A DNA stretch of 64,000 nt. Origin: Balneolaceae bacterium (GTDB lineage Bacteria > Bacteroidota > Rhodothermia > Balneolales > Balneolaceae). The notes under the pieces were generated by a model, which worked only from the letters and a program-made list of their open reading frames with translations, searched no databases and was not told the DNA's origin. The position numbers and the translations under genes are program-made. The DNA lies in contig REDA01000011.1 of assembly GCA_007693745.1 (NCBI GenBank), forward strand, positions 1 to 64,000, given 5' to 3'. How positions within the stretch are numbered: the first letter of the stretch is position 1; each line of letters begins with the position of its first letter. Positions 1-64,000 of the stretch are shown piece by piece.

Positions 1-620
1 GTATATTTCTCCCGTTTGCTCATCTCCTTCTGGGGGATCACAGCCCTGTAGATAAAAACACCGGAGATCATATAACTCACGGAATTAATTATGAATACGG
101 TATCCGTCCCAAGAGCTGATGTTGCAAAACCGCCGATCGCCATTCCTGTTGTAAAGATGATACTCCAGGATGCTGCTGAGAGAATATTGGCATTTACAAG
201 TTCCTCCGGTGTGGTAACATTGGGAATGGATGATGTTTTTGCCGGCTCAAAGATTGCAGAAAAAACCATCTGGAGCGCGGTGATCACATAAGCCAGCCAG
301 AGCTGGTCCACAGATATGATCAGGATGAAACCCAGTACAAGAAGACCGCGCGCCAGATCACTCATGATCATCAAACGCCGACGGTTGAACCGGTCTGTAA
401 TGAACCCGGCCAAAGGTGAAGAGAAAGCCAGGCTCAGCATTTTCACCACAATGATAAGCCCCAGTAAAAATTCGGAACCGCTATACTTTTGAATCAGCGC
501 ATAAACCGCAAGCAGTCCAAACCAGTCACCGAAATTTGAGATAATCTGAGCAATCCACAGCCGGCGGAAATTGTGATTTCCGCGAATCAGTTTACTGTAG
601 GGTGCAATTTTTTGAATCAA
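1..620 (-). CDS. MFS transporter, N-terminal part (runs off window)
   Basis: Reading the minus strand from a TTG at 620 gives an open frame to the window edge (about 206 residues). The product begins MIQKIAPYSKLIRGNHNFRR and contains hydrophobic segments separated by the loop AGFITDRFNRRRLMIMSD. That loop fits the cytoplasmic loop 2-3 signature (G-x3-D-R-x-x-R-R) of major facilitator superfamily permeases. A stop codon lies in frame just upstream of the TTG, and no ATG precedes the signature, so the TTG start is the likely one. The C-terminal half is outside the window. Substrate cannot be judged; resemblance is to the MFS_3/enterobactin-exporter-like group, which is inference from overall pattern only. 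Confidence 0.85.
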   Translation of the reverse strand, partial: MIQKIAPYSKLIRGNHNFRRLWIAQIISNFGDWFGLLAVYALIQKYSGSEFLLGLIIVVKMLSLAFSSPLAGFITDRFNRRRLMIMSDLARGLLVLGFILIISVDQLWLAYVITALQMVFSAIFEPAKTSSIPNVTTPEELVNANILSAASWSIIFTTGMAIGGFATSALGTDTVFIINSVSYMISGVFIYRAVIPQKEMSKREKY

Positions 621-760
621 TGCGATTATTTACTGAGAGTTTTATCCCCAGGTTGAAAGAATGAAAACTCCCTGTCTCCGTTTGCAGGCGCTGTTCATTT
701 GATCCGATAGCTTACAGATAGAAGCATCCCTGATCTCAACAACAAACTTTCTTTTTTGGT

Positions 761-1222
761 TCACCGGAGCCCCGTCGACCCAAATCCACCGGTTCCTCTC
801 TCTGTGTCAGGCAGTTCGTCGGCTTCTGTAACAGATACCTGAAGCTGCGGAGATACGACCATCTGGGCAATTCGATCTCCATACTCAATCCGGAAAGGCT
901 TATCACCTAAATTTACTGCCAGTACTTTTATCTCGCCCCTGTAATCAGAATCGATCGTTCCTGGGGAGTTTAGCATTGTGATACCATGTTTGAAAGCAAG
1001 CCCGCTTCGCGGGCGGATCTGAGCCTCATAACCGGAAGGAATCGCCATCATCAGGCCGGTGGGGACCAACTCCCTCTGGCCCGGCTGAAGTGTGATCGGA
1101 TCGGTATTGGCAGCCCGGAGATCCATACCCGCCGACTGATGTGTCGCATAGCACGGAAGCGGAAGATCCCTGCCATGCTCCAGCCTTTGAAAAACAATGC
1201 TAACTCTCTGCGTTTCGCTCAT
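761..1222 (-). CDS. dut: dUTP diphosphatase (dUTPase)
   Basis: Trimeric dUTPase, hydrolysing dUTP to dUMP and pyrophosphate so that uracil is kept out of DNA and dUMP is supplied for dTMP synthesis. All five family motifs are visible: AGMDLRA (31-37), RPRSGLA (70-76), [13 protein letters not shown] (88-100, catalytic Asp91), GDRIAQMVV (115-123) and the C-terminal GTGGFGSTG (143-151). The length of 153 residues is standard. Its start overlaps the end of the upstream DUF3108 gene by 23 bp, so the two are probably co-transcribed. The dCTP deaminase at 12113 belongs to the same fold superfamily and works in the same pathway. Confidence 0.98.
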
Positions 1223-2015
1223 AGGATATCAGTCTTACCTTTACATTTCCGAAGATCACCCTCACATGCGCCTCCACGGGAATCCGAAGCTCATCACTTG
1301 AAAACCATGCCCTGAAACTGCCTCTGAAACCAAAAGGTCCGTTGATATCCGCGACTCCCTCACTCCTGTAAACAGGAATCTCATCTTCAAAGGCATCATA
1401 GCTTCTAAACTCAATTTCCGTGCTGTTATCCGCTCTCACATATCCCTTCTCATTTTCAATAAAAGCCGGCATGGCATACGACTGATCCGTACCCGCGAAA
1501 AGCCTTGAAAAGAAGAAAATGATATCGCCGCCACTGGCAGGTTCTTCTATAGGAAGAGAAGATTGGTACTCTCCGTACTCATAAAAGTGAACCATTCCAT
1601 TGCTCCGGTCGAATACAATCCGGACGCGGTCATAATCGTCATCATGGATATCATCCCGCCAGAATACATGGCTGAAGAGCCAGTCATCGTTATATTGAAA
1701 CAGATTTTCGTAATTCACATAACGGTTACCCGCAAGAATATTTCTTCGGTTCGATCGGATTGCAGTCCTGAGGTGATAAGCTTTTTCACCCTGATATGTG
1801 GAATCCGGAAGAAGCTGCACATCGATCCAGCCCAGTGTCATGAAACCGTAGGTAACCTCATAGGTAAAGCGTTCCCGGGCATCAATCATCTGTTCCATTG
1901 TGGGCGGATCACTTCCATTGTAGGTCAGAAGAGACTGGGCTTCCAGAACCGGGACAGCAAAGGCAAGTATAACTAAAGCCTTAGTCAGAAATAAACTCTT
2001 CAAAAGCATCCTCAT
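1200..2015 (-). CDS. DUF3108-like exported protein
   Basis: A 271-residue protein with an N-terminal signal peptide (hydrophobic stretch to about residue 26, ending VLEAQS). The remainder is rich in beta-strand patterns and resembles the DUF3108 family, whose members are periplasmic or outer-membrane-associated proteins of unknown function: a [19 protein letters not shown] segment after residue 49, and a final strand [12 protein letters not shown]. It overlaps the upstream ArsC-like gene by 35 bp and dut by 23 bp, so the three form a tight minus-strand unit. No catalytic motif is recognised. Because of the long overlap the real start may be slightly downstream (Met3 is an alternative). Confidence 0.8.
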
Positions 2016-2325
2016 CGTATCCTACAATCATAGCTTCATCCCTGACAAGTACCGGCCTTTTGATCATCGACTGATTCTCAAACAGAAGATTTGTCAATTC
2101 ATCATCCGGCAGTTCACTTTCACTCAGTCCAAGATTGCGCCAGGTGGTACCCCGTCTGTTTACCAGAACATCCAGACCAATACGGTACACAAATTCATCC
2201 AGCTCCTCCCGTGTCAGAGGCTCCTTTTTGAGATCAAAAAAAATGTACTCGACCTCTTTCTCCTTCAGCCACTGAAGTGTATCTCTGATTTTATTGCAGT
2301 TTTTTATTCCGTAAACTTGTATCAT
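1981..2325 (-). CDS. ArsC/Spx family protein (YffB-like)
   Basis: Small thioredoxin-fold protein of 114 residues. The N-terminus IQVYGIKNCNKIRDTLQWL has the single active-site Cys10 of the ArsC/YffB/Spx group. The helix KKEPLTREELDEFV and the later MIKRPVLV (Arg90) also match family signatures. True arsenate reductases use glutathione or glutaredoxin with this Cys, whereas the YffB branch has no proven substrate and Spx is a transcription regulator. The GIKNC start is most typical of YffB, so arsenate reduction should not be assumed. First gene of the minus-strand unit leading to dut, and divergent from the lipoprotein at 2376 across a 50-bp gap. Confidence 0.9.
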   Translation of the reverse strand: MIQVYGIKNCNKIRDTLQWLKEKEVEYIFFDLKKEPLTREELDEFVYRIGLDVLVNRRGTTWRNLGLSESELPDDELTNLLFENQSMIKRPVLVRDEAMIVGYDEDAFEEFISD

Positions 2326-2375
2326 GATTTAACTTCTTTTACCATATTTAATCACGTTTAGGGTCAATTATTTTC

Positions 2376-2882
2376 ATGTTCCCAAAACTACCAATTTTTT
2401 TACTGACCTGTTTCACTCTTTTCTTCTTTTTCAGTTCCTGCAGTCAGAATGAAGATCAACGGAAATTTGAGCGAGCCGCGTTCAGTGAACCTTCCGGTTT
2501 TACACGCACTAATGCAAATGGTCAGGTGATCAGTGAAGATCCGGATGACTGGAGGATTTCTCCTTTCTTTCAGGGATTGATTGAGATTTCCTCTTATCCG
2601 GCTCCAAATCCTGTATTGTCAAACGACCGTATTATCATGAATCTGCTTGCCACCGGTGTCGAACCTGTCTCCGGAATAATCCTCTATGTCTATTACCGCC
2701 CAAACAGTATTAAAGTCATCCCGGTTGATGAACGCTCTCCCCTGCCGCCAGGTCTTGTTACCATCAACCTGAACCCTCTTGAAATTGCGGAATTTATTGA
2801 ACAACCTGCGGGTCTGTACAGAATTATACTACTCGACAGGAATGAAAATGTGATTACCTATGGAGACATCAAAATAGAGTAA
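2376..2882 (+). CDS. Hypothetical lipoprotein
   Basis: A 168-residue protein with a very hydrophobic N-terminus and a lipobox-like FSSC placing the lipidated Cys at residue 22. The mature part has no family I recognise. It contains predicted beta strands (residues about 85-110 and 125-165) that could form a small immunoglobulin-like domain, ending with VITYGDIKIE. It is followed after 12 bp by the small gene at 2895 and is divergent from the ArsC-like gene. An exported, membrane-anchored role is supported; any more specific function is not. Confidence 0.8.
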   Translation: MFPKLPIFLLTCFTLFFFFSSCSQNEDQRKFERAAFSEPSGFTRTNANGQVISEDPDDWRISPFFQGLIEISSYPAPNPVLSNDRIIMNLLATGVEPVSGIILYVYYRPNSIKVIPVDERSPLPPGLVTINLNPLEIAEFIEQPAGLYRIILLDRNENVITYGDIKIE

Positions 2883-2894
2883 TCCACCTTTCAC

Positions 2895-3167
2895 ATGGTT
2901 ATTATGGCAGGATATAAGCTCTCTCCTTCAGAAAAAACGATCTTAAGGGAACTCATTTTCCCGGAAAGCTTTGAGAACATCGTCTCAGGTACAGGCTATC
3001 CCTATGGAGTGATTCGTGACGATCTCATCCAGCTGATCAATCATGGATTCATTGAGGTTGCCAGCAATACTGAATCGCAAAAAAAATCTTTTTTTGATTC
3101 TGATCATATTCATCTGTTTTCTTACAAAGCAACCGGACTTGGACTAAAAAAAATTGAACACCAATGA
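2895..3167 (+). CDS. Small hypothetical protein, possible winged helix
   Basis: A 90-residue soluble protein. The stretch SPSEKTILRELIFPESFENIV, then GVIRDDLIQLINHGFIEV, resembles the helix-turn-helix plus wing of small winged-helix proteins, but this is only a pattern impression. Two starts are possible (ATG at 2895 or 2904). It sits 12 bp after the lipoprotein gene and overlaps the biotin-carrier gene by the ATGA tetranucleotide, so it belongs to the lipoprotein-to-murA transcription unit. No function is assigned. Confidence 0.7.
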   Translation: MVIMAGYKLSPSEKTILRELIFPESFENIVSGTGYPYGVIRDDLIQLINHGFIEVASNTESQKKSFFDSDHIHLFSYKATGLGLKKIEHQ

Positions 3168-3673
3168 AATTTGAATGTCGTTCCGGAGATCTGGTTCATT
3201 CTGTAACGCTGAATGAGAAGGAGCAGATCGTCGAATCGGGCGGTCAGGAATACCCGTTTGAAATTATTGAAAAATCGAAACAGCGGCTTTTGGTTCGTTC
3301 GGGAACAAAACTCTTCCTGCTGAATAATATTGAGACAGACCGGAATCGGATCTCATTTACATTCAATGGCAAGACCTGTGTAAGAGAAGTGAAGGATGAA
3401 CTGGATCTTCTTCTGGACAAATTTGGGTTCTCAGCACACAGCAGAGCTTCTGAGGGAACCATACTTGCGCCAATGCCCGGAAAAATTATTCGCTTAATGG
3501 CAAAAGAAGGTGAATATATGGAGGCAGGACAACCATTGATCATACTGGAAGCCATGAAAATGGAAAACGAACTAAAAACACCTGTCGGGGGAGTGCTTTC
3601 TGCCCTCCATGTAACCACAGGAGAAACCGTTGAAAAGAATCAGCCATTAGCAGAGATAAAATCACGTGGATAA
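3164..3673 (+). CDS. Biotin carboxyl carrier protein-like subunit
   Basis: A 169-residue protein whose C-terminal 75 residues are a biotinyl/lipoyl domain. The motif EAMKME (129-134) carries the Lys132 that would be biotinylated, preceded by LAPMPGKII (101-109). The N-terminal half resembles the extension found on carrier subunits of acyl-CoA or oxaloacetate carboxylases rather than classical AccB. No biotin carboxylase or carboxyltransferase gene lies in the window, so the partner enzyme is elsewhere. It overlaps the preceding gene by 4 bp and murA by 8 bp, a strong sign of coupling with cell-wall synthesis genes. Confidence 0.9.
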   Translation: MKFECRSGDLVHSVTLNEKEQIVESGGQEYPFEIIEKSKQRLLVRSGTKLFLLNNIETDRNRISFTFNGKTCVREVKDELDLLLDKFGFSAHSRASEGTILAPMPGKIIRLMAKEGEYMEAGQPLIILEAMKMENELKTPVGGVLSALHVTTGETVEKNQPLAEIKSRG

Positions 3674-4934
3674 ATTTATTATAACGGGCCCGACAGCCCT
3701 GAGGGGTGAAATCAGCATCAGTGGCTCGAAAAATGCAGCGCTGCCACTCATGGCAGCTGCATTATTGGGGGAGACACCCTCAACACTGACCTTAATTCCC
3801 AGATTAAAAGATATTTTAACTTTTTCTGAGGTGATTCGCGAAACGGGCACTGCAATTGATTTCATGGAGCAGAACAATTCCATGCTCATTGATCCCTCCA
3901 CCCTGAGCCGAAACGAGGCACCCTATGAGCTTGTTCGAAGAATGAGGGCATCCTTTTATATGCTGGGAGCACTTCTTGGCAGATCCGGAAATGCAAGAAT
4001 TTCGCTGCCAGGGGGCTGTGCCTGGGGACCCAGACCGGTTGACCTTCATCTGAAAGGGTTTGAAAGTATGGGCGTAAAGATTGATCTGGATACAGGCTAC
4101 GTCTCTGCAGCCCTTCCCTCAGAAACTTTGGAAGGGGGCGAATTTACACTGAACCCAAGCAGCGTGGGTGCGACGGTAAATCTGATTCTTGGTGCAGTGA
4201 AGAGAACTCGACGCTTTGTGCTGAAAAATGCCGCCCGCGAACCTGATGTGGTACTTCTGTGCAGAATGCTTGTAAAAATGGGCGCTGATATTGAAGGGAT
4301 CGGCACCGGCACCCTTGTGATCCGAAAGGTGGATAAGCTTGACGGGGTCACCTTTTCCAACGACCCCGATCGCATAGAAACCGGCACCTACATGATTGCC
4401 GCCGCAATGCACCCTGACTCAGAAATCACCCTAACCGGATGCAAACCCGAAGATCTCGGTGAATTTCCCGGATGGTTTATAAAAACCGGGGCTGAGTTAG
4501 AGATCATCGGAAGCACAATCCGGGTAAAAGCACCTGAAGTGATCCGGCCTGTTTCGGTCAAAACCAAAATTTATCCCGGATTTCCTACCGATCTGCAGGC
4601 TCAGTGGGCAACACTTATGACTCAGGCAGAAGGATCCAGCACTGTAACCGACAGTGTCTATTTCGACCGGTTTAGTTATGTTCCGGAACTGAACCGGCTG
4701 GGCGGCAAGCTTCGGGTTAAAAACAACAGCGTTACCATAGATGGGAGATCCAGACTCCAGGGAGCCGCCGTAATGAGTACAGATCTCAGAGCCAGTGTAA
4801 GCCTGGTAAATGCTGCCATGTGCGCTCACGGTCAGTCTGAGATCCTGCGGGTTTACCACCTGGACCGCGGATATGAACAACTCGAAAAAAAATTAAATCG
4901 TGCCGGTGCTTCCATCCTTCGGGTAAAGGATTAG
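3666..4934 (+). CDS. murA: UDP-N-acetylglucosamine 1-carboxyvinyltransferase
   Basis: MurA transfers enolpyruvate from PEP to UDP-GlcNAc, the first committed step of peptidoglycan synthesis in the cytoplasm. The 422-residue length is normal. Visible landmarks are GSKNAALPLMAAAL near the N-terminus (Lys22-Asn23 bind substrate) and PGGCAWGPRPVDLHL with Cys118 in the PEP-binding/fosfomycin-reactive position. Cys rather than Asp there predicts fosfomycin susceptibility by the known rule. The start is GTG at 3666, inside the end of the biotin carrier gene. The region after the stop is non-coding until RNase G. Confidence 0.98.
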   Translation: MDKFIITGPTALRGEISISGSKNAALPLMAAALLGETPSTLTLIPRLKDILTFSEVIRETGTAIDFMEQNNSMLIDPSTLSRNEAPYELVRRMRASFYMLGALLGRSGNARISLPGGCAWGPRPVDLHLKGFESMGVKIDLDTGYVSAALPSETLEGGEFTLNPSSVGATVNLILGAVKRTRRFVLKNAAREPDVVLLCRMLVKMGADIEGIGTGTLVIRKVDKLDGVTFSNDPDRIETGTYMIAAAMHPDSEITLTGCKPEDLGEFPGWFIKTGAELEIIGSTIRVKAPEVIRPVSVKTKIYPGFPTDLQAQWATLMTQAEGSSTVTDSVYFDRFSYVPELNRLGGKLRVKNNSVTIDGRSRLQGAAVMSTDLRASVSLVNAAMCAHGQSEILRVYHLDRGYEQLEKKLNRAGASILRVKD

Positions 4935-5322
4935 CATACTGCCATCACCTTTTTTTTCTACATCTTAAATAATTGAATTCTTTGTTGTATATTGCTCTAT
5001 CATTAAAAAATTGTGCGAAGCATCGAGAACTAAATGTATATTACTGATTTTATTAGCATATCATTGCACAAAGTACAACTATTTTTTTATGTCGTGATCT
5101 CCGTACTGAAAGCAGATCACGGCAAATGCAAACCTGTGCAACGAACCGAATTTGGCTCTGCACCGGTCACCAATCACAAGAATTCTAACAAGAAGGAATT
5201 CCGCACCCACATTGCCCGCCGAAATCTCTGTGCCCGTTTGATTTTTTCAACATGTCCGGGAGAGATATTTTTTAATAATGCCAAAAGGGTCCGGGAATTA
5301 CTCATGAAATTTCATTTTTTAC
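4935..5322 (+). other. Non-coding leader region before RNase G
   Basis: A 388-bp stretch between murA and the RNase G gene with no credible coding frame. It holds a T-run (4950-4958), an AT-rich segment that could carry a promoter around 4970-4995, a hairpin at 5093-5121, and a perfect 12-bp palindrome at 5304-5315 immediately before the RNase G start. A transcript starting near 5000 would give the RNase G mRNA a leader of about 300 nt. That length recalls the autoregulatory leader of E. coli RNase E, although the sequence is not recognisably related. Confidence 0.5.
5093..5121 (+). promoter_or_regulatory. Hairpin in RNase G leader
   Basis: Perfect 8-bp inverted repeat CGTGATCT/AGATCACG (5093-5100 and 5114-5121) with a 13-nt loop. 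No T-tract follows, so it is not an intrinsic terminator. It is a candidate for a regulatory or RNase-recognised stem in the leader. Confidence 0.5.
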
Positions 5323-7068
5323 ATGAAAAACCAGATTATAATTCACTCATCCGGCAAACAGACCCGGGTAGCACTTTTAGAAAATGGGGAGTTAGCCCAG
5401 TTATTTATAGAATCTGACGAAAATCAGAGAACAGTAGGCAACATCTATCTTGCCAGGGTACATAAAGTGATGAGTGGTATCCGGGCTGCTTTTATCGATC
5501 TCGGGATGGAGAAAGATGCATTTCTTCACTTTTCCGATGCGGGCGATCATCTCGGTTCCTACATCATGATGTTAAATGGGGAGAAGAGTGTTCCTTCCCA
5601 GGCCAGGGATCAGTTAAAGAATTTCAATAAACTTTCCAACAGTGAGAAGCAGGTACTGGCTGGAAAAATGCTTAAGAACGACCAGAACCTGCTTGTGCAG
5701 ATCGTAAAAGAACCGATCGGGTCAAAAGGCCCGAGAGTCTCTACGGATATCACCATTGCCGGCCGGTTCCTGGTACTCATCCCCATGGGTGAATACATTG
5801 CCATCTCGAAAAAAATCAACAATGGCAAGGAGCGGCGCAGACTAAAAAGTACCGTTGGCAGCATGCTTCCGGAAGGGTTTGGGGTGATCGTCCGAACCGT
5901 GGCACAGGGACAGGATAAAGAGGCGATCGAAGAGGATATGCGTACCGTTCTGAAAAAGTGGGAACGAATCCTGAATAAACTCGAAACTGCAAAACCACCC
6001 TCGCTCCTCTACAAAGATCTTGATATTACTGAGAGCCTTATACGCGATCTTTTCGCCAAACACTACGACAGAGTACTGATTGATGATTATCAGCTCTATA
6101 AATCGATCAAAAGTTTTGTCTCGTCGATAGCACCGAAAATGCTTCCTGCAGTTCAGCTTTACAAGGGCAAAGACCACATATTCGACCATGTCAACATCGG
6201 GCAGGATGTGAATTCCATCTTCAGCCCAAGAGTCAGGATGCAGTCCGGCGGCTACCTGATCTTTGAGCAGACTGAAGCGATGTATGTAGTGGATGTAAAC
6301 TCCGGACCCTATGCCGCAAAGGAAAAGCAGGAAGATAACTCACTGAAAACCAATCTTGAAGCAGCACGAGAGATAGCCAAACAGCTGCGTTTACGCGATA
6401 TCGGCGGGATTATCGTCGTTGATTTTATCGATCTAAAGGACAATAAAAACCGTAAAAAGATTTACGACGAACTCAGAAAAGAGTTCAAAAAAGATCAGGC
6501 GAAAACCAATGTTATCGGAATGAGTGATTTCGGACTCATTCAGATCACCCGTCAGCGAATACGGCCCAGTGTGGTAAACTCCGTTTCCAAAGTCTGTCCG
6601 ATGTGCGGCGGAACCGGAACTGTCGTGAGTCAGGACACGATTATCACCGATCTCGAAAGCTGGATCAGCAAATTTAAATACAGTACTGAGTACCGGGCTG
6701 TTGATATCTACGTGAATCCCTACCTGAGATCCTTCCTCTGCAAGGGACTTTTTACCCAACAACTTAAGTGGATGATCCGATACAAAATGCGTATTTCATT
6801 TGTAGCAGATGAAACGATCTCACTCAATGAATTTAAAGCAACGCTTACCGGTTCTGAACTGGACATTACCGATGCAGTATTGCAGGGACATCCACTCGAT
6901 GAAATCCTGAAGGCTCATGAAAACCTGCAGCCAAACGACATTCCGGTGAGAGGGAAAGATCCCGCCGCACTGGACTACTACAGCCGGGAAGAGAAAAACG
7001 GGAAACCGAAAAGTTCAAATCAGCGGCCACCCAGGCCCCAAAGGCCTAAACGCGCGCCTCAAGGCTGA
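5323..7068 (+). CDS. rng: Ribonuclease E/G family endoribonuclease (RNase G)
   Basis: Single-strand-specific endoribonuclease acting in rRNA maturation and mRNA decay. It has 581 residues: an N-terminal S1-like domain (about 35-135), then the catalytic DNase I-like core with metal-binding Asp324 (VVDVNSG) and Asp367 (VVDFIDL). Next comes the zinc-link CPMC (425-428) and a small C-terminal domain. The length and lack of a long acidic/Arg-rich scaffold make it RNase G-like rather than RNase E. The last 25 residues are a short Pro/Arg/Lys-rich tail that may bind RNA. The ATG at 5323 gives the expected [19 protein letters not shown] start. Confidence 0.96.
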
Positions 7069-7106
7069 TTTTACCGGAAATTTCTATCAAGTATTGCTTA
7101 ACGAAC

Positions 7107-7655
7107 ATGAATAGTTTAAAACATTTACATGCAACAACCGTTGTAGGCATCATTCATAACGGAGAAGCTGCAATGGGGGGAGACGGCCAGGCGACACTCG
7201 ACAAAACGGTAATGAAATCTACTGTGAATAAAATTCGTAAATTGAACGGCGGGAAAATATTAGCCGGTTTTGCGGGCTCTACGGCCGATGCCTTTACCCT
7301 GTTTGAAAAATTTGATGAAAAGCTGAATGCCTATAACAACAATCTGCAGCGTGCTGCCGTTGAGTTGGCCAAAGAGTGGAGAAAAGATAAATTTCTTCAG
7401 AAACTACAGGCTCTGCTTGTGGTGATGGATAAAGATCAGTCACTTCTGATATCCGGCCAGGGCGATGTGATCGAGCCGGATGATCACATTCTTGCCATCG
7501 GAAGCGGAGGGTCATTTGCTTTGTCAGCTGCAAGGGCTCTCAAGGAGAATGCCCCTCACCTTTCTGCGAAAGAGATCGTCGAAAAATCACTCCACATAGC
7601 CGCAGATATCTGTATCTACACAAACCATAATCTTACCATCTTAGACATCCAGTAG
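7107..7655 (+). CDS. hslV: ATP-dependent protease subunit HslV
   Basis: Proteasome-beta-like peptidase of the HslUV (ClpQY) protease. In the 182-residue sequence the conserved TTVVG starts at residue 10 after a short MNSLKHLHA leader. Thr10 is therefore the expected N-terminal nucleophile after processing or start-site trimming, similar to other members with an HA-TT junction. [14 protein letters not shown] and the [14 protein letters not shown] segment are family hallmarks. It is followed 4 bp later by hslU, confirming the operon. Confidence 0.97.
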
Positions 7656-7659
7656 CAGT

Positions 7660-9075
7660 ATGAAACGTATTCAGCAGCAGAATCTGACTCCACGACAGAT
7701 TGTACAGGAACTCGATAAATACATTATCGGGCAAAAGCAGGCTAAACGTTCGGTTGCCATTGCTCTCAGAAACCGATGGCGAAGACTGAAATCGGATCCT
7801 GAAATCCGCGATGAAATCATCCCGAATAATATCCTGATGATCGGACCGACCGGAGTCGGAAAAACTGAGATTGCCAGACGCCTTGCCAAACTTGCAGGTG
7901 CTCCGTTTGTAAAGGTGGAAGCTTCAAAATTTACCGAAGTCGGATATGTAGGACGCGATGTTGAATCGATGATCCGGGATCTGACCGACCTGGCGCTGAA
8001 TATGGTAAAGCTGGAGATGCAGGAACGGGTAAAAGAGAAAGCAGCTGCAATTGTTGAAGAAAAAATTCTGGATATCCTGATCCCACCGGTTCGGAAAACT
8101 TCCTCGCAAAAGGGGCCGGTTTCGGTTTCCCTCAGCAGCGACAATGACTTCAACCCTGAAAATGCGTCAGACAGGGAACTCAATGAAAGAACCAGAGAAC
8201 GATTCAGGGATAAATTGAAAAATGGTGAGCTGGAGGAGCGGAAAATCGAAATTGAAGTCGATTCACGCAAAACCCCGATGATGCAGGTTTTTGGTCCACA
8301 GGGAATGGAAGAGATGGGTGTCAACCTGCAGGATATGCTGGGTAACCTGACCCGCGGAGGAAGAAAGTCGAAGCGGACACTGCCTGTCAGTGAAGCGCGT
8401 AAGGTGATGATCGAAACAGAAGCGGAAAAACTGATTGATCACGATGCGGCCGCTCAGGAAGCACTTGAGCGGGTGCAGAATCAGGGTATTGTTTTTATCG
8501 ATGAGATAGACAAAGTGGCAAGCGACTCCGGCAGTAGCCGTGGCGGCGCCGATGTCAGCCGGCAGGGTGTTCAGAGAGATCTTTTACCAATTGTTGAGGG
8601 CAGCACCGTGAATACCAAGCATGGAATTGTAAAGACGGATCACATTTTGTTTATCGGATCCGGTGCATTCCACGTCTCAAAACCGTCTGACCTTATTCCC
8701 GAACTTCAGGGGCGATTTCCAATCCGCGTGGAACTGGATTCACTTACTGAACATGACTTTTATGAAATCCTCACCAAACCAAGAAATGCACTGACCAAAC
8801 AATATCAGGCGATGCTGGCCTCTGAGGGTGTGAACGTCCATTTCAAGGAAGAGGCCCTGCTCGAAATAGCAAAAATTGCCGCTGAAGTAAACCAGCAGGT
8901 TGAAAATATCGGAGCCAGAAGATTACATACGATCTTATCCTCCCTCCTGGAGGAGCTTCTGTTTGCTGTACCGGATGATATTGGAAGCGGTGAAGTGACC
9001 GTTGATAAGGAATATGTCCATAAACAACTCGATGGACTGGTAAAGGATAAGGATCTGAGCCATTACATACTCTGA
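7660..9075 (+). CDS. hslU: ATP-dependent protease ATPase subunit HslU
   Basis: AAA+ unfoldase that feeds substrates to HslV. The 471 residues include Walker A GPTGVGKT (62-69), a variable intermediate I domain (about 110-245) rich in charged helices, and Walker B IVFIDEID (277-284). The pore motif GYVGRD (95-100) is present, and so is the C-terminal tail DLSHYIL, which in the family docks into HslV pockets. The full length and both nucleotide-binding motifs indicate an active enzyme. It is translated together with hslV. Confidence 0.98.
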   Translation: MKRIQQQNLTPRQIVQELDKYIIGQKQAKRSVAIALRNRWRRLKSDPEIRDEIIPNNILMIGPTGVGKTEIARRLAKLAGAPFVKVEASKFTEVGYVGRDVESMIRDLTDLALNMVKLEMQERVKEKAAAIVEEKILDILIPPVRKTSSQKGPVSVSLSSDNDFNPENASDRELNERTRERFRDKLKNGELEERKIEIEVDSRKTPMMQVFGPQGMEEMGVNLQDMLGNLTRGGRKSKRTLPVSEARKVMIETEAEKLIDHDAAAQEALERVQNQGIVFIDEIDKVASDSGSSRGGADVSRQGVQRDLLPIVEGSTVNTKHGIVKTDHILFIGSGAFHVSKPSDLIPELQGRFPIRVELDSLTEHDFYEILTKPRNALTKQYQAMLASEGVNVHFKEEALLEIAKIAAEVNQQVENIGARRLHTILSSLLEELLFAVPDDIGSGEVTVDKEYVHKQLDGLVKDKDLSHYIL

Positions 9076-9139
9076 ACCTGAATCCTTGCTATTTTCAACA
9101 TTTAACACCATTTTCAAAAAAAATTGAAACGGAACTTCT

Positions 9140-9161
9140 CATTTCGTGTTTACATGAAATG
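9140..9161 (+). promoter_or_regulatory. Hairpin upstream of processing protease gene
   Basis: CATTTCGTG (9140-9148) pairs with CATGAAATG (9153-9161) over 9 bp, with one G-T wobble and a TTTA loop. No T-run follows. It lies between hslU and the S41 protease gene. It may be a weak transcription end or an operator. The related sequence ATGAAATTTCAT occurs before RNase G. Confidence 0.4.
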
Positions 9162-9234
9162 GATTATGCTGTTCATTGTTACTATACTTCAGGATCAGCT
9201 CCAGCGTTAGATTGAAAACCAGACCCTACAGAAT

Positions 9235-11121
9235 ATGTCTTTAAAAAAGTTTGCAATACCCCAACTGGTAATTCTGCTGTTACTCTCAGCCATCTGGATT
9301 GCCGGTGCCGATGATATCTTCGTCAAAAACGGATACCATCAGGATAATTTGCACAAATACCTGCAAGTGCAGCGCAGGGTGCTTGACAATTACTTTGGCG
9401 AAACAGATCTGAACACACTTTACAAGAGAAGTATTGCCGGTCTGGTAAAATCGATCACCGAAGAAAACCCCGCTCTCGCAGGCACGCCGCTTGACACAAC
9501 ACAAATCACCGCAGTGCAGAATTTCAGAGATTCTTACAATCGGTTTGAGGAGGCATATCTCTTCACCGCGAACAATTTCCCGGAAACAGACATGAGCAAG
9601 GCCGTGGAACTGGCTATTAAAGAGATGCTCTCCACATTAGACCCCCACTCCGTGTACATCGAACCGGAAGACAGTGAGCGAATACAGGAGCAATTTGCCG
9701 GTCGATTTCAGGGAATCGGAATTCAGTTCAATATCATTCAGGATACCATAACCGTGATCACCCCCATTTCCGGCGGACCCAGTGATCAGCTCGGAATCAT
9801 GTCGGGAGACAGGATTATTACGATCGATGATACCAGCGCAGTAGGCTACACAAATGAAGATGTACTCAGGCGGCTTCGCGGGGAAAAGGGCACCTCAGTA
9901 AATGTTGAAATCATGCGGCCCCGAAATCCGAATATCATGAGATTTTCCATCGTTCGGGATGATATTCCCCTTACCACTGTGGATACTCACTACATGATTG
10001 ATGAGAAAACCGGATATATAAAAATCAACCGTTTTGCAGCTACCACCCACGAAGAATTTCTTGCCTCTGCTTCTGATCTCGCACGTCAGGGTATGGAACG
10101 GTTTATTCTGGATCTCAGGAACAATCCCGGCGGATACCTGACGCAGGCAATCGCAATTTCTGAAGAGTTTTTCCCAAGGGGAACAAAAATTGTCTCCACC
10201 AGAAGCCGGCATGCCCGCTTCAATCAAAATGTGGAGTCGCGAAGGGATGGTTTACTTAAAGACATTCCCGTGATCGTTCTGGTTAATGAGGGATCTGCAT
10301 CTGCAAGCGAGATTGTAAGTGGTGCCATACAGGATCACGATCGCGGATTGATTGTCGGAAGGCGGACTTTTGGAAAGGGGCTGGTTCAGCAGCAGTATGA
10401 ACTTATTGACAACTCCAATATCCGGGTCACAATTTCCCGCTACTATACCCCTTCCGGTCGCCTCATACAAAAACCTTTTGAGGGAAGCAGTGAAGATTAT
10501 GCATTTGAGATCCGGCACCGTACAGCAGATGCTGTAATGGATGCACGGGAGTTCAGGGATCAGGTTCCCGATTCACTGCACTACAGAACCACTGCCGGAC
10601 GGGAAATTTTTGGCGGAGGCGGAATTGTGCCGGATGTTATTGTACAGGAAGATACCACTGCCAATTATTATCTCTTTAATTTCATGGTTATCAACAGGGT
10701 CGATTTCGATTTTGTGCGTAATTATCTCGATGAAGGTGGCGAGGAATTCCGCGATATATGGGCAGATCGGTTTCAGGAATTCCGTACCGGCTTCACTTTT
10801 AATGACTATGATTCAGATCATCTGAAAAAAATGATGACCGATGCCGGGATGATTCTGACGGATGAAGGGGATGAAATTGAAATTGAAAATGATCAGTTCA
10901 GGGTACCCCAATCTGTCTATGATGAACTGATCCCCCTGAATTTTAGCCGCCTCAAGGCAGAACTGGCCCGTCAGGTCTGGGGAAATGAGTACTTCTTTCA
11001 GATTTCAAACGATTACTTTAATGAATCGCTCATACAGGCAATGTATCTTTGGGAGGAAGCAGAAGCACTCGAACTGCTGGTGCAGCGACGTACTCAGGAA
11101 GAGTCTGTGATCATTCGCTGA
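9235..11121 (+). CDS. C-terminal processing protease, S41 family
   Basis: Carboxy-terminal processing serine protease exported to the envelope. The 628 residues comprise a signal peptide (about 1-24), an N-terminal helical region, a PDZ domain (about 160-240) and the S41 catalytic domain. The segment GSASASE (353-359) holds the nucleophile and FGKG (Lys381) the general base, a Ser/Lys dyad. LDPHSVYIEPED (135-146) and LDLRNNPGG (292-300) are typical. The extra C-terminal 150 residues are helical and occur in the longer Bacteroidota-type members. Substrate is unknown. Confidence 0.95.
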   Translation: MSLKKFAIPQLVILLLLSAIWIAGADDIFVKNGYHQDNLHKYLQVQRRVLDNYFGETDLNTLYKRSIAGLVKSITEENPALAGTPLDTTQITAVQNFRDSYNRFEEAYLFTANNFPETDMSKAVELAIKEMLSTLDPHSVYIEPEDSERIQEQFAGRFQGIGIQFNIIQDTITVITPISGGPSDQLGIMSGDRIITIDDTSAVGYTNEDVLRRLRGEKGTSVNVEIMRPRNPNIMRFSIVRDDIPLTTVDTHYMIDEKTGYIKINRFAATTHEEFLASASDLARQGMERFILDLRNNPGGYLTQAIAISEEFFPRGTKIVSTRSRHARFNQNVESRRDGLLKDIPVIVLVNEGSASASEIVSGAIQDHDRGLIVGRRTFGKGLVQQQYELIDNSNIRVTISRYYTPSGRLIQKPFEGSSEDYAFEIRHRTADAVMDAREFRDQVPDSLHYRTTAGREIFGGGGIVPDVIVQEDTTANYYLFNFMVINRVDFDFVRNYLDEGGEEFRDIWADRFQEFRTGFTFNDYDSDHLKKMMTDAGMILTDEGDEIEIENDQFRVPQSVYDELIPLNFSRLKAELARQVWGNEYFFQISNDYFNESLIQAMYLWEEAEALELLVQRRTQEESVIIR

Positions 11122-11198
11122 TTAGCGCCCCCGCAACGCCGGGTCACTTTCTCTACCGCCAAAGAAGCGGAACAGGCTCAGGAATTAATTATGGCGTG

Positions 11199-11900
11199 TT
11201 AACAACGGTTTCTGAACCGGTCACACATCACAGCCGCAGCCGTTTCAGTACGCAATCTGTTTGCGCCCAGTGAGATAAAACCGGCATCCCTGCTTTTTAA
11301 ATAGTTCCTCTCAGCTTCAGATAATCCTCCTTCCGGACCAACGACAAGAGTAAAATTTTCACTCTGAGTAACAGAATAGCAGCCATCAAAACCGGAAATT
11401 GTCTCATCTGCAGCAATAAGTACAGCAGTCTCATCACCCTGCTCAACTGCCTGTTTCAGGTTTTTGAAATGGGAAATGACAGGTAACCAGCATGAAAGAG
11501 ACTGCTTCATCGCCGAAAGGGCTGCAGACTCCAGTCTGTCAATCCGTAAACCCGCTTTCTCGCTGTGATCACCGTGAAACAGATAAATCCGGTCGGCACC
11601 TATCTCCGTCACTTTCTCAACCGCATATTCCAGCCGATCTCTTTTTCTGATCATACCGATGCACATCGTGATTGAGGGTGATCTCTTCTGTTTCGTCTCT
11701 CTGGAGAGAATAGTGACACGGGTCGAATCACTTCGGGCAGAAATAATTGAACCCTGAAACAGATTTCCGGATCCATCTGTTACCTGAACCAGATCTCCCT
11801 GGCGATGCCTAAGAACCTTTACCAGATGGCTGGATTCCTGTCCCTCGATCAGAAGTTCCTTCTCCCCGACCCGGTCAGGCGGTGTAAAGAAAAGATTCAT
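11199..11900 (-). CDS. rsmE: 16S rRNA m3U1498 methyltransferase
   Basis: RsmE is a SPOUT methyltransferase that uses SAM to N3-methylate U1498 of 16S rRNA in the assembled 30S subunit. The 233 residues carry the N-terminal PUA-like RNA-binding part (SSHLVKVLRHRQGD) and the C-terminal knot motifs VVGPEGGLSEAE and LGANRLRTETAA, both diagnostic. It lies 4 bp downstream of the Bfd-like gene and converges with the S41 protease gene across a 77-bp gap in which I see no clear terminator. Confidence 0.97.
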   Translation of the reverse strand: MNLFFTPPDRVGEKELLIEGQESSHLVKVLRHRQGDLVQVTDGSGNLFQGSIISARSDSTRVTILSRETKQKRSPSITMCIGMIRKRDRLEYAVEKVTEIGADRIYLFHGDHSEKAGLRIDRLESAALSAMKQSLSCWLPVISHFKNLKQAVEQGDETAVLIAADETISGFDGCYSVTQSENFTLVVGPEGGLSEAERNYLKSRDAGFISLGANRLRTETAAAVMCDRFRNRC

Positions 11901-11904
11901 CTGC

Positions 11905-12111
11905 CTACTCAGGATCTATCCCTTTCCCGGGTATAAAGGAAGTCTGGCCATTCAAAAGCATCTTCTTCACATAGGGAAAACAGAGTTTACATTTTGTGCT
12001 GCTGAGCTTCTGCTCCTGCAGCTCTTCAATCGTGGTCAGTCCCCTTGCCCGGGCTTCCTCCAGCAGCTTCGCGAACGGGATATCATGGCAAATACAGCGG
12101 TCAACCGGCAT
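11905..12111 (-). CDS. Bfd-like [2Fe-2S]-binding protein
   Basis: A 68-residue protein with the four-Cys pattern of the BFD-like domain: Cys6-x-Cys8 (RCICHD), then Cys41-x2-Cys44 (KCKLCFPY), a spacing of 32 residues. Such domains bind a [2Fe-2S] cluster and occur in bacterioferritin-associated ferredoxin and in redox enzymes. The protein stands alone here, directly between the dCTP deaminase gene (1 bp away) and rsmE, with no bacterioferritin gene nearby. Its partner is therefore unknown. Confidence 0.88.
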   Translation of the reverse strand: MPVDRCICHDIPFAKLLEEARARGLTTIEELQEQKLSSTKCKLCFPYVKKMLLNGQTSFIPGKGIDPE

Positions 12112-12112
12112 A

Positions 12113-13324
12113 TCACGTCTGTTTGAACTGCTTTCCGAGTTTCAATCCCTGCCCCTGGTAATTACTTTGAATACCCGATCCGTAAACAAACTCGGGAATC
12201 TCGGAATTGGGCTCAAACTTCATGCTGCAAAACGTCTGTCCGTGCTCGATCAGGAAGGGCACATCATGAGATCGGACCTCCAGTACAGCCCTGGCTCCCT
12301 GATCCTCCACAGTTCCGCCAAACCCGCTGTCAAAAAATCCGGCATAGTGTGTTCTCAGCTCACCCGATCCTGTGTCATAAGCAATCATTTCAGCTGCCAG
12401 ATGCCTGGGGATCCTGCATCTCTCTTTCGAAGCAAAAATATAGAAGGCTTCCGGTTCAAGGATAATGTGATCATCCCCTCCTGCGTGGATCGGTTCCCAG
12501 AAATCTGCCACCTCGTAATGGTTTAGCTTCGACAAATCGATCAGATCCCGATGCTTTTTGGCTTTATATCCGACCACATCACCCGGCTCTCCCTTTAAAT
12601 GAACACTGAGAAAGAGACCGTTGTTCACATTCACTTTATCCATGGCAAGAGGCTCTCCATCCTCATCAAAAAGAAGCGGATCACTTCCATGGGTTCGGAG
12701 GATATCCTGATCACTCAGTACCGTAAAACCGTGGCGGACACGCAGCTGATTCAGCCGCTGGCCGGTCTCCACTTTCACCGGAAACGATTTTGGCACCACC
12801 TCAAGATAGAGCTTACCCTGATATCCCTGTTCAATCTCTTCAAACCTCTGGGAATAATCTGTAATGACCCTGGTAAAAATATCCAGCCTTCCGGTAGTGC
12901 TTTTTGGATTTGCCCTTGCGGTAAGATTCTCATCTGCAATAAGCCTGAAGCCGGATTCGGTTTTGCCGTTAAAGAGACTCTTTTGGGACGGATAGTGTGA
13001 AACCGGCAGACTAAGCTCTTCAAGCAGTGGTATGATGTAAACACAGTTGGGCTCAAGTACTGCTCCCTCTCTGATGGAAAATGTGTATTGATGCAGTTTG
13101 TCGATCTTCTCCTTGACGGTCTCTCCTTCCGGCAGGAAACTGCTCCTTACCCTGTATGCCGTCTCTCCGAGCCTCAGATCGATTGAATTTGGTTGAAACT
13201 GATTATCCTGAATGGGATATTCTTCAGATGCAGATATGATACCTGCTTCGGCCAGTATCCGTAATTTTTGAACCGGAAGGATACCTTTCGTTCGAAGAAT
13301 CACCTCGTTTGCCGTTACGCTCAT
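12113..13324 (-). CDS. dcd: dCTP deaminase, long form
   Basis: Resembles the long 2'-deoxycytidine 5'-triphosphate deaminase family (double-length relatives of Dcd/dUTPase; about 370-400 residues). Two copies of the fold are suggested by QFQPNSIDLRLGE (about 43-55), TARANPKSTTGRLDIFTRVI in the first half, and DTGSGELRTHYAGFFDSGFGG in the second. It would deaminate dCTP to dUTP for the dUTPase encoded at 761. The 403-residue length agrees with the tandem architecture. It is the first gene of a compact unit with the Bfd-like gene and rsmE. Confidence 0.88.
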   Translation of the reverse strand: MSVTANEVILRTKGILPVQKLRILAEAGIISASEEYPIQDNQFQPNSIDLRLGETAYRVRSSFLPEGETVKEKIDKLHQYTFSIREGAVLEPNCVYIIPLLEELSLPVSHYPSQKSLFNGKTESGFRLIADENLTARANPKSTTGRLDIFTRVITDYSQRFEEIEQGYQGKLYLEVVPKSFPVKVETGQRLNQLRVRHGFTVLSDQDILRTHGSDPLLFDEDGEPLAMDKVNVNNGLFLSVHLKGEPGDVVGYKAKKHRDLIDLSKLNHYEVADFWEPIHAGGDDHIILEPEAFYIFASKERCRIPRHLAAEMIAYDTGSGELRTHYAGFFDSGFGGTVEDQGARAVLEVRSHDVPFLIEHGQTFCSMKFEPNSEIPEFVYGSGIQSNYQGQGLKLGKQFKQT

Positions 13325-13413
13325 TCTTTAGGGTTAAATTCGGTGATGAATTTACAAAAAATTATACTTACTGTTTCCTTGAAATCCGGTGTTTTAAAAC
13401 TCACAGGAGAGAG

Positions 13414-14949
13414 TCAGTAAAAACGACCGCTATTGCTCACAAATGCAACCCGTTTGCTGTCGGGCGACCAGCTCGGAACATTAATAGTACCCTGACCTCC
13501 ATAGAGATATGCAACAATTCGTGGTTCTCCTCCATCTGCCGGCATCATCCTGAGTGTTACATGCTTATAGAAGGGGTGATCTCCCGACTCCACATCCGTT
13601 CCGTAGCTGAGAAAGAGTATCTTTCTCCCATCGGGCGAAATGTGCGGGAACCAGTCATTAAAGTTCTCATCAAATGTGACCCGGGTCTGTTCAGAACCAT
13701 CAGGTTTCATCCTCCAGATCTGCATGGCTCCGCTCCGGTTAGAGTTGAAGTAGATGTAACTGCCATCGGGAGTGTACTCAGAACCGTCATCGAGAAAGGG
13801 GGTATCCGTTAACTGTGTCTCTTCCATGGTCCCGATATCGGCAATATAGATATCATATTTACCATTTCTCCATCCGGTGAACGTGACAAAACGATTATCC
13901 GGAGAGATTCCATGCAGAAAAGCATGCCCCAGTCCCGTTCCGGTTACCTGCTGCGGCTCATCACTTCCATCCACCGGCAATACATAAATAGTGGATTGAT
14001 TGTTGTCTTCTGCCACATGATGACTGATTGCGAGCAGTGAGCCATCTATAGAAATTACATGATCATTATTATTACTGATCGCAAATCCGGTATTTAAGTA
14101 GGTGATTCTCCCCGTATCCAAATGATAGTTATAGAGATATCCGTTTGAATTATAAATCAGCCTCTTTCCGTCAACCGTCCAGTTCGGTGCCTGCACCGAA
14201 TGCTCCGAGTCAAAAAGAATGGTTCTCATGCCGCTTTCCACATCCAGAACCTCCATCCTGCTGCCAAGATATTGCTGGTACTGCACGGCATCCTCCGGCA
14301 TCGGTTTTACAATCCTTACATTCCTGAAAACGGCTGAAGCCGGTATTTCAGGACTTCCGCCGCTGACAAACAGCCCGGCATGCAGCTCATTCCTGAGTAC
14401 CGCTTCACTCTCCGCAACAAGCACCAGTGGCTCACCAAACCGGGCAGCCCTGAACCTGAACCGGCCATTCACCCGCTCAACTTCAATCACATCCGGATTC
14501 AGATCTGCCGTTGTTTCAGTATTACTGTCTCCGCCTTTTGAATTCCGGCTCACCAGAGACATTGTTCCATTTGAACCAACTGCCATTGAGATCATCCCGG
14601 AGTCGTCACTGATTGTGTTCCGTACCGCAAGCCCGAATGTCCCCCTCCCCGGAATATCAGGATCCGAATGGAGCTCCGCCCTCAGAATAAAATCTCCCTG
14701 AACTGCTTTCCAGGCGAAAAAATAATCATCTCTCCCTGTCTCCCCGGCAACTCCCGCCCCGGTGGCAGTAAGTGTGTAGAGCTGCAGGGACTCATCATAC
14801 TGCAGCAAACCGTCAGTGACCTGGGATTGAAGATCCAGTGCATTGTCAAACTGGCCATACGGGTTCATGCTGAATCTCTCCCCCTCAGAGTTGCAAGAAG
14901 CCATCAGAAATGTAGTACAGATCAGGAATAATTTGCATCGGTGTCCCAT
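13414..14949 (-). CDS. TolB-like beta-propeller lipoprotein
   Basis: A 511-residue lipoprotein (lipobox LMASC, Cys19). Residues about 30-205 form a beta-rich, concanavalin-like region resembling DUF1349 (DDYFFAWKAVQGDFILRAEL; GTFGLAVRN). Residues about 225-511 contain repeated WD40-like/PD40 blades such as PNWTVDGKRLIYNS, ISPDNRFVTFTG, YTPDGSYIYFNSN, ISPDGRKILFLSY and WSPDSKRVAFVSN. This is the TolB-type propeller without the TolB N-terminal domain. Function is unknown; many such proteins are surface or periplasmic binding proteins. It lies 89 bp upstream of the dCTP deaminase gene. Confidence 0.9.
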   Translation of the reverse strand: MGHRCKLFLICTTFLMASCNSEGERFSMNPYGQFDNALDLQSQVTDGLLQYDESLQLYTLTATGAGVAGETGRDDYFFAWKAVQGDFILRAELHSDPDIPGRGTFGLAVRNTISDDSGMISMAVGSNGTMSLVSRNSKGGDSNTETTADLNPDVIEVERVNGRFRFRAARFGEPLVLVAESEAVLRNELHAGLFVSGGSPEIPASAVFRNVRIVKPMPEDAVQYQQYLGSRMEVLDVESGMRTILFDSEHSVQAPNWTVDGKRLIYNSNGYLYNYHLDTGRITYLNTGFAISNNNDHVISIDGSLLAISHHVAEDNNQSTIYVLPVDGSDEPQQVTGTGLGHAFLHGISPDNRFVTFTGWRNGKYDIYIADIGTMEETQLTDTPFLDDGSEYTPDGSYIYFNSNRSGAMQIWRMKPDGSEQTRVTFDENFNDWFPHISPDGRKILFLSYGTDVESGDHPFYKHVTLRMMPADGGEPRIVAYLYGGQGTINVPSWSPDSKRVAFVSNSGRFY

Positions 14950-15113
14950 TGAGTCAGATTTGGTTTACAGGCTGATCTTCATAATACAAAGCCCGACTCC
15001 ATAAAAAAAGTAAAAGACGCTTGTCTGAGCAGTTATTTGATTGCCTTCTTTTTAAAAAATCCGTATTCATGATAGTCCTTTAAAAAAACATCAATCAATC
15101 ATCTTCAGAAGAC

Positions 15114-15929
15114 ATGGTAAATAGAATATTGGTATTTACACTGCTGCTTTTCTCCATTTCAGCGATCCGGCCGGGCCAAAGCACCACTGCTCCGGAATTC
15201 ATTGCGGAGTCGCTTTACGCTGATGAGAATACCCCGGTTTCCGACAGAGTAAAGGAGCTGGTTGATCACTTTCAAAGACAGAACCTTGATCTTGAATCAC
15301 TGCTTGAGGATTCACGGTTTGAGCTCTATGACGGTATTGGGGACCGGTTCCGGAATTCAGCAGAACGGCGTGTTCCGGACCTCGAGGAGTACAAAAGAAT
15401 TCTCGGTTTTAACGATAAGCGAAATCGTATTGTCGGATTCATGAATGATCACTCCGCATATTTCGCGAGAGCGGAAGAGGAGTATCAGATTCCGGCAACC
15501 GTCATCGCAGCCATCATTGGTGTTGAATCGGATTACGGGAGAAATATCGGGAGATTTAATCCGCTGAATGTGTATGTTTCGATGTACCATGAAAACTACC
15601 GCGCCGATTTCGCCAAAGCTCAGCTTGAGGAACTGCTGAAATTTACATCCCGGTTGAATATCGATGTTTTTTCTCTGAAATCAAGCTATGCCGGTGCCAT
15701 GTCGTTTGCTCAGTTCATCCCCTATTCGGTGAATCGCTGGTGGGTGGGTGACGATCTGTTCAGTATGGAGAACAACATTCTCTCCATTGCAAATTATCTT
15801 GCCCATTTTAAGGGGATTACCGGAACGATTGAGGGAGCGGTATTCAGGTACAACCCCAGTTCCCTCTACCGCGATGCTGTAATGGCACTTTCCCATGAGG
15901 CTGAACTGCTCCTGCAAGGAACTCAGTAA
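15114..15929 (+). CDS. MltB-type lytic murein transglycosylase
   Basis: Cleaves the MurNAc-GlcNAc bond of peptidoglycan with 1,6-anhydro product formation. The 271-residue protein has a signal peptide (about 1-23), then the SLT/MltB catalytic domain with Glu138 in IIGVESDYGRN, followed by SSYAGAMSFAQFIPYSVNRW and NYLAHFKG, all MltB signatures. No lipobox is evident, so it is probably periplasmic rather than anchored. It precedes purK by 30 bp, and the pair may be co-transcribed although functionally unrelated. Confidence 0.93.
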   Translation: MVNRILVFTLLLFSISAIRPGQSTTAPEFIAESLYADENTPVSDRVKELVDHFQRQNLDLESLLEDSRFELYDGIGDRFRNSAERRVPDLEEYKRILGFNDKRNRIVGFMNDHSAYFARAEEEYQIPATVIAAIIGVESDYGRNIGRFNPLNVYVSMYHENYRADFAKAQLEELLKFTSRLNIDVFSLKSSYAGAMSFAQFIPYSVNRWWVGDDLFSMENNILSIANYLAHFKGITGTIEGAVFRYNPSSLYRDAVMALSHEAELLLQGTQ

Positions 15930-15959
15930 CCATCTTCCAGTAAATCGGAATATAATATT

Positions 15960-17117
15960 ATGGAGCAGTCTTTATCATCATCATTCACAATTGGGTTTCT
16001 TGGAGCCGGTCAGCTGGCCAGAATGTCGGCTTTGCAGGCTTTTCGTTTTGGCCTGCAGGTGGCTGTCTTCTCGGATCGGAAAGAAGATGAACCCACACAG
16101 TTTTTAACGCCCTTTTCATATTCCGGATCCTACAGCGATGTGGATTCAATGCTTGAATTCGCGGATAAATGCGATGTCATCACACTCGAAAATGAGTTCA
16201 TCGATTCCGGGGTTCTCAAAGAACTTGAACTCAGGTCGGGCACTCCTGTTTATCCCTCACCGGAAAGTTTTGCGCTGATAGAAGACAAGCTGATTGAAAA
16301 GCAGACATTTGAAAAAGCAGGAATCCCGGTTACCCCCTATCGGAAAATCACGGCGGTGTCCGATCTTATTTCGTTTGGCAAAGAGCATGGATGGCCCTGC
16401 CTGATCAAATCATCCAAGGGAGGATACGACGGGTACGGGAACAAGACGGTACGGAGCGCTGATTCTGCTGAGGAAGCGTTCCGTCAGCTTGGCGGAGATC
16501 AGGGACATACGCTCATAGCAGAGGCTTATGTTCGTTTCACACACGAACTCGCCGTTCAGGTAGCCAGAAACCAAACAGGCCATGTTGTCTATCCCTGTTG
16601 TGAAACGGTTCAGAAAAACCATATCTGCGTCGCTGTAAAGAGCCCGGCGCCTGTTACATCCGCACAGCAGGAAAGGGCAAGAGAGCTTGCACTCAAGGCA
16701 ACCGGGGCCATTGACGGAACCGGTCTTTTTGCCTTTGAATTTTTCCTGACAGCAAACGGAGATATTTTACTGAATGAATCCGCTCCGCGACCGCACAACT
16801 CTGGTCATTACACGATTGAGGGCTGTGTTACCTCACAGTTTGAAAATCATGTGCGCGCTGTTTGCGGTATGGCACTCGGCAGCAGTGAACTGATCAGACC
16901 TGCTGCTGTGATGATTAATCTTTTGGGAACCCATCATCGTGCATCCCGGATAGAGAACAGCGGGAAAGCCGTGATGGAACCGGACGGGCATCTTCACTCC
17001 TATGGAAAGCTTATCAGCAAAAAGGGAAGAAAAATGGCTCACTATACTCTTCTTGGCGACGAAGTGGAGAAAACTTACAGCCGCGCACTTCAGCTCACGG
17101 AAGAGATCGCGATCTGA
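15960..17117 (+). CDS. purK: 5-(carboxyamino)imidazole ribonucleotide synthase
   Basis: PurK is an ATP-grasp enzyme that makes N5-CAIR from AIR, bicarbonate and ATP in purine synthesis. The 385-residue protein starts with GFLGAGQLARMSALQAFRFG and contains the ATP-grasp signatures SSKGGYDGYGNK and FEFFLTANGDILLNESAPRPHNSGHYTIEGC. Its partner purE is at 21615, separated by an unrelated minus-strand operon rather than adjacent as in many bacteria. Confidence 0.97.
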   Translation: MEQSLSSSFTIGFLGAGQLARMSALQAFRFGLQVAVFSDRKEDEPTQFLTPFSYSGSYSDVDSMLEFADKCDVITLENEFIDSGVLKELELRSGTPVYPSPESFALIEDKLIEKQTFEKAGIPVTPYRKITAVSDLISFGKEHGWPCLIKSSKGGYDGYGNKTVRSADSAEEAFRQLGGDQGHTLIAEAYVRFTHELAVQVARNQTGHVVYPCCETVQKNHICVAVKSPAPVTSAQQERARELALKATGAIDGTGLFAFEFFLTANGDILLNESAPRPHNSGHYTIEGCVTSQFENHVRAVCGMALGSSELIRPAAVMINLLGTHHRASRIENSGKAVMEPDGHLHSYGKLISKKGRKMAHYTLLGDEVEKTYSRALQLTEEIAI

Positions 17118-17177
17118 ATCAGGCGCATCTGAACCCCGGTTTAGATAGACGGATTCCTGAACAGCGGAACTGAATGA

Positions 17178-18908
17178 TTAACCGGTAATTTTCCTGATCA
17201 CTGCCCGTGAAATGAATCGCACTTTTTCTGATAAAGGAAACCGGCTCAGATTTGTTTTTACGATTCCCTTTGTGAAACGTGTGGCTTTACTGTAGTCGAT
17301 GGCGATATCCGCGATCACCGGTTTCCCGCTCGCTGAAGCGTAGAGTGCCATCTCAATTGCTTTGCGAATCTGACTGTTCTCATCCAGTCGGATATATTCA
17401 GCACCTGTAGCCAGAGCCATACCCTCAAAGTTCACCTTGCCGAGCTGCGTGCACACTTTGCGGTTATAGGGAATTTTTTGCCCCTGGGATATCTGGGAGA
17501 GCTCTCCGTCGTTGAAAATGAAAATCACAACACCTGCATTCATTTTTACTGCAGTAAGTAACTCCATTCCCGTCATGAGAAATGCCCCATCCCCGCAAAT
17601 ACCCACAACCTGCTTTCCCGGATTTCCGATCCTGGCGCCAATTGCAGCCGGCACACAGTAACCCATGCAGTTAAAATCGGTTGGCGAGATAAACTGCCCG
17701 CTGTTTCTGATCTCCATCAGCTCTGCCGTCAGGAATGTGTGATTCCCGTCATCTGCCACTACTATTGCATCATCCCCGAGCTGTTTCCTCAGTTCACTGA
17801 AAAATAGCCACGGATTTACTCTCTTTTCACCCACCTCATGTTCCCACTCATCCCTGTACTTTTTTTTTCCGGCGGCGATTATATTTTCAGTCTCTTTCCT
17901 CCTGCTCTCCTGTTGAACATCTTTGAGTTCATGCAGCAGTGAGGCCACAACCTCTGATGCATCCCCGTGCAGCGTAACCGAAGCTGGATAGTTACGGTGA
18001 AATACCTCCTCATTGATATCGGCATGGATCAGATTCTCCGGAACATTCATGCCGAAACTTCCTGTGGCAATTTCTCCGAACCTGACTCCCACAGCAAACA
18101 GCAGGTCACAATTGCGAAATGCCTCTTCAGCTGCCGGTACAGCATAGTCACCAAACCCCATGCCGGCATGAAGCGGGTGGTTTCCCGGAAATACCCCCAG
18201 TCCCTGAAGCGAAGTAGCCACAGGTGCTCCCAGTTTTTCTGCCAGCTGAATTAAGGATGCGACAGCATCACGAGCACCCCATCCGGCCAGAATACCCGGT
18301 TTTTTGGCCCTGGAAAGAAACTTTACGGCTTTCGCCATAGATGATGGATCTGCCACGGGTACCACTCTTTTCGGTGTGTAGACGGGCAAAGTCTCAACCT
18401 CACCAAGAAAAAGCTGGAGATTTACCGGGATTTCAACACAAACAGGACCCGGTTCTCCGGTTACTGCCGTCTGAAATGCGCTGAAAATGACGGGTACAAT
18501 TTCTTCGTGCGTCTCCACTTTCACACTCTTCTTGGTAATCCCGGCAAGCATGGCATGCTGATCCATATCATGAAGCTGATAGGAACGACCGCTGTCGGTG
18601 CGGATTCCACCGGTAATGACCAGCATGGGAATACCCGCCAGGTAAGCCTCGCCGATTCCGCTCATAGCGTGCGTCAGGCCGGCAGCAGGCACAATCACCA
18701 TACACCCGGTCTGCTCTGTAGTGCGGCTGACAGCATCGGCCATGAACGCGCCTCCCCCTTCATGTGTCACAAGAACAGGGGTAATCTGATCCGATTTGTT
18801 CAGTTCATCATAGATCTCTGTGTTGTGCACACCCGGGATCCCGAATGTATAGCGAACACCAAGCTGTTCCAGAGCATATACCGTAAGCCAGGCACCGGTT
18901 TTTTTCAT
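17178..18908 (-). CDS. Thiamine-diphosphate enzyme, acetolactate synthase-like
   Basis: A 576-residue ThDP-dependent enzyme of the acetolactate synthase/decarboxylase superfamily. The catalytic Glu50 lies in THEGGGAFMADAVSR, and the central FAD/nucleotide-like domain includes ILAGWGARDA. The ThDP/Mg motif GDGAF (439-443) ends at Asn466. No regulatory small subunit is adjacent, and the sequence differs from IlvB in having HEGGG, so a role in branched-chain amino acid synthesis is not established. Other 2-oxoacid lyases or ligases are possible. It follows the FAD dehydrogenase gene after 134 bp on the same strand. Confidence 0.9.
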   Translation of the reverse strand: MKKTGAWLTVYALEQLGVRYTFGIPGVHNTEIYDELNKSDQITPVLVTHEGGGAFMADAVSRTTEQTGCMVIVPAAGLTHAMSGIGEAYLAGIPMLVITGGIRTDSGRSYQLHDMDQHAMLAGITKKSVKVETHEEIVPVIFSAFQTAVTGEPGPVCVEIPVNLQLFLGEVETLPVYTPKRVVPVADPSSMAKAVKFLSRAKKPGILAGWGARDAVASLIQLAEKLGAPVATSLQGLGVFPGNHPLHAGMGFGDYAVPAAEEAFRNCDLLFAVGVRFGEIATGSFGMNVPENLIHADINEEVFHRNYPASVTLHGDASEVVASLLHELKDVQQESRRKETENIIAAGKKKYRDEWEHEVGEKRVNPWLFFSELRKQLGDDAIVVADDGNHTFLTAELMEIRNSGQFISPTDFNCMGYCVPAAIGARIGNPGKQVVGICGDGAFLMTGMELLTAVKMNAGVVIFIFNDGELSQISQGQKIPYNRKVCTQLGKVNFEGMALATGAEYIRLDENSQIRKAIEMALYASASGKPVIADIAIDYSKATRFTKGIVKTNLSRFPLSEKVRFISRAVIRKITG

Positions 18909-18942
18909 TTCAATTCACTCATTATGTTTTAGGGTACGTACC
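18905..18942 (-). promoter_or_regulatory. Palindrome and mini-ORF before ThDP enzyme start
   Basis: On the minus strand a perfect 10-bp palindrome GGTACGTACC (18933-18942) is followed by a five-codon frame (ATG at 18922 to TGA at 18905). Its stop overlaps the ThDP-enzyme ATG as ATGA. The palindrome could be an operator, and the mini-ORF could couple translation. Both may be chance. Confidence 0.3.
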
Positions 18943-19042
18943 AACCATCTGCAGTAAACGGGGGTCGGATGAACCGAAGATCTCTTTTCCGGATAAGCAG
19001 AGGTTTTTTTTGAATATCAAGTTCATTTACAATCGTGTTTAC

Positions 19043-20683
19043 TCACCACTCCGGTTCCCTTCCGGCAGCTGCCCTGCCCGCGATTCTTCCGGTAAGGATG
19101 CATCCACCAAGGAAGGTACCCTCGAGCGATCGGAGCCCGTGAATCCCTCCTCCTCCAAAACCGGCTGCTTCACCCGCTGCGTATAGTCCCCCAACAGTAC
19201 TTCCTGATTCTGACAGGACCTGCGACTGCAGATCTGTCTGGATTCCGCCAAGGCTTTTCCTTGCAAGAATAAACTCCCGAATGGCAACCAAGGGGTACGC
19301 TTTCGTATCGTCAATCTTCTGATTTATACAGGTCCGGAGCCGGTCTCCTGCGAACTGCCTCAGATGATCAATACGCCTGAGCTGATCATCATTCCTGAAC
19401 TTCCTCCCACGGGCGATATTCTCATCAAATTCTCTAACACCCATCTCAAGCCGGTCGGCGTTCACACTCTGATCACCCTGAAGATCATTCATCTTACCCG
19501 CAAGTTCACGAACGGATCCTGCGGTGACGATGTCACTGCTTTCACCTAACAGTCTGTCGGCCAGTTCACGGTTTCCAAAGAGAAGCGTGTGTGCAATTTT
19601 CAGTTTCTTTTTATCACGAAATGCAGTCATATACTCCGAACCCGAGACGGCCAGCTCTCTTTTCATGATCTTATAGTTTAGCACCTGCCAGGAATAACCG
19701 CCCGGCTGCCGGGTTATCTGCTCAACCAGATAGCGTGTATCGTAAGCCGTGATGAGGGGCAGCGGCCCGATTCGGTCCCCGTGGGCGTTCACCCATAGCG
19801 CTGTTTTTGGCGGTATCAGGCTCAGTCCGTGATTCGGTTTCCGTGGATTGGGATGATGAATACCGGCGGCGTAGTGAAACTGTTTTTCCATATGGGTCAG
19901 GTTTCCGCCGGCTTCCTTGACAAGTTCATGTACTTCGCCGTTTGCATACTGATGGGAACCGGTAAGCATTTTTTCCGGGGGCTTACCCCACGGTTTGTAC
20001 CAATTTTTCCTGACCACATCAAGATCTCCGCAAATCCCTCCGGCGGCCACAATCACATTTCCCGAACTGACTTCAAATTCGCTTCTGTTCTTCTCATCGA
20101 TTCCACTGCAACCCGTAACACGTCCATTTTGCACACTCAGCCCATTCACACGGTGATTGAACAGAACCGTGAGCAATGCGCTGTTCCTGTGCCCTTCCAG
20201 GCCTGCAATCAGCGCTTTCATCAATCCATCACCCGTACCCCAGGCGATATGCCATCTTGGCACGGAATTGCCCGGTTGAAAAAGGCCTCTCTCCGGCCAG
20301 TTTACCATAGCCAGAAAAGAGACTCCCCGTTTTTTAAGCCAGTGATAGATCCATTCAAGAGAGTGGTTTGTGTAAAACTCAGCCCATTTTCGAGGCCAAA
20401 CGGCACTCTTTTCAAATTCAGCAAAAGAACACCAGTCACGAAATGCGAGATCCGGAGAATCCCGAATACCCATCCTCTTCTGCTCCGGAGTCCCGACCAT
20501 ACAGATTCCTCCAAAAGACCAGCGGGCAAGTCCGCCAAATTCCTCCGGCTTGTCACGATCAAGCAGAAGCACACGCTTCCCGGCGTCGAGCAGTTCGATG
20601 GCTGCACAGATACCTGCCAGTCCGGCACCAACAATCACTGTATCCGTATGGTACTTATTGTTTTGCAACATCAATACTCTCAT
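19043..20683 (-). CDS. FAD-binding dehydrogenase (fumarate reductase/KSTD-like)
   Basis: A 546-residue flavoprotein with the N-terminal Rossmann motif VIVGAGLAGICAAIELLDAG (GAGLAG 19-24) and the C-terminal FAD-binding segment GSTVGGLYAAGEAAGFGGGG. It fits the family of soluble FAD-binding dehydrogenases related to 3-ketosteroid dehydrogenase and fumarate reductase flavoprotein. The substrate cannot be read from the sequence, and no signal peptide or Tat motif is present. It overlaps the CDP-alcohol phosphatidyltransferase gene by ATGA and so is translationally coupled to it. Met5 is an alternative start. Confidence 0.92.
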   Translation of the reverse strand: MRVLMLQNNKYHTDTVIVGAGLAGICAAIELLDAGKRVLLLDRDKPEEFGGLARWSFGGICMVGTPEQKRMGIRDSPDLAFRDWCSFAEFEKSAVWPRKWAEFYTNHSLEWIYHWLKKRGVSFLAMVNWPERGLFQPGNSVPRWHIAWGTGDGLMKALIAGLEGHRNSALLTVLFNHRVNGLSVQNGRVTGCSGIDEKNRSEFEVSSGNVIVAAGGICGDLDVVRKNWYKPWGKPPEKMLTGSHQYANGEVHELVKEAGGNLTHMEKQFHYAAGIHHPNPRKPNHGLSLIPPKTALWVNAHGDRIGPLPLITAYDTRYLVEQITRQPGGYSWQVLNYKIMKRELAVSGSEYMTAFRDKKKLKIAHTLLFGNRELADRLLGESSDIVTAGSVRELAGKMNDLQGDQSVNADRLEMGVREFDENIARGRKFRNDDQLRRIDHLRQFAGDRLRTCINQKIDDTKAYPLVAIREFILARKSLGGIQTDLQSQVLSESGSTVGGLYAAGEAAGFGGGGIHGLRSLEGTFLGGCILTGRIAGRAAAGREPEW

Positions 20684-21267
20684 TTTTTATTTCTTTTTTC
20701 ACCCCGCAGATGCAAAATAGAACGCGTGTCCGGATCTACGTTGCCATAGAGTAAAAAAATGGTAATCACCTCAATGAAAGCCATGGAATAGATAAAGATG
20801 ATGGAGCGAATCAGAAAGGTAGTATCAAAAAAGAATGAGGCTAAAACACCAAAAAAAACCAGTACTCCACATAGTCTGCTCAGATGAGTATGCAGAAACA
20901 GAATTCTTCCAAGCTTGAGGTGTGAAACGAATACAGATGCACCGAAAATGATAAACATGGCCAGCAGATACACATAATTTGGTTGCAGGTACTCCGGAAA
21001 AAGATAAAAGAGAAAGAAAGCAGCAGAAATATAGTAGGCGACATCAGCTACGGCATCAAGCATCGATCCGAATTCAGACACCTGGTTCCATCTCCTGGCC
21101 AGTAAACCGTCAAAATAGTCGGTCAGACCCAGATAGATGAACCAGAGAATGAACCAGGCCTGATTCTCGAAATTAATGAAAACAAACAGCAGCGGTACTC
21201 CAAGAAGCCTGGAGAGAGAGAGAATGTTTGGGATGTTGAGTGATGCGTCTTTTAGTTTCATAATCAA
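20680..21267 (-). CDS. CDP-alcohol phosphatidyltransferase
   Basis: Integral membrane enzyme that transfers a phosphatidyl group from CDP-diacylglycerol (or a CDP-alcohol) to an alcohol. The 195 residues contain several membrane helices and an intact signature D-G-x2-A-R-x8-G-x3-D-x3-D (Asp53 to Asp75), with an additional Asp50 (TDYFDG) as metal ligand. Size and N-terminus (SLNIPNILSLSRLLGVPLLF) are PgsA-like, but phosphatidylglycerophosphate, cardiolipin or inositol-type products cannot be told apart. First gene of the operon continuing with the FAD dehydrogenase. The start may be Met1 or Met3. Confidence 0.93.
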   Translation of the reverse strand: MIMKLKDASLNIPNILSLSRLLGVPLLFVFINFENQAWFILWFIYLGLTDYFDGLLARRWNQVSEFGSMLDAVADVAYYISAAFFLFYLFPEYLQPNYVYLLAMFIIFGASVFVSHLKLGRILFLHTHLSRLCGVLVFFGVLASFFFDTTFLIRSIIFIYSMAFIEVITIFLLYGNVDPDTRSILHLRGEKRNKK

Positions 21268-21350
21268 TGAATTTTAAGATCAATCCTGTCATCTTTCTCT
21301 GTAATTATCTGAATTGAGGCAGTTACAGGCATTCGGGTAATCAAGGCTCA

Positions 21351-21488
21351 GGGGCTTCAAACAACGGAAGTTATGGTTGGGCAGAGTGTGTTGAGACTGT
21401 AAAAAAACTGCAGTTTTTAAAAACTGAATGAAGATTCGGTCTTTACACCAATGCAGTAATCGTGTAAAAATGGTCTCTTTGAAGCCCC
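21351..21488. repeat. Nested inverted-repeat element, possible structured RNA
   Basis: An 11-bp perfect inverted repeat GGGGCTTCAAA/TTTGAAGCCCC (21351-21361, 21478-21488) closes a 138-bp segment. Directly inside its right arm, GTCTC (21473-21477) matches GAGAC (21393-21397). Further inside are three abutting 8-mers, AAAAACTG-CAGTTTTT-AAAAACTG (21403-21426), where the middle can pair with either neighbour. A 7-bp stem TTTACAC/GTGTAAA (21442-21448, 21462-21468) lies between them and GTCTC. Strand and function are unknown; no known riboswitch class is recognised. Confidence 0.55.
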
Positions 21489-21573
21489 ATCTTATCAATC
21501 TAAATAAAATTGAGAATACGGAGAAGCTTTTCGCGCAAATAAATCACAAAAGAGAGCGCACCATTAAGAAGGA

Positions 21574-21594
21574 TTTTACTATTTTTAAGTAAAA
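21574..21594 (+). promoter_or_regulatory. Hairpin or operator just upstream of purE
   Basis: Inverted repeat TTTTACT/AGTAAAA with a 7-nt AT loop, 20 bp before the purE start. Its position suits an operator or leader hairpin controlling purE, but no regulator can be named. Confidence 0.35.
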
Positions 21595-21614
21595 CGAGGA
21601 ACAAATAAACCTGT

Positions 21615-22103
21615 ATGTCTGATCAACCACTTATCGGCGTTGTAATGGGAAGCGACAGTGACTGGGCTGTAATGAAGGAGGCTGCTGAAACATTGACATC
21701 TTTCGGAGTTGCTTTTGAAAAACGTGTGGTCTCTGCCCACAGAACGCCTGAGCTGATGGCGCAGTATGGTTCTGAGGCTGAAAAGAGAGGGCTCAAGGTT
21801 ATTATCGCCGGTGCGGGAGGAGCTGCTCACTTGCCCGGGATGCTGGCCTCCTACACAACGCTTCCTGTAGTGGGAGTACCTGTGAAGACCACAGCTCTGG
21901 GAGGAGTCGACAGCCTCTACTCTATCGTTCAAATGCCCAATGGTGTTCCGGTGGCAACCGTTGCCATCAACAAGGCTGTGAATGCAGCGCTGCTTGCAAT
22001 CAGGATTTTAAGTCTTTCTGATACTCAGTTATCCCAAAAACTTAAAGAATACCGGAAGATTATGGCAGCGGAATCGGTCGAAAAAACCAGGAACCTTCTC
22101 TGA
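21615..22103 (+). CDS. purE: N5-CAIR mutase
   Basis: Class I PurE converts N5-CAIR (made by PurK) to CAIR in de novo purine synthesis. The 162-residue length and the motifs [10 protein letters not shown] (8-17), SAHRTPE and [15 protein letters not shown] are diagnostic. It is separated from purK by 4.5 kb and lies downstream of an unusual dyad-rich region. It is followed 27 bp later by a cytochrome c lipoprotein gene. Confidence 0.98.
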
Positions 22104-22130
22104 TAAGCGAACTCTGTCACCTGTATCAAC

Positions 22131-22577
22131 ATGCATAAATCACTATTTTTTATATCTTCTCTGAGTTTATCCCTGCTCTTTCTCTTTTCGGGTTGCAGCG
22201 GTGAAACAGATAAAACCGTGACAGATTTTGAGTTGGAGCATGGAATCGGACCTGTAAATGAGGTGATCACCCTGAATGAGATCAACCCTGAGCTTGCACA
22301 GAGAGGAAAAATGATTTATGACAACCTCTGCATTGCCTGTCATCAGATGGATGCCGTTGTTACTGCTCCCAGACTGCGAAATACGGCAAATAACAGAAGT
22401 GCTGCATTTATTCTTAATTACATTTTAAACCCGGAAGAGATGTCGCAGCGTCATCCGGTGGGCCGGCAGCTCGCCGGTGAGTATCCGGGTGTAAAATCCA
22501 GGCTGGGCATTGAAATGGAGGATGCACTTGCCGTGCTGGAGTATCTTCGTCTGGCAGCCAAAGGAGAAACAGACTAA
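22131..22577 (+). CDS. Monohaem cytochrome c lipoprotein
   Basis: A 148-residue exported electron-transfer protein. The lipobox LFSGC places the lipidated Cys at residue 22. A single haem-binding motif CIACH (67-71) and a C-terminal EDALAVLEYLRLAA helix are typical of class I cytochromes c. The distal ligand is likely one of the Met residues near 104 or 129. It probably sits on the periplasmic membrane face. No oxidase or dehydrogenase partner is encoded beside it, and its pairing with purE looks incidental. Confidence 0.9.
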   Translation: MHKSLFFISSLSLSLLFLFSGCSGETDKTVTDFELEHGIGPVNEVITLNEINPELAQRGKMIYDNLCIACHQMDAVVTAPRLRNTANNRSAAFILNYILNPEEMSQRHPVGRQLAGEYPGVKSRLGIEMEDALAVLEYLRLAAKGETD

Positions 22578-22598
22578 CGGCTCTAAATCCGGATTTTC

Positions 22599-22814
22599 AT
22601 GGCAGCCAGTTCCAGTAATAAAAATAAAATTACGAATATCGTCATTCTGATTTTTCTGATCGTGTTTATCTCATTCAGAGTCAGTACCGCCTGCAATCAG
22701 ATAAAAAAAGAGGGCAGTTCCGATGTCCGGAGTTTATCCTGCAGTCCGGATCAAATAAATTCCCTGCAGTTGACGGATTGTTCATTCTGCCCAAAATACC
22801 GCATTGGCTACTGA
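22599..22814 (+). CDS. Possible small membrane protein
   Basis: A 71-residue frame 21 bp after the cytochrome gene. It encodes a basic N-terminus (SSSNKNKITN) and one hydrophobic helix (about 12-28), followed by a Cys-containing tail with four Cys (CNQ, LSCS, DCSFC). Its end overlaps the convergent phosphatase gene by 7 bp. It resembles no family I know, but the orderly N-in membrane segment and operon-like spacing make translation plausible. It could equally be a chance frame. Confidence 0.4.
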   Translation: MAASSSNKNKITNIVILIFLIVFISFRVSTACNQIKKEGSSDVRSLSCSPDQINSLQLTDCSFCPKYRIGY

Positions 22815-23554
22815 GCTGCCCGGTTATACTCTATCACACGTCTGTAGGCCTCCAGTACGGCAGAAGAGGTTTTCATGGGTAGTGCTTCACTCACGTCCTT
22901 CACGGCTCTGGTTGCGTTTTCTGGAGAAAAAGGCATTGCAACGAGCTTCAGCGCCGGTACATCGCCACCTGTATCACCGATGTAGGCTACTTCACTGAGA
23001 CCCACAGACTGAGAATCAGCAAGCATTTTTATTCCTCTGCCTTTGTTGTTACCGGGTAGCAGAATATTTACGGACACATCGGTAATGTGTACCTCAAGAT
23101 TCGAATTCCGTCTTTCTAATTCCTCCAATACAAGGGGATGAATCCTGTCGATCACACTCTTTTGATGAGCCACAATCCCTGCATCCATCATTTTGGAGAA
23201 CTCCAGCCCTGCCAGAGGAAATTGCGGCAGTATCACCTTTCTGATCCACTCTTTAAATTCGGTTATCGGTTTTAAAGCCCTTTCTTCGTCATCAAGTACT
23301 GTTTCAACCCGGTTTCCTTCCCAGTGGTACATCGCAGCACTCTCAAAAACAAACGGAATCCTTACATCAAGCCACTGTGAAACAGCCTCAGCATAGGGAT
23401 GGGGGCGGCCGGTACAGACCGTAAGTGGCGGGATCAGAGAGTCTGTCCGGCTCTGAATATTCAGTCTTCGGATCTCAGAAATAGTCTCCCAGTCAGGCGT
23501 TTTAAATGGATAGGAAATACATCCATCCAGATCCGTAACAAATAATTTAATCAT
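22808..23554 (-). CDS. HAD-superfamily phosphatase (Cof/IIB type)
   Basis: A 248-residue hydrolase. Motif I is FVTDLDGC (Asp8 nucleophile, Asp10 acid/base), motif II is in LTVCTGRP and motif IV is AYIGDTGGDVPALKL. The cap insertion between motifs II and III is of the IIB type found in sugar-phosphate phosphatases such as sucrose- or mannosylglycerate-phosphate phosphatases. Substrate is not determinable. Gly11-Cys12 after DLD is slightly unusual, as Gly-Thr is common. It overlaps the BatB-like gene by ATGA, so the two are translated together. Confidence 0.9.
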   Translation of the reverse strand: MIKLFVTDLDGCISYPFKTPDWETISEIRRLNIQSRTDSLIPPLTVCTGRPHPYAEAVSQWLDVRIPFVFESAAMYHWEGNRVETVLDDEERALKPITEFKEWIRKVILPQFPLAGLEFSKMMDAGIVAHQKSVIDRIHPLVLEELERRNSNLEVHITDVSVNILLPGNNKGRGIKMLADSQSVGLSEVAYIGDTGGDVPALKLVAMPFSPENATRAVKDVSEALPMKTSSAVLEAYRRVIEYNRAAQ

Positions 23555-24606
23555 AACTGTTGTCCCTGATCATCTTTGAATTGGTTTATCTTTTTAGCGC
23601 GATTCAGATGATCCGGGAAAAACAGGGAGATCATAAAAAAGAGAAGACCTGCCAGCAGAAGCAACTGATACTGATTTTTATAATCTGCAAATTCCTGAGT
23701 TGAGAACTCTCCCCTTTCGAGTTCATCCAGCTTTGAAAAGAAGGGTTCAATGGTGTCACTTCCCGATCGGATTTCATAATACTCTCCGCCGCCGCTATTC
23801 GCAATCCGCCTCATGGTATCGGAAGCCAGACGGGTGGTTACCACATTTCCGGACCGGTCTCTGTGATAGCCGGTCAGATTGCCACCTGCGCCGTAGAGCG
23901 GGATCGGTACCCCTTCAGCCGTACCTATTCCAGCAGAAAAGAGAACCACACCTGAAGCGATCAGTCGATTCATTTCTGATTGAAAATCGGGACCGTGATT
24001 TTCGCCATCCGCAATAAACAGAAGTACGTTTGAGGCCTGGCTCTGAGTTTCAACCGATTCAAAGCTTTCGATAGCTTTACGCATGGCAGCTCTGAAATTT
24101 GTTCCGCTGCTTGGCATCTGATCTGTATTCGTGATATCAAGTAACATCCGGAATGCCGCGTAATCCGTTGTAAACGGGACCTGTACAAATGCTTCATCTG
24201 TAAAAACAATCAGCCCGATGCGATCTCCCTGCAGGCGGTTTATCAGTCTGTTGATTTCAAACTTTGCTTTTTGGATCCTGCTCGGCGCTACATCTTCAGC
24301 ATTCATACTGCGTGAAAGATCCAGAGCGATCATCAGATTAAGTCCGCGTCTTTCAACTTCCCTCACCTCTACCCCAATTTTGGGTCCTGCAAGTGCAACG
24401 ATAAAAAGAAGTGCAGCAATCAGCAGTGATAGAAGGCGTATTTTGTCACCAGTTTCCCAGTAATTGTTAACCAGAATTTCAGAAAGGCGGTCGTCAAAAA
24501 GTGCCGCACGTTTCCTGAGGCTGTATCTCCTGTAGCCGTAATGAAAAAGGGCCAGCAGGGGCAGCAGTAACAAAAACCACAAATATTCACTGTTCTCCCA
24601 GGTCAT
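23551..24606 (-). CDS. BatB-like von Willebrand factor A protein
   Basis: A membrane protein of about 351 residues from the ATG at 24606, which gives MTWENSEYLWFLLLLPL as a sensible first membrane segment; an upstream start at 24648 would add an unlikely charged tail. It has two N-terminal helices, a VWA domain with the MIDAS motif DLSRSM and later SSGTNF and IADGEN, and a C-terminal helix. This is the BatA/BatB architecture of Bacteroides aerotolerance operons, which are linked to envelope stress or protein export. It is not beside the other Bat genes at 38990-43317. Confidence 0.9.
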   Translation of the reverse strand: MTWENSEYLWFLLLLPLLALFHYGYRRYSLRKRAALFDDRLSEILVNNYWETGDKIRLLSLLIAALLFIVALAGPKIGVEVREVERRGLNLMIALDLSRSMNAEDVAPSRIQKAKFEINRLINRLQGDRIGLIVFTDEAFVQVPFTTDYAAFRMLLDITNTDQMPSSGTNFRAAMRKAIESFESVETQSQASNVLLFIADGENHGPDFQSEMNRLIASGVVLFSAGIGTAEGVPIPLYGAGGNLTGYHRDRSGNVVTTRLASDTMRRIANSGGGEYYEIRSGSDTIEPFFSKLDELERGEFSTQEFADYKNQYQLLLLAGLLFFMISLFFPDHLNRAKKINQFKDDQGQQL

Positions 24607-24689
24607 TTCACTCTTATCTGGATTTTCATTCCGTTTCCTGTGTGGCAATGCATCATTTCCGTAAGAAGATGTTCATTTTCGGGTATAGC

Positions 24690-25508
24690 TCAATCCCATT
24701 TCGGGGCAAAAGGCGGATTGACCATCCTTCTCTCTTTTTCCAGGGCATCAATGGCTTCGAAGTGTTCGTCAGAAAGTTCGAAGTCGTAAATATCCATATT
24801 GTCCTTCAGGTGCTCCCCAGAGCCTGCCTTCGGAATCACAACCACATTCTCCTGTTCGATAAGCCATCGAAGTGCAACCTGAGCGGCGCTTTTTCCATAC
24901 TCCTTTCCAATCGATACCAACAGCTCGTTTTGCATCACTGAACCCTGTGCCAGCGGGCTGTATGCAGTTACGAGAAAATCGTGATCATAACTGTAGTCGA
25001 GAAGGCCAAACTGCCCCAGGAAGGGATGGTACTCAACCTGATTGGTGAAAATGGGGACCCGGTGCTCTTCAATCACCTGTATGGTCATGGAGAGTGGAAA
25101 GTTACTGACACCGATGTTCATCACTTTTCCCTGATCCCTGAGAATCATCATCGCTTCGAGAGTTTGCATCAGCGGTTCCTGCTGATTTGGCCAGTGAATG
25201 AGCAGCAGGTCCAGATAGGAAGTTTTCAGGCTTTTTAAACTCTCTTCTGTACTCTGAAGAACGGAATCATGATCCAGGTTTGTGTGCCACAGTTTAGTGG
25301 TAATAAACAGATCTTCCCTATCCACACCGCTCTGTTTGACAGCATCGCCTATTTCCTCTTCATTTTGATAAATCTGAGCAGTATCAATATGCCGATATCC
25401 CAGAGCCAGGGCATCTGATACCACTTTCTTGCACTCTTTGCCGTACAGTTTGTACGTTCCCAGTCCTATTTCAGGAATATCTGTCTCCTGAGCTGTCTTG
25501 TGTAACAT
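24690..25508 (-). CDS. Aldo/keto reductase
   Basis: NADPH-dependent (beta/alpha)8-barrel oxidoreductase of 272 residues. The catalytic tetrad is present: Asp42 and Tyr47 (HIDTAQIYQNEEEIG), Lys72 (FITTKLW), His105 (LLLIHWP). IPKAGSGEHLKDNM near the C-terminus is the NADP phosphate-binding loop region. It resembles the 2,5-diketo-gluconate reductase/glyoxal-reductase subgroup; the natural aldehyde substrate is unknown. It lies upstream of the BatB-like gene with a gap of about 80 bp. Confidence 0.95.
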   Translation of the reverse strand: MLHKTAQETDIPEIGLGTYKLYGKECKKVVSDALALGYRHIDTAQIYQNEEEIGDAVKQSGVDREDLFITTKLWHTNLDHDSVLQSTEESLKSLKTSYLDLLLIHWPNQQEPLMQTLEAMMILRDQGKVMNIGVSNFPLSMTIQVIEEHRVPIFTNQVEYHPFLGQFGLLDYSYDHDFLVTAYSPLAQGSVMQNELLVSIGKEYGKSAAQVALRWLIEQENVVVIPKAGSGEHLKDNMDIYDFELSDEHFEAIDALEKERRMVNPPFAPKWD

Positions 25509-25588
25509 GAAATAAATCTATGGTGTGGTTAATTATTAAAAGATGATGGTTTTTAACCGCTGTAAGATCTCCAGGAATCTGCTAATCT

Positions 25589-25615
25589 CAAAAAAGGATC
25601 TGCTGCTCTGATCTT
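25589..25615 (-). terminator. Weak terminator-like element after the large secreted protein
   Basis: On the minus strand, just after the 25627 gene, AAAGATC and GATCCTT flank a 9-nt loop and are followed by a run of six T. The stem is short with one mismatch, so termination is uncertain. Confidence 0.3.
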
Positions 25616-25626
25616 TGCGGACACGA

Positions 25627-28113
25627 TCATTTGATCAGTGTGATTTTTCTGGTCAGGATTCTGCCACCGGTCTCCAGCTGAACAATATAAATTCCGCTGG
25701 GGCTGCTGGAGGCGTCCCAAACAACAGAGTGGTCTCCGGATCGAAGGGTCTCATCAATAAGGAGAGCTACCTGCTGTCCCACGATATTAATTACACCCAA
25801 ACGAACCATTCTCTCTTCCGGCAGTGAAAATGAGATCGTAGTTGCGGGGTTAAACGGATTGGGGTAGTTCGGATAGAGTTCCACGCTTCCGGAACTGACC
25901 TGTTCTGACACCTCAGAAACTACCTGATTCAGAGGTTCCAGTTTCAGTATAAATCGGTTTCTTAATGAGGGGGGCTGACTATGCAGGCCGCGAACGGATG
26001 TTTCATCACGGGTTTCTTCCGGTTCACTGCTGTAGCGGAAGCGGATACTGTTTTCATCCCTCATATTTACCGTGACGCCGGTCGTTAAGTCTTCCAGAGT
26101 AAGTGTCCAGTTTTCATTGAACTGCCCGGGTAAATTCCATGACAGGAGTGCCACTCCTGAAGTTCCGGCTCCGGGTTTAAACCCTACCCCGATCTGTTTC
26201 GCAGTTTCGGATGGAATGTGAACAAATGAATTCGCACTGAAGGATGCTTCAGGCAGTGTAAGATAGAGCAGGTCTCTTTGGGGAAATGAATAGCCCTGTA
26301 CAAAATGGCCGTCAACAACCGGAAGGTCGAAACGTTCATTCCTGAATCGATCCTGTTCAGTAAAGCCGATTAGAACTTCGTCCGCCAGCATTCTGTTGCT
26401 TTCGGTACCGGTGTAGAGCTGCAGAGAGAGTCTTTGAGGGATCTCTATGGTCTGGAGAGTTCCGGTTTCCAGTGATAGCCGGGTGCCGTCATGACTCCCC
26501 CGGTTGTAAATTACCGGACTCCAGTCATTCACATCAGGCCTCTGTTCATCGCGGAATGTGAATCGCTTTTGCGATTCATCCCATGCAAGTACAATTGGAG
26601 CGAGCTGGCGGTTCCTGCTGTCGGCAAGATTCATGATATCTGCGCTTCCTGGGCCGGTAAGGGATGCAATTGCAAAAGAGTCGCGGTAACCGCTCATGGC
26701 CACCCCACTTCCGGGTTGATTCGCAGAGTTTCCTTCCGCAATGATTGTGACCGGTTCGTTGCCTGTCTTGTAGAGTGCCACCGGCTGATGAGCTCTGATT
26801 CTGTCTGGCCTTATCCTTCTCCCTTCCAGATCAAACCATTCAAGTGAGGGATTCGGATTAAACCGCTCCGGCAGCAGCCCCGGGGGGGAAATGAGATACC
26901 ATCCCTGTTCAGTTACTTGCTTTCTGTAGAAAGGAATTGTGGATCCGAAGGAGCCGGGAGAACCCATCAGATTGCCATAAAAGCTCTCTTCTGCCGGAGA
27001 GAGATTCTGCAAAGAAGAATAGCCATTCCTCTCTGCAAGTACAGCTCTCTGAAGCTCCTTTGATACACCAGGCTCTGAGGCTTCAAACAGAGAACCGGCA
27101 ATGATTCTGCCATTTTGAATAAATTCCACGCTTCCACCATTCTCAGTGAGGAAATCTCCTTCATACAGGTAAAATGCACTCACATCGGGCAATTCGCTGA
27201 TGTCCCGGTTGGAGAATACCGCAAGTTCGTAAGCCGGAATCTCCATCTCCCGTTCAATCACCATCGAGCCTGCAGACGTAACCATCTCAACACCTTTAAG
27301 AGAGAGCGGTTCTGCCGAAGGGTTAAACAGTTCAACATATTCGAAAGTTTCTCCATCCACCCGAAAGGAAGGGAAGATTTCAGTGATAATAAATGAACCT
27401 CTTGAAATTTGAGATGCAGATTGTCTGTGCGGAATCACGTCCACACGCTGAAGAAAAAGCGGGAGATTCCTCTGTACCTGATCACCTGCCACAGACTCAA
27501 AAACCCACTGAAGTTCAATTTGGTCACCCCTCCTTAAATAGATGTCCTCAATCTTGATCTGCGTTGAAAAAGAACTCCACTCATCGCCGGCTGCTGACAG
27601 GGAAACTGCTGCTGATGAAATCTGGCTGCCCGCCAGGGATACCCAGCTCCTGTCGTTAACCCTGTATCTCAGTGAAAGGGTGAAGTTATTTAATCCCTGT
27701 TCAGTTGAGTAGATAAAGTCAAAAGCTGTGTCAAGCCCGCCAATTCCGAAACCGGTATCATTCGTCAGATCCAACGTAAAAAAAGCACTCCGGCCATCCG
27801 CCTCACTCAGAATCACACCGGGACTTACAAACAAATCTTCTGCGTCCAGATAATAGGACTCGCCGGCTGAAGGTATCGCATCGGGATTATAGGGAAGCCA
27901 CCGCTGAAGGCCGGATTCCTCTTCGGAATTGAGCAGAACAACCCGGACATCCTCCCTGCTTATCCCGGAAGCTGTAAAACGAACAACCAGTGGCTGATCA
28001 TCTGATATGATCAACTGGGCATACAATTCAGATCCCTTCTCCGGCAGGAAGAAAAGCAAGGTAAAAAAAGCGGTAAGAATAAGAGTGAATTGTAACCGTT
28101 TTTGCATAGGCAA
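25627..28113 (-). CDS. Secreted lamin-tail protein with T9SS-type C-terminal domain
   Basis: An 828-residue exported protein. It has a signal peptide (about 1-32, ending LYAQ), then a beta-rich N-terminal region. A lamin-tail domain (about 245-350) follows, with FIITEIFPSF, EYVELFNPSAEPLSLKGVEM and AYELAVFSNRD. After a long repetitive beta region comes a C-terminal sorting domain (about 745-828) with YPNYPNPFNPATTISFSLPE and SGIYIVQLETGGRILTRKI. That ending is the type IX secretion cargo signature (Por/FlgD-like). The protein is probably cell-surface or secreted; the ligand is unknown. Confidence 0.9.
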   Translation of the reverse strand: MPMQKRLQFTLILTAFFTLLFFLPEKGSELYAQLIISDDQPLVVRFTASGISREDVRVVLLNSEEESGLQRWLPYNPDAIPSAGESYYLDAEDLFVSPGVILSEADGRSAFFTLDLTNDTGFGIGGLDTAFDFIYSTEQGLNNFTLSLRYRVNDRSWVSLAGSQISSAAVSLSAAGDEWSSFSTQIKIEDIYLRRGDQIELQWVFESVAGDQVQRNLPLFLQRVDVIPHRQSASQISRGSFIITEIFPSFRVDGETFEYVELFNPSAEPLSLKGVEMVTSAGSMVIEREMEIPAYELAVFSNRDISELPDVSAFYLYEGDFLTENGGSVEFIQNGRIIAGSLFEASEPGVSKELQRAVLAERNGYSSLQNLSPAEESFYGNLMGSPGSFGSTIPFYRKQVTEQGWYLISPPGLLPERFNPNPSLEWFDLEGRRIRPDRIRAHQPVALYKTGNEPVTIIAEGNSANQPGSGVAMSGYRDSFAIASLTGPGSADIMNLADSRNRQLAPIVLAWDESQKRFTFRDEQRPDVNDWSPVIYNRGSHDGTRLSLETGTLQTIEIPQRLSLQLYTGTESNRMLADEVLIGFTEQDRFRNERFDLPVVDGHFVQGYSFPQRDLLYLTLPEASFSANSFVHIPSETAKQIGVGFKPGAGTSGVALLSWNLPGQFNENWTLTLEDLTTGVTVNMRDENSIRFRYSSEPEETRDETSVRGLHSQPPSLRNRFILKLEPLNQVVSEVSEQVSSGSVELYPNYPNPFNPATTISFSLPEERMVRLGVINIVGQQVALLIDETLRSGDHSVVWDASSSPSGIYIVQLETGGRILTRKITLIK

Positions 28114-28176
28114 CTGGAATCCGGCATAATTTTTTTCCTACATAGAAAAATGCTCAATTCTAATCAGATTTGCCAA

Positions 28177-29145
28177 TTAAATTGAGGTTAATTGCTTGAG
28201 ATTTTCAATCTTTTCCAGGCTTTTTTCAGCAACCCTTGGAATGGATCTGTTGTTAAGTTCAGAAATCGCTCTGTAGGTAGCTATCGCCTGTTCCACATTT
28301 CCAAGTTTTTCATGAATTTCGGCTTTTCTGTAGAGGAAAATGACATTTTCGGGCAGAGCCTGAGTGAGTTTATCCGCGAAGAAGAGCGCTTCTTCATATC
28401 TCTCCTCCTTTCCATACAGATACATCAGCATCATCCAGGCATCATTTCGGAGATAACTATCTGTCTCTGCTGCTTTTTTTAATTCCTCGAACCCATCTTC
28501 GATATCAGCCCTCAGTCCCACCATATTGGATGCCCATCGCATACCGCTCGGGATACTTCCAACCATGTAGTAGAACATTCCCCTGCCAATCCGCGCATCT
28601 GGCCTTGCCGAATCCATGGAGAGCAGTTTTCTGGTGTAATTGAAACCGGTAAGTCCGCTGCTCAGAGCAATCCTGTGCCGGTTTTCACCCGCAGCCACAA
28701 GCCCCCTGTAACCGTGCAGCCCACTGAGCATCAGTACCATTGTTGTATCATTGGGAGAAGCACGAAGCGCCTGCTGACTCAGCTGAACAGCAATTTCGGA
28801 TGATTCAAGAAACCTGTCGGCATTTTCCGATGAAGCCTCAATAAAAAAATACTCCATAAAGGGCTTCATCGACTCAAAAAAATAGGGCCTCGGATCATCC
28901 GGATGCTCCTGCTTCATCCATTCAAAAATCTCGGATGAGCCCACCCAATCGGTATTGTAGTAGAGCCTGATGGCTTCGTCCAGTTTCTCTTCATAAGAAA
29001 CCGCTTCATTGTTATTGAGGTTGCTGCCATGCCCGGGCAGAGGCAAAATGAGTAATAAAAAGCAGAGTACAGTCATTGAATAATTGGTTGCCGGCCTGAT
29101 TCTTTCTGGAGATGAAACGCAATCTCCGGAGAAATGTTTCATCAT
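28177..29145 (-). CDS. Exported TPR-repeat protein
   Basis: A 322-residue protein with one N-terminal hydrophobic segment (about 24-40; signal peptide or anchor) and helix-turn-helix repeats. The clearest TPR units are in the last third (YEEALFFADKLTQALPENVIFLYRKAEIHEKLGNVEQAIATYRAI). The start may be Met2 or Met24 (MTVLCFLLLILPLPG), the latter being a more usual signal peptide. It begins directly after the symporter stop (0-1 bp), implying coupling to the transporter gene. Confidence 0.8.
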   Translation of the reverse strand: MMKHFSGDCVSSPERIRPATNYSMTVLCFLLLILPLPGHGSNLNNNEAVSYEEKLDEAIRLYYNTDWVGSSEIFEWMKQEHPDDPRPYFFESMKPFMEYFFIEASSENADRFLESSEIAVQLSQQALRASPNDTTMVLMLSGLHGYRGLVAAGENRHRIALSSGLTGFNYTRKLLSMDSARPDARIGRGMFYYMVGSIPSGMRWASNMVGLRADIEDGFEELKKAAETDSYLRNDAWMMLMYLYGKEERYEEALFFADKLTQALPENVIFLYRKAEIHEKLGNVEQAIATYRAISELNNRSIPRVAEKSLEKIENLKQLTSI

Positions 29146-30462
29146 CTACACATTTTCTGACTCATCATCAAAATGCAGAGCCCCAAGTTTTCCCTCACTG
29201 TATGCCACTGCCACGCATACGGCTGCATCTCCCGTCACGTTCACAGCAGTACGAACCATATCGAGTATCCGGTCGATCCCGAGAATGAGTGCAATACCCT
29301 CAACGGGAACATTCACGGATTGCAGTACAATCACAAGCATGATGATCCCGGCTCCCGGAACTCCTGCTGCTCCAATTGAAGCTGCGGTTGCTGTCAGTAC
29401 GATCGTCAGCTGCTGGGCGATTGTTAAATCCATACCGAGAGCCTGGGCAATAAACACCGCGGCTACAGCCTGATAAAGGCTCGTTCCGTCCATATTGATA
29501 GTAGCCCCGACCGGCAGCACAAAACTGGATACTTCATCACTCACACCCAGGTTTTTTTCAACTCTTTCCATGGTTACCGGAAGGGTTGCAAGGCTGGAGC
29601 TGGTACTAAAGCCAAGGAGAATGGCAGGCTGTATCGCCTTGAAGAAATCCCGCAGCTTCATTTTGCTGAAGAGCTTGAAAAGGGATGAATAGACAATAAG
29701 CACATGGAGGAGAAGTCCGATTACAACTGCCAGTCCGTACCAGGCAAGAGCCCTTAGCAGAAGCAGTGCCTGTCCAAGATTGTCACCGGCCAGATCAACA
29801 ATAACAGCAGCCATCAGAGCAAACACACCATAGGGCGCTGTTTTCATGATCAGATCCACGATTTTGATAATTACATCATTCAGTGAATCAAAAAAGAGAA
29901 TCACCGGCTCTCCTTTTTGTGCCGGTATATTCACCAGCCCGACACCCAACAGTATTGCTACAAATACAATCTGCAGCATATTGGAATTATTAGAGGCAGC
30001 CTGAAAGAAATTTTGCGGGACCATATCTGCAAAAAACTCGAGGATATTCCTCTCTGCCAGCTGATCAGCAGCTGCCCCGCTTGCATCAGCCCGTTCACCG
30101 TAGCTCTCAATTAAGGCTGCGCGGGTCTCATCAGGCAGCGTGGCACCCGGTTGCATTACATTCACAATAGTCAGTCCTATTGTGACAGCCAGAAATGTGG
30201 TTACCAGATAAATCCCGACAGTCTTTCCCCCCATTTTTGAAAGACGCGTCATGTCATTCAGGCTGGCAACCCCTACCACCAGCGAGCAGAGTACAAGGGG
30301 CACGGCAATCAGGCGCAACAGATCGATAAAAATCGTTCCGAGAGGCCGGATATAGGATCCTGTAAATTCCGTCAACCCGATGAAGCTGGCAAAAAGCCCC
30401 CACAACAATCCCAGAATGAGACCCAATAAAATTTTCCAGTGAAGTTTTTTATACCATTTCAT
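29146..30462 (-). CDS. Sodium/proton:dicarboxylate (glutamate/aspartate) symporter
   Basis: DAACS/EAAT-type secondary transporter of 438 residues with eight membrane segments and two re-entrant hairpins. HP1 is recognised by the serine-rich STSSSLATLPVTMERV, the transmembrane-7 cation-binding motif by NMDGT (in VGATINMDGTSLYQ), and HP2 by GAAGVPGAGI. Substrates in the family are glutamate, aspartate or C4-dicarboxylates. The gene overlaps the DUF92 gene by ATGA and abuts the TPR-protein gene. The long extracellular loop with ADASGAAADQLAE is typical of bacterial members. Confidence 0.95.
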   Translation of the reverse strand: MKWYKKLHWKILLGLILGLLWGLFASFIGLTEFTGSYIRPLGTIFIDLLRLIAVPLVLCSLVVGVASLNDMTRLSKMGGKTVGIYLVTTFLAVTIGLTIVNVMQPGATLPDETRAALIESYGERADASGAAADQLAERNILEFFADMVPQNFFQAASNNSNMLQIVFVAILLGVGLVNIPAQKGEPVILFFDSLNDVIIKIVDLIMKTAPYGVFALMAAVIVDLAGDNLGQALLLLRALAWYGLAVVIGLLLHVLIVYSSLFKLFSKMKLRDFFKAIQPAILLGFSTSSSLATLPVTMERVEKNLGVSDEVSSFVLPVGATINMDGTSLYQAVAAVFIAQALGMDLTIAQQLTIVLTATAASIGAAGVPGAGIIMLVIVLQSVNVPVEGIALILGIDRILDMVRTAVNVTGDAAVCVAVAYSEGKLGALHFDDESENV

Positions 30463-31304
30463 GATAGAATGAGTTTTGTCAGAATTAACGCCAGGATTGA
30501 ACTGACACCGGCGGAGGACCAGTTCACAAGGCTGTTGGCAAAAGCTGAATAGTTCCCGCTGAAGTCCCCCGGAATTTTTAAAGCTGGTTTTTTTTCAGAT
30601 ATCAATGCCCCCAGATAAGAATCCAGTACCGCTCCAAAAAAACCGAAAAACAGCACAAGAAACAGGAGCAGCAGAGGACTCGGAAGACCCGAAAACAGAA
30701 TAGTCACTGAGATGAGCAAACTGCCGGCTGCTGCAGAAACGGTTCCTTTGAGGCTAACACCCCCGTCACTGCCCGGTCTCACCGGAATCAGGGATATGAT
30801 ATTCACAGTTTTTCCGGGCTTGACTGTCCCGATCTCCGTTGACCAGGTATCAGCACAGGCCACTGCAACTGAGACGAAAGATGCCAGGAGAAAAGAGGGC
30901 TCAGAGGTTAGAAACCAGCCAATTGCAAAGACGATTGTCCAAAAACCGTTGGCCAGAATCTGATAGCCATCCCTGCGGTTCACCCGGTAAATACGACGCG
31001 ATAAATTGCCCCTCTTTTGCTCTCTGCTCAACCTGCTTCGTCTCGACAAGAGATTACTTGTCACAAAAAAGAGAACACTTGCCACCGCAAGCCAGAAACC
31101 GCCCAAACCGAATATGATGGTTCCATAAATCACAACCGCCTTAATGGCATCCAGTGTAATCCAGTTGCCAAAGAAAGAGATATAGGAGGCCAGCAGAGCC
31201 AGCAGTAAGCCCGTCAGAATCCGAACATGATCACTCTCGCTTCCCTCCAGAACAAACAGGTAGATTACTGCAAAGATAAGTACATAATTTACGAGCCTGT
31301 ACAC
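30459..31304 (-). CDS. DUF92 family membrane protein
   Basis: A 281-residue polytopic protein with about seven membrane helices. It contains the family hallmark ACADTWSTEIG and the FFGAVLDSYLGALIS segment, together with the NRRDGYQILANG motif. DUF92 (TMEM19) relatives include plant phytyl-phosphate kinase VTE6, and the family is distantly related to prenol/CTP kinases. A lipid-phosphate kinase role is therefore possible but unproven here. It sits between the DUF3098-like gene (5 bp) and the symporter gene (4-bp overlap). Confidence 0.9.
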   Translation of the reverse strand: MYRLVNYVLIFAVIYLFVLEGSESDHVRILTGLLLALLASYISFFGNWITLDAIKAVVIYGTIIFGLGGFWLAVASVLFFVTSNLLSRRSRLSREQKRGNLSRRIYRVNRRDGYQILANGFWTIVFAIGWFLTSEPSFLLASFVSVAVACADTWSTEIGTVKPGKTVNIISLIPVRPGSDGGVSLKGTVSAAAGSLLISVTILFSGLPSPLLLLFLVLFFGFFGAVLDSYLGALISEKKPALKIPGDFSGNYSAFANSLVNWSSAGVSSILALILTKLILS

Positions 31305-31309
31305 AACCT

Positions 31310-31570
31310 TTACTCCGGATTCTGAGGTGAGAAGGCTGTTTTATGATCACTCCGCCGAAGAATCGCGAAAATAATTACAATATACCCTGCAAGAATTACA
31401 ACAGGAGAGATATAAAGTGAGATTAAGCCATAAACTTCATTCTCGATCCTCATCGCCGTAAAACCTGCAATAATGAATACGATCCCGATTCCGAGCAGCC
31501 GGTAATTGGCAGAAGTGAAGATCATGGGTTCCTTCTCTGTTCTTTTTTTTGCAGTTTTTTTTACTTGCAT
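31310..31570 (-). CDS. DUF3098-like two-helix membrane protein
   Basis: An 86-residue protein with a Lys-rich cytoplasmic N-terminus (about 1-20) and two membrane helices (about 25-42 and 52-72). Its NYRLLGIGIVFIIAGFTAM is similar to the start of DUF3098 proteins found in Bacteroidota, where the gene is often close to ftsX. No ftsX is seen here. It begins the minus-strand unit leading through DUF92 to the symporter and TPR protein, and is divergent from maf. Confidence 0.7.
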   Translation of the reverse strand: MQVKKTAKKRTEKEPMIFTSANYRLLGIGIVFIIAGFTAMRIENEVYGLISLYISPVVILAGYIVIIFAILRRSDHKTAFSPQNPE

Positions 31571-31671
31571 GGTACCGGGGCGTAGTATAGGTTTTATTTG
31601 GTAAACTCATTGCTTAAGTTATTTAATTATTTGAAAACAGAAAAAGGGAATCATTTAATCCGTCGTTTTTT

Positions 31672-32283
31672 ATGAGGCTCGTACTCGCATCTTCCAGTCC
31701 CAGGAGAGCATCTCTGCTCAAACAGATCGGGCTCAGTTTTATTACAGATCCGGCCGCCATAAATGAGGAGATTTCAGGGTGGCAAAAACCCTCGGAACTC
31801 GCTTTGGAACTGGCAGTTATGAAGGGTAGAGCCGTTGCAGGCAGAAATCCGGATTCACTTGTCATAGCGGCCGATACGGTTGTATGGCTGAAGAACCAGC
31901 TGCTGGGAAAACCGTCCGATGCTACTCAGGCTGCAGATATGCTGAACCGGCTGAGTGGCAATACCCATTCTGTCTTCACAGGGGTTTACGTTGCCAAAAC
32001 AGACGGAACAGGAGTTCCGGAGTCAGATTTTTCTTTCTTTGAGAGAACAAAAGTTACATTTTCAACGTTAAGTGATGGTGAAATAGACGCTTATATTTCA
32101 GTCGCAAAACCGTACGATAAAGCAGGGTCATATGGAATACAGGACGATTTGGGTTCACTGTTTGTCAGTAAAATTGAAGGAGATTACTACAATGTGGTTG
32201 GTTTCCCTCTTAACTCATTTTATCAAAATCTGAGAAAATGGATGCCTGCTGTTCACCATCTGTTATTCCCCGCCGGTTCATGA
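31672..32283 (+). CDS. maf: Maf-family nucleoside-triphosphate pyrophosphatase
   Basis: Maf proteins hydrolyse non-canonical or modified NTPs (dTTP/UTP, m7GTP) to the monophosphate and act as house-cleaning enzymes, sometimes affecting septation. The 203 residues show LVLASSSPRRASLLKQIG (4-21), AADTVVW and YDKAGSYGIQ, which are the family's nucleotide-binding and catalytic motifs. The stop overlaps the next gene's ATG as ATGA. Confidence 0.96.
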   Translation: MRLVLASSSPRRASLLKQIGLSFITDPAAINEEISGWQKPSELALELAVMKGRAVAGRNPDSLVIAADTVVWLKNQLLGKPSDATQAADMLNRLSGNTHSVFTGVYVAKTDGTGVPESDFSFFERTKVTFSTLSDGEIDAYISVAKPYDKAGSYGIQDDLGSLFVSKIEGDYYNVVGFPLNSFYQNLRKWMPAVHHLLFPAGS

Positions 32284-34202
32284 AATTTTTCGCTGTCTCA
32301 CTTTTTTTTATCCTGTTTTCTGTCCACGGCATCGCTTCCGCCCAGATTGCTGATTACCAGCGTGCAACCCAGTTTATGCAGGAACACCGTTATGAAGAAG
32401 CTCTTCCCATTCTCGAAAAACTGTATCATGAGAACAGAAGGTCTCTGGTTCTCTTTGACAGCTATATCAACTGTCTGGTAAGCCTGCGAAAATATGACCG
32501 GGCAGAAGTTCTTGTATCAGAACAGATTGAACAGGGTCCTTTTGCGGTGCAGGCCACTCTTAAGCTCGCCGAAATACTTCACATCTCCGGCAAACCGGAT
32601 GAAGCCCTCACTGTATGGTATGACCTCGCAGAGCAGAATCCCTTAAATATTCAGCTGATTTTCACGATTGCAAATTCACTCATTAACCGCCAGGAGTTTG
32701 AGGCAGCCATCGATCTTTACAAATCAGCGAGAGAAAAGATGCGCGACCCGACCATTTTTTTGAATGAACTGGGTAATGTTTACATGCTTGCCGGGAGGTT
32801 TGAAGAGTCGGTCAATGAATATTATTCGCTGATTATTGATTCTCCCGATCAAATAAGCCTGGTTCAGCAGCGCTTCTTCAGGATGAGAGATCAGCAACTG
32901 TATGAAATTGCAGCTTTTGAACTTGAGGATCGTCTGATTGATATGCACTACACGCATCCGGCATACTCTTCCATGGCACAGCTTCTTACATGGCTTCTGC
33001 TCGAAACGGAACAGTACCGCAGGGCTTTTCTGTTTTCGCGTAATTATGAGACTCAAACGCCTTTTACGATCTACTCTCTCTTTTCCCTGGCCACTCAGCT
33101 GAGATCTGCCGGACAATTCGAACTTGCAGCGGATGCCATGGAGTTCTACCTGAATGACGGCAATGAAGCGATCCGAAACAGAGCCAGGGAGGATCTGTCA
33201 ACTATCTACATCGACTGGGCTGAATATCTGAGACGCCACAATCTGGGAACGAATGAGCAGCTCAATACCCTGAACCGGAAGGCCGCAGATCTGAAAATTC
33301 AACTTCTGGAATCATCTCCCGGTTATGGCAGGGCCGACAGGGTTCTGGGAACACTTGTCGATCTGCTCACCGATGAGCAGAAAAATTCCGTTCATGCACA
33401 AAAATGGGTGGACAGGATGAGACACTACCCTGTTGTCTCTGAGTCGGAGTGGCTCCCCTACAGTGAGGGGAAAATTGCCCTCTTCAACGGAGAGTTTTCT
33501 TCTGCCAGGCAATTCTTTACCCGTGCCAGCAGAATCTCTCAAAATCAAACTTTTGAAGAGCGCACCCGCTATCTGCTCAGTCTTGCAGATTTTTATGCGG
33601 GAGATTACGATTTTTCTCTTATCCAGTTGCGATCCATCGAACGAAGAAGCACCTCTTTTTATGCCAATGATGCCATTGAGCTTGGTCTCTGGATTCAGAA
33701 TGGTCTGCGTGCAGATACAACACGTGCACTGATGGATACAATCAGTGAAAGCTTCTTCCTGATTCACACCGGTAATTACCACCAGGCGGTTGAAAAACTT
33801 GCTCCGATCTACTCGCAAATCAGAACCCCTCTGGTTCAGAGTGTGCTGATCAGGCTTAACAGTGAACTCCCTGATGAATGGGTACCATTCAGGCTGCTCC
33901 TGACTGATTATGCACTATCCGCTCAAATGCAGTCTCCCCACCGGGAAAGACTTTTATGGGACAGAGTCCGGCTTCTTCAGGCTTCTGTTTCATTCCCGAT
34001 GAGTGAATTCGCCTCCGTTGTACCGGATTCCTACTCCTTTTTGCTGAATGAGAATCGGTCATCATTCCTGCAAAAAAAGCCCTCGGATGAAGATTATATT
34101 TCTGCACTCGAAGATCTTCTCATGGAGTTTCCGGATGGGTTTTACGCGCCGTTTGTCAGAGAGCGACTGGCGCAACCAGTCACTTTATCCCCTGAATTAT
34201 GA
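32280..34202 (+). CDS. Exported TPR-repeat protein (640 residues)
   Basis: The ATG at 32280, overlapping the maf stop, gives a proper signal peptide (MKFFAVSLFFILFSVHGIASAQ). A start 42 bp upstream would put 14 extra residues before it. The mature protein is a long helical solenoid. TPR-like units are evident in the first half (YEEALPILEKLYHENRR; YDRAEVLVSEQIE; PDEALTVWYDLAEQNPLNIQL; EFEAAIDLYKSA) and continue less clearly to the end. No enzymatic motif is seen. It overlaps the 34199 gene by 4 bp, so these two exported proteins are made together and may interact. Confidence 0.88.
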   Translation: MKFFAVSLFFILFSVHGIASAQIADYQRATQFMQEHRYEEALPILEKLYHENRRSLVLFDSYINCLVSLRKYDRAEVLVSEQIEQGPFAVQATLKLAEILHISGKPDEALTVWYDLAEQNPLNIQLIFTIANSLINRQEFEAAIDLYKSAREKMRDPTIFLNELGNVYMLAGRFEESVNEYYSLIIDSPDQISLVQQRFFRMRDQQLYEIAAFELEDRLIDMHYTHPAYSSMAQLLTWLLLETEQYRRAFLFSRNYETQTPFTIYSLFSLATQLRSAGQFELAADAMEFYLNDGNEAIRNRAREDLSTIYIDWAEYLRRHNLGTNEQLNTLNRKAADLKIQLLESSPGYGRADRVLGTLVDLLTDEQKNSVHAQKWVDRMRHYPVVSESEWLPYSEGKIALFNGEFSSARQFFTRASRISQNQTFEERTRYLLSLADFYAGDYDFSLIQLRSIERRSTSFYANDAIELGLWIQNGLRADTTRALMDTISESFFLIHTGNYHQAVEKLAPIYSQIRTPLVQSVLIRLNSELPDEWVPFRLLLTDYALSAQMQSPHRERLLWDRVRLLQASVSFPMSEFASVVPDSYSFLLNENRSSFLQKKPSDEDYISALEDLLMEFPDGFYAPFVRERLAQPVTLSPEL

Positions 34203-35458
34203 AACTCTTTCTGCTTCTGCTCACTCTTTTCATCACAACAGATCTTAAGGCCACAGACAGGGTGCTTATTCCCATGGATGGCACTCAAAGCAATCACCTG
34301 AAAGCGTATGGCATCATCTTTAACCATGTTTCTGAGGGTGAAACAGGAATGTGGCTGCTCAATTACAGGGGCGGCAGTTTTCTTACAACCAACCGAAACG
34401 ATATTGTCAGAAAAAGCAGGATCCGCAATGTCCGGATAGAAGTGATCAGTGAATCAGAAGCCGATGCAATCATCAGGGAAGTGGAACAGCCGAATGTAAA
34501 CATGGCGGCCATAAATCTGGAAACCATCCCGAAAATTGCTGTCTACTCTCCGCCACAGGCACTTCCATGGGACGATGCCGTCACGCTGGCACTCGACTAT
34601 GCAGAAATTCCATACGATACGATTTATGATGTGGAAGTCCTTTCGGGTGCACTTGAAAATTACGACTGGCTGCATCTTCATCATGAAGATTTCACCGGCC
34701 AGTTTGGCAAGTTCTGGTCAATGTACAGGAATGCACCCTGGTACATTGCAAGAGTACGATCACTTGAACAGATGGCAAACGACCTCGGGTTCAACAAAGT
34801 GAGTGAGTTGAAATTGAGTGTGGTTCACGAAATCCGGGACTTTGTCTCTAACGGAGGATTTATGTTTGCAATGTGCTCTGCCACCGATACATTTGACATC
34901 GCTCTCGCAGCCGATGGTCTCGATATTGTTCCCTCCGAAATTGACGGAGATCCTGTGGATCCCAATGTGAATCAGAGGCTTAATTTCAGCAACACATTCG
35001 CGTTTGAAAACTTCGAAGTGATAACAGATCCCTACATCTACGAACATGCAACGATCGATATTGAGGTCGATCTGGATCGCATCAGTGAATCCCTCGACTT
35101 TTTTACACTTTTCGAGTTTTCAGCAAAGTGGGATCCGGTTCCCGCAATGCTCACGCAAAACCATGTAAGCAGCATCCGCGGGTTCTACGGACAGGCCACC
35201 GCATTCAAAAAAGAGACGATTAAGAGCACGGTGGTTATCCTGGGTGAATCGCCGGGAAGAGATCAGGCAAAATATCTGCATGGGAATTATGGCGAAGGCA
35301 CTTTTACATTCTATGGCGGACACGATCCGGAAGATTACACGCACAGGGTGGGCGATCCTCCCACCGATCTCAGCCTGCATCCCAACAGCCCAGGATACCG
35401 GTTGATACTCAATAATATTCTCTTCCCTGCTGCCGAGAGAAAAAAAAGGCAAACCTGA
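34199..35458 (+). CDS. Conserved Bacteroidota protein, GATase-like (unknown function)
   Basis: A 419-residue protein with a signal peptide (about 1-19) and well-conserved-looking blocks: RVLIPMDGTQSNHLKAYGI, WLLNYRGGSFL, LHLHHEDFTGQFGKF, FVSNGGFMFAMCSATDTFDIALAA and FTFYGGHDPEDYTHRVGDPPTDL. I recognise the family from Bacteroidota genomes, where it is often labelled asparagine synthetase B, but no synthetase or N-terminal nucleophile domain is visible. The GGFMFAMCSATD segment has the look of a class I amidotransferase-like nucleophile elbow. Envelope location is likely. It is co-translated with the TPR protein. Confidence 0.8.
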   Translation: MKLFLLLLTLFITTDLKATDRVLIPMDGTQSNHLKAYGIIFNHVSEGETGMWLLNYRGGSFLTTNRNDIVRKSRIRNVRIEVISESEADAIIREVEQPNVNMAAINLETIPKIAVYSPPQALPWDDAVTLALDYAEIPYDTIYDVEVLSGALENYDWLHLHHEDFTGQFGKFWSMYRNAPWYIARVRSLEQMANDLGFNKVSELKLSVVHEIRDFVSNGGFMFAMCSATDTFDIALAADGLDIVPSEIDGDPVDPNVNQRLNFSNTFAFENFEVITDPYIYEHATIDIEVDLDRISESLDFFTLFEFSAKWDPVPAMLTQNHVSSIRGFYGQATAFKKETIKSTVVILGESPGRDQAKYLHGNYGEGTFTFYGGHDPEDYTHRVGDPPTDLSLHPNSPGYRLILNNILFPAAERKKRQT

Positions 35459-35466
35459 TCCATACC

Positions 35467-36234
35467 ATGAAACCATCCGACAGTTTTGAAGAATTTATAG
35501 AACTGATTTCAGTGCTCCGAAAAGAGTGTCCCTGGGATCGGAAACAGACCCACGAATCGATTCGAAACAACCTGATTGAGGAGGCCTATGAGGCTGTGGA
35601 TGCCATCGATGAAAAGAACATGGATGAGCTCAGCCGGGAACTTGGAGATCTTCTGCTTCATATTGTTTTCCAGAGCCAGATCGCTTCCGAAACAGAATCT
35701 TTTACCATCCGGGATGTGATTTACAACATCTCGGAAAAGCTTATCCGCAGGCACCCTCATGTTTTTGCAAACAGTGAAGTGAAAAATGACAGACAGGTTG
35801 CCACAAACTGGGAAACCATAAAACTAAAAGAGGGGAAAGATTCGGTCCTGGACGGTCTCCCAAAGCATCTTCCGGAATTGATTAAGGCACAAAGAATGCA
35901 GGAGAAAGCTGCAAATGTCGGTTTCGACTGGGCAGAATGGCAGCTGGCATGGGAAAAACTGAACGAAGAGATTGATGAGTGGCGGGTCTCTGTCAAAGAA
36001 CAGTCTGAAACCGAGCAGGCAGAGGAATTCGGGGATCTTCTCTTCAGCCTCATCAATGTAGGGCGGCTTCTGAATATAAATGCCAATGATGCCCTGAAAC
36101 AGGCCAGTAAAAAATTTGAACAGCGCTTTAAGTTTATCGAATCCAGGCTCAGGGATCATGGTAAAAAAATCACTGAATCAAACCTTCAGGAGATGGACAG
36201 CTACTGGAACGAGGCTAAAAAGAACGGGTTGTAG
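35467..36234 (+). CDS. mazG: Nucleoside triphosphate pyrophosphohydrolase
   Basis: MazG hydrolyses NTPs and dNTPs to monophosphates, with roles in nucleotide-pool cleaning and (p)ppGpp control. The 255 residues contain two MazG domains: the first with the metal-binding E-E-x2-E in IEEAYEAVDAI and ELGDLLLHIVFQ, the second with EIDEWRVSV and EEFGDLLFSLINV. The first-domain Glu/Asp ligands are intact. It lies 8 bp after the preceding gene, so it belongs to the maf transcription unit. Confidence 0.96.
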   Translation: MKPSDSFEEFIELISVLRKECPWDRKQTHESIRNNLIEEAYEAVDAIDEKNMDELSRELGDLLLHIVFQSQIASETESFTIRDVIYNISEKLIRRHPHVFANSEVKNDRQVATNWETIKLKEGKDSVLDGLPKHLPELIKAQRMQEKAANVGFDWAEWQLAWEKLNEEIDEWRVSVKEQSETEQAEEFGDLLFSLINVGRLLNINANDALKQASKKFEQRFKFIESRLRDHGKKITESNLQEMDSYWNEAKKNGL

Positions 36235-36320
36235 CCTGATCCCGATTTCAAAAGCCAACTTTTTAAGCTAAAACTGGTAAAAGCGCTTCTATATTGATGA
36301 CTCATTTCTTATTTTTCTAA

Positions 36321-36357
36321 CCTGATCAGGAGTATGGGGTTAAGCCTTTTTGGCTTA
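36321..36357 (+). promoter_or_regulatory. Palindromes in the citrate synthase upstream region
   Basis: A perfect 10-bp palindrome CCTGATCAGG (36321-36330) is followed by a 6-bp hairpin TAAGCC/GGCTTA with a five-T loop (36341-36357), about 80-115 bp before the citrate synthase ATG. The elements could mark an operator for the gene or a weak end for the mazG transcript. Neither is assigned to a known regulator. Confidence 0.3.
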
Positions 36358-36435
36358 CTTACAACAGAATGAATAAAGCAGATCTTTTGTTCCTTCGATC
36401 ACATATCATAAACAACAGTAAAAATTCAGAACATA

Positions 36436-37590
36436 ATGGCGGACCATTTACAGAACATTGATCTATCCGAATATCCTTACATCAACAGAGGCCTTGAGGG
36501 AATTGTAGCATTTTCAACTACCAAAAGTTTTATTGACGGGGCGAAGGGTGAACTTATCTACTCCGGATATAATATCGACACACTTGCGGAAAATGCCACA
36601 TTTGAAGAGGTTTGTTTTCTCCTCTGGAATGATCGGCTTCCAGATGCCGGGGAACTGAACGAACTGAACAGCAGGCTTCAGGCTGAAAGAGAACTGCCGG
36701 AGGTAGTCTTAAATTACATTCGCAACACCGATAAAAATTCGGAACCGATGGCTGTTCTGAGAACAGCCGTTTCCATGCTGCAGGATTTTCAGCCGGCAGA
36801 TGCGGTTGATACGGATCACGCAATAGCCATGACAGCTAAAATGCCAACCATTATCGCTGCTTTCGACAGAGTAAGGAACGGGCTGGACGTAGTGGCTCCG
36901 GTAAAAAAAGGAAGTACGGCATTCAACTTTCTCTACATGCTCAATGGTGAGGAGCCGGGAACTGCGTCGGAGAGAACCATGGACCTCTGCCTGGTACTCC
37001 ATGCAGAGCATGGAATGAATGCATCTACATTTACATGCAGGGCTGTCTGTTCAACAGAATCCGAGATTTTTTCAGCTGTAACCGCGGCGATCGGTTCGCT
37101 GAAAGGCCCTCTTCACGGGGGAGCCAACACCGCAGTTATGAATACCCTCCTCAAACTGAAGGATGATCAGGGTGAAGGTGCAGATCCGGTAGCATTCACT
37201 CTCTCAAAACTCGAGAAAAAGGAAAAAATCATGGGTTTTGGTCACAGAGTGTACAAGGTGCTCGATCCAAGGGCAACACACCTCAGGAAAATGTCCAAAT
37301 CACTCTCTGATGAAACAGGGCATGAATATCTCTACAACTGGTCGGAAGCCATGGTCAAAACCATGAAAGAGGAGAAGAATATTGACCCGAATGTCGATTT
37401 CTTCTCTGCAACAGTCTATTATTCACTTGGTATCGTGCCGGATCTTTACACCTGTATTTTTGCAATGAGCAGGATTTCCGGGTGGACTGCACACTTTTTC
37501 GAGCAGAAAGAGAACAACAGGCTGATCAGGCCCAGAGCACTCTATGTGGCAGAAAAGAATAAGCCCTGGATACCAGCTGAAAAGAGATAA
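36436..37590 (+). CDS. gltA: Citrate synthase
   Basis: Condenses acetyl-CoA with oxaloacetate to start the TCA cycle. The 384 residues include the catalytic residues His227 (GPLHGGAN), His270 (GFGHRVYK) and Asp321 (NVDFFSATVY), with HAEHGMNASTFT (189-200). The compact length without an N-terminal extension matches type I/2-methylcitrate-like synthases of many bacteria, so 2-methylcitrate synthase activity cannot be excluded. The preceding 200-bp gap suggests its own promoter, and a strong terminator follows. Confidence 0.96.
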   Translation: MADHLQNIDLSEYPYINRGLEGIVAFSTTKSFIDGAKGELIYSGYNIDTLAENATFEEVCFLLWNDRLPDAGELNELNSRLQAERELPEVVLNYIRNTDKNSEPMAVLRTAVSMLQDFQPADAVDTDHAIAMTAKMPTIIAAFDRVRNGLDVVAPVKKGSTAFNFLYMLNGEEPGTASERTMDLCLVLHAEHGMNASTFTCRAVCSTESEIFSAVTAAIGSLKGPLHGGANTAVMNTLLKLKDDQGEGADPVAFTLSKLEKKEKIMGFGHRVYKVLDPRATHLRKMSKSLSDETGHEYLYNWSEAMVKTMKEEKNIDPNVDFFSATVYYSLGIVPDLYTCIFAMSRISGWTAHFFEQKENNRLIRPRALYVAEKNKPWIPAEKR

Positions 37591-37612
37591 AGGATCCTCT
37601 GTAATCAAAATC

Positions 37613-37649
37613 AAAAAAAAACCCGCATTTGTACATGCGGGTTTTTTTA
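37613..37649. terminator. Bidirectional intrinsic terminator
   Basis: ACCCGCAT/ATGCGGGT (37621-37628 and 37635-37642) forms an 8-bp GC-rich stem with a 6-nt loop, flanked by an A-run on the left and a T-run on the right. It can end both the citrate synthase transcript (plus) and the alanine dehydrogenase transcript (minus). Confidence 0.92.
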
Positions 37650-37667
37650 TATCTGCTTTTTCAGTAA

Positions 37668-38780
37668 TTACATCACCTCGCCTGCCGGCGTGTACGCCAT
37701 ATCAAAAGCATCTGCCACATATTTGTACACAATTTTCCCGTCAGCTATATTCAGGCCCATCTTCAGCTCAGGATCTTCGTTCAGAGCTCTTTTCCAGCCC
37801 TTGTTCGCAATCTGAACTGCATAGGGAAGAGTCACGTTGGTCAATCCAAGTGTGGAAGTGTAGGGAACAGCGCCCGGCATATTCGCCACACAGTAGTGAA
37901 CAACATCATCTATGATATAGATAGGGTCATCGTGAGTTGTCGGTTTTGAAGTCTCAAAGCAACCACCCTGATCAATCGCTACATCCACCATAACCGTACC
38001 CGGTCTCATCAGCGAAAGCATATCCCTGCGAATGAGACTGGGTGCTTTTGCTCCCGGAATCAATACCGCACCAATCACAAGATCTGTGTGAGGCAGAAGT
38101 GCCCGGATATTGCCTTCCGTAGAGTAGAGTGTACGCACATTTTTTGGCATCACATCATCAAGGTAACGCAATCTTGGAATATTCAGATCCAGAATCACAG
38201 TATTGGCTCCCATTCCCGCGGCAATCTTGGCCGCATTAACACCAACAATACCCCCACCCAGTACAATTACGTTTGCAGGAGGTACTCCGGGTATTCCGCC
38301 CATTAATACCCCCCGGCCTCCGGTAGCCTTTTCAAGATACTTTGCTCCCTCCTGCGCAGCCATGCGCCCGGCAACCTCACTCATGGGTACGAGAAGCGGG
38401 AGTGAACCGTCTTTTTTTTCCACCGTTTCATAAGCAATTGCAATGGCACCGGACTCCTGAACTGCTTCTGTCAGCTCCCTGCTTGCAGCAAAATGGAAAT
38501 AGGTAAAAATAATCTGCCCTCTTCGCATTCGGGGGTATTCCACTGCAACCGGTTCCTTTACCTTCATAATCATCTCCGAACTGCTCCATACTTCCTCAGC
38601 AGAAGAGACCATCTCCGCTCCATTCTCTACATACATCTCGTCTGAAAAACCGCTTCCGAGTCCGGCACCACTTTCCACAAGTACTTTGTGTCCGTTTCGC
38701 CTGAATTGAAGAACACCACCGGGTTGCAATGAAACCCTGTTTTCGTGCGTTTTAATCTCTTTTGGAACTCCAATAATCAT
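37668..38780 (-). CDS. ald: Alanine dehydrogenase
   Basis: NAD-dependent enzyme interconverting L-alanine and pyruvate plus ammonia. The 370-residue sequence begins MIIGVPKEIKTHENRVSLQP and has the conserved pyruvate-binding Arg15 and Lys75 (KVKEP), catalytic His96 (FTYFHFAAS) and NAD-binding VIVLGGGIVGVNAAKIAAGM (GGGIVG 175-180). The length matches the family. It is convergent with citrate synthase and divergent from the DUF58 gene across about 200 bp that must contain both promoters. Confidence 0.97.
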   Translation of the reverse strand: MIIGVPKEIKTHENRVSLQPGGVLQFRRNGHKVLVESGAGLGSGFSDEMYVENGAEMVSSAEEVWSSSEMIMKVKEPVAVEYPRMRRGQIIFTYFHFAASRELTEAVQESGAIAIAYETVEKKDGSLPLLVPMSEVAGRMAAQEGAKYLEKATGGRGVLMGGIPGVPPANVIVLGGGIVGVNAAKIAAGMGANTVILDLNIPRLRYLDDVMPKNVRTLYSTEGNIRALLPHTDLVIGAVLIPGAKAPSLIRRDMLSLMRPGTVMVDVAIDQGGCFETSKPTTHDDPIYIIDDVVHYCVANMPGAVPYTSTLGLTNVTLPYAVQIANKGWKRALNEDPELKMGLNIADGKIVYKYVADAFDMAYTPAGEVM

Positions 38781-38989
38781 AGTGATAAAATCTTAGTTTG
38801 ATGGTTGGCAGATCTGATAAAGTTACCAAAGTTCTTGCAAATATCTGAATATAAAGAACTCTTAACGACGCTTTTCAAACCGGCAATCAACTTCCACTGC
38901 ATCGATTAAAAACCGAATTTTAACTTCAAATCCGGGAAAATTTCTCTACCTTTCAACTACTTGTTTTCCCAGATAATGTGACACAGACG

Positions 38990-39865
38990 ATGATCTCCAA
39001 AGAGGTACTTAAAAAAATCCGAAAACTTGAAATCCGAACCAAGGGTTTGGTTAATAACATCTTTGGTGGTGAATACCAGTCTGCGTTCAAGGGTCGCGGA
39101 ATGGAATTTTCGGAAGTGAGAGAGTACGCCTTTGGAGATGACATCAGGCAGATCGACTGGAATGTTACAGCACGAAACAGAACTCCGTTTATAAAAATTT
39201 TTGAGGAAGAGAGAGAACAGACATTGATGCTCTGCGTGGACATCTCCCCAAGCGGTTTTTTTGGCAGCAGATCCCAGACGAAAATGGAACTTTCCATCGA
39301 GATCTGTGCTGTACTTGCATTCAGTGCAATCAAAAATGGCGATAAAGTCGGGCTTGTTCTTTTCAGCGACACAATTGAGAAGGTGGTTCCTCCCAAGAAA
39401 GGCCGGACCCATGTGCTTCGGCTGATCAGAGAACTCTACACTACTGCTCCAAAAGGAACTCAGACATCTCTTTCAGAAGCCCTGAAATATGTCAACCGAT
39501 TGCTGAACCGGAGATCTATCGTGGTTCTGGCTTCAGACTTCCAGGACAGTGATTTTCAGAAGCAGCATCGGATTACAGCGCGTAAACATGATCTGGTTAA
39601 CATCGTAATCAACGACTCCCTGGAAGACGAACTGCCGGATGTGGGAATCATCTCTCTTCGCGATGCTGAAACCGGTGCCATGTCTCTGCTGAATACCTCA
39701 TCATCACGGGTCAGGGAAGTTTACAAAAACCGGGTGAGTCTGCGAAAAGCCGCACTCGAAAATTACTTTCTGAGCGGGAAAATGGATTCTATTCACATCT
39801 ATACCAATCAGCCCTACGTGCGACCCCTGGTTAACTTTTTCCAGCGCCGAATTCAGAGAAGGTAG
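38990..39865 (+). CDS. DUF58 protein of the Bat locus
   Basis: The ATG at 38990 gives the family-like start MISKEVLKKIRKLEI; a GTG at 38978 would add four residues. The 291-residue soluble protein carries the DUF58 motif GRGMEFSEVREYAFGDDIRQIDWNVTAR, followed by a VWA-like domain (LCVDISPSGFFGS). These proteins accompany MoxR ATPases and BatA/BatB in envelope-related gene clusters. No MoxR gene precedes it here, which is unusual. It is separated from the BatD-like and BatA-like genes by an inverted M23 peptidase gene. Confidence 0.93.
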   Translation: MISKEVLKKIRKLEIRTKGLVNNIFGGEYQSAFKGRGMEFSEVREYAFGDDIRQIDWNVTARNRTPFIKIFEEEREQTLMLCVDISPSGFFGSRSQTKMELSIEICAVLAFSAIKNGDKVGLVLFSDTIEKVVPPKKGRTHVLRLIRELYTTAPKGTQTSLSEALKYVNRLLNRRSIVVLASDFQDSDFQKQHRITARKHDLVNIVINDSLEDELPDVGIISLRDAETGAMSLLNTSSSRVREVYKNRVSLRKAALENYFLSGKMDSIHIYTNQPYVRPLVNFFQRRIQRR

Positions 39866-39880
39866 ATACCTTACAGCTGC

Positions 39881-41146
39881 TTAACGGGCAGCAAGAATAT
39901 CCCTCTCGTCATACCCCTGAAGCATGCGTGCCAATCTTCTGGTTTCCGCAAGAAACAGATCCATTGAATCTCCACTCACTCCTTCTGAAGGGGGGAAATC
40001 GTAGGTTACCGAATTAATCGGTGTATTATTTTTATAAAGCCTGTAACAGAGATGGGGACCCGTAGCCAGACCCGTCTGACCAACATATCCGATCACCTGT
40101 CCCTGTTTCACTTCCACACCGGCACGGATCCCCGGGCCGAAGCGGCTCAGGTGGAGATAGGCCGTTCTGTACACACTGTTATGACGAATCTGAACAATAT
40201 TTCCATTCCCGCCCCTGTACTGAGCCTCTGTAATTACCCCGTCGCCGGCAGCAAGAATTGGAGTGCCCGTCGGTGCCGCATAATCGGTTCCGTAATGCGG
40301 CCGTCTCTGATTCAGAATCGGATGCAGGCGGCTGTGTGAAAAACCGGAACTGATCCTCGGGTTGTATTCAAACGGTACCCTCATCATTTGCCGGCGTAAA
40401 CTGTTCCCTTCCTCGTCAAAATATCCATCCTGAATCCCATTATCGTAGTAAAAAGCCTTGCGAAGATTCCCTCTGTGGGAAAACTCTGCCGCCAGTATCC
40501 TGCCGATCCCGATATACTCTCCGTCCACATATCTGTTTTCATACACAGCATTAAATGCATCCCCGGGATGAAGTCCGTAAAAATCAATCGTCCATGCATA
40601 GATGTTTGCAAGTTCAACCACCAGTCTTTGGGAAACTCCTTTTGCGGAAATCGCATTTGCGAGTGAACTGTTGATCACTCCCGATACATTCGCGATTCTT
40701 GTCTCTACCGGGATAGTCCCGTTTTCTATTTCTACTCCATCAGCCCATGATATTGTGGTATAATCTGTGGAACTTCGTCTCCAGACAAATGCCAATGCCT
40801 CATCACTTTTAAAATAAACGCGGTACGACTGACCCGGTATCATCCTGTTCAGGTTTACTGCTCCCCGTGCGGTTACCTGAATCTGATGAATCTGTTCCGG
40901 TGATACACCATGCCTGCTCAAAATGACGTAAAGTGACTCGTTGCGGTTAATGCGATCGTCCACTACCGTAAAAAGACTCTTTTCCATACCGTAGAGATCT
41001 GTCGCGGGAACAGGAATAATCTCACTCACTTCATGAAGATATATTTTCTCTTCCCCTTCAAAAGACAAAACACTTTTTTGATTTGCAAAAACAGTGATGA
41101 GCAGCGCGAGCAGAGTGATCGTGATACCGGTTGCAATTCGGATCAT
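39881..41146 (-). CDS. M23 family peptidoglycan peptidase with HxC motif
   Basis: A 421-residue exported protein anchored or processed at an N-terminal hydrophobic segment (about 5-21). Central OapA/LysM-like regions (about 60-120) may bind cell wall, and the C-terminal M23 domain (about 265-375) has His284/Asp288 (HYGTD) and His332 (YLHLS). The final motif reads GPHLCYR (His365, Cys367) instead of the usual H-x-H. Cys could still bind zinc, and I recall similar GPH-x-CYR variants in Bacteroidota. An endopeptidase role in wall remodelling is likely. The gene is inserted head-on between Bat genes. Confidence 0.92.
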   Translation of the reverse strand: MIRIATGITITLLALLITVFANQKSVLSFEGEEKIYLHEVSEIIPVPATDLYGMEKSLFTVVDDRINRNESLYVILSRHGVSPEQIHQIQVTARGAVNLNRMIPGQSYRVYFKSDEALAFVWRRSSTDYTTISWADGVEIENGTIPVETRIANVSGVINSSLANAISAKGVSQRLVVELANIYAWTIDFYGLHPGDAFNAVYENRYVDGEYIGIGRILAAEFSHRGNLRKAFYYDNGIQDGYFDEEGNSLRRQMMRVPFEYNPRISSGFSHSRLHPILNQRRPHYGTDYAAPTGTPILAAGDGVITEAQYRGGNGNIVQIRHNSVYRTAYLHLSRFGPGIRAGVEVKQGQVIGYVGQTGLATGPHLCYRLYKNNTPINSVTYDFPPSEGVSGDSMDLFLAETRRLARMLQGYDERDILAAR

Positions 41147-41321
41147 AAACTGTTGATTAAATTTATTTTTTGTCTGCGGATGATCTATTTTTGATAAAAT
41201 AACAGGTTTATATCACTTTTCATAACATCCAATTTAAAAGAAAACAAGAGAAAAAACGTTTCAGCCTTAGTATCTTTACCGACTGCTGCCGGGCAGGCAA
41301 TCCATATTAATTTCGTCATTT

Positions 41322-42305
41322 TTGAGACTCATAACCTTCTATATTCACGTTTTTCTGTTACTTTTGCTGATAAACCCGGCCGTGATGGGACAGCATCTGC
41401 ATACCTATGTCGATACTGACTCTCTCAAAGCCGGTGACATTCTCACGTACACCCTGGTGCTGGACGGTGCATACAGTTCGGTTCAGTTTCCCGGTGAGAG
41501 CTCGTTTGAATCAGAATTTGAATTTCTTTCCAGAGAGAGGTTTCAGATTTCACAACAGCGAGACAGCCTTGTGTACAGGCTTCAGTTTTTTGGTACTGAG
41601 CCGGTTACAATCGGGAGGAAAGTGGTACAGCTTCAGTATGCAGGCAGAGATACAGTGCTCTATTCAACACCCGTTTCGCTTGCCTTTAGCTCTCTTCTCA
41701 CCGAAGAAGATGCCGAATTCCGGCCTTTGAAGCCCATATTTGAATTTGCCCGAAACTGGCTTCCGCTTCTCCTGGTTCTTCTTCTGCTTGCTCTCCTTTT
41801 CTATTATCTGGCAGTTAAATTCAGAAATCGAGAGTCGGAGAAACACCCGGAGGAACCGGTTAAGGAACCGGTTCTTTTTCTCGACCCGCTGGATCAGCTC
41901 AAGGAGACTGTCAGCCTGCTGAAAGGAAACAACAGGCCAGGATCTTTCGTGGAGTTTGAACAGTTTTATATCGAACTGGGAGATGCAATACGCCTCTATC
42001 TCAAGCGCGTTTACCGGATCAATGCTCTCGAGATGACCACAAGAGAGATTATCGACAGTCTGAGGGCTGAGCTTGCCTCCTCCGACATTATCACGATCAC
42101 CCGCAAGGTTCTTCAGGAAGCCGATATGGTTAAATTTGCCAATTTTCTTCCCGGAGAGGAACTCGCCCATGAAGCCTTAAAAAAAGCGGATCAGTTTGTG
42201 GGTACCGTATCTGTAACCGATTATGAACGAATCAGATACATGAAGTACCAGCATGAACAGTCGCAACAAACAGTAACCGGGAGGACATCTGAACATGAGG
42301 CCTGA
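41322..42305 (+). CDS. BatD-like membrane protein
   Basis: A 327-residue protein read from a TTG start at 41322. It has a signal peptide (about 1-23), a beta-sandwich extracytoplasmic part (about 24-135) and one strong membrane helix (about 146-167). The cytoplasmic tail (about 168-327) contains a helical LYLKRVYRINALEMTTREII region. This layout matches the BatD/DUF4381-like protein between DUF58 and BatA in aerotolerance operons, though the family match is by layout. It overlaps the BatA gene by 11 bp. Confidence 0.8.
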   Translation: MRLITFYIHVFLLLLLINPAVMGQHLHTYVDTDSLKAGDILTYTLVLDGAYSSVQFPGESSFESEFEFLSRERFQISQQRDSLVYRLQFFGTEPVTIGRKVVQLQYAGRDTVLYSTPVSLAFSSLLTEEDAEFRPLKPIFEFARNWLPLLLVLLLLALLFYYLAVKFRNRESEKHPEEPVKEPVLFLDPLDQLKETVSLLKGNNRPGSFVEFEQFYIELGDAIRLYLKRVYRINALEMTTREIIDSLRAELASSDIITITRKVLQEADMVKFANFLPGEELAHEALKKADQFVGTVSVTDYERIRYMKYQHEQSQQTVTGRTSEHEA

Positions 42306-43317
42306 ACTGATTTATATCTGGGCTGATCCCGGCTATCTCTGGCTGCTCACCCTGATCCCTCTCTATCTTGCCTACAGGGTCTGGATCTCTCTCTCCAGAA
42401 GAGTATCCTCACTCACTTTTTCATCTTCAATAGACCTGAAGTCGCTTCCCTTTGACCCACTCTCCTACCTGCCTTTGCTTACTCCGCTCCTGTACAGTTT
42501 CGCAGCAGCCTTTATCATTCTCGCACTGGCCAGACCCCAAAATGAAAATGCAACGGTTGAAAGACTGTCCGAGGGAATTGACATTATGATCAGTATTGAT
42601 ATCTCCTCCTCAATGCTTGCGGAAGATATCAAACCCAACAGGCTGATTGCTGCCAAAGATGTGGCAGCAGAGTTTATCAGACAGCGCAACAGTGACAGAA
42701 TCGGAATTAATGTCTTTGCAAGAGAGAGTTTTACGGTGGTTCCTCCTACACTGGATCACCTGCTTGTTCTTCGTCTTCTCGAAACCGTGGACCTGGGTAT
42801 GGTCCGGGACGGCACAGCTATAGGCATGGGAATTGCCACATCCCTCAACCGGCTGAGAGACAGTAACGCCGAAAGCAGAGTCCTGATCCTTCTTACCGAC
42901 GGCATGAACAACTCCGGTGAAATTGATCCGGTTACTGCCGGTGAAATGGCAGCCGCACTCGGAGTCAAGATTTACAGTATCGGAATCGGCAGCAGGGGAA
43001 CAGCTCCCTACCCAATAGATGACCCCATCTTCGGGCGCAGATATCAAAATGTTGAAGTGAATATCGATGAAGAGATGCTCATTCAGATCTCGGGAGCTAC
43101 CGGGGGGCAATACCGGAGAGCTACCGACCTGGATGAACTTATTGAGATCTACCGGGAAATCGATTCCCTCGAACAGAGTGTGATTGATGAAATCATCTAC
43201 CTCGATCGTGAAGATCTTTATATGAACTACCTTATATGGGCACTCTCTTTCCTTTTTATTGCATGGCTGAATGAACGCTATCTCGCAAGATCCCCGGTAC
43301 TGGCCGGTTATCACTGA
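42295..43317 (+). CDS. BatA-like von Willebrand factor A protein
   Basis: A 340-residue membrane protein with two N-terminal helices (about 12-30, 58-78), a VWA domain and a C-terminal helix (about 310-328). The MIDAS motif is ISIDISSSM, with DGTAIGMGIATS and LLTDGMNNSG completing it. Its closest layout is BatA of the Bacteroides aerotolerance cluster. It is co-translated with the BatD-like gene and is followed 17 bp later by mfd, which probably shares its transcript. The related BatB-like protein is encoded at 23551. Confidence 0.93.
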   Translation: MRPELIYIWADPGYLWLLTLIPLYLAYRVWISLSRRVSSLTFSSSIDLKSLPFDPLSYLPLLTPLLYSFAAAFIILALARPQNENATVERLSEGIDIMISIDISSSMLAEDIKPNRLIAAKDVAAEFIRQRNSDRIGINVFARESFTVVPPTLDHLLVLRLLETVDLGMVRDGTAIGMGIATSLNRLRDSNAESRVLILLTDGMNNSGEIDPVTAGEMAAALGVKIYSIGIGSRGTAPYPIDDPIFGRRYQNVEVNIDEEMLIQISGATGGQYRRATDLDELIEIYREIDSLEQSVIDEIIYLDREDLYMNYLIWALSFLFIAWLNERYLARSPVLAGYH

Positions 43318-43334
43318 TTAACCTCTTTTATTTT

Positions 43335-46300
43335 ATGCTTCCTGAAATAAGTAAAGCGATCCTATCCTCCCTCCCCCTTACTGACCTCGAGGAGACAATC
43401 AGCCGGGGAGATAACGTACTTCTGAAAGGATTTACCGGATCTTCGGCTCATTTTCTGCTGCAATTTTTAAATCATGAGAAAAAAACGATCCTTATCGTAA
43501 CTCCGGAATTTGAGAAAGCAACGGCAATTGCATCCGATCTTGAAGTACTTGGAGCGACTGAGGTCTTTCTCTTTCCGCCAACCAGAATCAAACCGTACGA
43601 CAAGGAGAAAATATCCGATCTTTCCGTACTTGTACAGCGCTCGGAAGTGCTGGAAAAGATGAACGACGGCAAAGCCTCTCTCATTGTCGCTTCAGCCGAT
43701 GCCATCGCTGAGAAACTTGTCCCTGCCAAACAGTTCTATGACGATTCCATTTCCCTGAAAAAAGGAGAGCAGATCTCACCGGAACAACTCACAACAAAAC
43801 TGACGGATCAGGGTTACTCAGCTGCACGTTTCGTGGATGAACCCGGGGAATTTGCACTCAGGGGAGGTATTCTGGATATCTTTCCTTTTTCCGGGGAGTA
43901 TCCGGTACGCTTTGAATTTTTTGGCGATGAGATCGACTCTATCCGGGAATTTGACCCCGATTCGCAGCGAAGTATCGCATTTCTGAATGAAACAAGACTG
44001 GTACCCAATGCCACCCTTTCTTCAGAATCGAACAAGGAGAGCATCCTTAACTATATGCCGGAACATTCTGTGATTGCAATCGAGAATTCTGATCTTGTTT
44101 TATCTGAAATCGATTCCATCTATACAGACGCATTTGCATCCTATCAAACAGCGGAAAAAACGGGCCATCTCTCTCCCGATCATCATTTTCTCACACCGGA
44201 TGAATGGACAGATGCCATTTCAGAATTTGGCACGATACTCTTTGGTGCCTTTACCAACAGCGCCGGTTCAGCAGCCACAGTCTCTCTGAGGTCCTCCCCT
44301 CATCCCTCATTTAACGGCAATTTCAAACTGCTCAGGGATTTTATCCAGGGTGAAAGCAGAAAGAAGAACGATACCATCATCCTCTGTCAGCATGCCGCAC
44401 AGAGAGAACGTTTTACTGAACTGCTGGGAGATTCTGATGGCTCTTTCCGCTACCGGGTGCTGATGCACACTCTTCATGAGGGATTCCTGCTGCCGGATCA
44501 CAATCTCTCCATCCTTACTGATCATCAGATTTTCAACCGCTACCACCGGCCCAAGGTTCGACGAAAACGGTTGCGGGGCGGCATCTCTTTCAAGGAACTG
44601 AAGGAGCTCAGCTTTGGCGACTATGTGGTTCATGTCGATTACGGCATTGGAAAATTTGCAGGATTTAAAAAGATTGAAGTCAGGGGTGCCGTTCAGGAGG
44701 CTGCTGTTGTACGCTATAAAGACGATTCTATCCTTTATGTAAATGTCTCGAGCCTTCACAAACTGCAGAAGTATTCCGGAAAAGAGGGAAGCCAGCCGCG
44801 GATTACCAGGCTGGGCTCGGGTGAATGGGCACGAAAAAAAGCGGCCACAAAGAAAAAGGTTAAGGACATTGCAAGAGATCTGATCGAACTCTATGCAAAG
44901 CGAAAGGCACAGAAAGCGTATGAATTTGACCCCGACACCTCCTGGCAGACAGAGATGGAAGCCCGGTTTGAGTTTGAGGAGACCCCCGATCAGATGACAG
45001 CCATAGAGGCTGTGAAAAGGGATATGGAATCACAACAGCCGATGGACAGGCTGGTTTGCGGAGACGTGGGCTTTGGAAAAACGGAAGTTGCCGTACGGGC
45101 CGCTTTCAAGGCTGTGATGAATCAGAAGCAGGTGGCCCTTCTGGTCCCTACCACCATCCTTGCAGACCAGCACTTTAAAACATTCACTGAACGGATGAGA
45201 GATTTCCCCGTACATGTGGATGTGATTTCCCGGTTCCGGAGTCAGGCCGAGCAGAAGGCGATCATCCAGCGTACCGAAGAGGGGAAAACGGATATCCTGA
45301 TCGGCACGCACAGACTGCTCTCGAAGGATGTGAAATTCAGGGATCTCGGACTCATGATCATCGACGAGGAACAGCGTTTCGGGGTCGCCATGAAGGAGAA
45401 GCTGAAAACCTACAGGGCAACGATGGATGTGCTCACGCTTACAGCTACACCCATTCCGCGAACCCTGCAGTTCTCCCTGATGGGCGCCAGAGACCTGAGT
45501 ATTATCAACACCCCGCCCCTTAACCGGCAGCCCGTCTATACCGAAATACACAGTTTTGACACCGCCCTCATCCGTGATGCCATTATTGAAGAGGTTTCCA
45601 GGGGGGGACAGGTCTTCTTTATCCACAACAGGGTGAAGAATATCGAAGAGGTGGGCGATATGATCCGTGAACTGGTTCCCGACATCCGGGTTCGGTTTGC
45701 ACACGGTCAGATGCAGCCTGTGAAACTCGAAAAAATTATTCAGGATTTCTATCTCAACAAATTTGATGTCCTCGTATCAACCAATATCGTAGAGAACGGG
45801 ATCGACATCGCCAATGCCAACACCATCATTATCAACAATGCCAACCAGTTTGGGCTCTCCGAACTGCACCAGCTCAGAGGACGTGTGGGCCGATCGAACA
45901 GAAAAGCGTTCTGCTACCTGATCACCCCTCAAATCAGTACACTCACCCCGGAAGCCCGCAAAAGACTCACCGCTTTGGAGGAGTTCTCCGACCTGGGCTC
46001 CGGATTCAGTATCGCAATGAGAGATCTCGACATCAGAGGAGCCGGCGATATTCTGGGAGCCGAACAGAGCGGCTATATTTCTGACATCGGCTTTGAACTA
46101 TATACAAAAATACTGGACGACGCTGTGAGGGAACTGAAAGAGAGTGAATACAGCTCACTTTTCAAACACGAACCCGCATCTGCGGAAAGACCCGATACGA
46201 AAGTGGAGTTTGATGAGTCAGCTTATCTGGATGATCAGTATATCTCTGACAGCGTGGAAAGACTGAATCTCTACAGGCGTCTTTCAGCGCTCAGAACGCA

Positions 46301-46682
46301 GGATGAAATCACTGAGTGGCAGGAGGAACTGACCGATCGATTCGGGCCCCTTCCCGATCACGGGACACACCTCATTACAGCAGCCCGGATCAAACTGGAA
46401 GCCTCTTCCCTCTACTTCACCAAAGTGACCATCCGCTCAGGGCGTATGTGGCTGGTCTGCCCGGGCAGTTCAACAGCTGCAGCAGAAGCCTTCTTCGGGA
46501 ACGGCCTCTTTCAGGAAGTTGTGCAGCAGATCCAGTCAACCGGCATGAATACCGTAAAGGTGGTTCAGAAACAGGAGCAGATCACTCTGGTGATCGATCA
46601 GATAGATTCACCTGACTCTGCATTCAGTCTGCTGAAAAGCCTGACCGGTTTTATTTCAGAAAAAGAGGAAACTGCTGTATGA
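43335..46682 (+). CDS. mfd: Transcription-repair coupling factor
   Basis: Mfd displaces RNA polymerase stalled at DNA lesions and recruits UvrA. The 1115-residue protein has the UvrB-homology N-terminus, the RNA polymerase-interaction domain ([23 protein letters not shown]), then the RecG-like translocase. Visible helicase motifs are Walker [10 protein letters not shown], motif [11 protein letters not shown] and [15 protein letters not shown] (motif III), with GRVGRS (motif VI) and the C-terminal TRCF domain. The length is typical. Its stop overlaps the sua5 start as ATGA. Confidence 0.97.
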
Positions 46683-47656
46683 TTCTCACCCTTAAACAGG
46701 CCTCTGAACTGCTCCTTTCCGGTGAGGTTGTTGCCATACCTACCGAAACTGTTTACGGCCTGGCAGCCGACGCGTTCAACCCGCTTGCAGTGGAGAAAAT
46801 TTTCCTCACCAAAGGCAGACCGTCAGACAATCCACTGATCGTGCACATCTGTTCCCTGGATCAGCTAGCAGAGCTTACCCCGGCAATCCCCGCATCAGCC
46901 CGTACTCTTGCCGAGGCTTTCTGGCCGGGGCCGCTTACCCTGGTGATCGGCAAGAGACCCGAAGTGCCCGACATCGTGACCGGCGGGCTCCCCACAGTTG
47001 CCGTACGGATGCCGGATCATCCGCTGACGCTGGCCCTGATTCGCCTGACAGGCCCCCTGACTGCCCCCAGCGCCAATCGCTCCGGTACTCCCAGCCCTAC
47101 ACGCCCCTCTCATATAGCTGATGATTACAACAGTTCTGTGGATATACTCGACGGAGGGGAATGTAAAATTGGTATAGAATCTACCGTACTGGACCTCACC
47201 TCAAAACCGGTAAAAATTCTGAGGCCGGGCGCCATCACGGCGGAGATGATCCAGCACAAAACCGGCATTGAAACAATGTACACTCCTGATGATCAGAAAG
47301 ACCTGAACAAAAGTCCCGGCACCCGATACACACACTATAAACCCAAAGCAACCGTACGATGGATCAGCAGAATACCCGGGCAGTTTAAAGAGAGTGCCTA
47401 CTATCTGCTTCATTCAGATACCCCCGGGGATTCAGAAGGATCAGAAAATGTCATTTCATTCAGCGGAGATTTTTCTTTATTCGCACAAAAACTCTATGAT
47501 CACTTCCGCACTGCCGACTGGCTTGGATGCAGTGAAATTATCATTGAAGACCTTCCCCCGGATCAATTCCACCCCCTTCTTCCTGCACTTCGCGACAGAA
47601 TATCAAAAGCTTCCGGCGGCGAACAGAGTGATTATGCCAGGGGCACTCAGGATTAG
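46679..47656 (+). CDS. sua5: L-threonylcarbamoyladenylate synthase
   Basis: YrdC/Sua5-type enzyme that makes threonylcarbamoyl-AMP from threonine, bicarbonate and ATP for the t6A37 modification of ANN-decoding tRNAs. The 325 residues contain the YrdC domain (EVVAIPTETVYGLAADAFN, KGRPSDNPLIVHI, FWPGPLTLV, ITAPSANRSG-like LTAPSANRSGTPSPT) plus a C-terminal Sua5 domain (about 220-320). That second domain makes it the long Sua5 form rather than TsaC. It is coupled to mfd by the 4-bp overlap. Confidence 0.95.
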   Translation: MILTLKQASELLLSGEVVAIPTETVYGLAADAFNPLAVEKIFLTKGRPSDNPLIVHICSLDQLAELTPAIPASARTLAEAFWPGPLTLVIGKRPEVPDIVTGGLPTVAVRMPDHPLTLALIRLTGPLTAPSANRSGTPSPTRPSHIADDYNSSVDILDGGECKIGIESTVLDLTSKPVKILRPGAITAEMIQHKTGIETMYTPDDQKDLNKSPGTRYTHYKPKATVRWISRIPGQFKESAYYLLHSDTPGDSEGSENVISFSGDFSLFAQKLYDHFRTADWLGCSEIIIEDLPPDQFHPLLPALRDRISKASGGEQSDYARGTQD

Positions 47657-47846
47657 ATATACTCAATAATATCTGTTGCTTGAAGTCTTCCAGAAAAACC
47701 GGTAAACAGCTCTGAATTTACTCTCAGAAAAATGGATGTCCCGGATTTGATCATTTTTTTTCAAAAAAAACAAACGATCCGATTCATGTTTCATGTTAAC
47801 TCCACAGTTACATACATGAGAAAAACATAAACAAACATTCATTCCT

Positions 47847-49283
47847 ATGATATCACTAAATTTAAGCAGACTTCTGCTTCTATTCATTATACCCCTCTTT
47901 TCACTGACCATGCTGAATGCCTGCAGTGATGACAACGACGTAGCCATCGTGGATCCGGGAACACCCGATCCGGAACCCGAACCCGAAGATGAGTTCAATC
48001 TTGTAGAGCTCGCCCAGAGCGATGACCGCTTCACTGTTCTCGTAGATCTTCTTGTACGGGCGGAACTGGTTGAGGCACTCTCCGGTGATACAGAACTAAC
48101 CGTTTTTGCCCCAACCAATGATGCATTTGAAGCACTGGGTGTAGATCCTGCCGATCTGGACGACGGACTTCTGTTCAACATCCTCATGTTCCACGTTACC
48201 GCCGGTAAAATCCTCTCAGGTGATCTGGGACCGGGCACTGATTTTGGACCAAGCGGGGCTGTTGAGATGCTCAACGGAGAAAAAGCACTGGTACAGGCAC
48301 TTGAGGGTGTTGTTTTGAACGGCAAGGCGAATGTAGTGGTGCCCGACCTCGAAGCGACCAACGGTGTGATTCACGCCATTGACGATGTGCTTCTTCCTGC
48401 GGCAGCGAGAGAAGAACTCGGCCTTCAGAATCTTGTGGATATTGCCCGCGCTGATGAGGAACTGAGTACACTCGTGAGCATCGCTGAGGAACTCGGACTG
48501 GAAGTAAACCTGAAATATCTGCCAAACTACACCGCATTTGCACCCACCAATGCAGCATTTGAAGCTATTTCAGACGTATTGGCTGGCATCCCTGAATCAG
48601 CAAGAGCTGCTACATTGACCGGTATCCTGGTTTACCATGTTCTCCAGCTCCCTGACGGACCGGTTCCTTCTACCACTGTTGTGGCTGAAGCACCATTTAC
48701 AGCCCCAACCTTAGCTCTGGAAGAGCCGATTTACTTAACCGTGAATGACGGAAATGTGTTTGTCAACAGAACCGCGCAGGTTATTGATGCAGACATCGAA
48801 GCAACGAACGGAATTATCCACAAGATTGACGGAGTACTTCTCCCTAATCTGGCTGGTCCGGTGACCGGTGTGGTTTCCAAGAATTTCAACCTCTCTACCC
48901 TGCTTGGATTTGTCGCTCAGCGACCTGATGTATTGGGTCTGCTCGCTTCAGAACGAGGACAAAATGAAGAATTCACAGTTTTTGCTCCTACCAACGAGGC
49001 TTTTAAAGAAGCACTGGCAGCTTTTCCCGATCTCACGGACGAGCAGATTACTGAAATACTGACTTATCATGTAGTTGTGGGCCCAAGGGTACTCTCCACC
49101 ATGCTTGAGGATGGGGCTGAGGTTGAAACATTCCAGGGTGAGAATATCACCGTATCGATCACTGATGATGGTGTATTTATTAACGAATCAGAAGTGGATC
49201 TGGACAATGTAGATCTCGAGGCCAATAATGGAGTAGTACACATCATTAACTCCGTTCTTGTACCGCCATCATTTCTCGAGTGA
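47847..49283 (+). CDS. Triple-fasciclin (FAS1) domain lipoprotein
   Basis: A 478-residue lipoprotein with a lipobox near MLNAC (Cys26), an acidic Pro-rich linker (about 34-50), then three FAS1 domains (about 50-185, 190-335, 340-478). Each domain carries the two FAS1 signatures: VFAPTNDAFEAL, AFAPTNAAFEAI and VFAPTNEAFKEA, and GVIHAIDDVLLP, GIIHKIDGVLLP and GVVHIINSVLVP. FAS1 proteins are adhesive or matrix proteins, so a cell-surface role is likely. The gene stands alone, with a 190-bp upstream gap and a strong terminator. Confidence 0.95.
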   Translation: MISLNLSRLLLLFIIPLFSLTMLNACSDDNDVAIVDPGTPDPEPEPEDEFNLVELAQSDDRFTVLVDLLVRAELVEALSGDTELTVFAPTNDAFEALGVDPADLDDGLLFNILMFHVTAGKILSGDLGPGTDFGPSGAVEMLNGEKALVQALEGVVLNGKANVVVPDLEATNGVIHAIDDVLLPAAAREELGLQNLVDIARADEELSTLVSIAEELGLEVNLKYLPNYTAFAPTNAAFEAISDVLAGIPESARAATLTGILVYHVLQLPDGPVPSTTVVAEAPFTAPTLALEEPIYLTVNDGNVFVNRTAQVIDADIEATNGIIHKIDGVLLPNLAGPVTGVVSKNFNLSTLLGFVAQRPDVLGLLASERGQNEEFTVFAPTNEAFKEALAAFPDLTDEQITEILTYHVVVGPRVLSTMLEDGAEVETFQGENITVSITDDGVFINESEVDLDNVDLEANNGVVHIINSVLVPPSFLE

Positions 49284-49331
49284 TCTTTACGAAGTGATGA
49301 TTACTGATTCCCTTGGAAAATAATTAGTTCC

Positions 49332-49366
49332 AAAAAAGGCAGCCGCGGTTCAGGGCTGCCTTTTTT
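49332..49366 (+). terminator. Intrinsic terminator after FAS1 lipoprotein
   Basis: GGCAGCC/GGCTGCC (49338-49344, 49354-49360) forms a 7-bp GC stem with a 9-nt loop, flanked by six A and six T. The next gene, at 49555, faces the other way. The rest of the gap (49367-49554) shows nothing recognisable. Confidence 0.9.
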
Positions 49367-49554
49367 ATTTCAGAAGAAAAACCCGCAGCTGGAAGCGGAT
49401 CCGGTGATTTACTTCGTATTCTGTATATTAATCTCTCACCCGCAGTTATCCCCATTTGTCATGTCTCATCCAATCCTCTGACAAACACACTTCCTGAGCA
49501 CTCTCAGACGCAGACCTCTTCCTCTGAAGCGTACTATGAAAAGATAGCAGATCC

Positions 49555-50622
49555 TTACCAGGTCCACCGGTAGAGCCGTGAACTTCTCTGCACCCAGTGG
49601 GTTTTGTCCGGATAGCGGATTCTCATGCTGACCAATGGCCAGAAGAGGCGGCTGTAGATGCGTGAAGGGTAAATATACTCCGAAATCCCTGTTGATTTTT
49701 GAATCTCACCCTCGCCATGCAGAATCAAATCCCCCAGAAAGCGCTGATAAAAGGGGCCGTTGTCAATCACCCTGCCTAACTGCAGAAACGCTTCAAAACC
49801 GTCGCTGCTGAAAGAGATCTGACGTGCCGATTTCAGTCCGAATAGCGAAAGCTGCTCATCCCCCATCCGGATTCCCCCCTGAAACGGAATCACTTTACCC
49901 GCATCTTTAAGAAGCCAGGCTTTCATCTCCCACTCCCGGTTCTCGAGCATCAGATAGTAAATAAATGTAGCATCCGGGAGATGGTACCTGCCCCAGTACC
50001 ACTCACGGAAACTCTCTTTCATCGGTTCTGAACCGCAGTTGTGATCGTGATACCCAATCCCGTTAAAATCGATGATTTGAGAGTGATAACCAGTGATTTT
50101 CAGGCTTCCCCGCACCTCCCCTTTTGGCATCACAAGGTTCCAGGCATGATCCCCGCCCGTACTCTCAGAGTCCGGTTGAATCTGCTCAGGCAGTGGCAGT
50201 TCAGAATCAAAACAGAGTTCACCGATCAGACGGTCGCCATTTGCAAGCGTGTGATCCAGAGAAAGGGTATAGGCCATTTTCAGTCCATCCAGCACTCCGC
50301 TGAAACGGCTGTTACCCATCTTTGCTTCCGGGTGATTCGCCGAAAACCCTGCCTCATTCCGGTTGAACTCCTCAAAGGCATAAAAAAGTGGTTTCGCTTC
50401 GTGATATACCGAAATGCTGATCGCGGGAAAATCAGACGCCTCGGGAGCACCGGTTCCCTGCAGTTTCCTGATGTATCTGCTCGAAAAAGGATTGCCGTCA
50501 TAGAAAATGATCACGACAGAGTAACCATCCACCGATATTGCATCAAAATACCACCACTCATAGCTGCCCGGGGTCTCTTTTGCGGTTTGCACATCTTTGT
50601 GAAAATCTGATAGGATTCGCAT
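49555..50622 (-). CDS. CrtC-like carotenoid hydratase family protein
   Basis: A 355-residue protein with the hallmark EWWYFDA near the N-terminus (about 21-27) and GIGYHDHNCGSEP near residue 190. Both are features of the hydroxyneurosporene synthase (CrtC/AttH) lipocalin-like superfamily, which includes carotenoid 1,2-hydratases. No signal peptide is visible. The divergent neighbour is a membrane family 2 glycosyltransferase, which would fit synthesis of a glycosylated hydroxy-carotenoid. That pathway assignment is inference; no phytoene synthase or desaturase is in the window. Confidence 0.82.
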   Translation of the reverse strand: MRILSDFHKDVQTAKETPGSYEWWYFDAISVDGYSVVIIFYDGNPFSSRYIRKLQGTGAPEASDFPAISISVYHEAKPLFYAFEEFNRNEAGFSANHPEAKMGNSRFSGVLDGLKMAYTLSLDHTLANGDRLIGELCFDSELPLPEQIQPDSESTGGDHAWNLVMPKGEVRGSLKITGYHSQIIDFNGIGYHDHNCGSEPMKESFREWYWGRYHLPDATFIYYLMLENREWEMKAWLLKDAGKVIPFQGGIRMGDEQLSLFGLKSARQISFSSDGFEAFLQLGRVIDNGPFYQRFLGDLILHGEGEIQKSTGISEYIYPSRIYSRLFWPLVSMRIRYPDKTHWVQRSSRLYRWTW

Positions 50623-50680
50623 ACCTTACCTGAATGATCCTTCTTTGTATGGGGTTTGTTCAAAGATAATGAAATCCTGA

Positions 50681-51859
50681 TTGAGTGCGACATCTGTGAG
50701 TACATTCCTCCTTTTTTTTGCCGTTGTTTACCTTCTGATCACATCAGCAGTACTGCTTCGAAACCGTTTTGAACTTACCCCCCTCTCTTCCGAAAAAAAT
50801 ATACCGGATGAGCAACCGCTTGTTTCCGTCTGCATCCCCGCCAGAAATGAAGAGAGAACCCTTGGGAAGCTGCTTCAATCACTTACACTTCAGGATTACC
50901 CTCATTTCGAGGTTCTGGTGCTTGATGACCATTCGGAGGATCGTACTGCTGAGGTGATTCAGAATTATAAGGATGCATTCGGACCCCGGCTAATACATCT
51001 TAATGGAACAGAAAAGCCGGACTCGTGGCTGGGAAAGCCCTGGGCTTGTCAGCAGCTTGGAGAGGCTGCAAGCGGTGAAATTCTGCTCTTTCTGGATGCC
51101 GATACGTTACTGGAGAAAAGCGCCGTAAGCCGCGTGGCAGCTTCCTTTGAAAACCATCCGGTCTCGATGATCACGGTATGGCCCCGCCAGATCCTTAAGA
51201 CCTTTTGGGAAAATTCAGTTCTGCCTCTTGTCTATTATGCACTGCTCACGCTCCTGCCTGCAATCTATGTGTTCCGTGATCCGCGTTGGATGCCGCGGAG
51301 TATGGCCCGTTTCTTCCGGGGATCCTTTGCCGCGGCAAACGGGCAATGCATTGCCTTTCGGACAGATGTTTACAGAGAGATCGGAGGTCACCACTCCGTA
51401 CACGATAAAATTGTGGAAGATGTAGAGCTGGCCCGTTCCTTAAAAACATCGGGTTACAGGATAAGGATGTTCCAGGGATGCGGAACCGTCTCCTGCCGCA
51501 TGTACACCAGTGAGAAAGAGATGTTTGCCGGCTTCAGGAAAAATTTCCTTGCGGGTTTTGGCTATTCCATACCCCTGTTTGTAACAGGTTCGATTCTTCA
51601 TCTGATCGTCTTCATCTTTCCCTTTCTGATGCTCTTTACAGCGCTCCTTAACGGCAGTACTGCCGATCTCTGGCTCTCTGTTGCAGCTGTTTCGCTGATA
51701 TTTATTCACAGGTTCATGCTTTCTCTCTGGTTTCAGTGGGATCCTCTCTACAGTCTGCTGCACCCCATCGGTGTGTTATGGTTTCAGCGGCTTGGAATCA
51801 GGGTCCTTGCAGACTACCTGTCCGGAAAAAAAGTGGAATGGAAAGGCAGAAAAGTCTGA
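50681..51859 (+). CDS. Family 2 glycosyltransferase, membrane-bound (CruC/CrtQ-like)
   Basis: A 392-residue GT-A glycosyltransferase. It has an N-terminal membrane helix (about 6-26), then the catalytic domain with VSVCIPARNEERTLGKLLQSL, VLDDHSEDRT and the metal-binding LFLDADT. It continues with EDVELARSL and ends with two to three C-terminal helices (about 300-360). WLGKPWACQQL is typical of the group containing carotenoid and lipid glycosyltransferases. Start is TTG at 50681, with GTG at 50696 possible. It is divergent from the CrtC-like gene by 58 bp. Confidence 0.85.
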   Translation: MSATSVSTFLLFFAVVYLLITSAVLLRNRFELTPLSSEKNIPDEQPLVSVCIPARNEERTLGKLLQSLTLQDYPHFEVLVLDDHSEDRTAEVIQNYKDAFGPRLIHLNGTEKPDSWLGKPWACQQLGEAASGEILLFLDADTLLEKSAVSRVAASFENHPVSMITVWPRQILKTFWENSVLPLVYYALLTLLPAIYVFRDPRWMPRSMARFFRGSFAAANGQCIAFRTDVYREIGGHHSVHDKIVEDVELARSLKTSGYRIRMFQGCGTVSCRMYTSEKEMFAGFRKNFLAGFGYSIPLFVTGSILHLIVFIFPFLMLFTALLNGSTADLWLSVAAVSLIFIHRFMLSLWFQWDPLYSLLHPIGVLWFQRLGIRVLADYLSGKKVEWKGRKV

Positions 51860-51912
51860 ATTTGTTATCTCACAGTTTCTTTTGTGAAGAAGAGGTTGCA
51901 TATTACAGGCAG

Positions 51913-52830
51913 ATGGAAGAACTGATTGCCAAATATTTGCAATTTCAGAAAATTGAGAGAAATGCATCGAAGCACACCCTGAGCTCCTATGGGCGTGACT
52001 TGCGACAGCTGATGGAGTTTGCTTCGGCAGAGCTGCAGACCGAATGTGATCTGCTCAGCGCAGAATCGATAGACCGGCTTCTGATACGGCTTTGGTTGGG
52101 TGAACTTTCTGAACAGGGGCTAAAACGAAGTACAATAGCGAGAAAAGTTGCAGCTGTACGCTCCTTCTTTAAGTATCTGTACAGCCGCGGCTTCATTGGG
52201 AAAAATCCGGCCCAGCTGCTGATCATTCCGAAAAAAGAGAAGCGGCTGCCCAAGACTGTCTCCGCATCGGAAATGGATGAGATGATGAATTTGTGTGATC
52301 TGACGGATCCCTCTCAGGTTCAGGACCGTGCCATACTTGAACTTTTCTATTCTACCGGAATCAGGCTCAGTGAACTCACCTCACTGAATGTGACCGATCT
52401 CAATCTGACACAACATCTGGTCACGGTTTTTGGAAAGGGCAGAAAAGAGCGGTCGGTACCCCTGGGGGCCAGAGCTTCAGAAGCATTGAAAAATCAACTG
52501 ATAAACCGGAACAAACTTCTCACAGGGAAGAGTGATGCAGACGCAAAAAAGGCACTCTTCCTCAGCTCCTCCGGGCAACGGATCTACCCCAGAAAAGTAC
52601 AGAGACTTGTACAAAGTTATCTGATCAGAGTCAGTGAAGTGACCCAAAAGAGTCCGCACACGCTCCGGCACAGTTTTGCGACACACCTGCTCGACGCAGG
52701 AGCCGATATTCGGATCATCAAGGAATTTCTTGGTCATTCGAGCCTTGCATCTACCCAGATTTACACGCATACAAGCGTTGAACGCCTGAAACAAGTTTAC
52801 AAACAAGCCCATCCCAGGGCTGATCATTAA
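51913..52830 (+). CDS. xerC: Tyrosine recombinase XerC/XerD
   Basis: Site-specific recombinase for chromosome-dimer resolution. The ATG at 51913 gives 305 residues (MEELIAKYLQFQKIERNAS), the usual length; upstream starts would overlap the glycosyltransferase gene and add an unrelated tail. It has an N-terminal SAM-like DNA-binding domain and a C-terminal catalytic domain. The catalytic residues are in STGIRLSEL (Arg), GKGRKERSVPL (Lys), HTLRHSFATHLL (His, Arg), LGHSS (His) and QIYTH (Tyr nucleophile). No mobile-element context is seen, supporting a housekeeping Xer role. XerC versus XerD cannot be settled here. Confidence 0.94.
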   Translation: MEELIAKYLQFQKIERNASKHTLSSYGRDLRQLMEFASAELQTECDLLSAESIDRLLIRLWLGELSEQGLKRSTIARKVAAVRSFFKYLYSRGFIGKNPAQLLIIPKKEKRLPKTVSASEMDEMMNLCDLTDPSQVQDRAILELFYSTGIRLSELTSLNVTDLNLTQHLVTVFGKGRKERSVPLGARASEALKNQLINRNKLLTGKSDADAKKALFLSSSGQRIYPRKVQRLVQSYLIRVSEVTQKSPHTLRHSFATHLLDAGADIRIIKEFLGHSSLASTQIYTHTSVERLKQVYKQAHPRADH

Positions 52831-52835
52831 TCAAC

Positions 52836-52841
52836 AGGAGG
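52836..52841 (+). promoter_or_regulatory. Strong Shine-Dalgarno site before hpf
   Basis: AGGAGG lies 4 nt before the hpf ATG. Most genes in the window lack such a site, so hpf may be translated unusually efficiently. Confidence 0.6.
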
Positions 52842-52845
52842 AAAC

Positions 52846-53145
52846 ATGAAAACCACATTCACTGCAAGACATTTTCAATCCAGTCCGGAACTTAAGGAGT
52901 TCTGTCTGAGTTCAGTCGAAAAGCTCGAACAGTTTTTTGATAAAATCATCGTATGTGATATTATCCTTCGTCCGGGACAAAATGACGAAAATCCCGCAAT
53001 TGCCGAACTGAATGTTAAGGTACCCAAAACTCTTCTCAACATCTCTGAAGAGGCACCCAACTACGAACAGGCCATTGGAAACGCAGTGGATAATGCCATA
53101 CGACAACTTCGGAAGTACAAAACAAAGCACTACGAGCAATTCTGA
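52846..53145 (+). CDS. hpf: Ribosome hibernation-promoting factor, short form
   Basis: Hpf/YfiA family protein of 99 residues that binds the 30S decoding region and stabilises inactive ribosomes in stationary phase. It carries the family start TFTARHFQSSPELKEFC, a central IIVCDIILRPGQ strand and AIGNAVDNAIRQLRKYK. The short form lacks the C-terminal dimerisation domain of long HPF. It is 15 bp after xerC, with a hairpin terminator downstream before hprK. Confidence 0.95.
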   Translation: MKTTFTARHFQSSPELKEFCLSSVEKLEQFFDKIIVCDIILRPGQNDENPAIAELNVKVPKTLLNISEEAPNYEQAIGNAVDNAIRQLRKYKTKHYEQF

Positions 53146-53153
53146 TGAACCAG

Positions 53154-53192
53154 ACCTGCTGTTAACATTTGTATGAAAGCAGCAGGTTTTTT
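53154..53192 (+). terminator. Terminator between hpf and hprK
   Basis: ACCTGCTG/CAGCAGGT (53154-53161, 53180-53187) makes an 8-bp stem with an 18-nt loop and is followed by six T. It would end or attenuate xerC-hpf transcription before hprK. Confidence 0.75.
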
Positions 53193-53212
53193 AAAAAAAA
53201 AAGGGCCAGCAC

Positions 53213-54241
53213 ATGTCCATCTACGATAAAGAGGCAATCCCCATCAGGGAATATATCACCGTTGAAACCCTTGTCCGTCAGCTTGAAGAGAGAATCCAGT
53301 TCAGATTAACACCCTGCACGGATATCACCACTTCAAAAAACAAACGAATCACCGAGGCAGACCTTCACAGGCCCGGTCTGGCACTTGCCGGGTATGTGGA
53401 TCTCTTTACGCATCAGAGGGTACAGGTGATAGGAAACACGGAGTGCAACTTCCTGGAGAACCTGACAAAAGAGGAATGTTACTCTACCTTTGACAGGATA
53501 CTTCAGTTTGATATTCCGGTGATTTTCCTGACTGACAATAACAGCCTCGATCCATCCGTATTGGAACTGGCCGGTAAAAGGGGGGTTCCCGTTTACCGCA
53601 CAGAAACAGAGACCACGAAGTTTATGTTTTTACTCCGCGACTTTCTGGAAGATTATTTTGCTGTACAGACGATGCTTCACGGTTCCATGGTAGATGTGTA
53701 CGGAATCGGAATACTCATCAGTGGTAAATCGGGTCTTGGTAAAAGTGAGGTGGCTCTGGATCTTCTTGAACGCGGCCACCGGCTGGTATCAGACGACGTG
53801 GTGATGCTCACCAAAAAATCCAATGTGCTTATTGCTTCCGCTACAGAAATGAATAAACATTTCATGGAGATCAGGGGGCTTGGAATTGTGGATGTGATGT
53901 CGATGTTCGGGATCAGGGCAGTGAGATATCAAAAACGGCTGGAAGTGGTGCTGGAATTATCTCTCTGGGAAGACGCAGCCAAAATCAACCGGACAGGCCT
54001 CGATCACGATACTGTAAAAATACTCGGCACAACCATCCCGCTGATTCACCTGCCGATTACTCCAGGTAAAAATATCACCGTAATTGCAGAGGTGATCGCG
54101 ATGAATTACCTTCTGAAACACTACGGTTACGACGCTGCCAAAGCGTTTCAGGCAAAAATCAAAAAGCATATCGCCAATAAAAAAAACCATACCGATATGC
54201 CGCGCAGAGCCATAGAGTATTTTGAAGGAGACTTTGAATAG
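53213..54241 (+). CDS. hprK: HPr kinase/phosphorylase
   Basis: Bifunctional enzyme that phosphorylates and dephosphorylates a Ser on HPr-like proteins, linking carbon status to metabolism. The 342 residues contain the N-terminal domain (about 1-140), then the P-loop GKSGLGKS (171-178), preceded by the conserved HGSMVDVYGIG (His156). SDD (Asp194-Asp195) and the signature EIRGLGIVDVMSMFG complete the family pattern. HPr itself is not encoded in the window. The gene is downstream of hpf but separated from it by a terminator. Confidence 0.96.
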   Translation: MSIYDKEAIPIREYITVETLVRQLEERIQFRLTPCTDITTSKNKRITEADLHRPGLALAGYVDLFTHQRVQVIGNTECNFLENLTKEECYSTFDRILQFDIPVIFLTDNNSLDPSVLELAGKRGVPVYRTETETTKFMFLLRDFLEDYFAVQTMLHGSMVDVYGIGILISGKSGLGKSEVALDLLERGHRLVSDDVVMLTKKSNVLIASATEMNKHFMEIRGLGIVDVMSMFGIRAVRYQKRLEVVLELSLWEDAAKINRTGLDHDTVKILGTTIPLIHLPITPGKNITVIAEVIAMNYLLKHYGYDAAKAFQAKIKKHIANKKNHTDMPRRAIEYFEGDFE

Positions 54242-54251
54242 AGAAAGAGAT

Positions 54252-54275
54252 GCTTTTTTTCTTTGGAAAAGAAGC
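54252..54275 (+). promoter_or_regulatory. Hairpin between hprK and M23 gene
   Basis: GCTTTTTTTC/GAAAAGAAGC (54252-54261, 54266-54275) can pair over 10 bp with one wobble and a TTTG loop, 11 bp after the hprK stop. No T-tract follows. Possibly a 3' end of hprK or an operator for the M23 gene. Confidence 0.4.
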
Positions 54276-54311
54276 AGTATCTTAACCTAACTGCGTACAT
54301 AAAATTAATGT

Positions 54312-55313
54312 ATGTCCAAAGCTAACAACCACTATTACTACGACGAAGAGCAGTGCCAGTTTGTACCTCTTGAGTACAATACCAGGAAAAAGCTTCTGAA
54401 TGCTCTCTCCTTCTGGTTGATTAATGGTCTGGTTCTTGCCATTGCCGGACTCGCTGTTCTTTCAAACATTGCCGGAACGCCGGCTGAAATTGCCCTGAAA
54501 GATGAGAACAGGGTGCTCATCGAGCAGTTACAGCGTACAGAATCTGCGATTTCCAAACTGGAAAAAAATCTCACTTCCATCGCAGAGATGGACAATCAGA
54601 TGTACCGTGTAATTTTAGGCATGGAACCCTTGTCTGACGACATTCGCGCTGCGGGAACAGGCGGTTCGGATCCCTACTCTCATTTTGATTTTTACAGCCT
54701 GGATGCTTCTGAAATCCTGAGGAACACGGCAGCCCGGATCGATCAGCTGGAACGGCGGATTGGTATCCAGAAGATCTCTTTTGAAGAGATTAAAAATTAC
54801 TACAACCTGAATCAGGAAAGATTAATCAATATGCCGGCGATCAGGCCGGTTAACGGACCCATTACCAGTGGCTTTGGAATGAGAAGACATCCCATTCTGC
54901 GCTATATGGCCATGCATGAAGGCGTTGATTTCAGAGCTGAAATCGGTACGGAAGTGTTTGCAACGGGTAATGGTACCATCCTTTTTGCCGGAAGAAACGG
55001 TGCCTACGGGATTTCACTTGAGATTGATCACGGATTTGGAATTGTGACCCGTTATGCCCATCTCTCCGCATTTGCATCCGGGATCTCTGTCGGTGATACT
55101 GTTGAAAGAGGTCAGATGATCGCTTATTCAGGGAACTCCGGAAGATCTTCAGGACCTCACCTGCACTATGAAGTGCTGGTCAACGGACGTGCTCAGGATC
55201 CGATTCATTTCATGATCGCTGACATCACCCCTGAGGAATATCTAATATTCAAAAGGGAGAATACCATTTCTAGTGAAACGGAGATCACACAGCTCCTGAT
55301 ATCTGCAGACTAA
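54312..55313 (+). CDS. M23 family metallopeptidase (membrane-anchored)
   Basis: A 333-residue protein with one membrane helix (about 30-52), then a coiled-coil-like region (about 60-110 and 130-170) and a C-terminal LytM domain. The zinc and catalytic residues are all canonical: His202/Asp206 (HEGVD), His250 (YAHLS) and H-L-H (283-285, GPHLHYE). It is likely a D,D-endopeptidase or an amidase activator facing the periplasm, like MepM/NlpD. It contrasts with the Cys-variant M23 protein at 39881. Confidence 0.95.
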   Translation: MSKANNHYYYDEEQCQFVPLEYNTRKKLLNALSFWLINGLVLAIAGLAVLSNIAGTPAEIALKDENRVLIEQLQRTESAISKLEKNLTSIAEMDNQMYRVILGMEPLSDDIRAAGTGGSDPYSHFDFYSLDASEILRNTAARIDQLERRIGIQKISFEEIKNYYNLNQERLINMPAIRPVNGPITSGFGMRRHPILRYMAMHEGVDFRAEIGTEVFATGNGTILFAGRNGAYGISLEIDHGFGIVTRYAHLSAFASGISVGDTVERGQMIAYSGNSGRSSGPHLHYEVLVNGRAQDPIHFMIADITPEEYLIFKRENTISSETEITQLLISAD

Positions 55314-55315
55314 CC

Positions 55316-55346
55316 ACTCTTTCCTGCGATCATAACAGGGAAGAGT
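55316..55346 (+). terminator. Stem-loop after M23 gene
   Basis: ACTCTTTCCTG/CAGGGAAGAGT (55316-55326, 55336-55346) forms an 11-bp stem with one G-T wobble and a 9-nt loop, 3 bp after the stop. No T-run follows, so it may be a factor-assisted terminator or 3'-end stabiliser. Confidence 0.5.
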
Positions 55347-55449
55347 CAGGTGCAATTCCAGCCCATCAGCTGACCACCTTGAAGTACTCCCCATTTGTTG
55401 GATCACTGATTAAGGATTCTTGGTTTGAATTTAAGCTGCACGGTGTAAT

Positions 55450-56142
55450 TCAGCTGCACTCGACCTTAAAACCCTGTTTTCGAACCGTGTGAATATACTT
55501 GAAATCTGTGTGCTCCCGGAGTTTCTTTCTTAAATAGCTGACGTAAACATTGATGAAGTTGGTTTGAGTATTGAAACCGATACCCCATACATTTTCAGCC
55601 AGTTCCTCTTGTGAAATTGCACGGCCTTTGTTCTTGATCAGATAAACAAGAAGGTTAAACTCACTGTTGGTCAGATCCACTTCTGAATTTCGAACCAACA
55701 CTTTGCGATGAATCATATCAATCCGAAGTTCATTACAGCGTATCTCAACATTTTCATCATTCCCTTTGGTACGGCGGATAATCGCTTCAACCCTCGCCAG
55801 AAGTTCCTCAATGCTGAAGGGTTTCGTGAGATAATCATCGGCACCGGCATTGAGATTTCTGACTTTAACATCAGTATCATGATCCGCTGAAAGGATCAGT
55901 ACAGGAGTTTTGATTCCCTGATCCCGGATCCCCTCACAAATATCATATCCATTACCATCGGGAAGCCGGAGATCGAGAATAATCAGATCATATTCCTGAG
56001 TGATGGCCTTCGTTTTTCCCTCTTTTGCCGTATCTGCTTCCTCAATCACTGCACCATGATGCTCCAAGGCCTTCTTAACAAGAAGGCGTATTGTTGGATC
56101 ATCTTCTACAGCCAGAATTCGGATATCATTAAATTTTCCCAT
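55450..56142 (-). CDS. OmpR-family response regulator
   Basis: Two-domain DNA-binding response regulator, 230 residues from the ATG at 56142 (MGKFNDIRILAVEDD); a start 12 bp upstream is less likely. The receiver domain has the acidic pair EDD, phospho-acceptor Asp57 (IILDLRLPDG), a conserved Ser in LILSADHD, and Lys in YLTKPF. The C-terminal winged helix (about 130-228) has VDLTNSEFNLLVYLIKNKG and NVYVSYLRKKL. No histidine kinase gene is adjacent, so it is an orphan in this window. It starts 12 bp after the hydrolase gene and is probably co-transcribed with it. Confidence 0.96.
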   Translation of the reverse strand: MGKFNDIRILAVEDDPTIRLLVKKALEHHGAVIEEADTAKEGKTKAITQEYDLIILDLRLPDGNGYDICEGIRDQGIKTPVLILSADHDTDVKVRNLNAGADDYLTKPFSIEELLARVEAIIRRTKGNDENVEIRCNELRIDMIHRKVLVRNSEVDLTNSEFNLLVYLIKNKGRAISQEELAENVWGIGFNTQTNFINVYVSYLRKKLREHTDFKYIHTVRKQGFKVECS

Positions 56143-56154
56143 GGCGGTAAACAT

Positions 56155-56919
56155 TTATCTGTTTAAGACATTCTTCAGGTCAACATATTCTTTATCCGGA
56201 CTTTTTTTATAGCCTCTGGATTTCATCCAGCTCCCGATTTCATCCAATACTACTGTGTTGAATTCGTGTCCCTGATTCAGTAATCTGAATTCCGAACGAA
56301 CTCCCCTGCTTTTTAACGTTTCAATTTCACGTCGCTGATTCTCAAACGATACCGTTTCGTCATCCCTTCCGTGAAGAGCGAGTACATCCATATGAGAGAG
56401 ATTTTTCCACCTCTCCTCACTCATCACCTCTGTTTTAATGCGTGCACCTGAAACAATCAGCTGGTTTACATGTTTCCATCGGGTCAATGCAAAATAACCG
56501 GCAAGATATCCACCCATTGAATACCCGATAACGCACATTTTTTCGACCTGAATAAATTTAATCAGATTATCAATAATCTCCTGAATAAACTCTGATGAGA
56601 GTTCAAGTGACTTAATAAACTGCTTTCTTCTGCCATCATACAAGTACCAAGCACGCCCCCAGTTTGAGACAGTTTTAGATAGTGAAGGGTCAAAGACCGG
56701 ATAGGGGCCCTGAATAAAAAGATGATAGGCTTCGAATGAAAAAAGCGGCTCACATTTTTTTTTGAATTTCTTCTCATTGCCACCAAAACCGTGCAGATAG
56801 AGAATCAGAGGCTTTTTTATCCCCTTTCTTCCCGATTCCATCAACGTATAGGGTACCTCAATTTTGAAAGATCTTTTACCGGAAGCCAGTACTTCCGGTG
56901 ATACTTTATCCTGCGTCAT
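56155..56919 (-). CDS. Alpha/beta hydrolase (carboxylesterase/phospholipase-like)
   Basis: An alpha/beta hydrolase of about 254 residues. The start at 56919 (MTQDKVSPEVL) is preferred because the longer frame to 57021 overlaps the truA terminator and adds no conserved sequence. It has the oxyanion region LILYLHGFGGNEKKFKK and the nucleophile elbow GYSMGG. The catalytic Asp lies in ALHGRDDETVSF and the His in LNQGHEF, a complete triad. It resembles the phospholipase/carboxylesterase (LysoPL) group; substrate is unknown. Confidence 0.88.
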   Translation of the reverse strand: MTQDKVSPEVLASGKRSFKIEVPYTLMESGRKGIKKPLILYLHGFGGNEKKFKKKCEPLFSFEAYHLFIQGPYPVFDPSLSKTVSNWGRAWYLYDGRRKQFIKSLELSSEFIQEIIDNLIKFIQVEKMCVIGYSMGGYLAGYFALTRWKHVNQLIVSGARIKTEVMSEERWKNLSHMDVLALHGRDDETVSFENQRREIETLKSRGVRSEFRLLNQGHEFNTVVLDEIGSWMKSRGYKKSPDKEYVDLKNVLNR

Positions 56920-57019
56920 ACAACGGGAAAATTTAAACTTCGTTTCTGACAAATTTTTATCACAGACCAGAAACATCTTTGGTGCTGAAGCCATCAGCAA
57001 CTGCTGATCAGGAGACCTC

Positions 57020-57043
57020 AAAAAACCCGGTTTCTGCGGGGTT
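57020..57043 (-). terminator. Intrinsic terminator after truA
   Basis: On the minus strand AACCC/GGGTT (57039-57043 pairing with 57024-57028), with one extra G-C pair inside, is followed by a T-run. Its stem overlaps the longer reading frame of the hydrolase gene, arguing for the shorter start at 56919. Confidence 0.65.
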
Positions 57044-57140
57044 AAATGAGTTTAATAATAGAATTATCTGTCTCTTACTGTTTTGTTAACAAAAGCTAAT
57101 ATAGATGATACTGATTAATTGAGAATAGTTAAGGAATAAA

Positions 57141-57875
57141 TTACAAATAATCTACTTTTTTTAAACATAGCCCATGAGGCGGCGCTGTGAAAATTTTCAG
57201 TCCGGATGAATCCCCCTCCATTGCAGCACGGAATGCGTCAAGAGATTCCTCCCCTGATGCAACCCGCAGCATGGTTCCCGCAAGTCTCCGCACCATCTGC
57301 CTTAAAAACCTGTTACCGCAAATCTGAAACCGGTAACCTGCCTCCCACTCATCCCAGGCAGAGTATGAGAGATCACAAACCGTTGTCTGATGGGCATCTT
57401 CCGAAGGAATGCAAAAGTGACGAAAATCGTGAACCCCCGCGAGCAGATCTGCACATTCGTTCAAGAGTACCGGATTAAAATTCCGGCCCGGATACCAGGC
57501 AACTCTTCGCAGAAGCGGCGAAGTGTGATTTAAAAGAAGGTATTCATAGGTTCTGGTTCCGGCATCGAAGCGGGCATGAAATTCCCGGCTCACTTTCTCA
57601 ATCTTTTTCAATGCCATATCTTCCGGCAACAGGCCTCTCATCGCACTCAAAACTCTTTCAGGATTCGGCTTGCCGGGCAGATCAGCATGGGCCGTCTGAT
57701 TCTCGGCGTGTACACCCGAATCCGTACGTCCCTGACCCACTACATCAATCGTGTCCTGATAAAACAGGGAGAGAGCTTTTTCCAATTCACCTTCTACTGT
57801 ACGCTGATCCGGCTGTTTTTGCCAGCCGTGAAAGTCAGTGCCATCATATTCTACTGTTAGTTTATATCTCTGCAT
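57141..57875 (-). CDS. truA: tRNA pseudouridine(38-40) synthase
   Basis: TruA isomerises uridines 38-40 of tRNA anticodon stems. The 244 residues carry the N-terminal EYDGTDFHGWQKQP, catalytic Asp52 in GQGRTDSGVHA, FHARFDAGTRTYEYLLLN, and FLRQMVRRLAGTML near the C-terminus, all diagnostic. It lies 15 bp after the DUF5683-like gene in the same direction, and a terminator follows about 100 bp downstream. Confidence 0.97.
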   Translation of the reverse strand: MQRYKLTVEYDGTDFHGWQKQPDQRTVEGELEKALSLFYQDTIDVVGQGRTDSGVHAENQTAHADLPGKPNPERVLSAMRGLLPEDMALKKIEKVSREFHARFDAGTRTYEYLLLNHTSPLLRRVAWYPGRNFNPVLLNECADLLAGVHDFRHFCIPSEDAHQTTVCDLSYSAWDEWEAGYRFQICGNRFLRQMVRRLAGTMLRVASGEESLDAFRAAMEGDSSGLKIFTAPPHGLCLKKVDYL

Positions 57876-57890
57876 GATCCGATTTTAACT

Positions 57891-58541
57891 TTAAAAATGC
57901 AGTGTAAGCTTTGCCAAAGCTCCCGCCTCTCCTGTCTCATTGATCAGAGGTTGAAATCTCACTTCTGCGGTTCTGCCGCTCTCTTTCGTTTGCCTGTATG
58001 CACTCAAGGCACTCGAAACCCTGTTGAGAGCCATCATACCGATCAGGGCAGGAATCTGATTGAGAAGGCGGTCACGATCCGACCTGAGCCTGTTGAACTG
58101 CTCCCGGTCCCTGCTGCTCTGCCACTGCCAGTTATTCTCATCTGTGGGTACAATAAGACGGTGCCAGTTCCTGCTTCTGAGCTGATACTCATTAAATTCC
58201 TCCAGAGAGTTAAACTGCCCTACAGCCAGCCGGAACGCTCTTCCCCTGGTTGTAAGATCAATTCCCGAACGGAGTCTTACAAGTGTCAGGTAGTTATCTT
58301 CCAGAGTGTGGCTTCTGATCCGGATTCCAACAAGAGCAGACAGAAGAAGTGCCTCTGAAACGAGATGTACGGCTCCCCTCTGGTTGGAGGCCTGCTGGGA
58401 ATAGAGGTGACCCCAGCCCGGCAGAATCATTGATCTGGCAAAAGCCTGAAGAGGCTCCGATGGTGACTGAGCCTGGATCACAATGCCCGGTAACAAAGAG
58501 AATAAAACGGTAAGAGGGATGATTTGCCTTAATCGCTTCAT
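57891..58541 (-). CDS. DUF5683-like membrane protein
   Basis: A 216-residue protein with a signal peptide or anchor (about 1-25, ending IQAQS). Its first conserved block, FARSMILPGWGHLYSQQ, resembles the PGWGQ motif of DUF5683/TM2-like proteins. A second hydrophobic segment (about 60-73) and a third around 165-175 suggest membrane association. It has no enzymatic motifs. It is co-directional with truA, and the pnp terminator separates it from pnp upstream. Function unknown. Confidence 0.72.
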   Translation of the reverse strand: MKRLRQIIPLTVLFSLLPGIVIQAQSPSEPLQAFARSMILPGWGHLYSQQASNQRGAVHLVSEALLLSALVGIRIRSHTLEDNYLTLVRLRSGIDLTTRGRAFRLAVGQFNSLEEFNEYQLRSRNWHRLIVPTDENNWQWQSSRDREQFNRLRSDRDRLLNQIPALIGMMALNRVSSALSAYRQTKESGRTAEVRFQPLINETGEAGALAKLTLHF

Positions 58542-58678
58542 ATGAATATTCTCATCGATTTTCTATTCAAAACGATACTGCTGCCAAAACCTCAGTCTGA
58601 AGAGCAGATCACAGCAGATCCGTCTCCTTTAAAATCGGATCAGAAACAAGAACAGACAAAAGTTTCAATAGTGAATAT

Positions 58679-58709
58679 AAAAAAAGCGGCTTCAAAAGTT
58701 GAAGCCGCT
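58679..58709 (-). terminator. Intrinsic terminator after pnp
   Basis: On the minus strand a perfect 9-bp stem AGCGGCTTC/GAAGCCGCT (58685-58693 and 58701-58709) with a 7-nt loop is followed by seven T, 30 bp after the pnp stop. Confidence 0.95.
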
Positions 58710-58739
58710 CTCTGTTACAGTGTGTAATTGAAGAAAAAA

Positions 58740-60854
58740 TTACTCCTCTTCTTTTGGCAGCAGTGCCTTTCTGGAAAGCCTTAATTTTCCGCCATGCTCT
58801 ACTTTCAGCAGCTTCACTTCAATTTCGTCACCAACAGCGATCACATCTTCAACGCGTTTTACATGACCATGTTCGAGTTCAGAAATGTGGAGTAAACCCT
58901 CTTTACCGGGTACAATCTCTACAAAAGCACCATACTCCTTAATCGCCTTCACAGTGCCTTTATACACGGTGCCCTCGTCCAGATCGCCCGCTATAGCCTG
59001 AATACGTTTTTTTGCATTCTCAGCTTTTTCGAGGCTGTCTGCAGAGATAGTGATCTGTCCTTTACCCTGTGCATCTTCTTCAATCCAGATTTCCGTATCG
59101 GTCTCTTTTTGAAGAGTCTGAATCACTTTGCCGCCCGGACCAATTACGGCACCGATATTGTCGCCGTCGATGGTCATGCGGATAAACTGAGGTGCAAAAG
59201 GAGAAAGTGTTTCTCTCGTTTCAGAAATGGTTTCTGCCATTTTATCGAGAATGTGAAGACGGCCGGTATGCGCCTGTTCAAGTGCTTTTTCAATCATTTC
59301 GAAACTGATCCCTTTCACCTTCATATCCATTTGTGTGGCGGTGATACCATCTGCGGTACCGGCTGTTTTGAAGTCCATGTCGCCCATGAAATCTTCCTCA
59401 CCCTGGATATCGGAGAGAACTACAGCATTATTTTCACCCAAAATCATTCCCATTGCAATTCCGGCAACAGGTTTTGGTATCGGCACACCGGCATCCATCA
59501 TTGCCAGGGATCCGCCACAAACGGAAGCCATGGAAGAAGAGCCGTTGGACTCGGTGATGTCTGATCTCACACGGATCACATAGCCAAAATCGTCAAAGTC
59601 GGGAAGAACCATTTTCAGCGCGCGCTCTGCAAGATGGCCATGCCCGATCTCACGGCGGCCGGGTCCTCTCATAAAGCCTGCTTCACCCACGCAGTACGGA
59701 GGGAAGTTGTAATGCAGCATAAAGGTTTGATCCCCCTCGTAAAAGAGTGTATCCACACTCTGAGCATCACGTTTGGTTCCCAGTGCCACAGAGATGAGAG
59801 CCTGTGTTTCTCCTCTCGAAAAGATCGCGGAACCGTGAACACGCGGGAGGTAGCCTACCTGTGTCCAGATCGGCCTGATCTCTTCAGGTGTACGGCCGTC
59901 AATTCGTTTTTTCTTCTCAAGAATCCTGTTTCTTACGGCATCCTTTACCAGATCACCGAAAATCGAAGAAATTTCGCTGCCTGCCTCTTCATACGCTTCA
60001 TCAGCGGTGATCGCCTCCTTAATTTCGGTCTTGAGATCCCGGAGTTTGCCGTTAAAATCTTCTTTACCGAGCCCCTCTTCAAGTATCTGGTCAATTTTAT
60101 TACCGGTAAGGGCTGCAACTTTCTCTTTCAGCTCTGTATTGCCTTCCGGTGCAGTAAATTCTCTTTTTTCAAGTCCGAATTCCTTTCTGAGCTCATCCTG
60201 AAATTCACAGAGCTTTACAATCGCCTTGTGTCCTTCCTTAACAGCATCCAGCATCTCTTTTTCGCTGATCTCCTTCATTTCACCTTCAATCATCAGCACG
60301 CTGTCTGCAGTACCTGCCACAATCATATCCATGTCACTCTTTTTGAGCTCATCGACTGTGGGGTTGATCACGAACTCTCCGTCAATCCGGCCAACTTTCA
60401 CCTGAGCCATCGGCCCGTCGAAAGGAATATCTGAAAGGTGAATCGAAGCGGAGGCGCCGAAACCGCCAAGCACATCGGCCTGGTTTTGACCGTCAGATGA
60501 GAAGACCTGGCAGATCACCTGTGTCTCGTTATAATATCCATACGGGAAGAGTGGCCGCAGGCTTCTGTCTATAAGCCTGCTTGCAAGTGTTTCTCCGTCA
60601 GAAGGCCGGCCTTCCCTTTTCATAAAGCCGCCCGGAAATTTACCCGCGGCTGTAAAACTCTCTCTTAAATCTACGACAAGCGGGAAAAAGTCCTGCCCCG
60701 GCTTGGATTCTTTAGCACTTACAACAGTACAGAGTACCATTGTATCACCCATTCTTACCATTACTGCACCATCCGCCAATTTGGCGATGCGACCGGTTTC
60801 TACCGATATTGTTTTACCCGGTGCAAATTCTACACTTCTGAAATCTTCTTTCAT
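58740..60854 (-). CDS. pnp: Polyribonucleotide nucleotidyltransferase (PNPase)
   Basis: Phosphorolytic 3'-5' exoribonuclease of the RNA-degradation machinery. The 704 residues have two RNase PH-like domains (about 1-215 and 310-540) joined by a helical domain. KH (IGAVIGPGGKVIQTLQKETD) and S1 (YGAFVEIVPGKEGLLHISELE) domains follow at the C-terminus. The active-site Asp residues lie in EEDFMGDMDFKTAGTADG. The length is typical. It follows rpsO, as in the classic rpsO-pnp arrangement, with a terminator between. Confidence 0.98.
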   Translation of the reverse strand: MKEDFRSVEFAPGKTISVETGRIAKLADGAVMVRMGDTMVLCTVVSAKESKPGQDFFPLVVDLRESFTAAGKFPGGFMKREGRPSDGETLASRLIDRSLRPLFPYGYYNETQVICQVFSSDGQNQADVLGGFGASASIHLSDIPFDGPMAQVKVGRIDGEFVINPTVDELKKSDMDMIVAGTADSVLMIEGEMKEISEKEMLDAVKEGHKAIVKLCEFQDELRKEFGLEKREFTAPEGNTELKEKVAALTGNKIDQILEEGLGKEDFNGKLRDLKTEIKEAITADEAYEEAGSEISSIFGDLVKDAVRNRILEKKKRIDGRTPEEIRPIWTQVGYLPRVHGSAIFSRGETQALISVALGTKRDAQSVDTLFYEGDQTFMLHYNFPPYCVGEAGFMRGPGRREIGHGHLAERALKMVLPDFDDFGYVIRVRSDITESNGSSSMASVCGGSLAMMDAGVPIPKPVAGIAMGMILGENNAVVLSDIQGEEDFMGDMDFKTAGTADGITATQMDMKVKGISFEMIEKALEQAHTGRLHILDKMAETISETRETLSPFAPQFIRMTIDGDNIGAVIGPGGKVIQTLQKETDTEIWIEEDAQGKGQITISADSLEKAENAKKRIQAIAGDLDEGTVYKGTVKAIKEYGAFVEIVPGKEGLLHISELEHGHVKRVEDVIAVGDEIEVKLLKVEHGGKLRLSRKALLPKEEE

Positions 60855-60946
60855 ATCTTTTTTTTCTGTCTTTTATTTCGTCAATTATCCTTTTATGGAA
60901 GCAAATCGAACAGCAACCCTTCCCGAATTGAAAAAGTGCTGAGGAT

Positions 60947-60976
60947 AAAAAAAAGGCACGTTGAATTTTCGTGCCT
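60947..60976 (-). terminator. Intrinsic terminator after rpsO
   Basis: On the minus strand AGGCACG/CGTGCCT (60954-60960 and 60970-60976) forms a 7-bp stem with a 9-nt loop and is followed by eight T. It lies between rpsO and pnp, so pnp may depend on read-through or its own promoter, as in enterobacteria. Confidence 0.92.
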
Positions 60977-60988
60977 CTGAGAGATGCT

Positions 60989-61258
60989 TTATTTACGAAT
61001 ACCCAGCTCCTTAATCAGAGAGCGGTATTTTTCAATATCTTTTTTCATCAGGTAGTTCAGCAATCTTCGCCTTTTACCTACCATCATCAGCAGACCCCTG
61101 CGGCTTGCATGGTCTTTTTTATTCTCCTTCAGATGCTCTGTCATATCCTTGATACGGGCTGTCATGATCGCAATCTGAGCTTCGGTTGAGCCGGAATTCG
61201 CTTCTGCTCCACCAAAATTGGAGATTATTTCTTTTTTCTGTTCTTTTGTTATACTCAT
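60989..61258 (-). CDS. rpsO: 30S ribosomal protein S15
   Basis: Primary 16S rRNA-binding protein of the 30S platform. The 89 residues show the family pattern: [51 protein letters not shown] and a C-terminal [12 protein letters not shown]. Its position between ribF and pnp is conserved in many bacteria. Confidence 0.99.
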
Positions 61259-61307
61259 GTTAATAATCGGTATTCTGTCAATTTAAATATAGCAAGTTAA
61301 AATAAGC

Positions 61308-62270
61308 TTATTCTACCTGTTTTGCAATATCAGGTCGAATCTTATTCAGGATTTCCAGTGAGTCGATGCGGTCACGTTCCAGCTGATTCACAAGCGCTTC
61401 TACTCCCTCAAATTTCATTTCATCTCTGATTCTCCCGGCAAACTGCACCTGAATCTCTCTTCCATAGAGATTTTGACTGAAATCAAAGATGTGTACTTCC
61501 AGCGAATAGCCGCTCTGTTCAAATGTGGGTCTGTCTCCGATGTTCATCATCGCCGGAAAGTACTCACCGTTTATCCTGGCCCACACTGCATAGACACCAT
61601 TCAGCGGTATCACCTTACTGGGGTGATGGGGTTGTAAATTGGCTGTGGGATATCCGATGGAAGCGCCTCGTTTATCCCCGTGTATCACGGTGCCGTTGAG
61701 AATATAGTTTCTCTGCAGAAAACTGGCGGCCAGCTGCATATTACCCATATTCATAATGGCTTTTCGGATGGCTGTGCTGCTCACTGTTTTCTCTTCAATT
61801 TCCTGTCTGGATATGACTCTGGAAGTAAAACCCAGTTCAAGCCCAAGTCTTTCCACGGTCTCTATGGTTCCCTGCCGGTCCCGGCCAAACTGATGATCAT
61901 ATCCGATCACAAATTCAGATACCCCGATTTTCTTCCATATCACATCTCTCACAAACTGCTCTGATGTGAGAAGTGAGAAATCTCTGTCGAATGGAATCAC
62001 CACAACCAGTTCCACTCCCAGGTCGGTCAGTATTTCAGCCCGTTCTCGTGCGGATGTAAGCATTCGGATTCCTGCAGTTCCGGGATTGATAATGTCTCTG
62101 GGATGGGGATCAAATGTCACAATAACGCTTCTTGCCTTTCTCTGCTGTGCCCGACGCAGAACCTGATGGATCAGTGCGCGGTGTCCCGCATGCACCCCGT
62201 CGAATGTTCCGACAGTCAGTACCGTGTTTTCATCTCTTTCTATTTCATCCAGCCAGATCATTTCTATCAC
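61308..62270 (-). CDS. ribF: Bifunctional riboflavin kinase/FAD synthetase
   Basis: Converts riboflavin to FMN and FAD. The 320 residues have an N-terminal adenylyltransferase domain with TVGTFDGVHAGHRALI (HxGH) and SSTAIRKAI. The C-terminal riboflavin kinase domain carries GTVIHGDKRGASIGYPTANL, NGVYAVWARING and the FDFSQNLYGREI motif. The start overlaps truB by 26 bp; Met4 at 62261 is an alternative. It lies between truB and rpsO. Confidence 0.97.
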   Translation of the reverse strand: MIEMIWLDEIERDENTVLTVGTFDGVHAGHRALIHQVLRRAQQRKARSVIVTFDPHPRDIINPGTAGIRMLTSARERAEILTDLGVELVVVIPFDRDFSLLTSEQFVRDVIWKKIGVSEFVIGYDHQFGRDRQGTIETVERLGLELGFTSRVISRQEIEEKTVSSTAIRKAIMNMGNMQLAASFLQRNYILNGTVIHGDKRGASIGYPTANLQPHHPSKVIPLNGVYAVWARINGEYFPAMMNIGDRPTFEQSGYSLEVHIFDFSQNLYGREIQVQFAGRIRDEMKFEGVEALVNQLERDRIDSLEILNKIRPDIAKQVE

Positions 62271-63009
62271 TGTTTTTTTTACTCATTATATCCTCAAACT
62301 GCTCTGGGGTAACAGCATTTTCAACATCATAGCTACCTGTTTTCGTTCTTCTGAGTGAGACAAGACGTGCCCGGCTGCCGAGTTTCAAACCAAGATCATG
62401 AGCCAGTGAGCGAATATAGGTGCCTTTTCCGCAGCGGATGGTCAGTGATATCTCCGGCAGGCTCAGATCATCTATATCAATCGCATGAATCACCACCTTG
62501 CGCGGCTCCAGTTTTACAACGCCCCCTTTACGTGCAATTTCATAAAGCCGCTTCCCTTTTACCTTCAGTGCAGAGAACATTGGGGGAACCTGCTCAATAT
62601 CTCCGGTAAAATCATTCTCAAGAAGTTCCCTTATCTGCGCTTCAGTGATGTGTTCCCATTCGGCAAACTGATCCGGTTCGGTGGCTGCATCGTAGCTGGG
62701 TGTAGAGGCTCCAAAACGAACTACCGCTTTATACTCTTTTTCCATCTCCTGAATCTGCGAAATCACTTTTGTAGCACGCCCTGTACAAAGTATCAGCAGG
62801 CCGCTGGCTAACGGGTCCAGTGTGCCGGCGTGACCCACTTTTTTAGGAGGAACCCGGTGCCGGACATATTTCACAACACCGAAACTGCTCCAGTGCAAGG
62901 GTTTATCCATTAAAATCAGCGCACCGGAAGTGAACAGGTCCGGATCTGTAACCGGATCTTCGGCTGTGCTGCAGGGAAACTGAGAGAGATCTGGGGCTAT
63001 CCTGGGCAT
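62245..63009 (-). CDS. truB: tRNA pseudouridine(55) synthase
   Basis: TruB makes pseudouridine 55 in the tRNA T-loop. The 254-residue sequence has GALILMDKPLHWSSFGVV and catalytic Asp in VGHAGTLDPLASGLL. YKAVVRFGASTPSYDA, QVPPMFSALKVKGKRLYEIARKG and GTYIRSLAHDLG complete the family pattern. The N-terminal 25 residues are not conserved, and a later start is conceivable. It sits between rbfA and ribF. Confidence 0.97.
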   Translation of the reverse strand: MPRIAPDLSQFPCSTAEDPVTDPDLFTSGALILMDKPLHWSSFGVVKYVRHRVPPKKVGHAGTLDPLASGLLILCTGRATKVISQIQEMEKEYKAVVRFGASTPSYDAATEPDQFAEWEHITEAQIRELLENDFTGDIEQVPPMFSALKVKGKRLYEIARKGGVVKLEPRKVVIHAIDIDDLSLPEISLTIRCGKGTYIRSLAHDLGLKLGSRARLVSLRRTKTGSYDVENAVTPEQFEDIMSKKNSDRNDLAG

Positions 63010-63036
63010 CTGGGGGGCAAAACGTTTTCCGGCAGA

Positions 63037-63417
63037 TCAGAGATCCGGGCCGTTCTCTTCTGAATCATCGTTGCCGCCGGATTCCGTTTTTTTAAAGAGT
63101 GTCTCAATCTTGTTCACATACTCCGGCGTGTCATCATGGAAAAAAAGCAGTTCAGGAATTCTTCGTACCTGATGCCTGATTCTTGAGGCCAGATCATAAC
63201 GTATCTCATCCTGGTGAGTATCAATATGCTTGAAAACCGTCTCTTCATCCTGACCCGGCGCCAGAACACTCAGATAGATTTTGGCAATAGAGAGGTCATC
63301 CGTTACAAGAACATTGGTAATGGTAATCAGTGAACCGGACGGCTGATACTCTCTCTGGATAATATCACCGAGATCCCGTTTAATCACTGAAGCTAATTTT
63401 TTTGTTCGGATACTCAT
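63037..63417 (-). CDS. rbfA: Ribosome-binding factor A
   Basis: Small KH-fold assembly factor that binds the 5' end helix of 16S rRNA during 30S maturation and in cold adaptation. The 126 residues contain RTKKLASVIKRDLGDIIQREY and LVTDDLSIAKIYLSVL. RIRHQVRRIPELLFFHDDTPEYVNKIE carries the family's typical basic patch and PEL-FxxD ending. The acidic C-terminal tail (ESGGNDDSEENGPD) is a common variable extension. It lies 27 bp upstream of truB. Confidence 0.95.
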   Translation of the reverse strand: MSIRTKKLASVIKRDLGDIIQREYQPSGSLITITNVLVTDDLSIAKIYLSVLAPGQDEETVFKHIDTHQDEIRYDLASRIRHQVRRIPELLFFHDDTPEYVNKIETLFKKTESGGNDDSEENGPDL

Positions 63418-63483
63418 AAACGTGTAATTACGAGAGCGGGTAATACCGCAGAAGAATCAGTTCCCTGTTCTGCAGAACAAGCT

Positions 63484-64000
63484 CTATTTTGAATCTTCCA
63501 GTTTTCTCTTCTGTTCTGTGATCTCAAAGCTCTCAAATTCATCTCCCACCTTGATATCATTAAAGTTGGAGATACTGATACCGCACTCATAGCCTGAGGC
63601 TACCTCCCTGACATCTTCCTTAAACCGTTTCAGAGAGTCAATTTCTCCCTGATAGATCACAACTCCATCCCTTATGATCCGTACCGGAAGATTGCGATTG
63701 ATTTTCCCATCGGTAACGTAACAGCCCGCAATGGTGCCAATCTTGGAGATCTTGAATACCTCACGTACCGTCACCAGCCCTTTCATCTCCTCTTTAAGTT
63801 CGGGAGAGAGCAGGCCTTCAAGAGCGTCGTGCACCTCATCTACAGCATCATAAATCACACTAAAGAGTCGAATATCAATGCTTTCTGCTTCAGCCAGTTT
63901 TCTGGCGTTTGAAGTAGGCCGTACCTGAAATCCGATAATAATCGCTTCTGAAGCAGAGGCAAGAAGAACATCCGACTCTGTAATCGCACCCGAACCTGTA
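63484..64000 (-). CDS. infB: Translation initiation factor IF-2, C-terminal part
   Basis: Minus-strand frame open to the window edge (about 171 residues). The peptide [27 protein letters not shown] continues into the domain IV segment [24 protein letters not shown], both characteristic of the IF-2 C-terminal domains that bind initiator tRNA. The G domain and N-terminus lie outside the window. It is upstream of rbfA, as in the nusA-infB operon of most bacteria. Confidence 0.97.

Follow-up and report, generated by a model that had tools for sequence, protein, structure and literature searches.

The Correia elements of Neisseria are dispersed MITE-like hairpins of 100-150 bp, and MITEs are usually unified by their ends. 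As a group, the bacterial MITEs (reviewed in PMC10969869) are small, non-coding, dispersed hairpin elements that have terminal inverted repeats and target duplications and are moved in trans. The ERIC/RU-1, YPAL/RU-2, and RU-3 repeats of enterobacteria (PMC2759123) follow a related plan, being dispersed intergenic palindromic repeats of 100-170 bp that form one long hairpin, with TA target duplications reported for ERIC and YPAL (PMC2759123).

Here, we propose that a segment of a 64,000-nucleotide stretch of DNA from a Balneolaceae bacterium (the whole stretch analysed, hereafter the window) is very probably an old, diverged copy of a non-autonomous MITE-like mobile element, lying on the + strand (Table 1). 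It sits in a 347-bp intergenic gap between a CDP-alcohol phosphatidyltransferase gene and purE, which are divergently oriented; an earlier reading made from the letters alone (the sequence-only reading) had placed it between purE and a phospholipid-synthase operon. The repeats which that reading described are all present: a perfect 11-bp inverted repeat enclosing 116 nt, a second matching pair, a 7-bp hairpin, and a triplet of arms, the middle one of which was said to pair with either neighbour. Such alternative pairing can formally be drawn, but arms that abut with a loop of zero make a poor switch. What looked like mutually exclusive stems is best read as the conserved AAAACYGCAG motif next to an apical loop that is A/T-rich and has drifted.

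Table 1. Features of the segment and of its two flanking genes (positions in the window)
Feature	Position	Strand	Basis or remark
CDP-alcohol phosphatidyltransferase gene, left neighbour	20680..21267	-	PF01066
Whole element, very probably a divergent copy of the dispersed 138-bp hairpin family	21351..21488	+	Family profile and covariance model placement
Left terminal inverted repeat GGGGCTTCAAA (family version GGGGCTTTGAA)	21351..21361	+	Pairs 8 and 9 differ from the family on both sides
Inner stem, 5' side, GAGACUG	21393..21399	+	Minimum-energy fold; partner 21437-21443
Second pair, GAGAC / GTCTC	21393..21397 / 21473..21477		Present in sequence
Triplet AAAAACTG-CAGTTTTT-AAAAACTG	21403..21426		Present in sequence
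Apical core AAAACTGCAG-N15-TGAAGATT, the part conserved across phyla	21404..21436	+	Pattern match, 2 mismatches
Inner stem, 3' side, CGGUCUU	21437..21443	+	Minimum-energy fold
7-bp hairpin, TTTACAC / GTGTAAA	21442..21448 / 21462..21468		Present in sequence
Right terminal inverted repeat TTTGAAGCCCC (family version TTCAAAGCCCC)	21478..21488	+	Direct reading
purE, right neighbour	21615..22103	+	PF00731

How unusual is this arrangement? The window has 2 perfect inverted repeats with arms of at least 11 bp and loops of 20-160 nt, versus 2.4 in shuffles, and the outer 11-bp repeat alone is therefore not significant. In contrast, the whole segment folds unusually well on the + strand (-45.2 kcal/mol, z -4.5, rank 4 of 3650 among 140-nt tiles). 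Much of the unusual fold stems from the outer arms, as z is only -2.2 on the + strand and -1.9 on the - strand once they are removed; of the two strands, + folds better. On visual inspection an integron attC site was also weighed and set aside, there being no matching core-site pair. Elsewhere in the window, hairpins at 37615-37648 (AAAAAAACCCGCAT/ATGCGGGTTTTTTT) and 49332-49366 (AAAAAAGGCAGCC/GGCTGCCTTTTTT) resemble bidirectional transcription terminators.

A pattern search of the bacterium's own genome with the arm of the segment returned several recurrences of a near relative, GGGGCTTTGAAAAAC. With up to 2 mismatches, this 15-mer has 160 sites in the 2.87-Mb genome versus 6 for the reversed control, many of them paired head to head 137-139 bp apart, and the extracted copies form one clear family of ~138 bp (140 bp counting one extra G/C per end) with terminal inverted repeats of ~15 bp and element ends written as GGGGGCTTTGAAAAAC. 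The family covariance model matches at least 82 dispersed copies in this genome; ten were inspected for their surroundings, and these are intergenic or nearly so. Other members of the order have up to 54 copies per genome by the same model, and copy number among genomes of the same genus ranges from 0 to >80. Outside the extra G/C, a perfect 5-bp direct repeat flanks 13 of 73 copies (expectation 0.07), and mean identity at this offset is 57% versus ~30% at other offsets. The mobility of the family is indicated by these target duplications. As a whole, the family has the marks of a MITE: dispersed short non-coding copies, terminal inverted repeats, and a 5-bp target duplication. One locus (L177; G000:C83, ~187062-187199) holds a short end-to-end repeat form that resembles an internal deletion derivative.

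Structurally, the whole element is one long imperfect hairpin capped by AAAACC-GCA-GC...GT-GA-GG-A-TTTT, with 83% of alignment cells paired versus 37-54% with slid partners. Counted on the structure derived from one family member, 114 cells are altered on both sides versus 39 in shuffles, and the inner stems vary between genomes yet remain complementary. RNAalifold returned an empty structure for an alignment of 51 sequences. Of the three guesses in the sequence-only reading (leader switch, small RNA, or MITE-like relic), it is the last that is borne out by this covariation together with the dispersal of the copies, their terminal inverted repeats, and the family's target duplications.

Does the segment itself belong to this family? 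A profile was built from 63 own-genome copies, leaving the segment out, and both strands of the entire window were scanned with it. The top place is exactly the segment, on the + strand (score 34.1 versus 16.2 for the next), and shuffles keeping the arms score 7.2 +/- 5.5, with 0 of 400 reaching the segment's score. The covariance model likewise has its best match in the window at exactly these ends, over model positions 1-138 of 138, with an E of 0.0043 that is modest and roughly calibrated. Allowing up to 3 mismatches, the core AAAACCGCAG-N15-TGAGGATT has a single match in the window, where 0.06 are expected; it lies in the segment, and the two bases by which it differs (C to T and G to A) are partners in a single pair of the family structure. 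At the ends, the left arm has 3 mismatches to the family terminal repeat and the 11 outer pairs are kept. A model made from the window copy as a single sequence found one other site in the 2.9-Mb genome, weakly (E 0.98), and that site (L346) belongs firmly to the family (E 5e-16). Plain nhmmer with the family profile was not sensitive enough and missed the window copy, which is ~57% identical to the family consensus over 143 columns, and a search of 58 genomes for a subfamily with exactly its ends returned nothing besides the copy itself.

The target duplication is found in the family but not in the window copy, which has none at the family's offset, as one would expect of an old copy; the 5-bp ATCAA match seen at offsets 6/5 probably arose by chance. 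Pairing in the window copy, the perfect 11-bp end stem included, is better kept than the rest; this may point to a need for pairing during the element's active life, or may reflect ascertainment, perfect arms having drawn notice in the first place.

In the history that we envisage, family copies would be moved in trans by a putative transposase recognising the ends and/or the hairpin, and one copy would have inserted between the phosphatidyltransferase gene and purE. It would then have lost its target duplication and drifted to its present divergence, with the end stem and the core staying pairable throughout. At this site it presumably has no function, and a role in purE control is not indicated. 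A transposase was sought in the flanks of two unpaired family ends and none was found there.

Other origins for the segment have to be weighed against this one. An inverted repeat arising by chance in an A/T-rich intergenic region is in keeping with the two such repeats expected per window, but it is disfavoured, and in our judgement highly improbable, when the family profile and model place themselves exactly at the segment ends and the core motif stands at the correct spacing. A cis-acting purE leader RNA or riboswitch with alternative stems, the leader switch of the sequence-only reading, would suit the position of the segment, 126 bp ahead of the purE start and on the strand of purE, which is also the strand on which it folds better. 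However, no similar hairpin occurs upstream of purE in 29 related genomes. A search of the window against Rfam, at gathering and at relaxed thresholds, gave nothing relevant, and the segment is already explained as a copy of a repeat present elsewhere in the genome. Nor was the phosphatidyltransferase found in relatives at purE loci taken in contig orientation with 1.5 kb on each side, and a scan of the genome collection with it found nothing. The 347-bp gap, used as a DNA query against 57 related genomes, gave chance-level matches only; an 80% match at C42 was rejected, as it sits in apparently coding sequence. Comparison of the relatives' purE intergenic regions hence yields no conserved counterpart, and from the 29 hairpin-free upstream regions and the absent gap counterpart it follows that a conserved purE leader is unsupported, an explanation to which we give almost no credence. 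A perfect inverted repeat of 16 bp (GAGGCTGTCCAAAAAG, loop of 194 nt), lying ~454 to 229 bp upstream of purE at L019 (G021), may be a further MITE-like element.

Alternatively, the family could be a functional host RNA or regulatory hairpin (a terminator, mRNA stabiliser, or small RNA) of which the window copy still works. Covariation within the family, an apex conserved across phyla on lineage-specific arms, and paired changes at three positions of the window copy would fit such a function, but palindromic mobile elements retain their hairpin without any host function. The range of copy number within one genus and the target duplications, which point to mobility, also argue against it, as does the absence of an Rfam match: a search with family copies from several phyla matched only tRNAs nearby and not the element. 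We regard a working host hairpin as unlikely, and favour the diverged copy of a mobile element.

How does this mobile family compare with the described systems? It shares with the bacterial MITEs the features listed at the outset but differs in that its hairpin tip is conserved between lineages while ends and arms vary. Like the ERIC and YPAL repeats it is a dispersed, intergenic long hairpin, and it is set apart from them by the descriptions of their target duplication (TA, versus 5 bp in the present family). The Correia elements are likewise dispersed MITE-like hairpins, and a possible likeness of internal motifs would be no more than a lead.

Another counterpart is a ~150-bp repeat of E. 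coli and Buttiauxella, which has the same apical core (AAACCGGAGC...GTGAGGATTT) and long-hairpin plan, although its ends and arms are unrelated in sequence and its copy number is low. The Balneolaceae model matches it in Buttiauxella (E 1.8e-6), in E. coli N3 (E 5.8e-6), and weakly in K-12 (E 0.011). Relatives of the Buttiauxella copy occur in 5375 of 5426 E. coli genomes, at a median of five places, one E. coli copy lying between qseG and glrK/qseE (L315:1501-1650; L344:6500-6680). The repeat is unannotated in the K-12 region viewed, and it may be the RSA repeat of Rudd 1999.

In public genome contigs, the core pattern is found, among the matches listed, in Balneolales (including Fodinibius roseus), Alistipes and other Rikenellaceae, Desulfobulbaceae, Desulfocapsa, Clostridiaceae, a Rickettsia endosymbiont, other alpha- and gammaproteobacteria, Myxococcales, Planctomycetota, Candidatus Uhrbacteria, and Buttiauxella, with the provisos that an exact-core search may make the core look more uniform than it is and that metagenome assemblies may contain foreign contigs. 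By phylum, the family apex is seen in Bacteroidota, Pseudomonadota, Desulfobacterota, Planctomycetota, and others, and almost every E. coli has it. Of ~25 elements that were folded, most give a single long hairpin with this apex and a few fold more weakly. The arms differ among lineages and retain their complementarity, and when right arms are swapped between lineages the mean energy rises to -36 kcal/mol, from -57 with the elements' own arms. Across many phyla, the loci L201-L280 (e.g. L206, L213, L221, L234, L272, and L275) present hairpin repeats with the apex AAAACCGCAGC...GTGAGGATTTT, unrelated arms, and no Rfam entry. In Alistipes/Rikenellaceae (L222, L225, L243, L246, and L260), 2-3 copies stand in close direct succession, some ~120-140 bp apart, in a tandem-like arrangement.

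We tentatively suggest, as a possibility short of an even chance, that the window copy belongs to a superfamily of mobile hairpin repeats in at least 8 phyla, unified by the apical motif AAAACC-GCA-GC-stem-GT-GA-GG-A-TTTT, with ends and arms that are lineage-specific and covarying. A literature search for this family, or for a cross-phylum hairpin family, found no paper describing it.

In light of these findings, what had been suspected of being a leader switch very probably becomes an insertion relic, and the segment should be masked before control elements of purE are sought. The analysis also brings to light a mobile family of hairpins whose tip is conserved and which is absent from Rfam; it occurs in Balneolales, Rikenellaceae, Desulfobulbaceae, a Rickettsia endosymbiont, E. 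coli, and others. If the superfamily reading is true, it would mean that a shared factor recognises the tip of the hairpin and not its ends.
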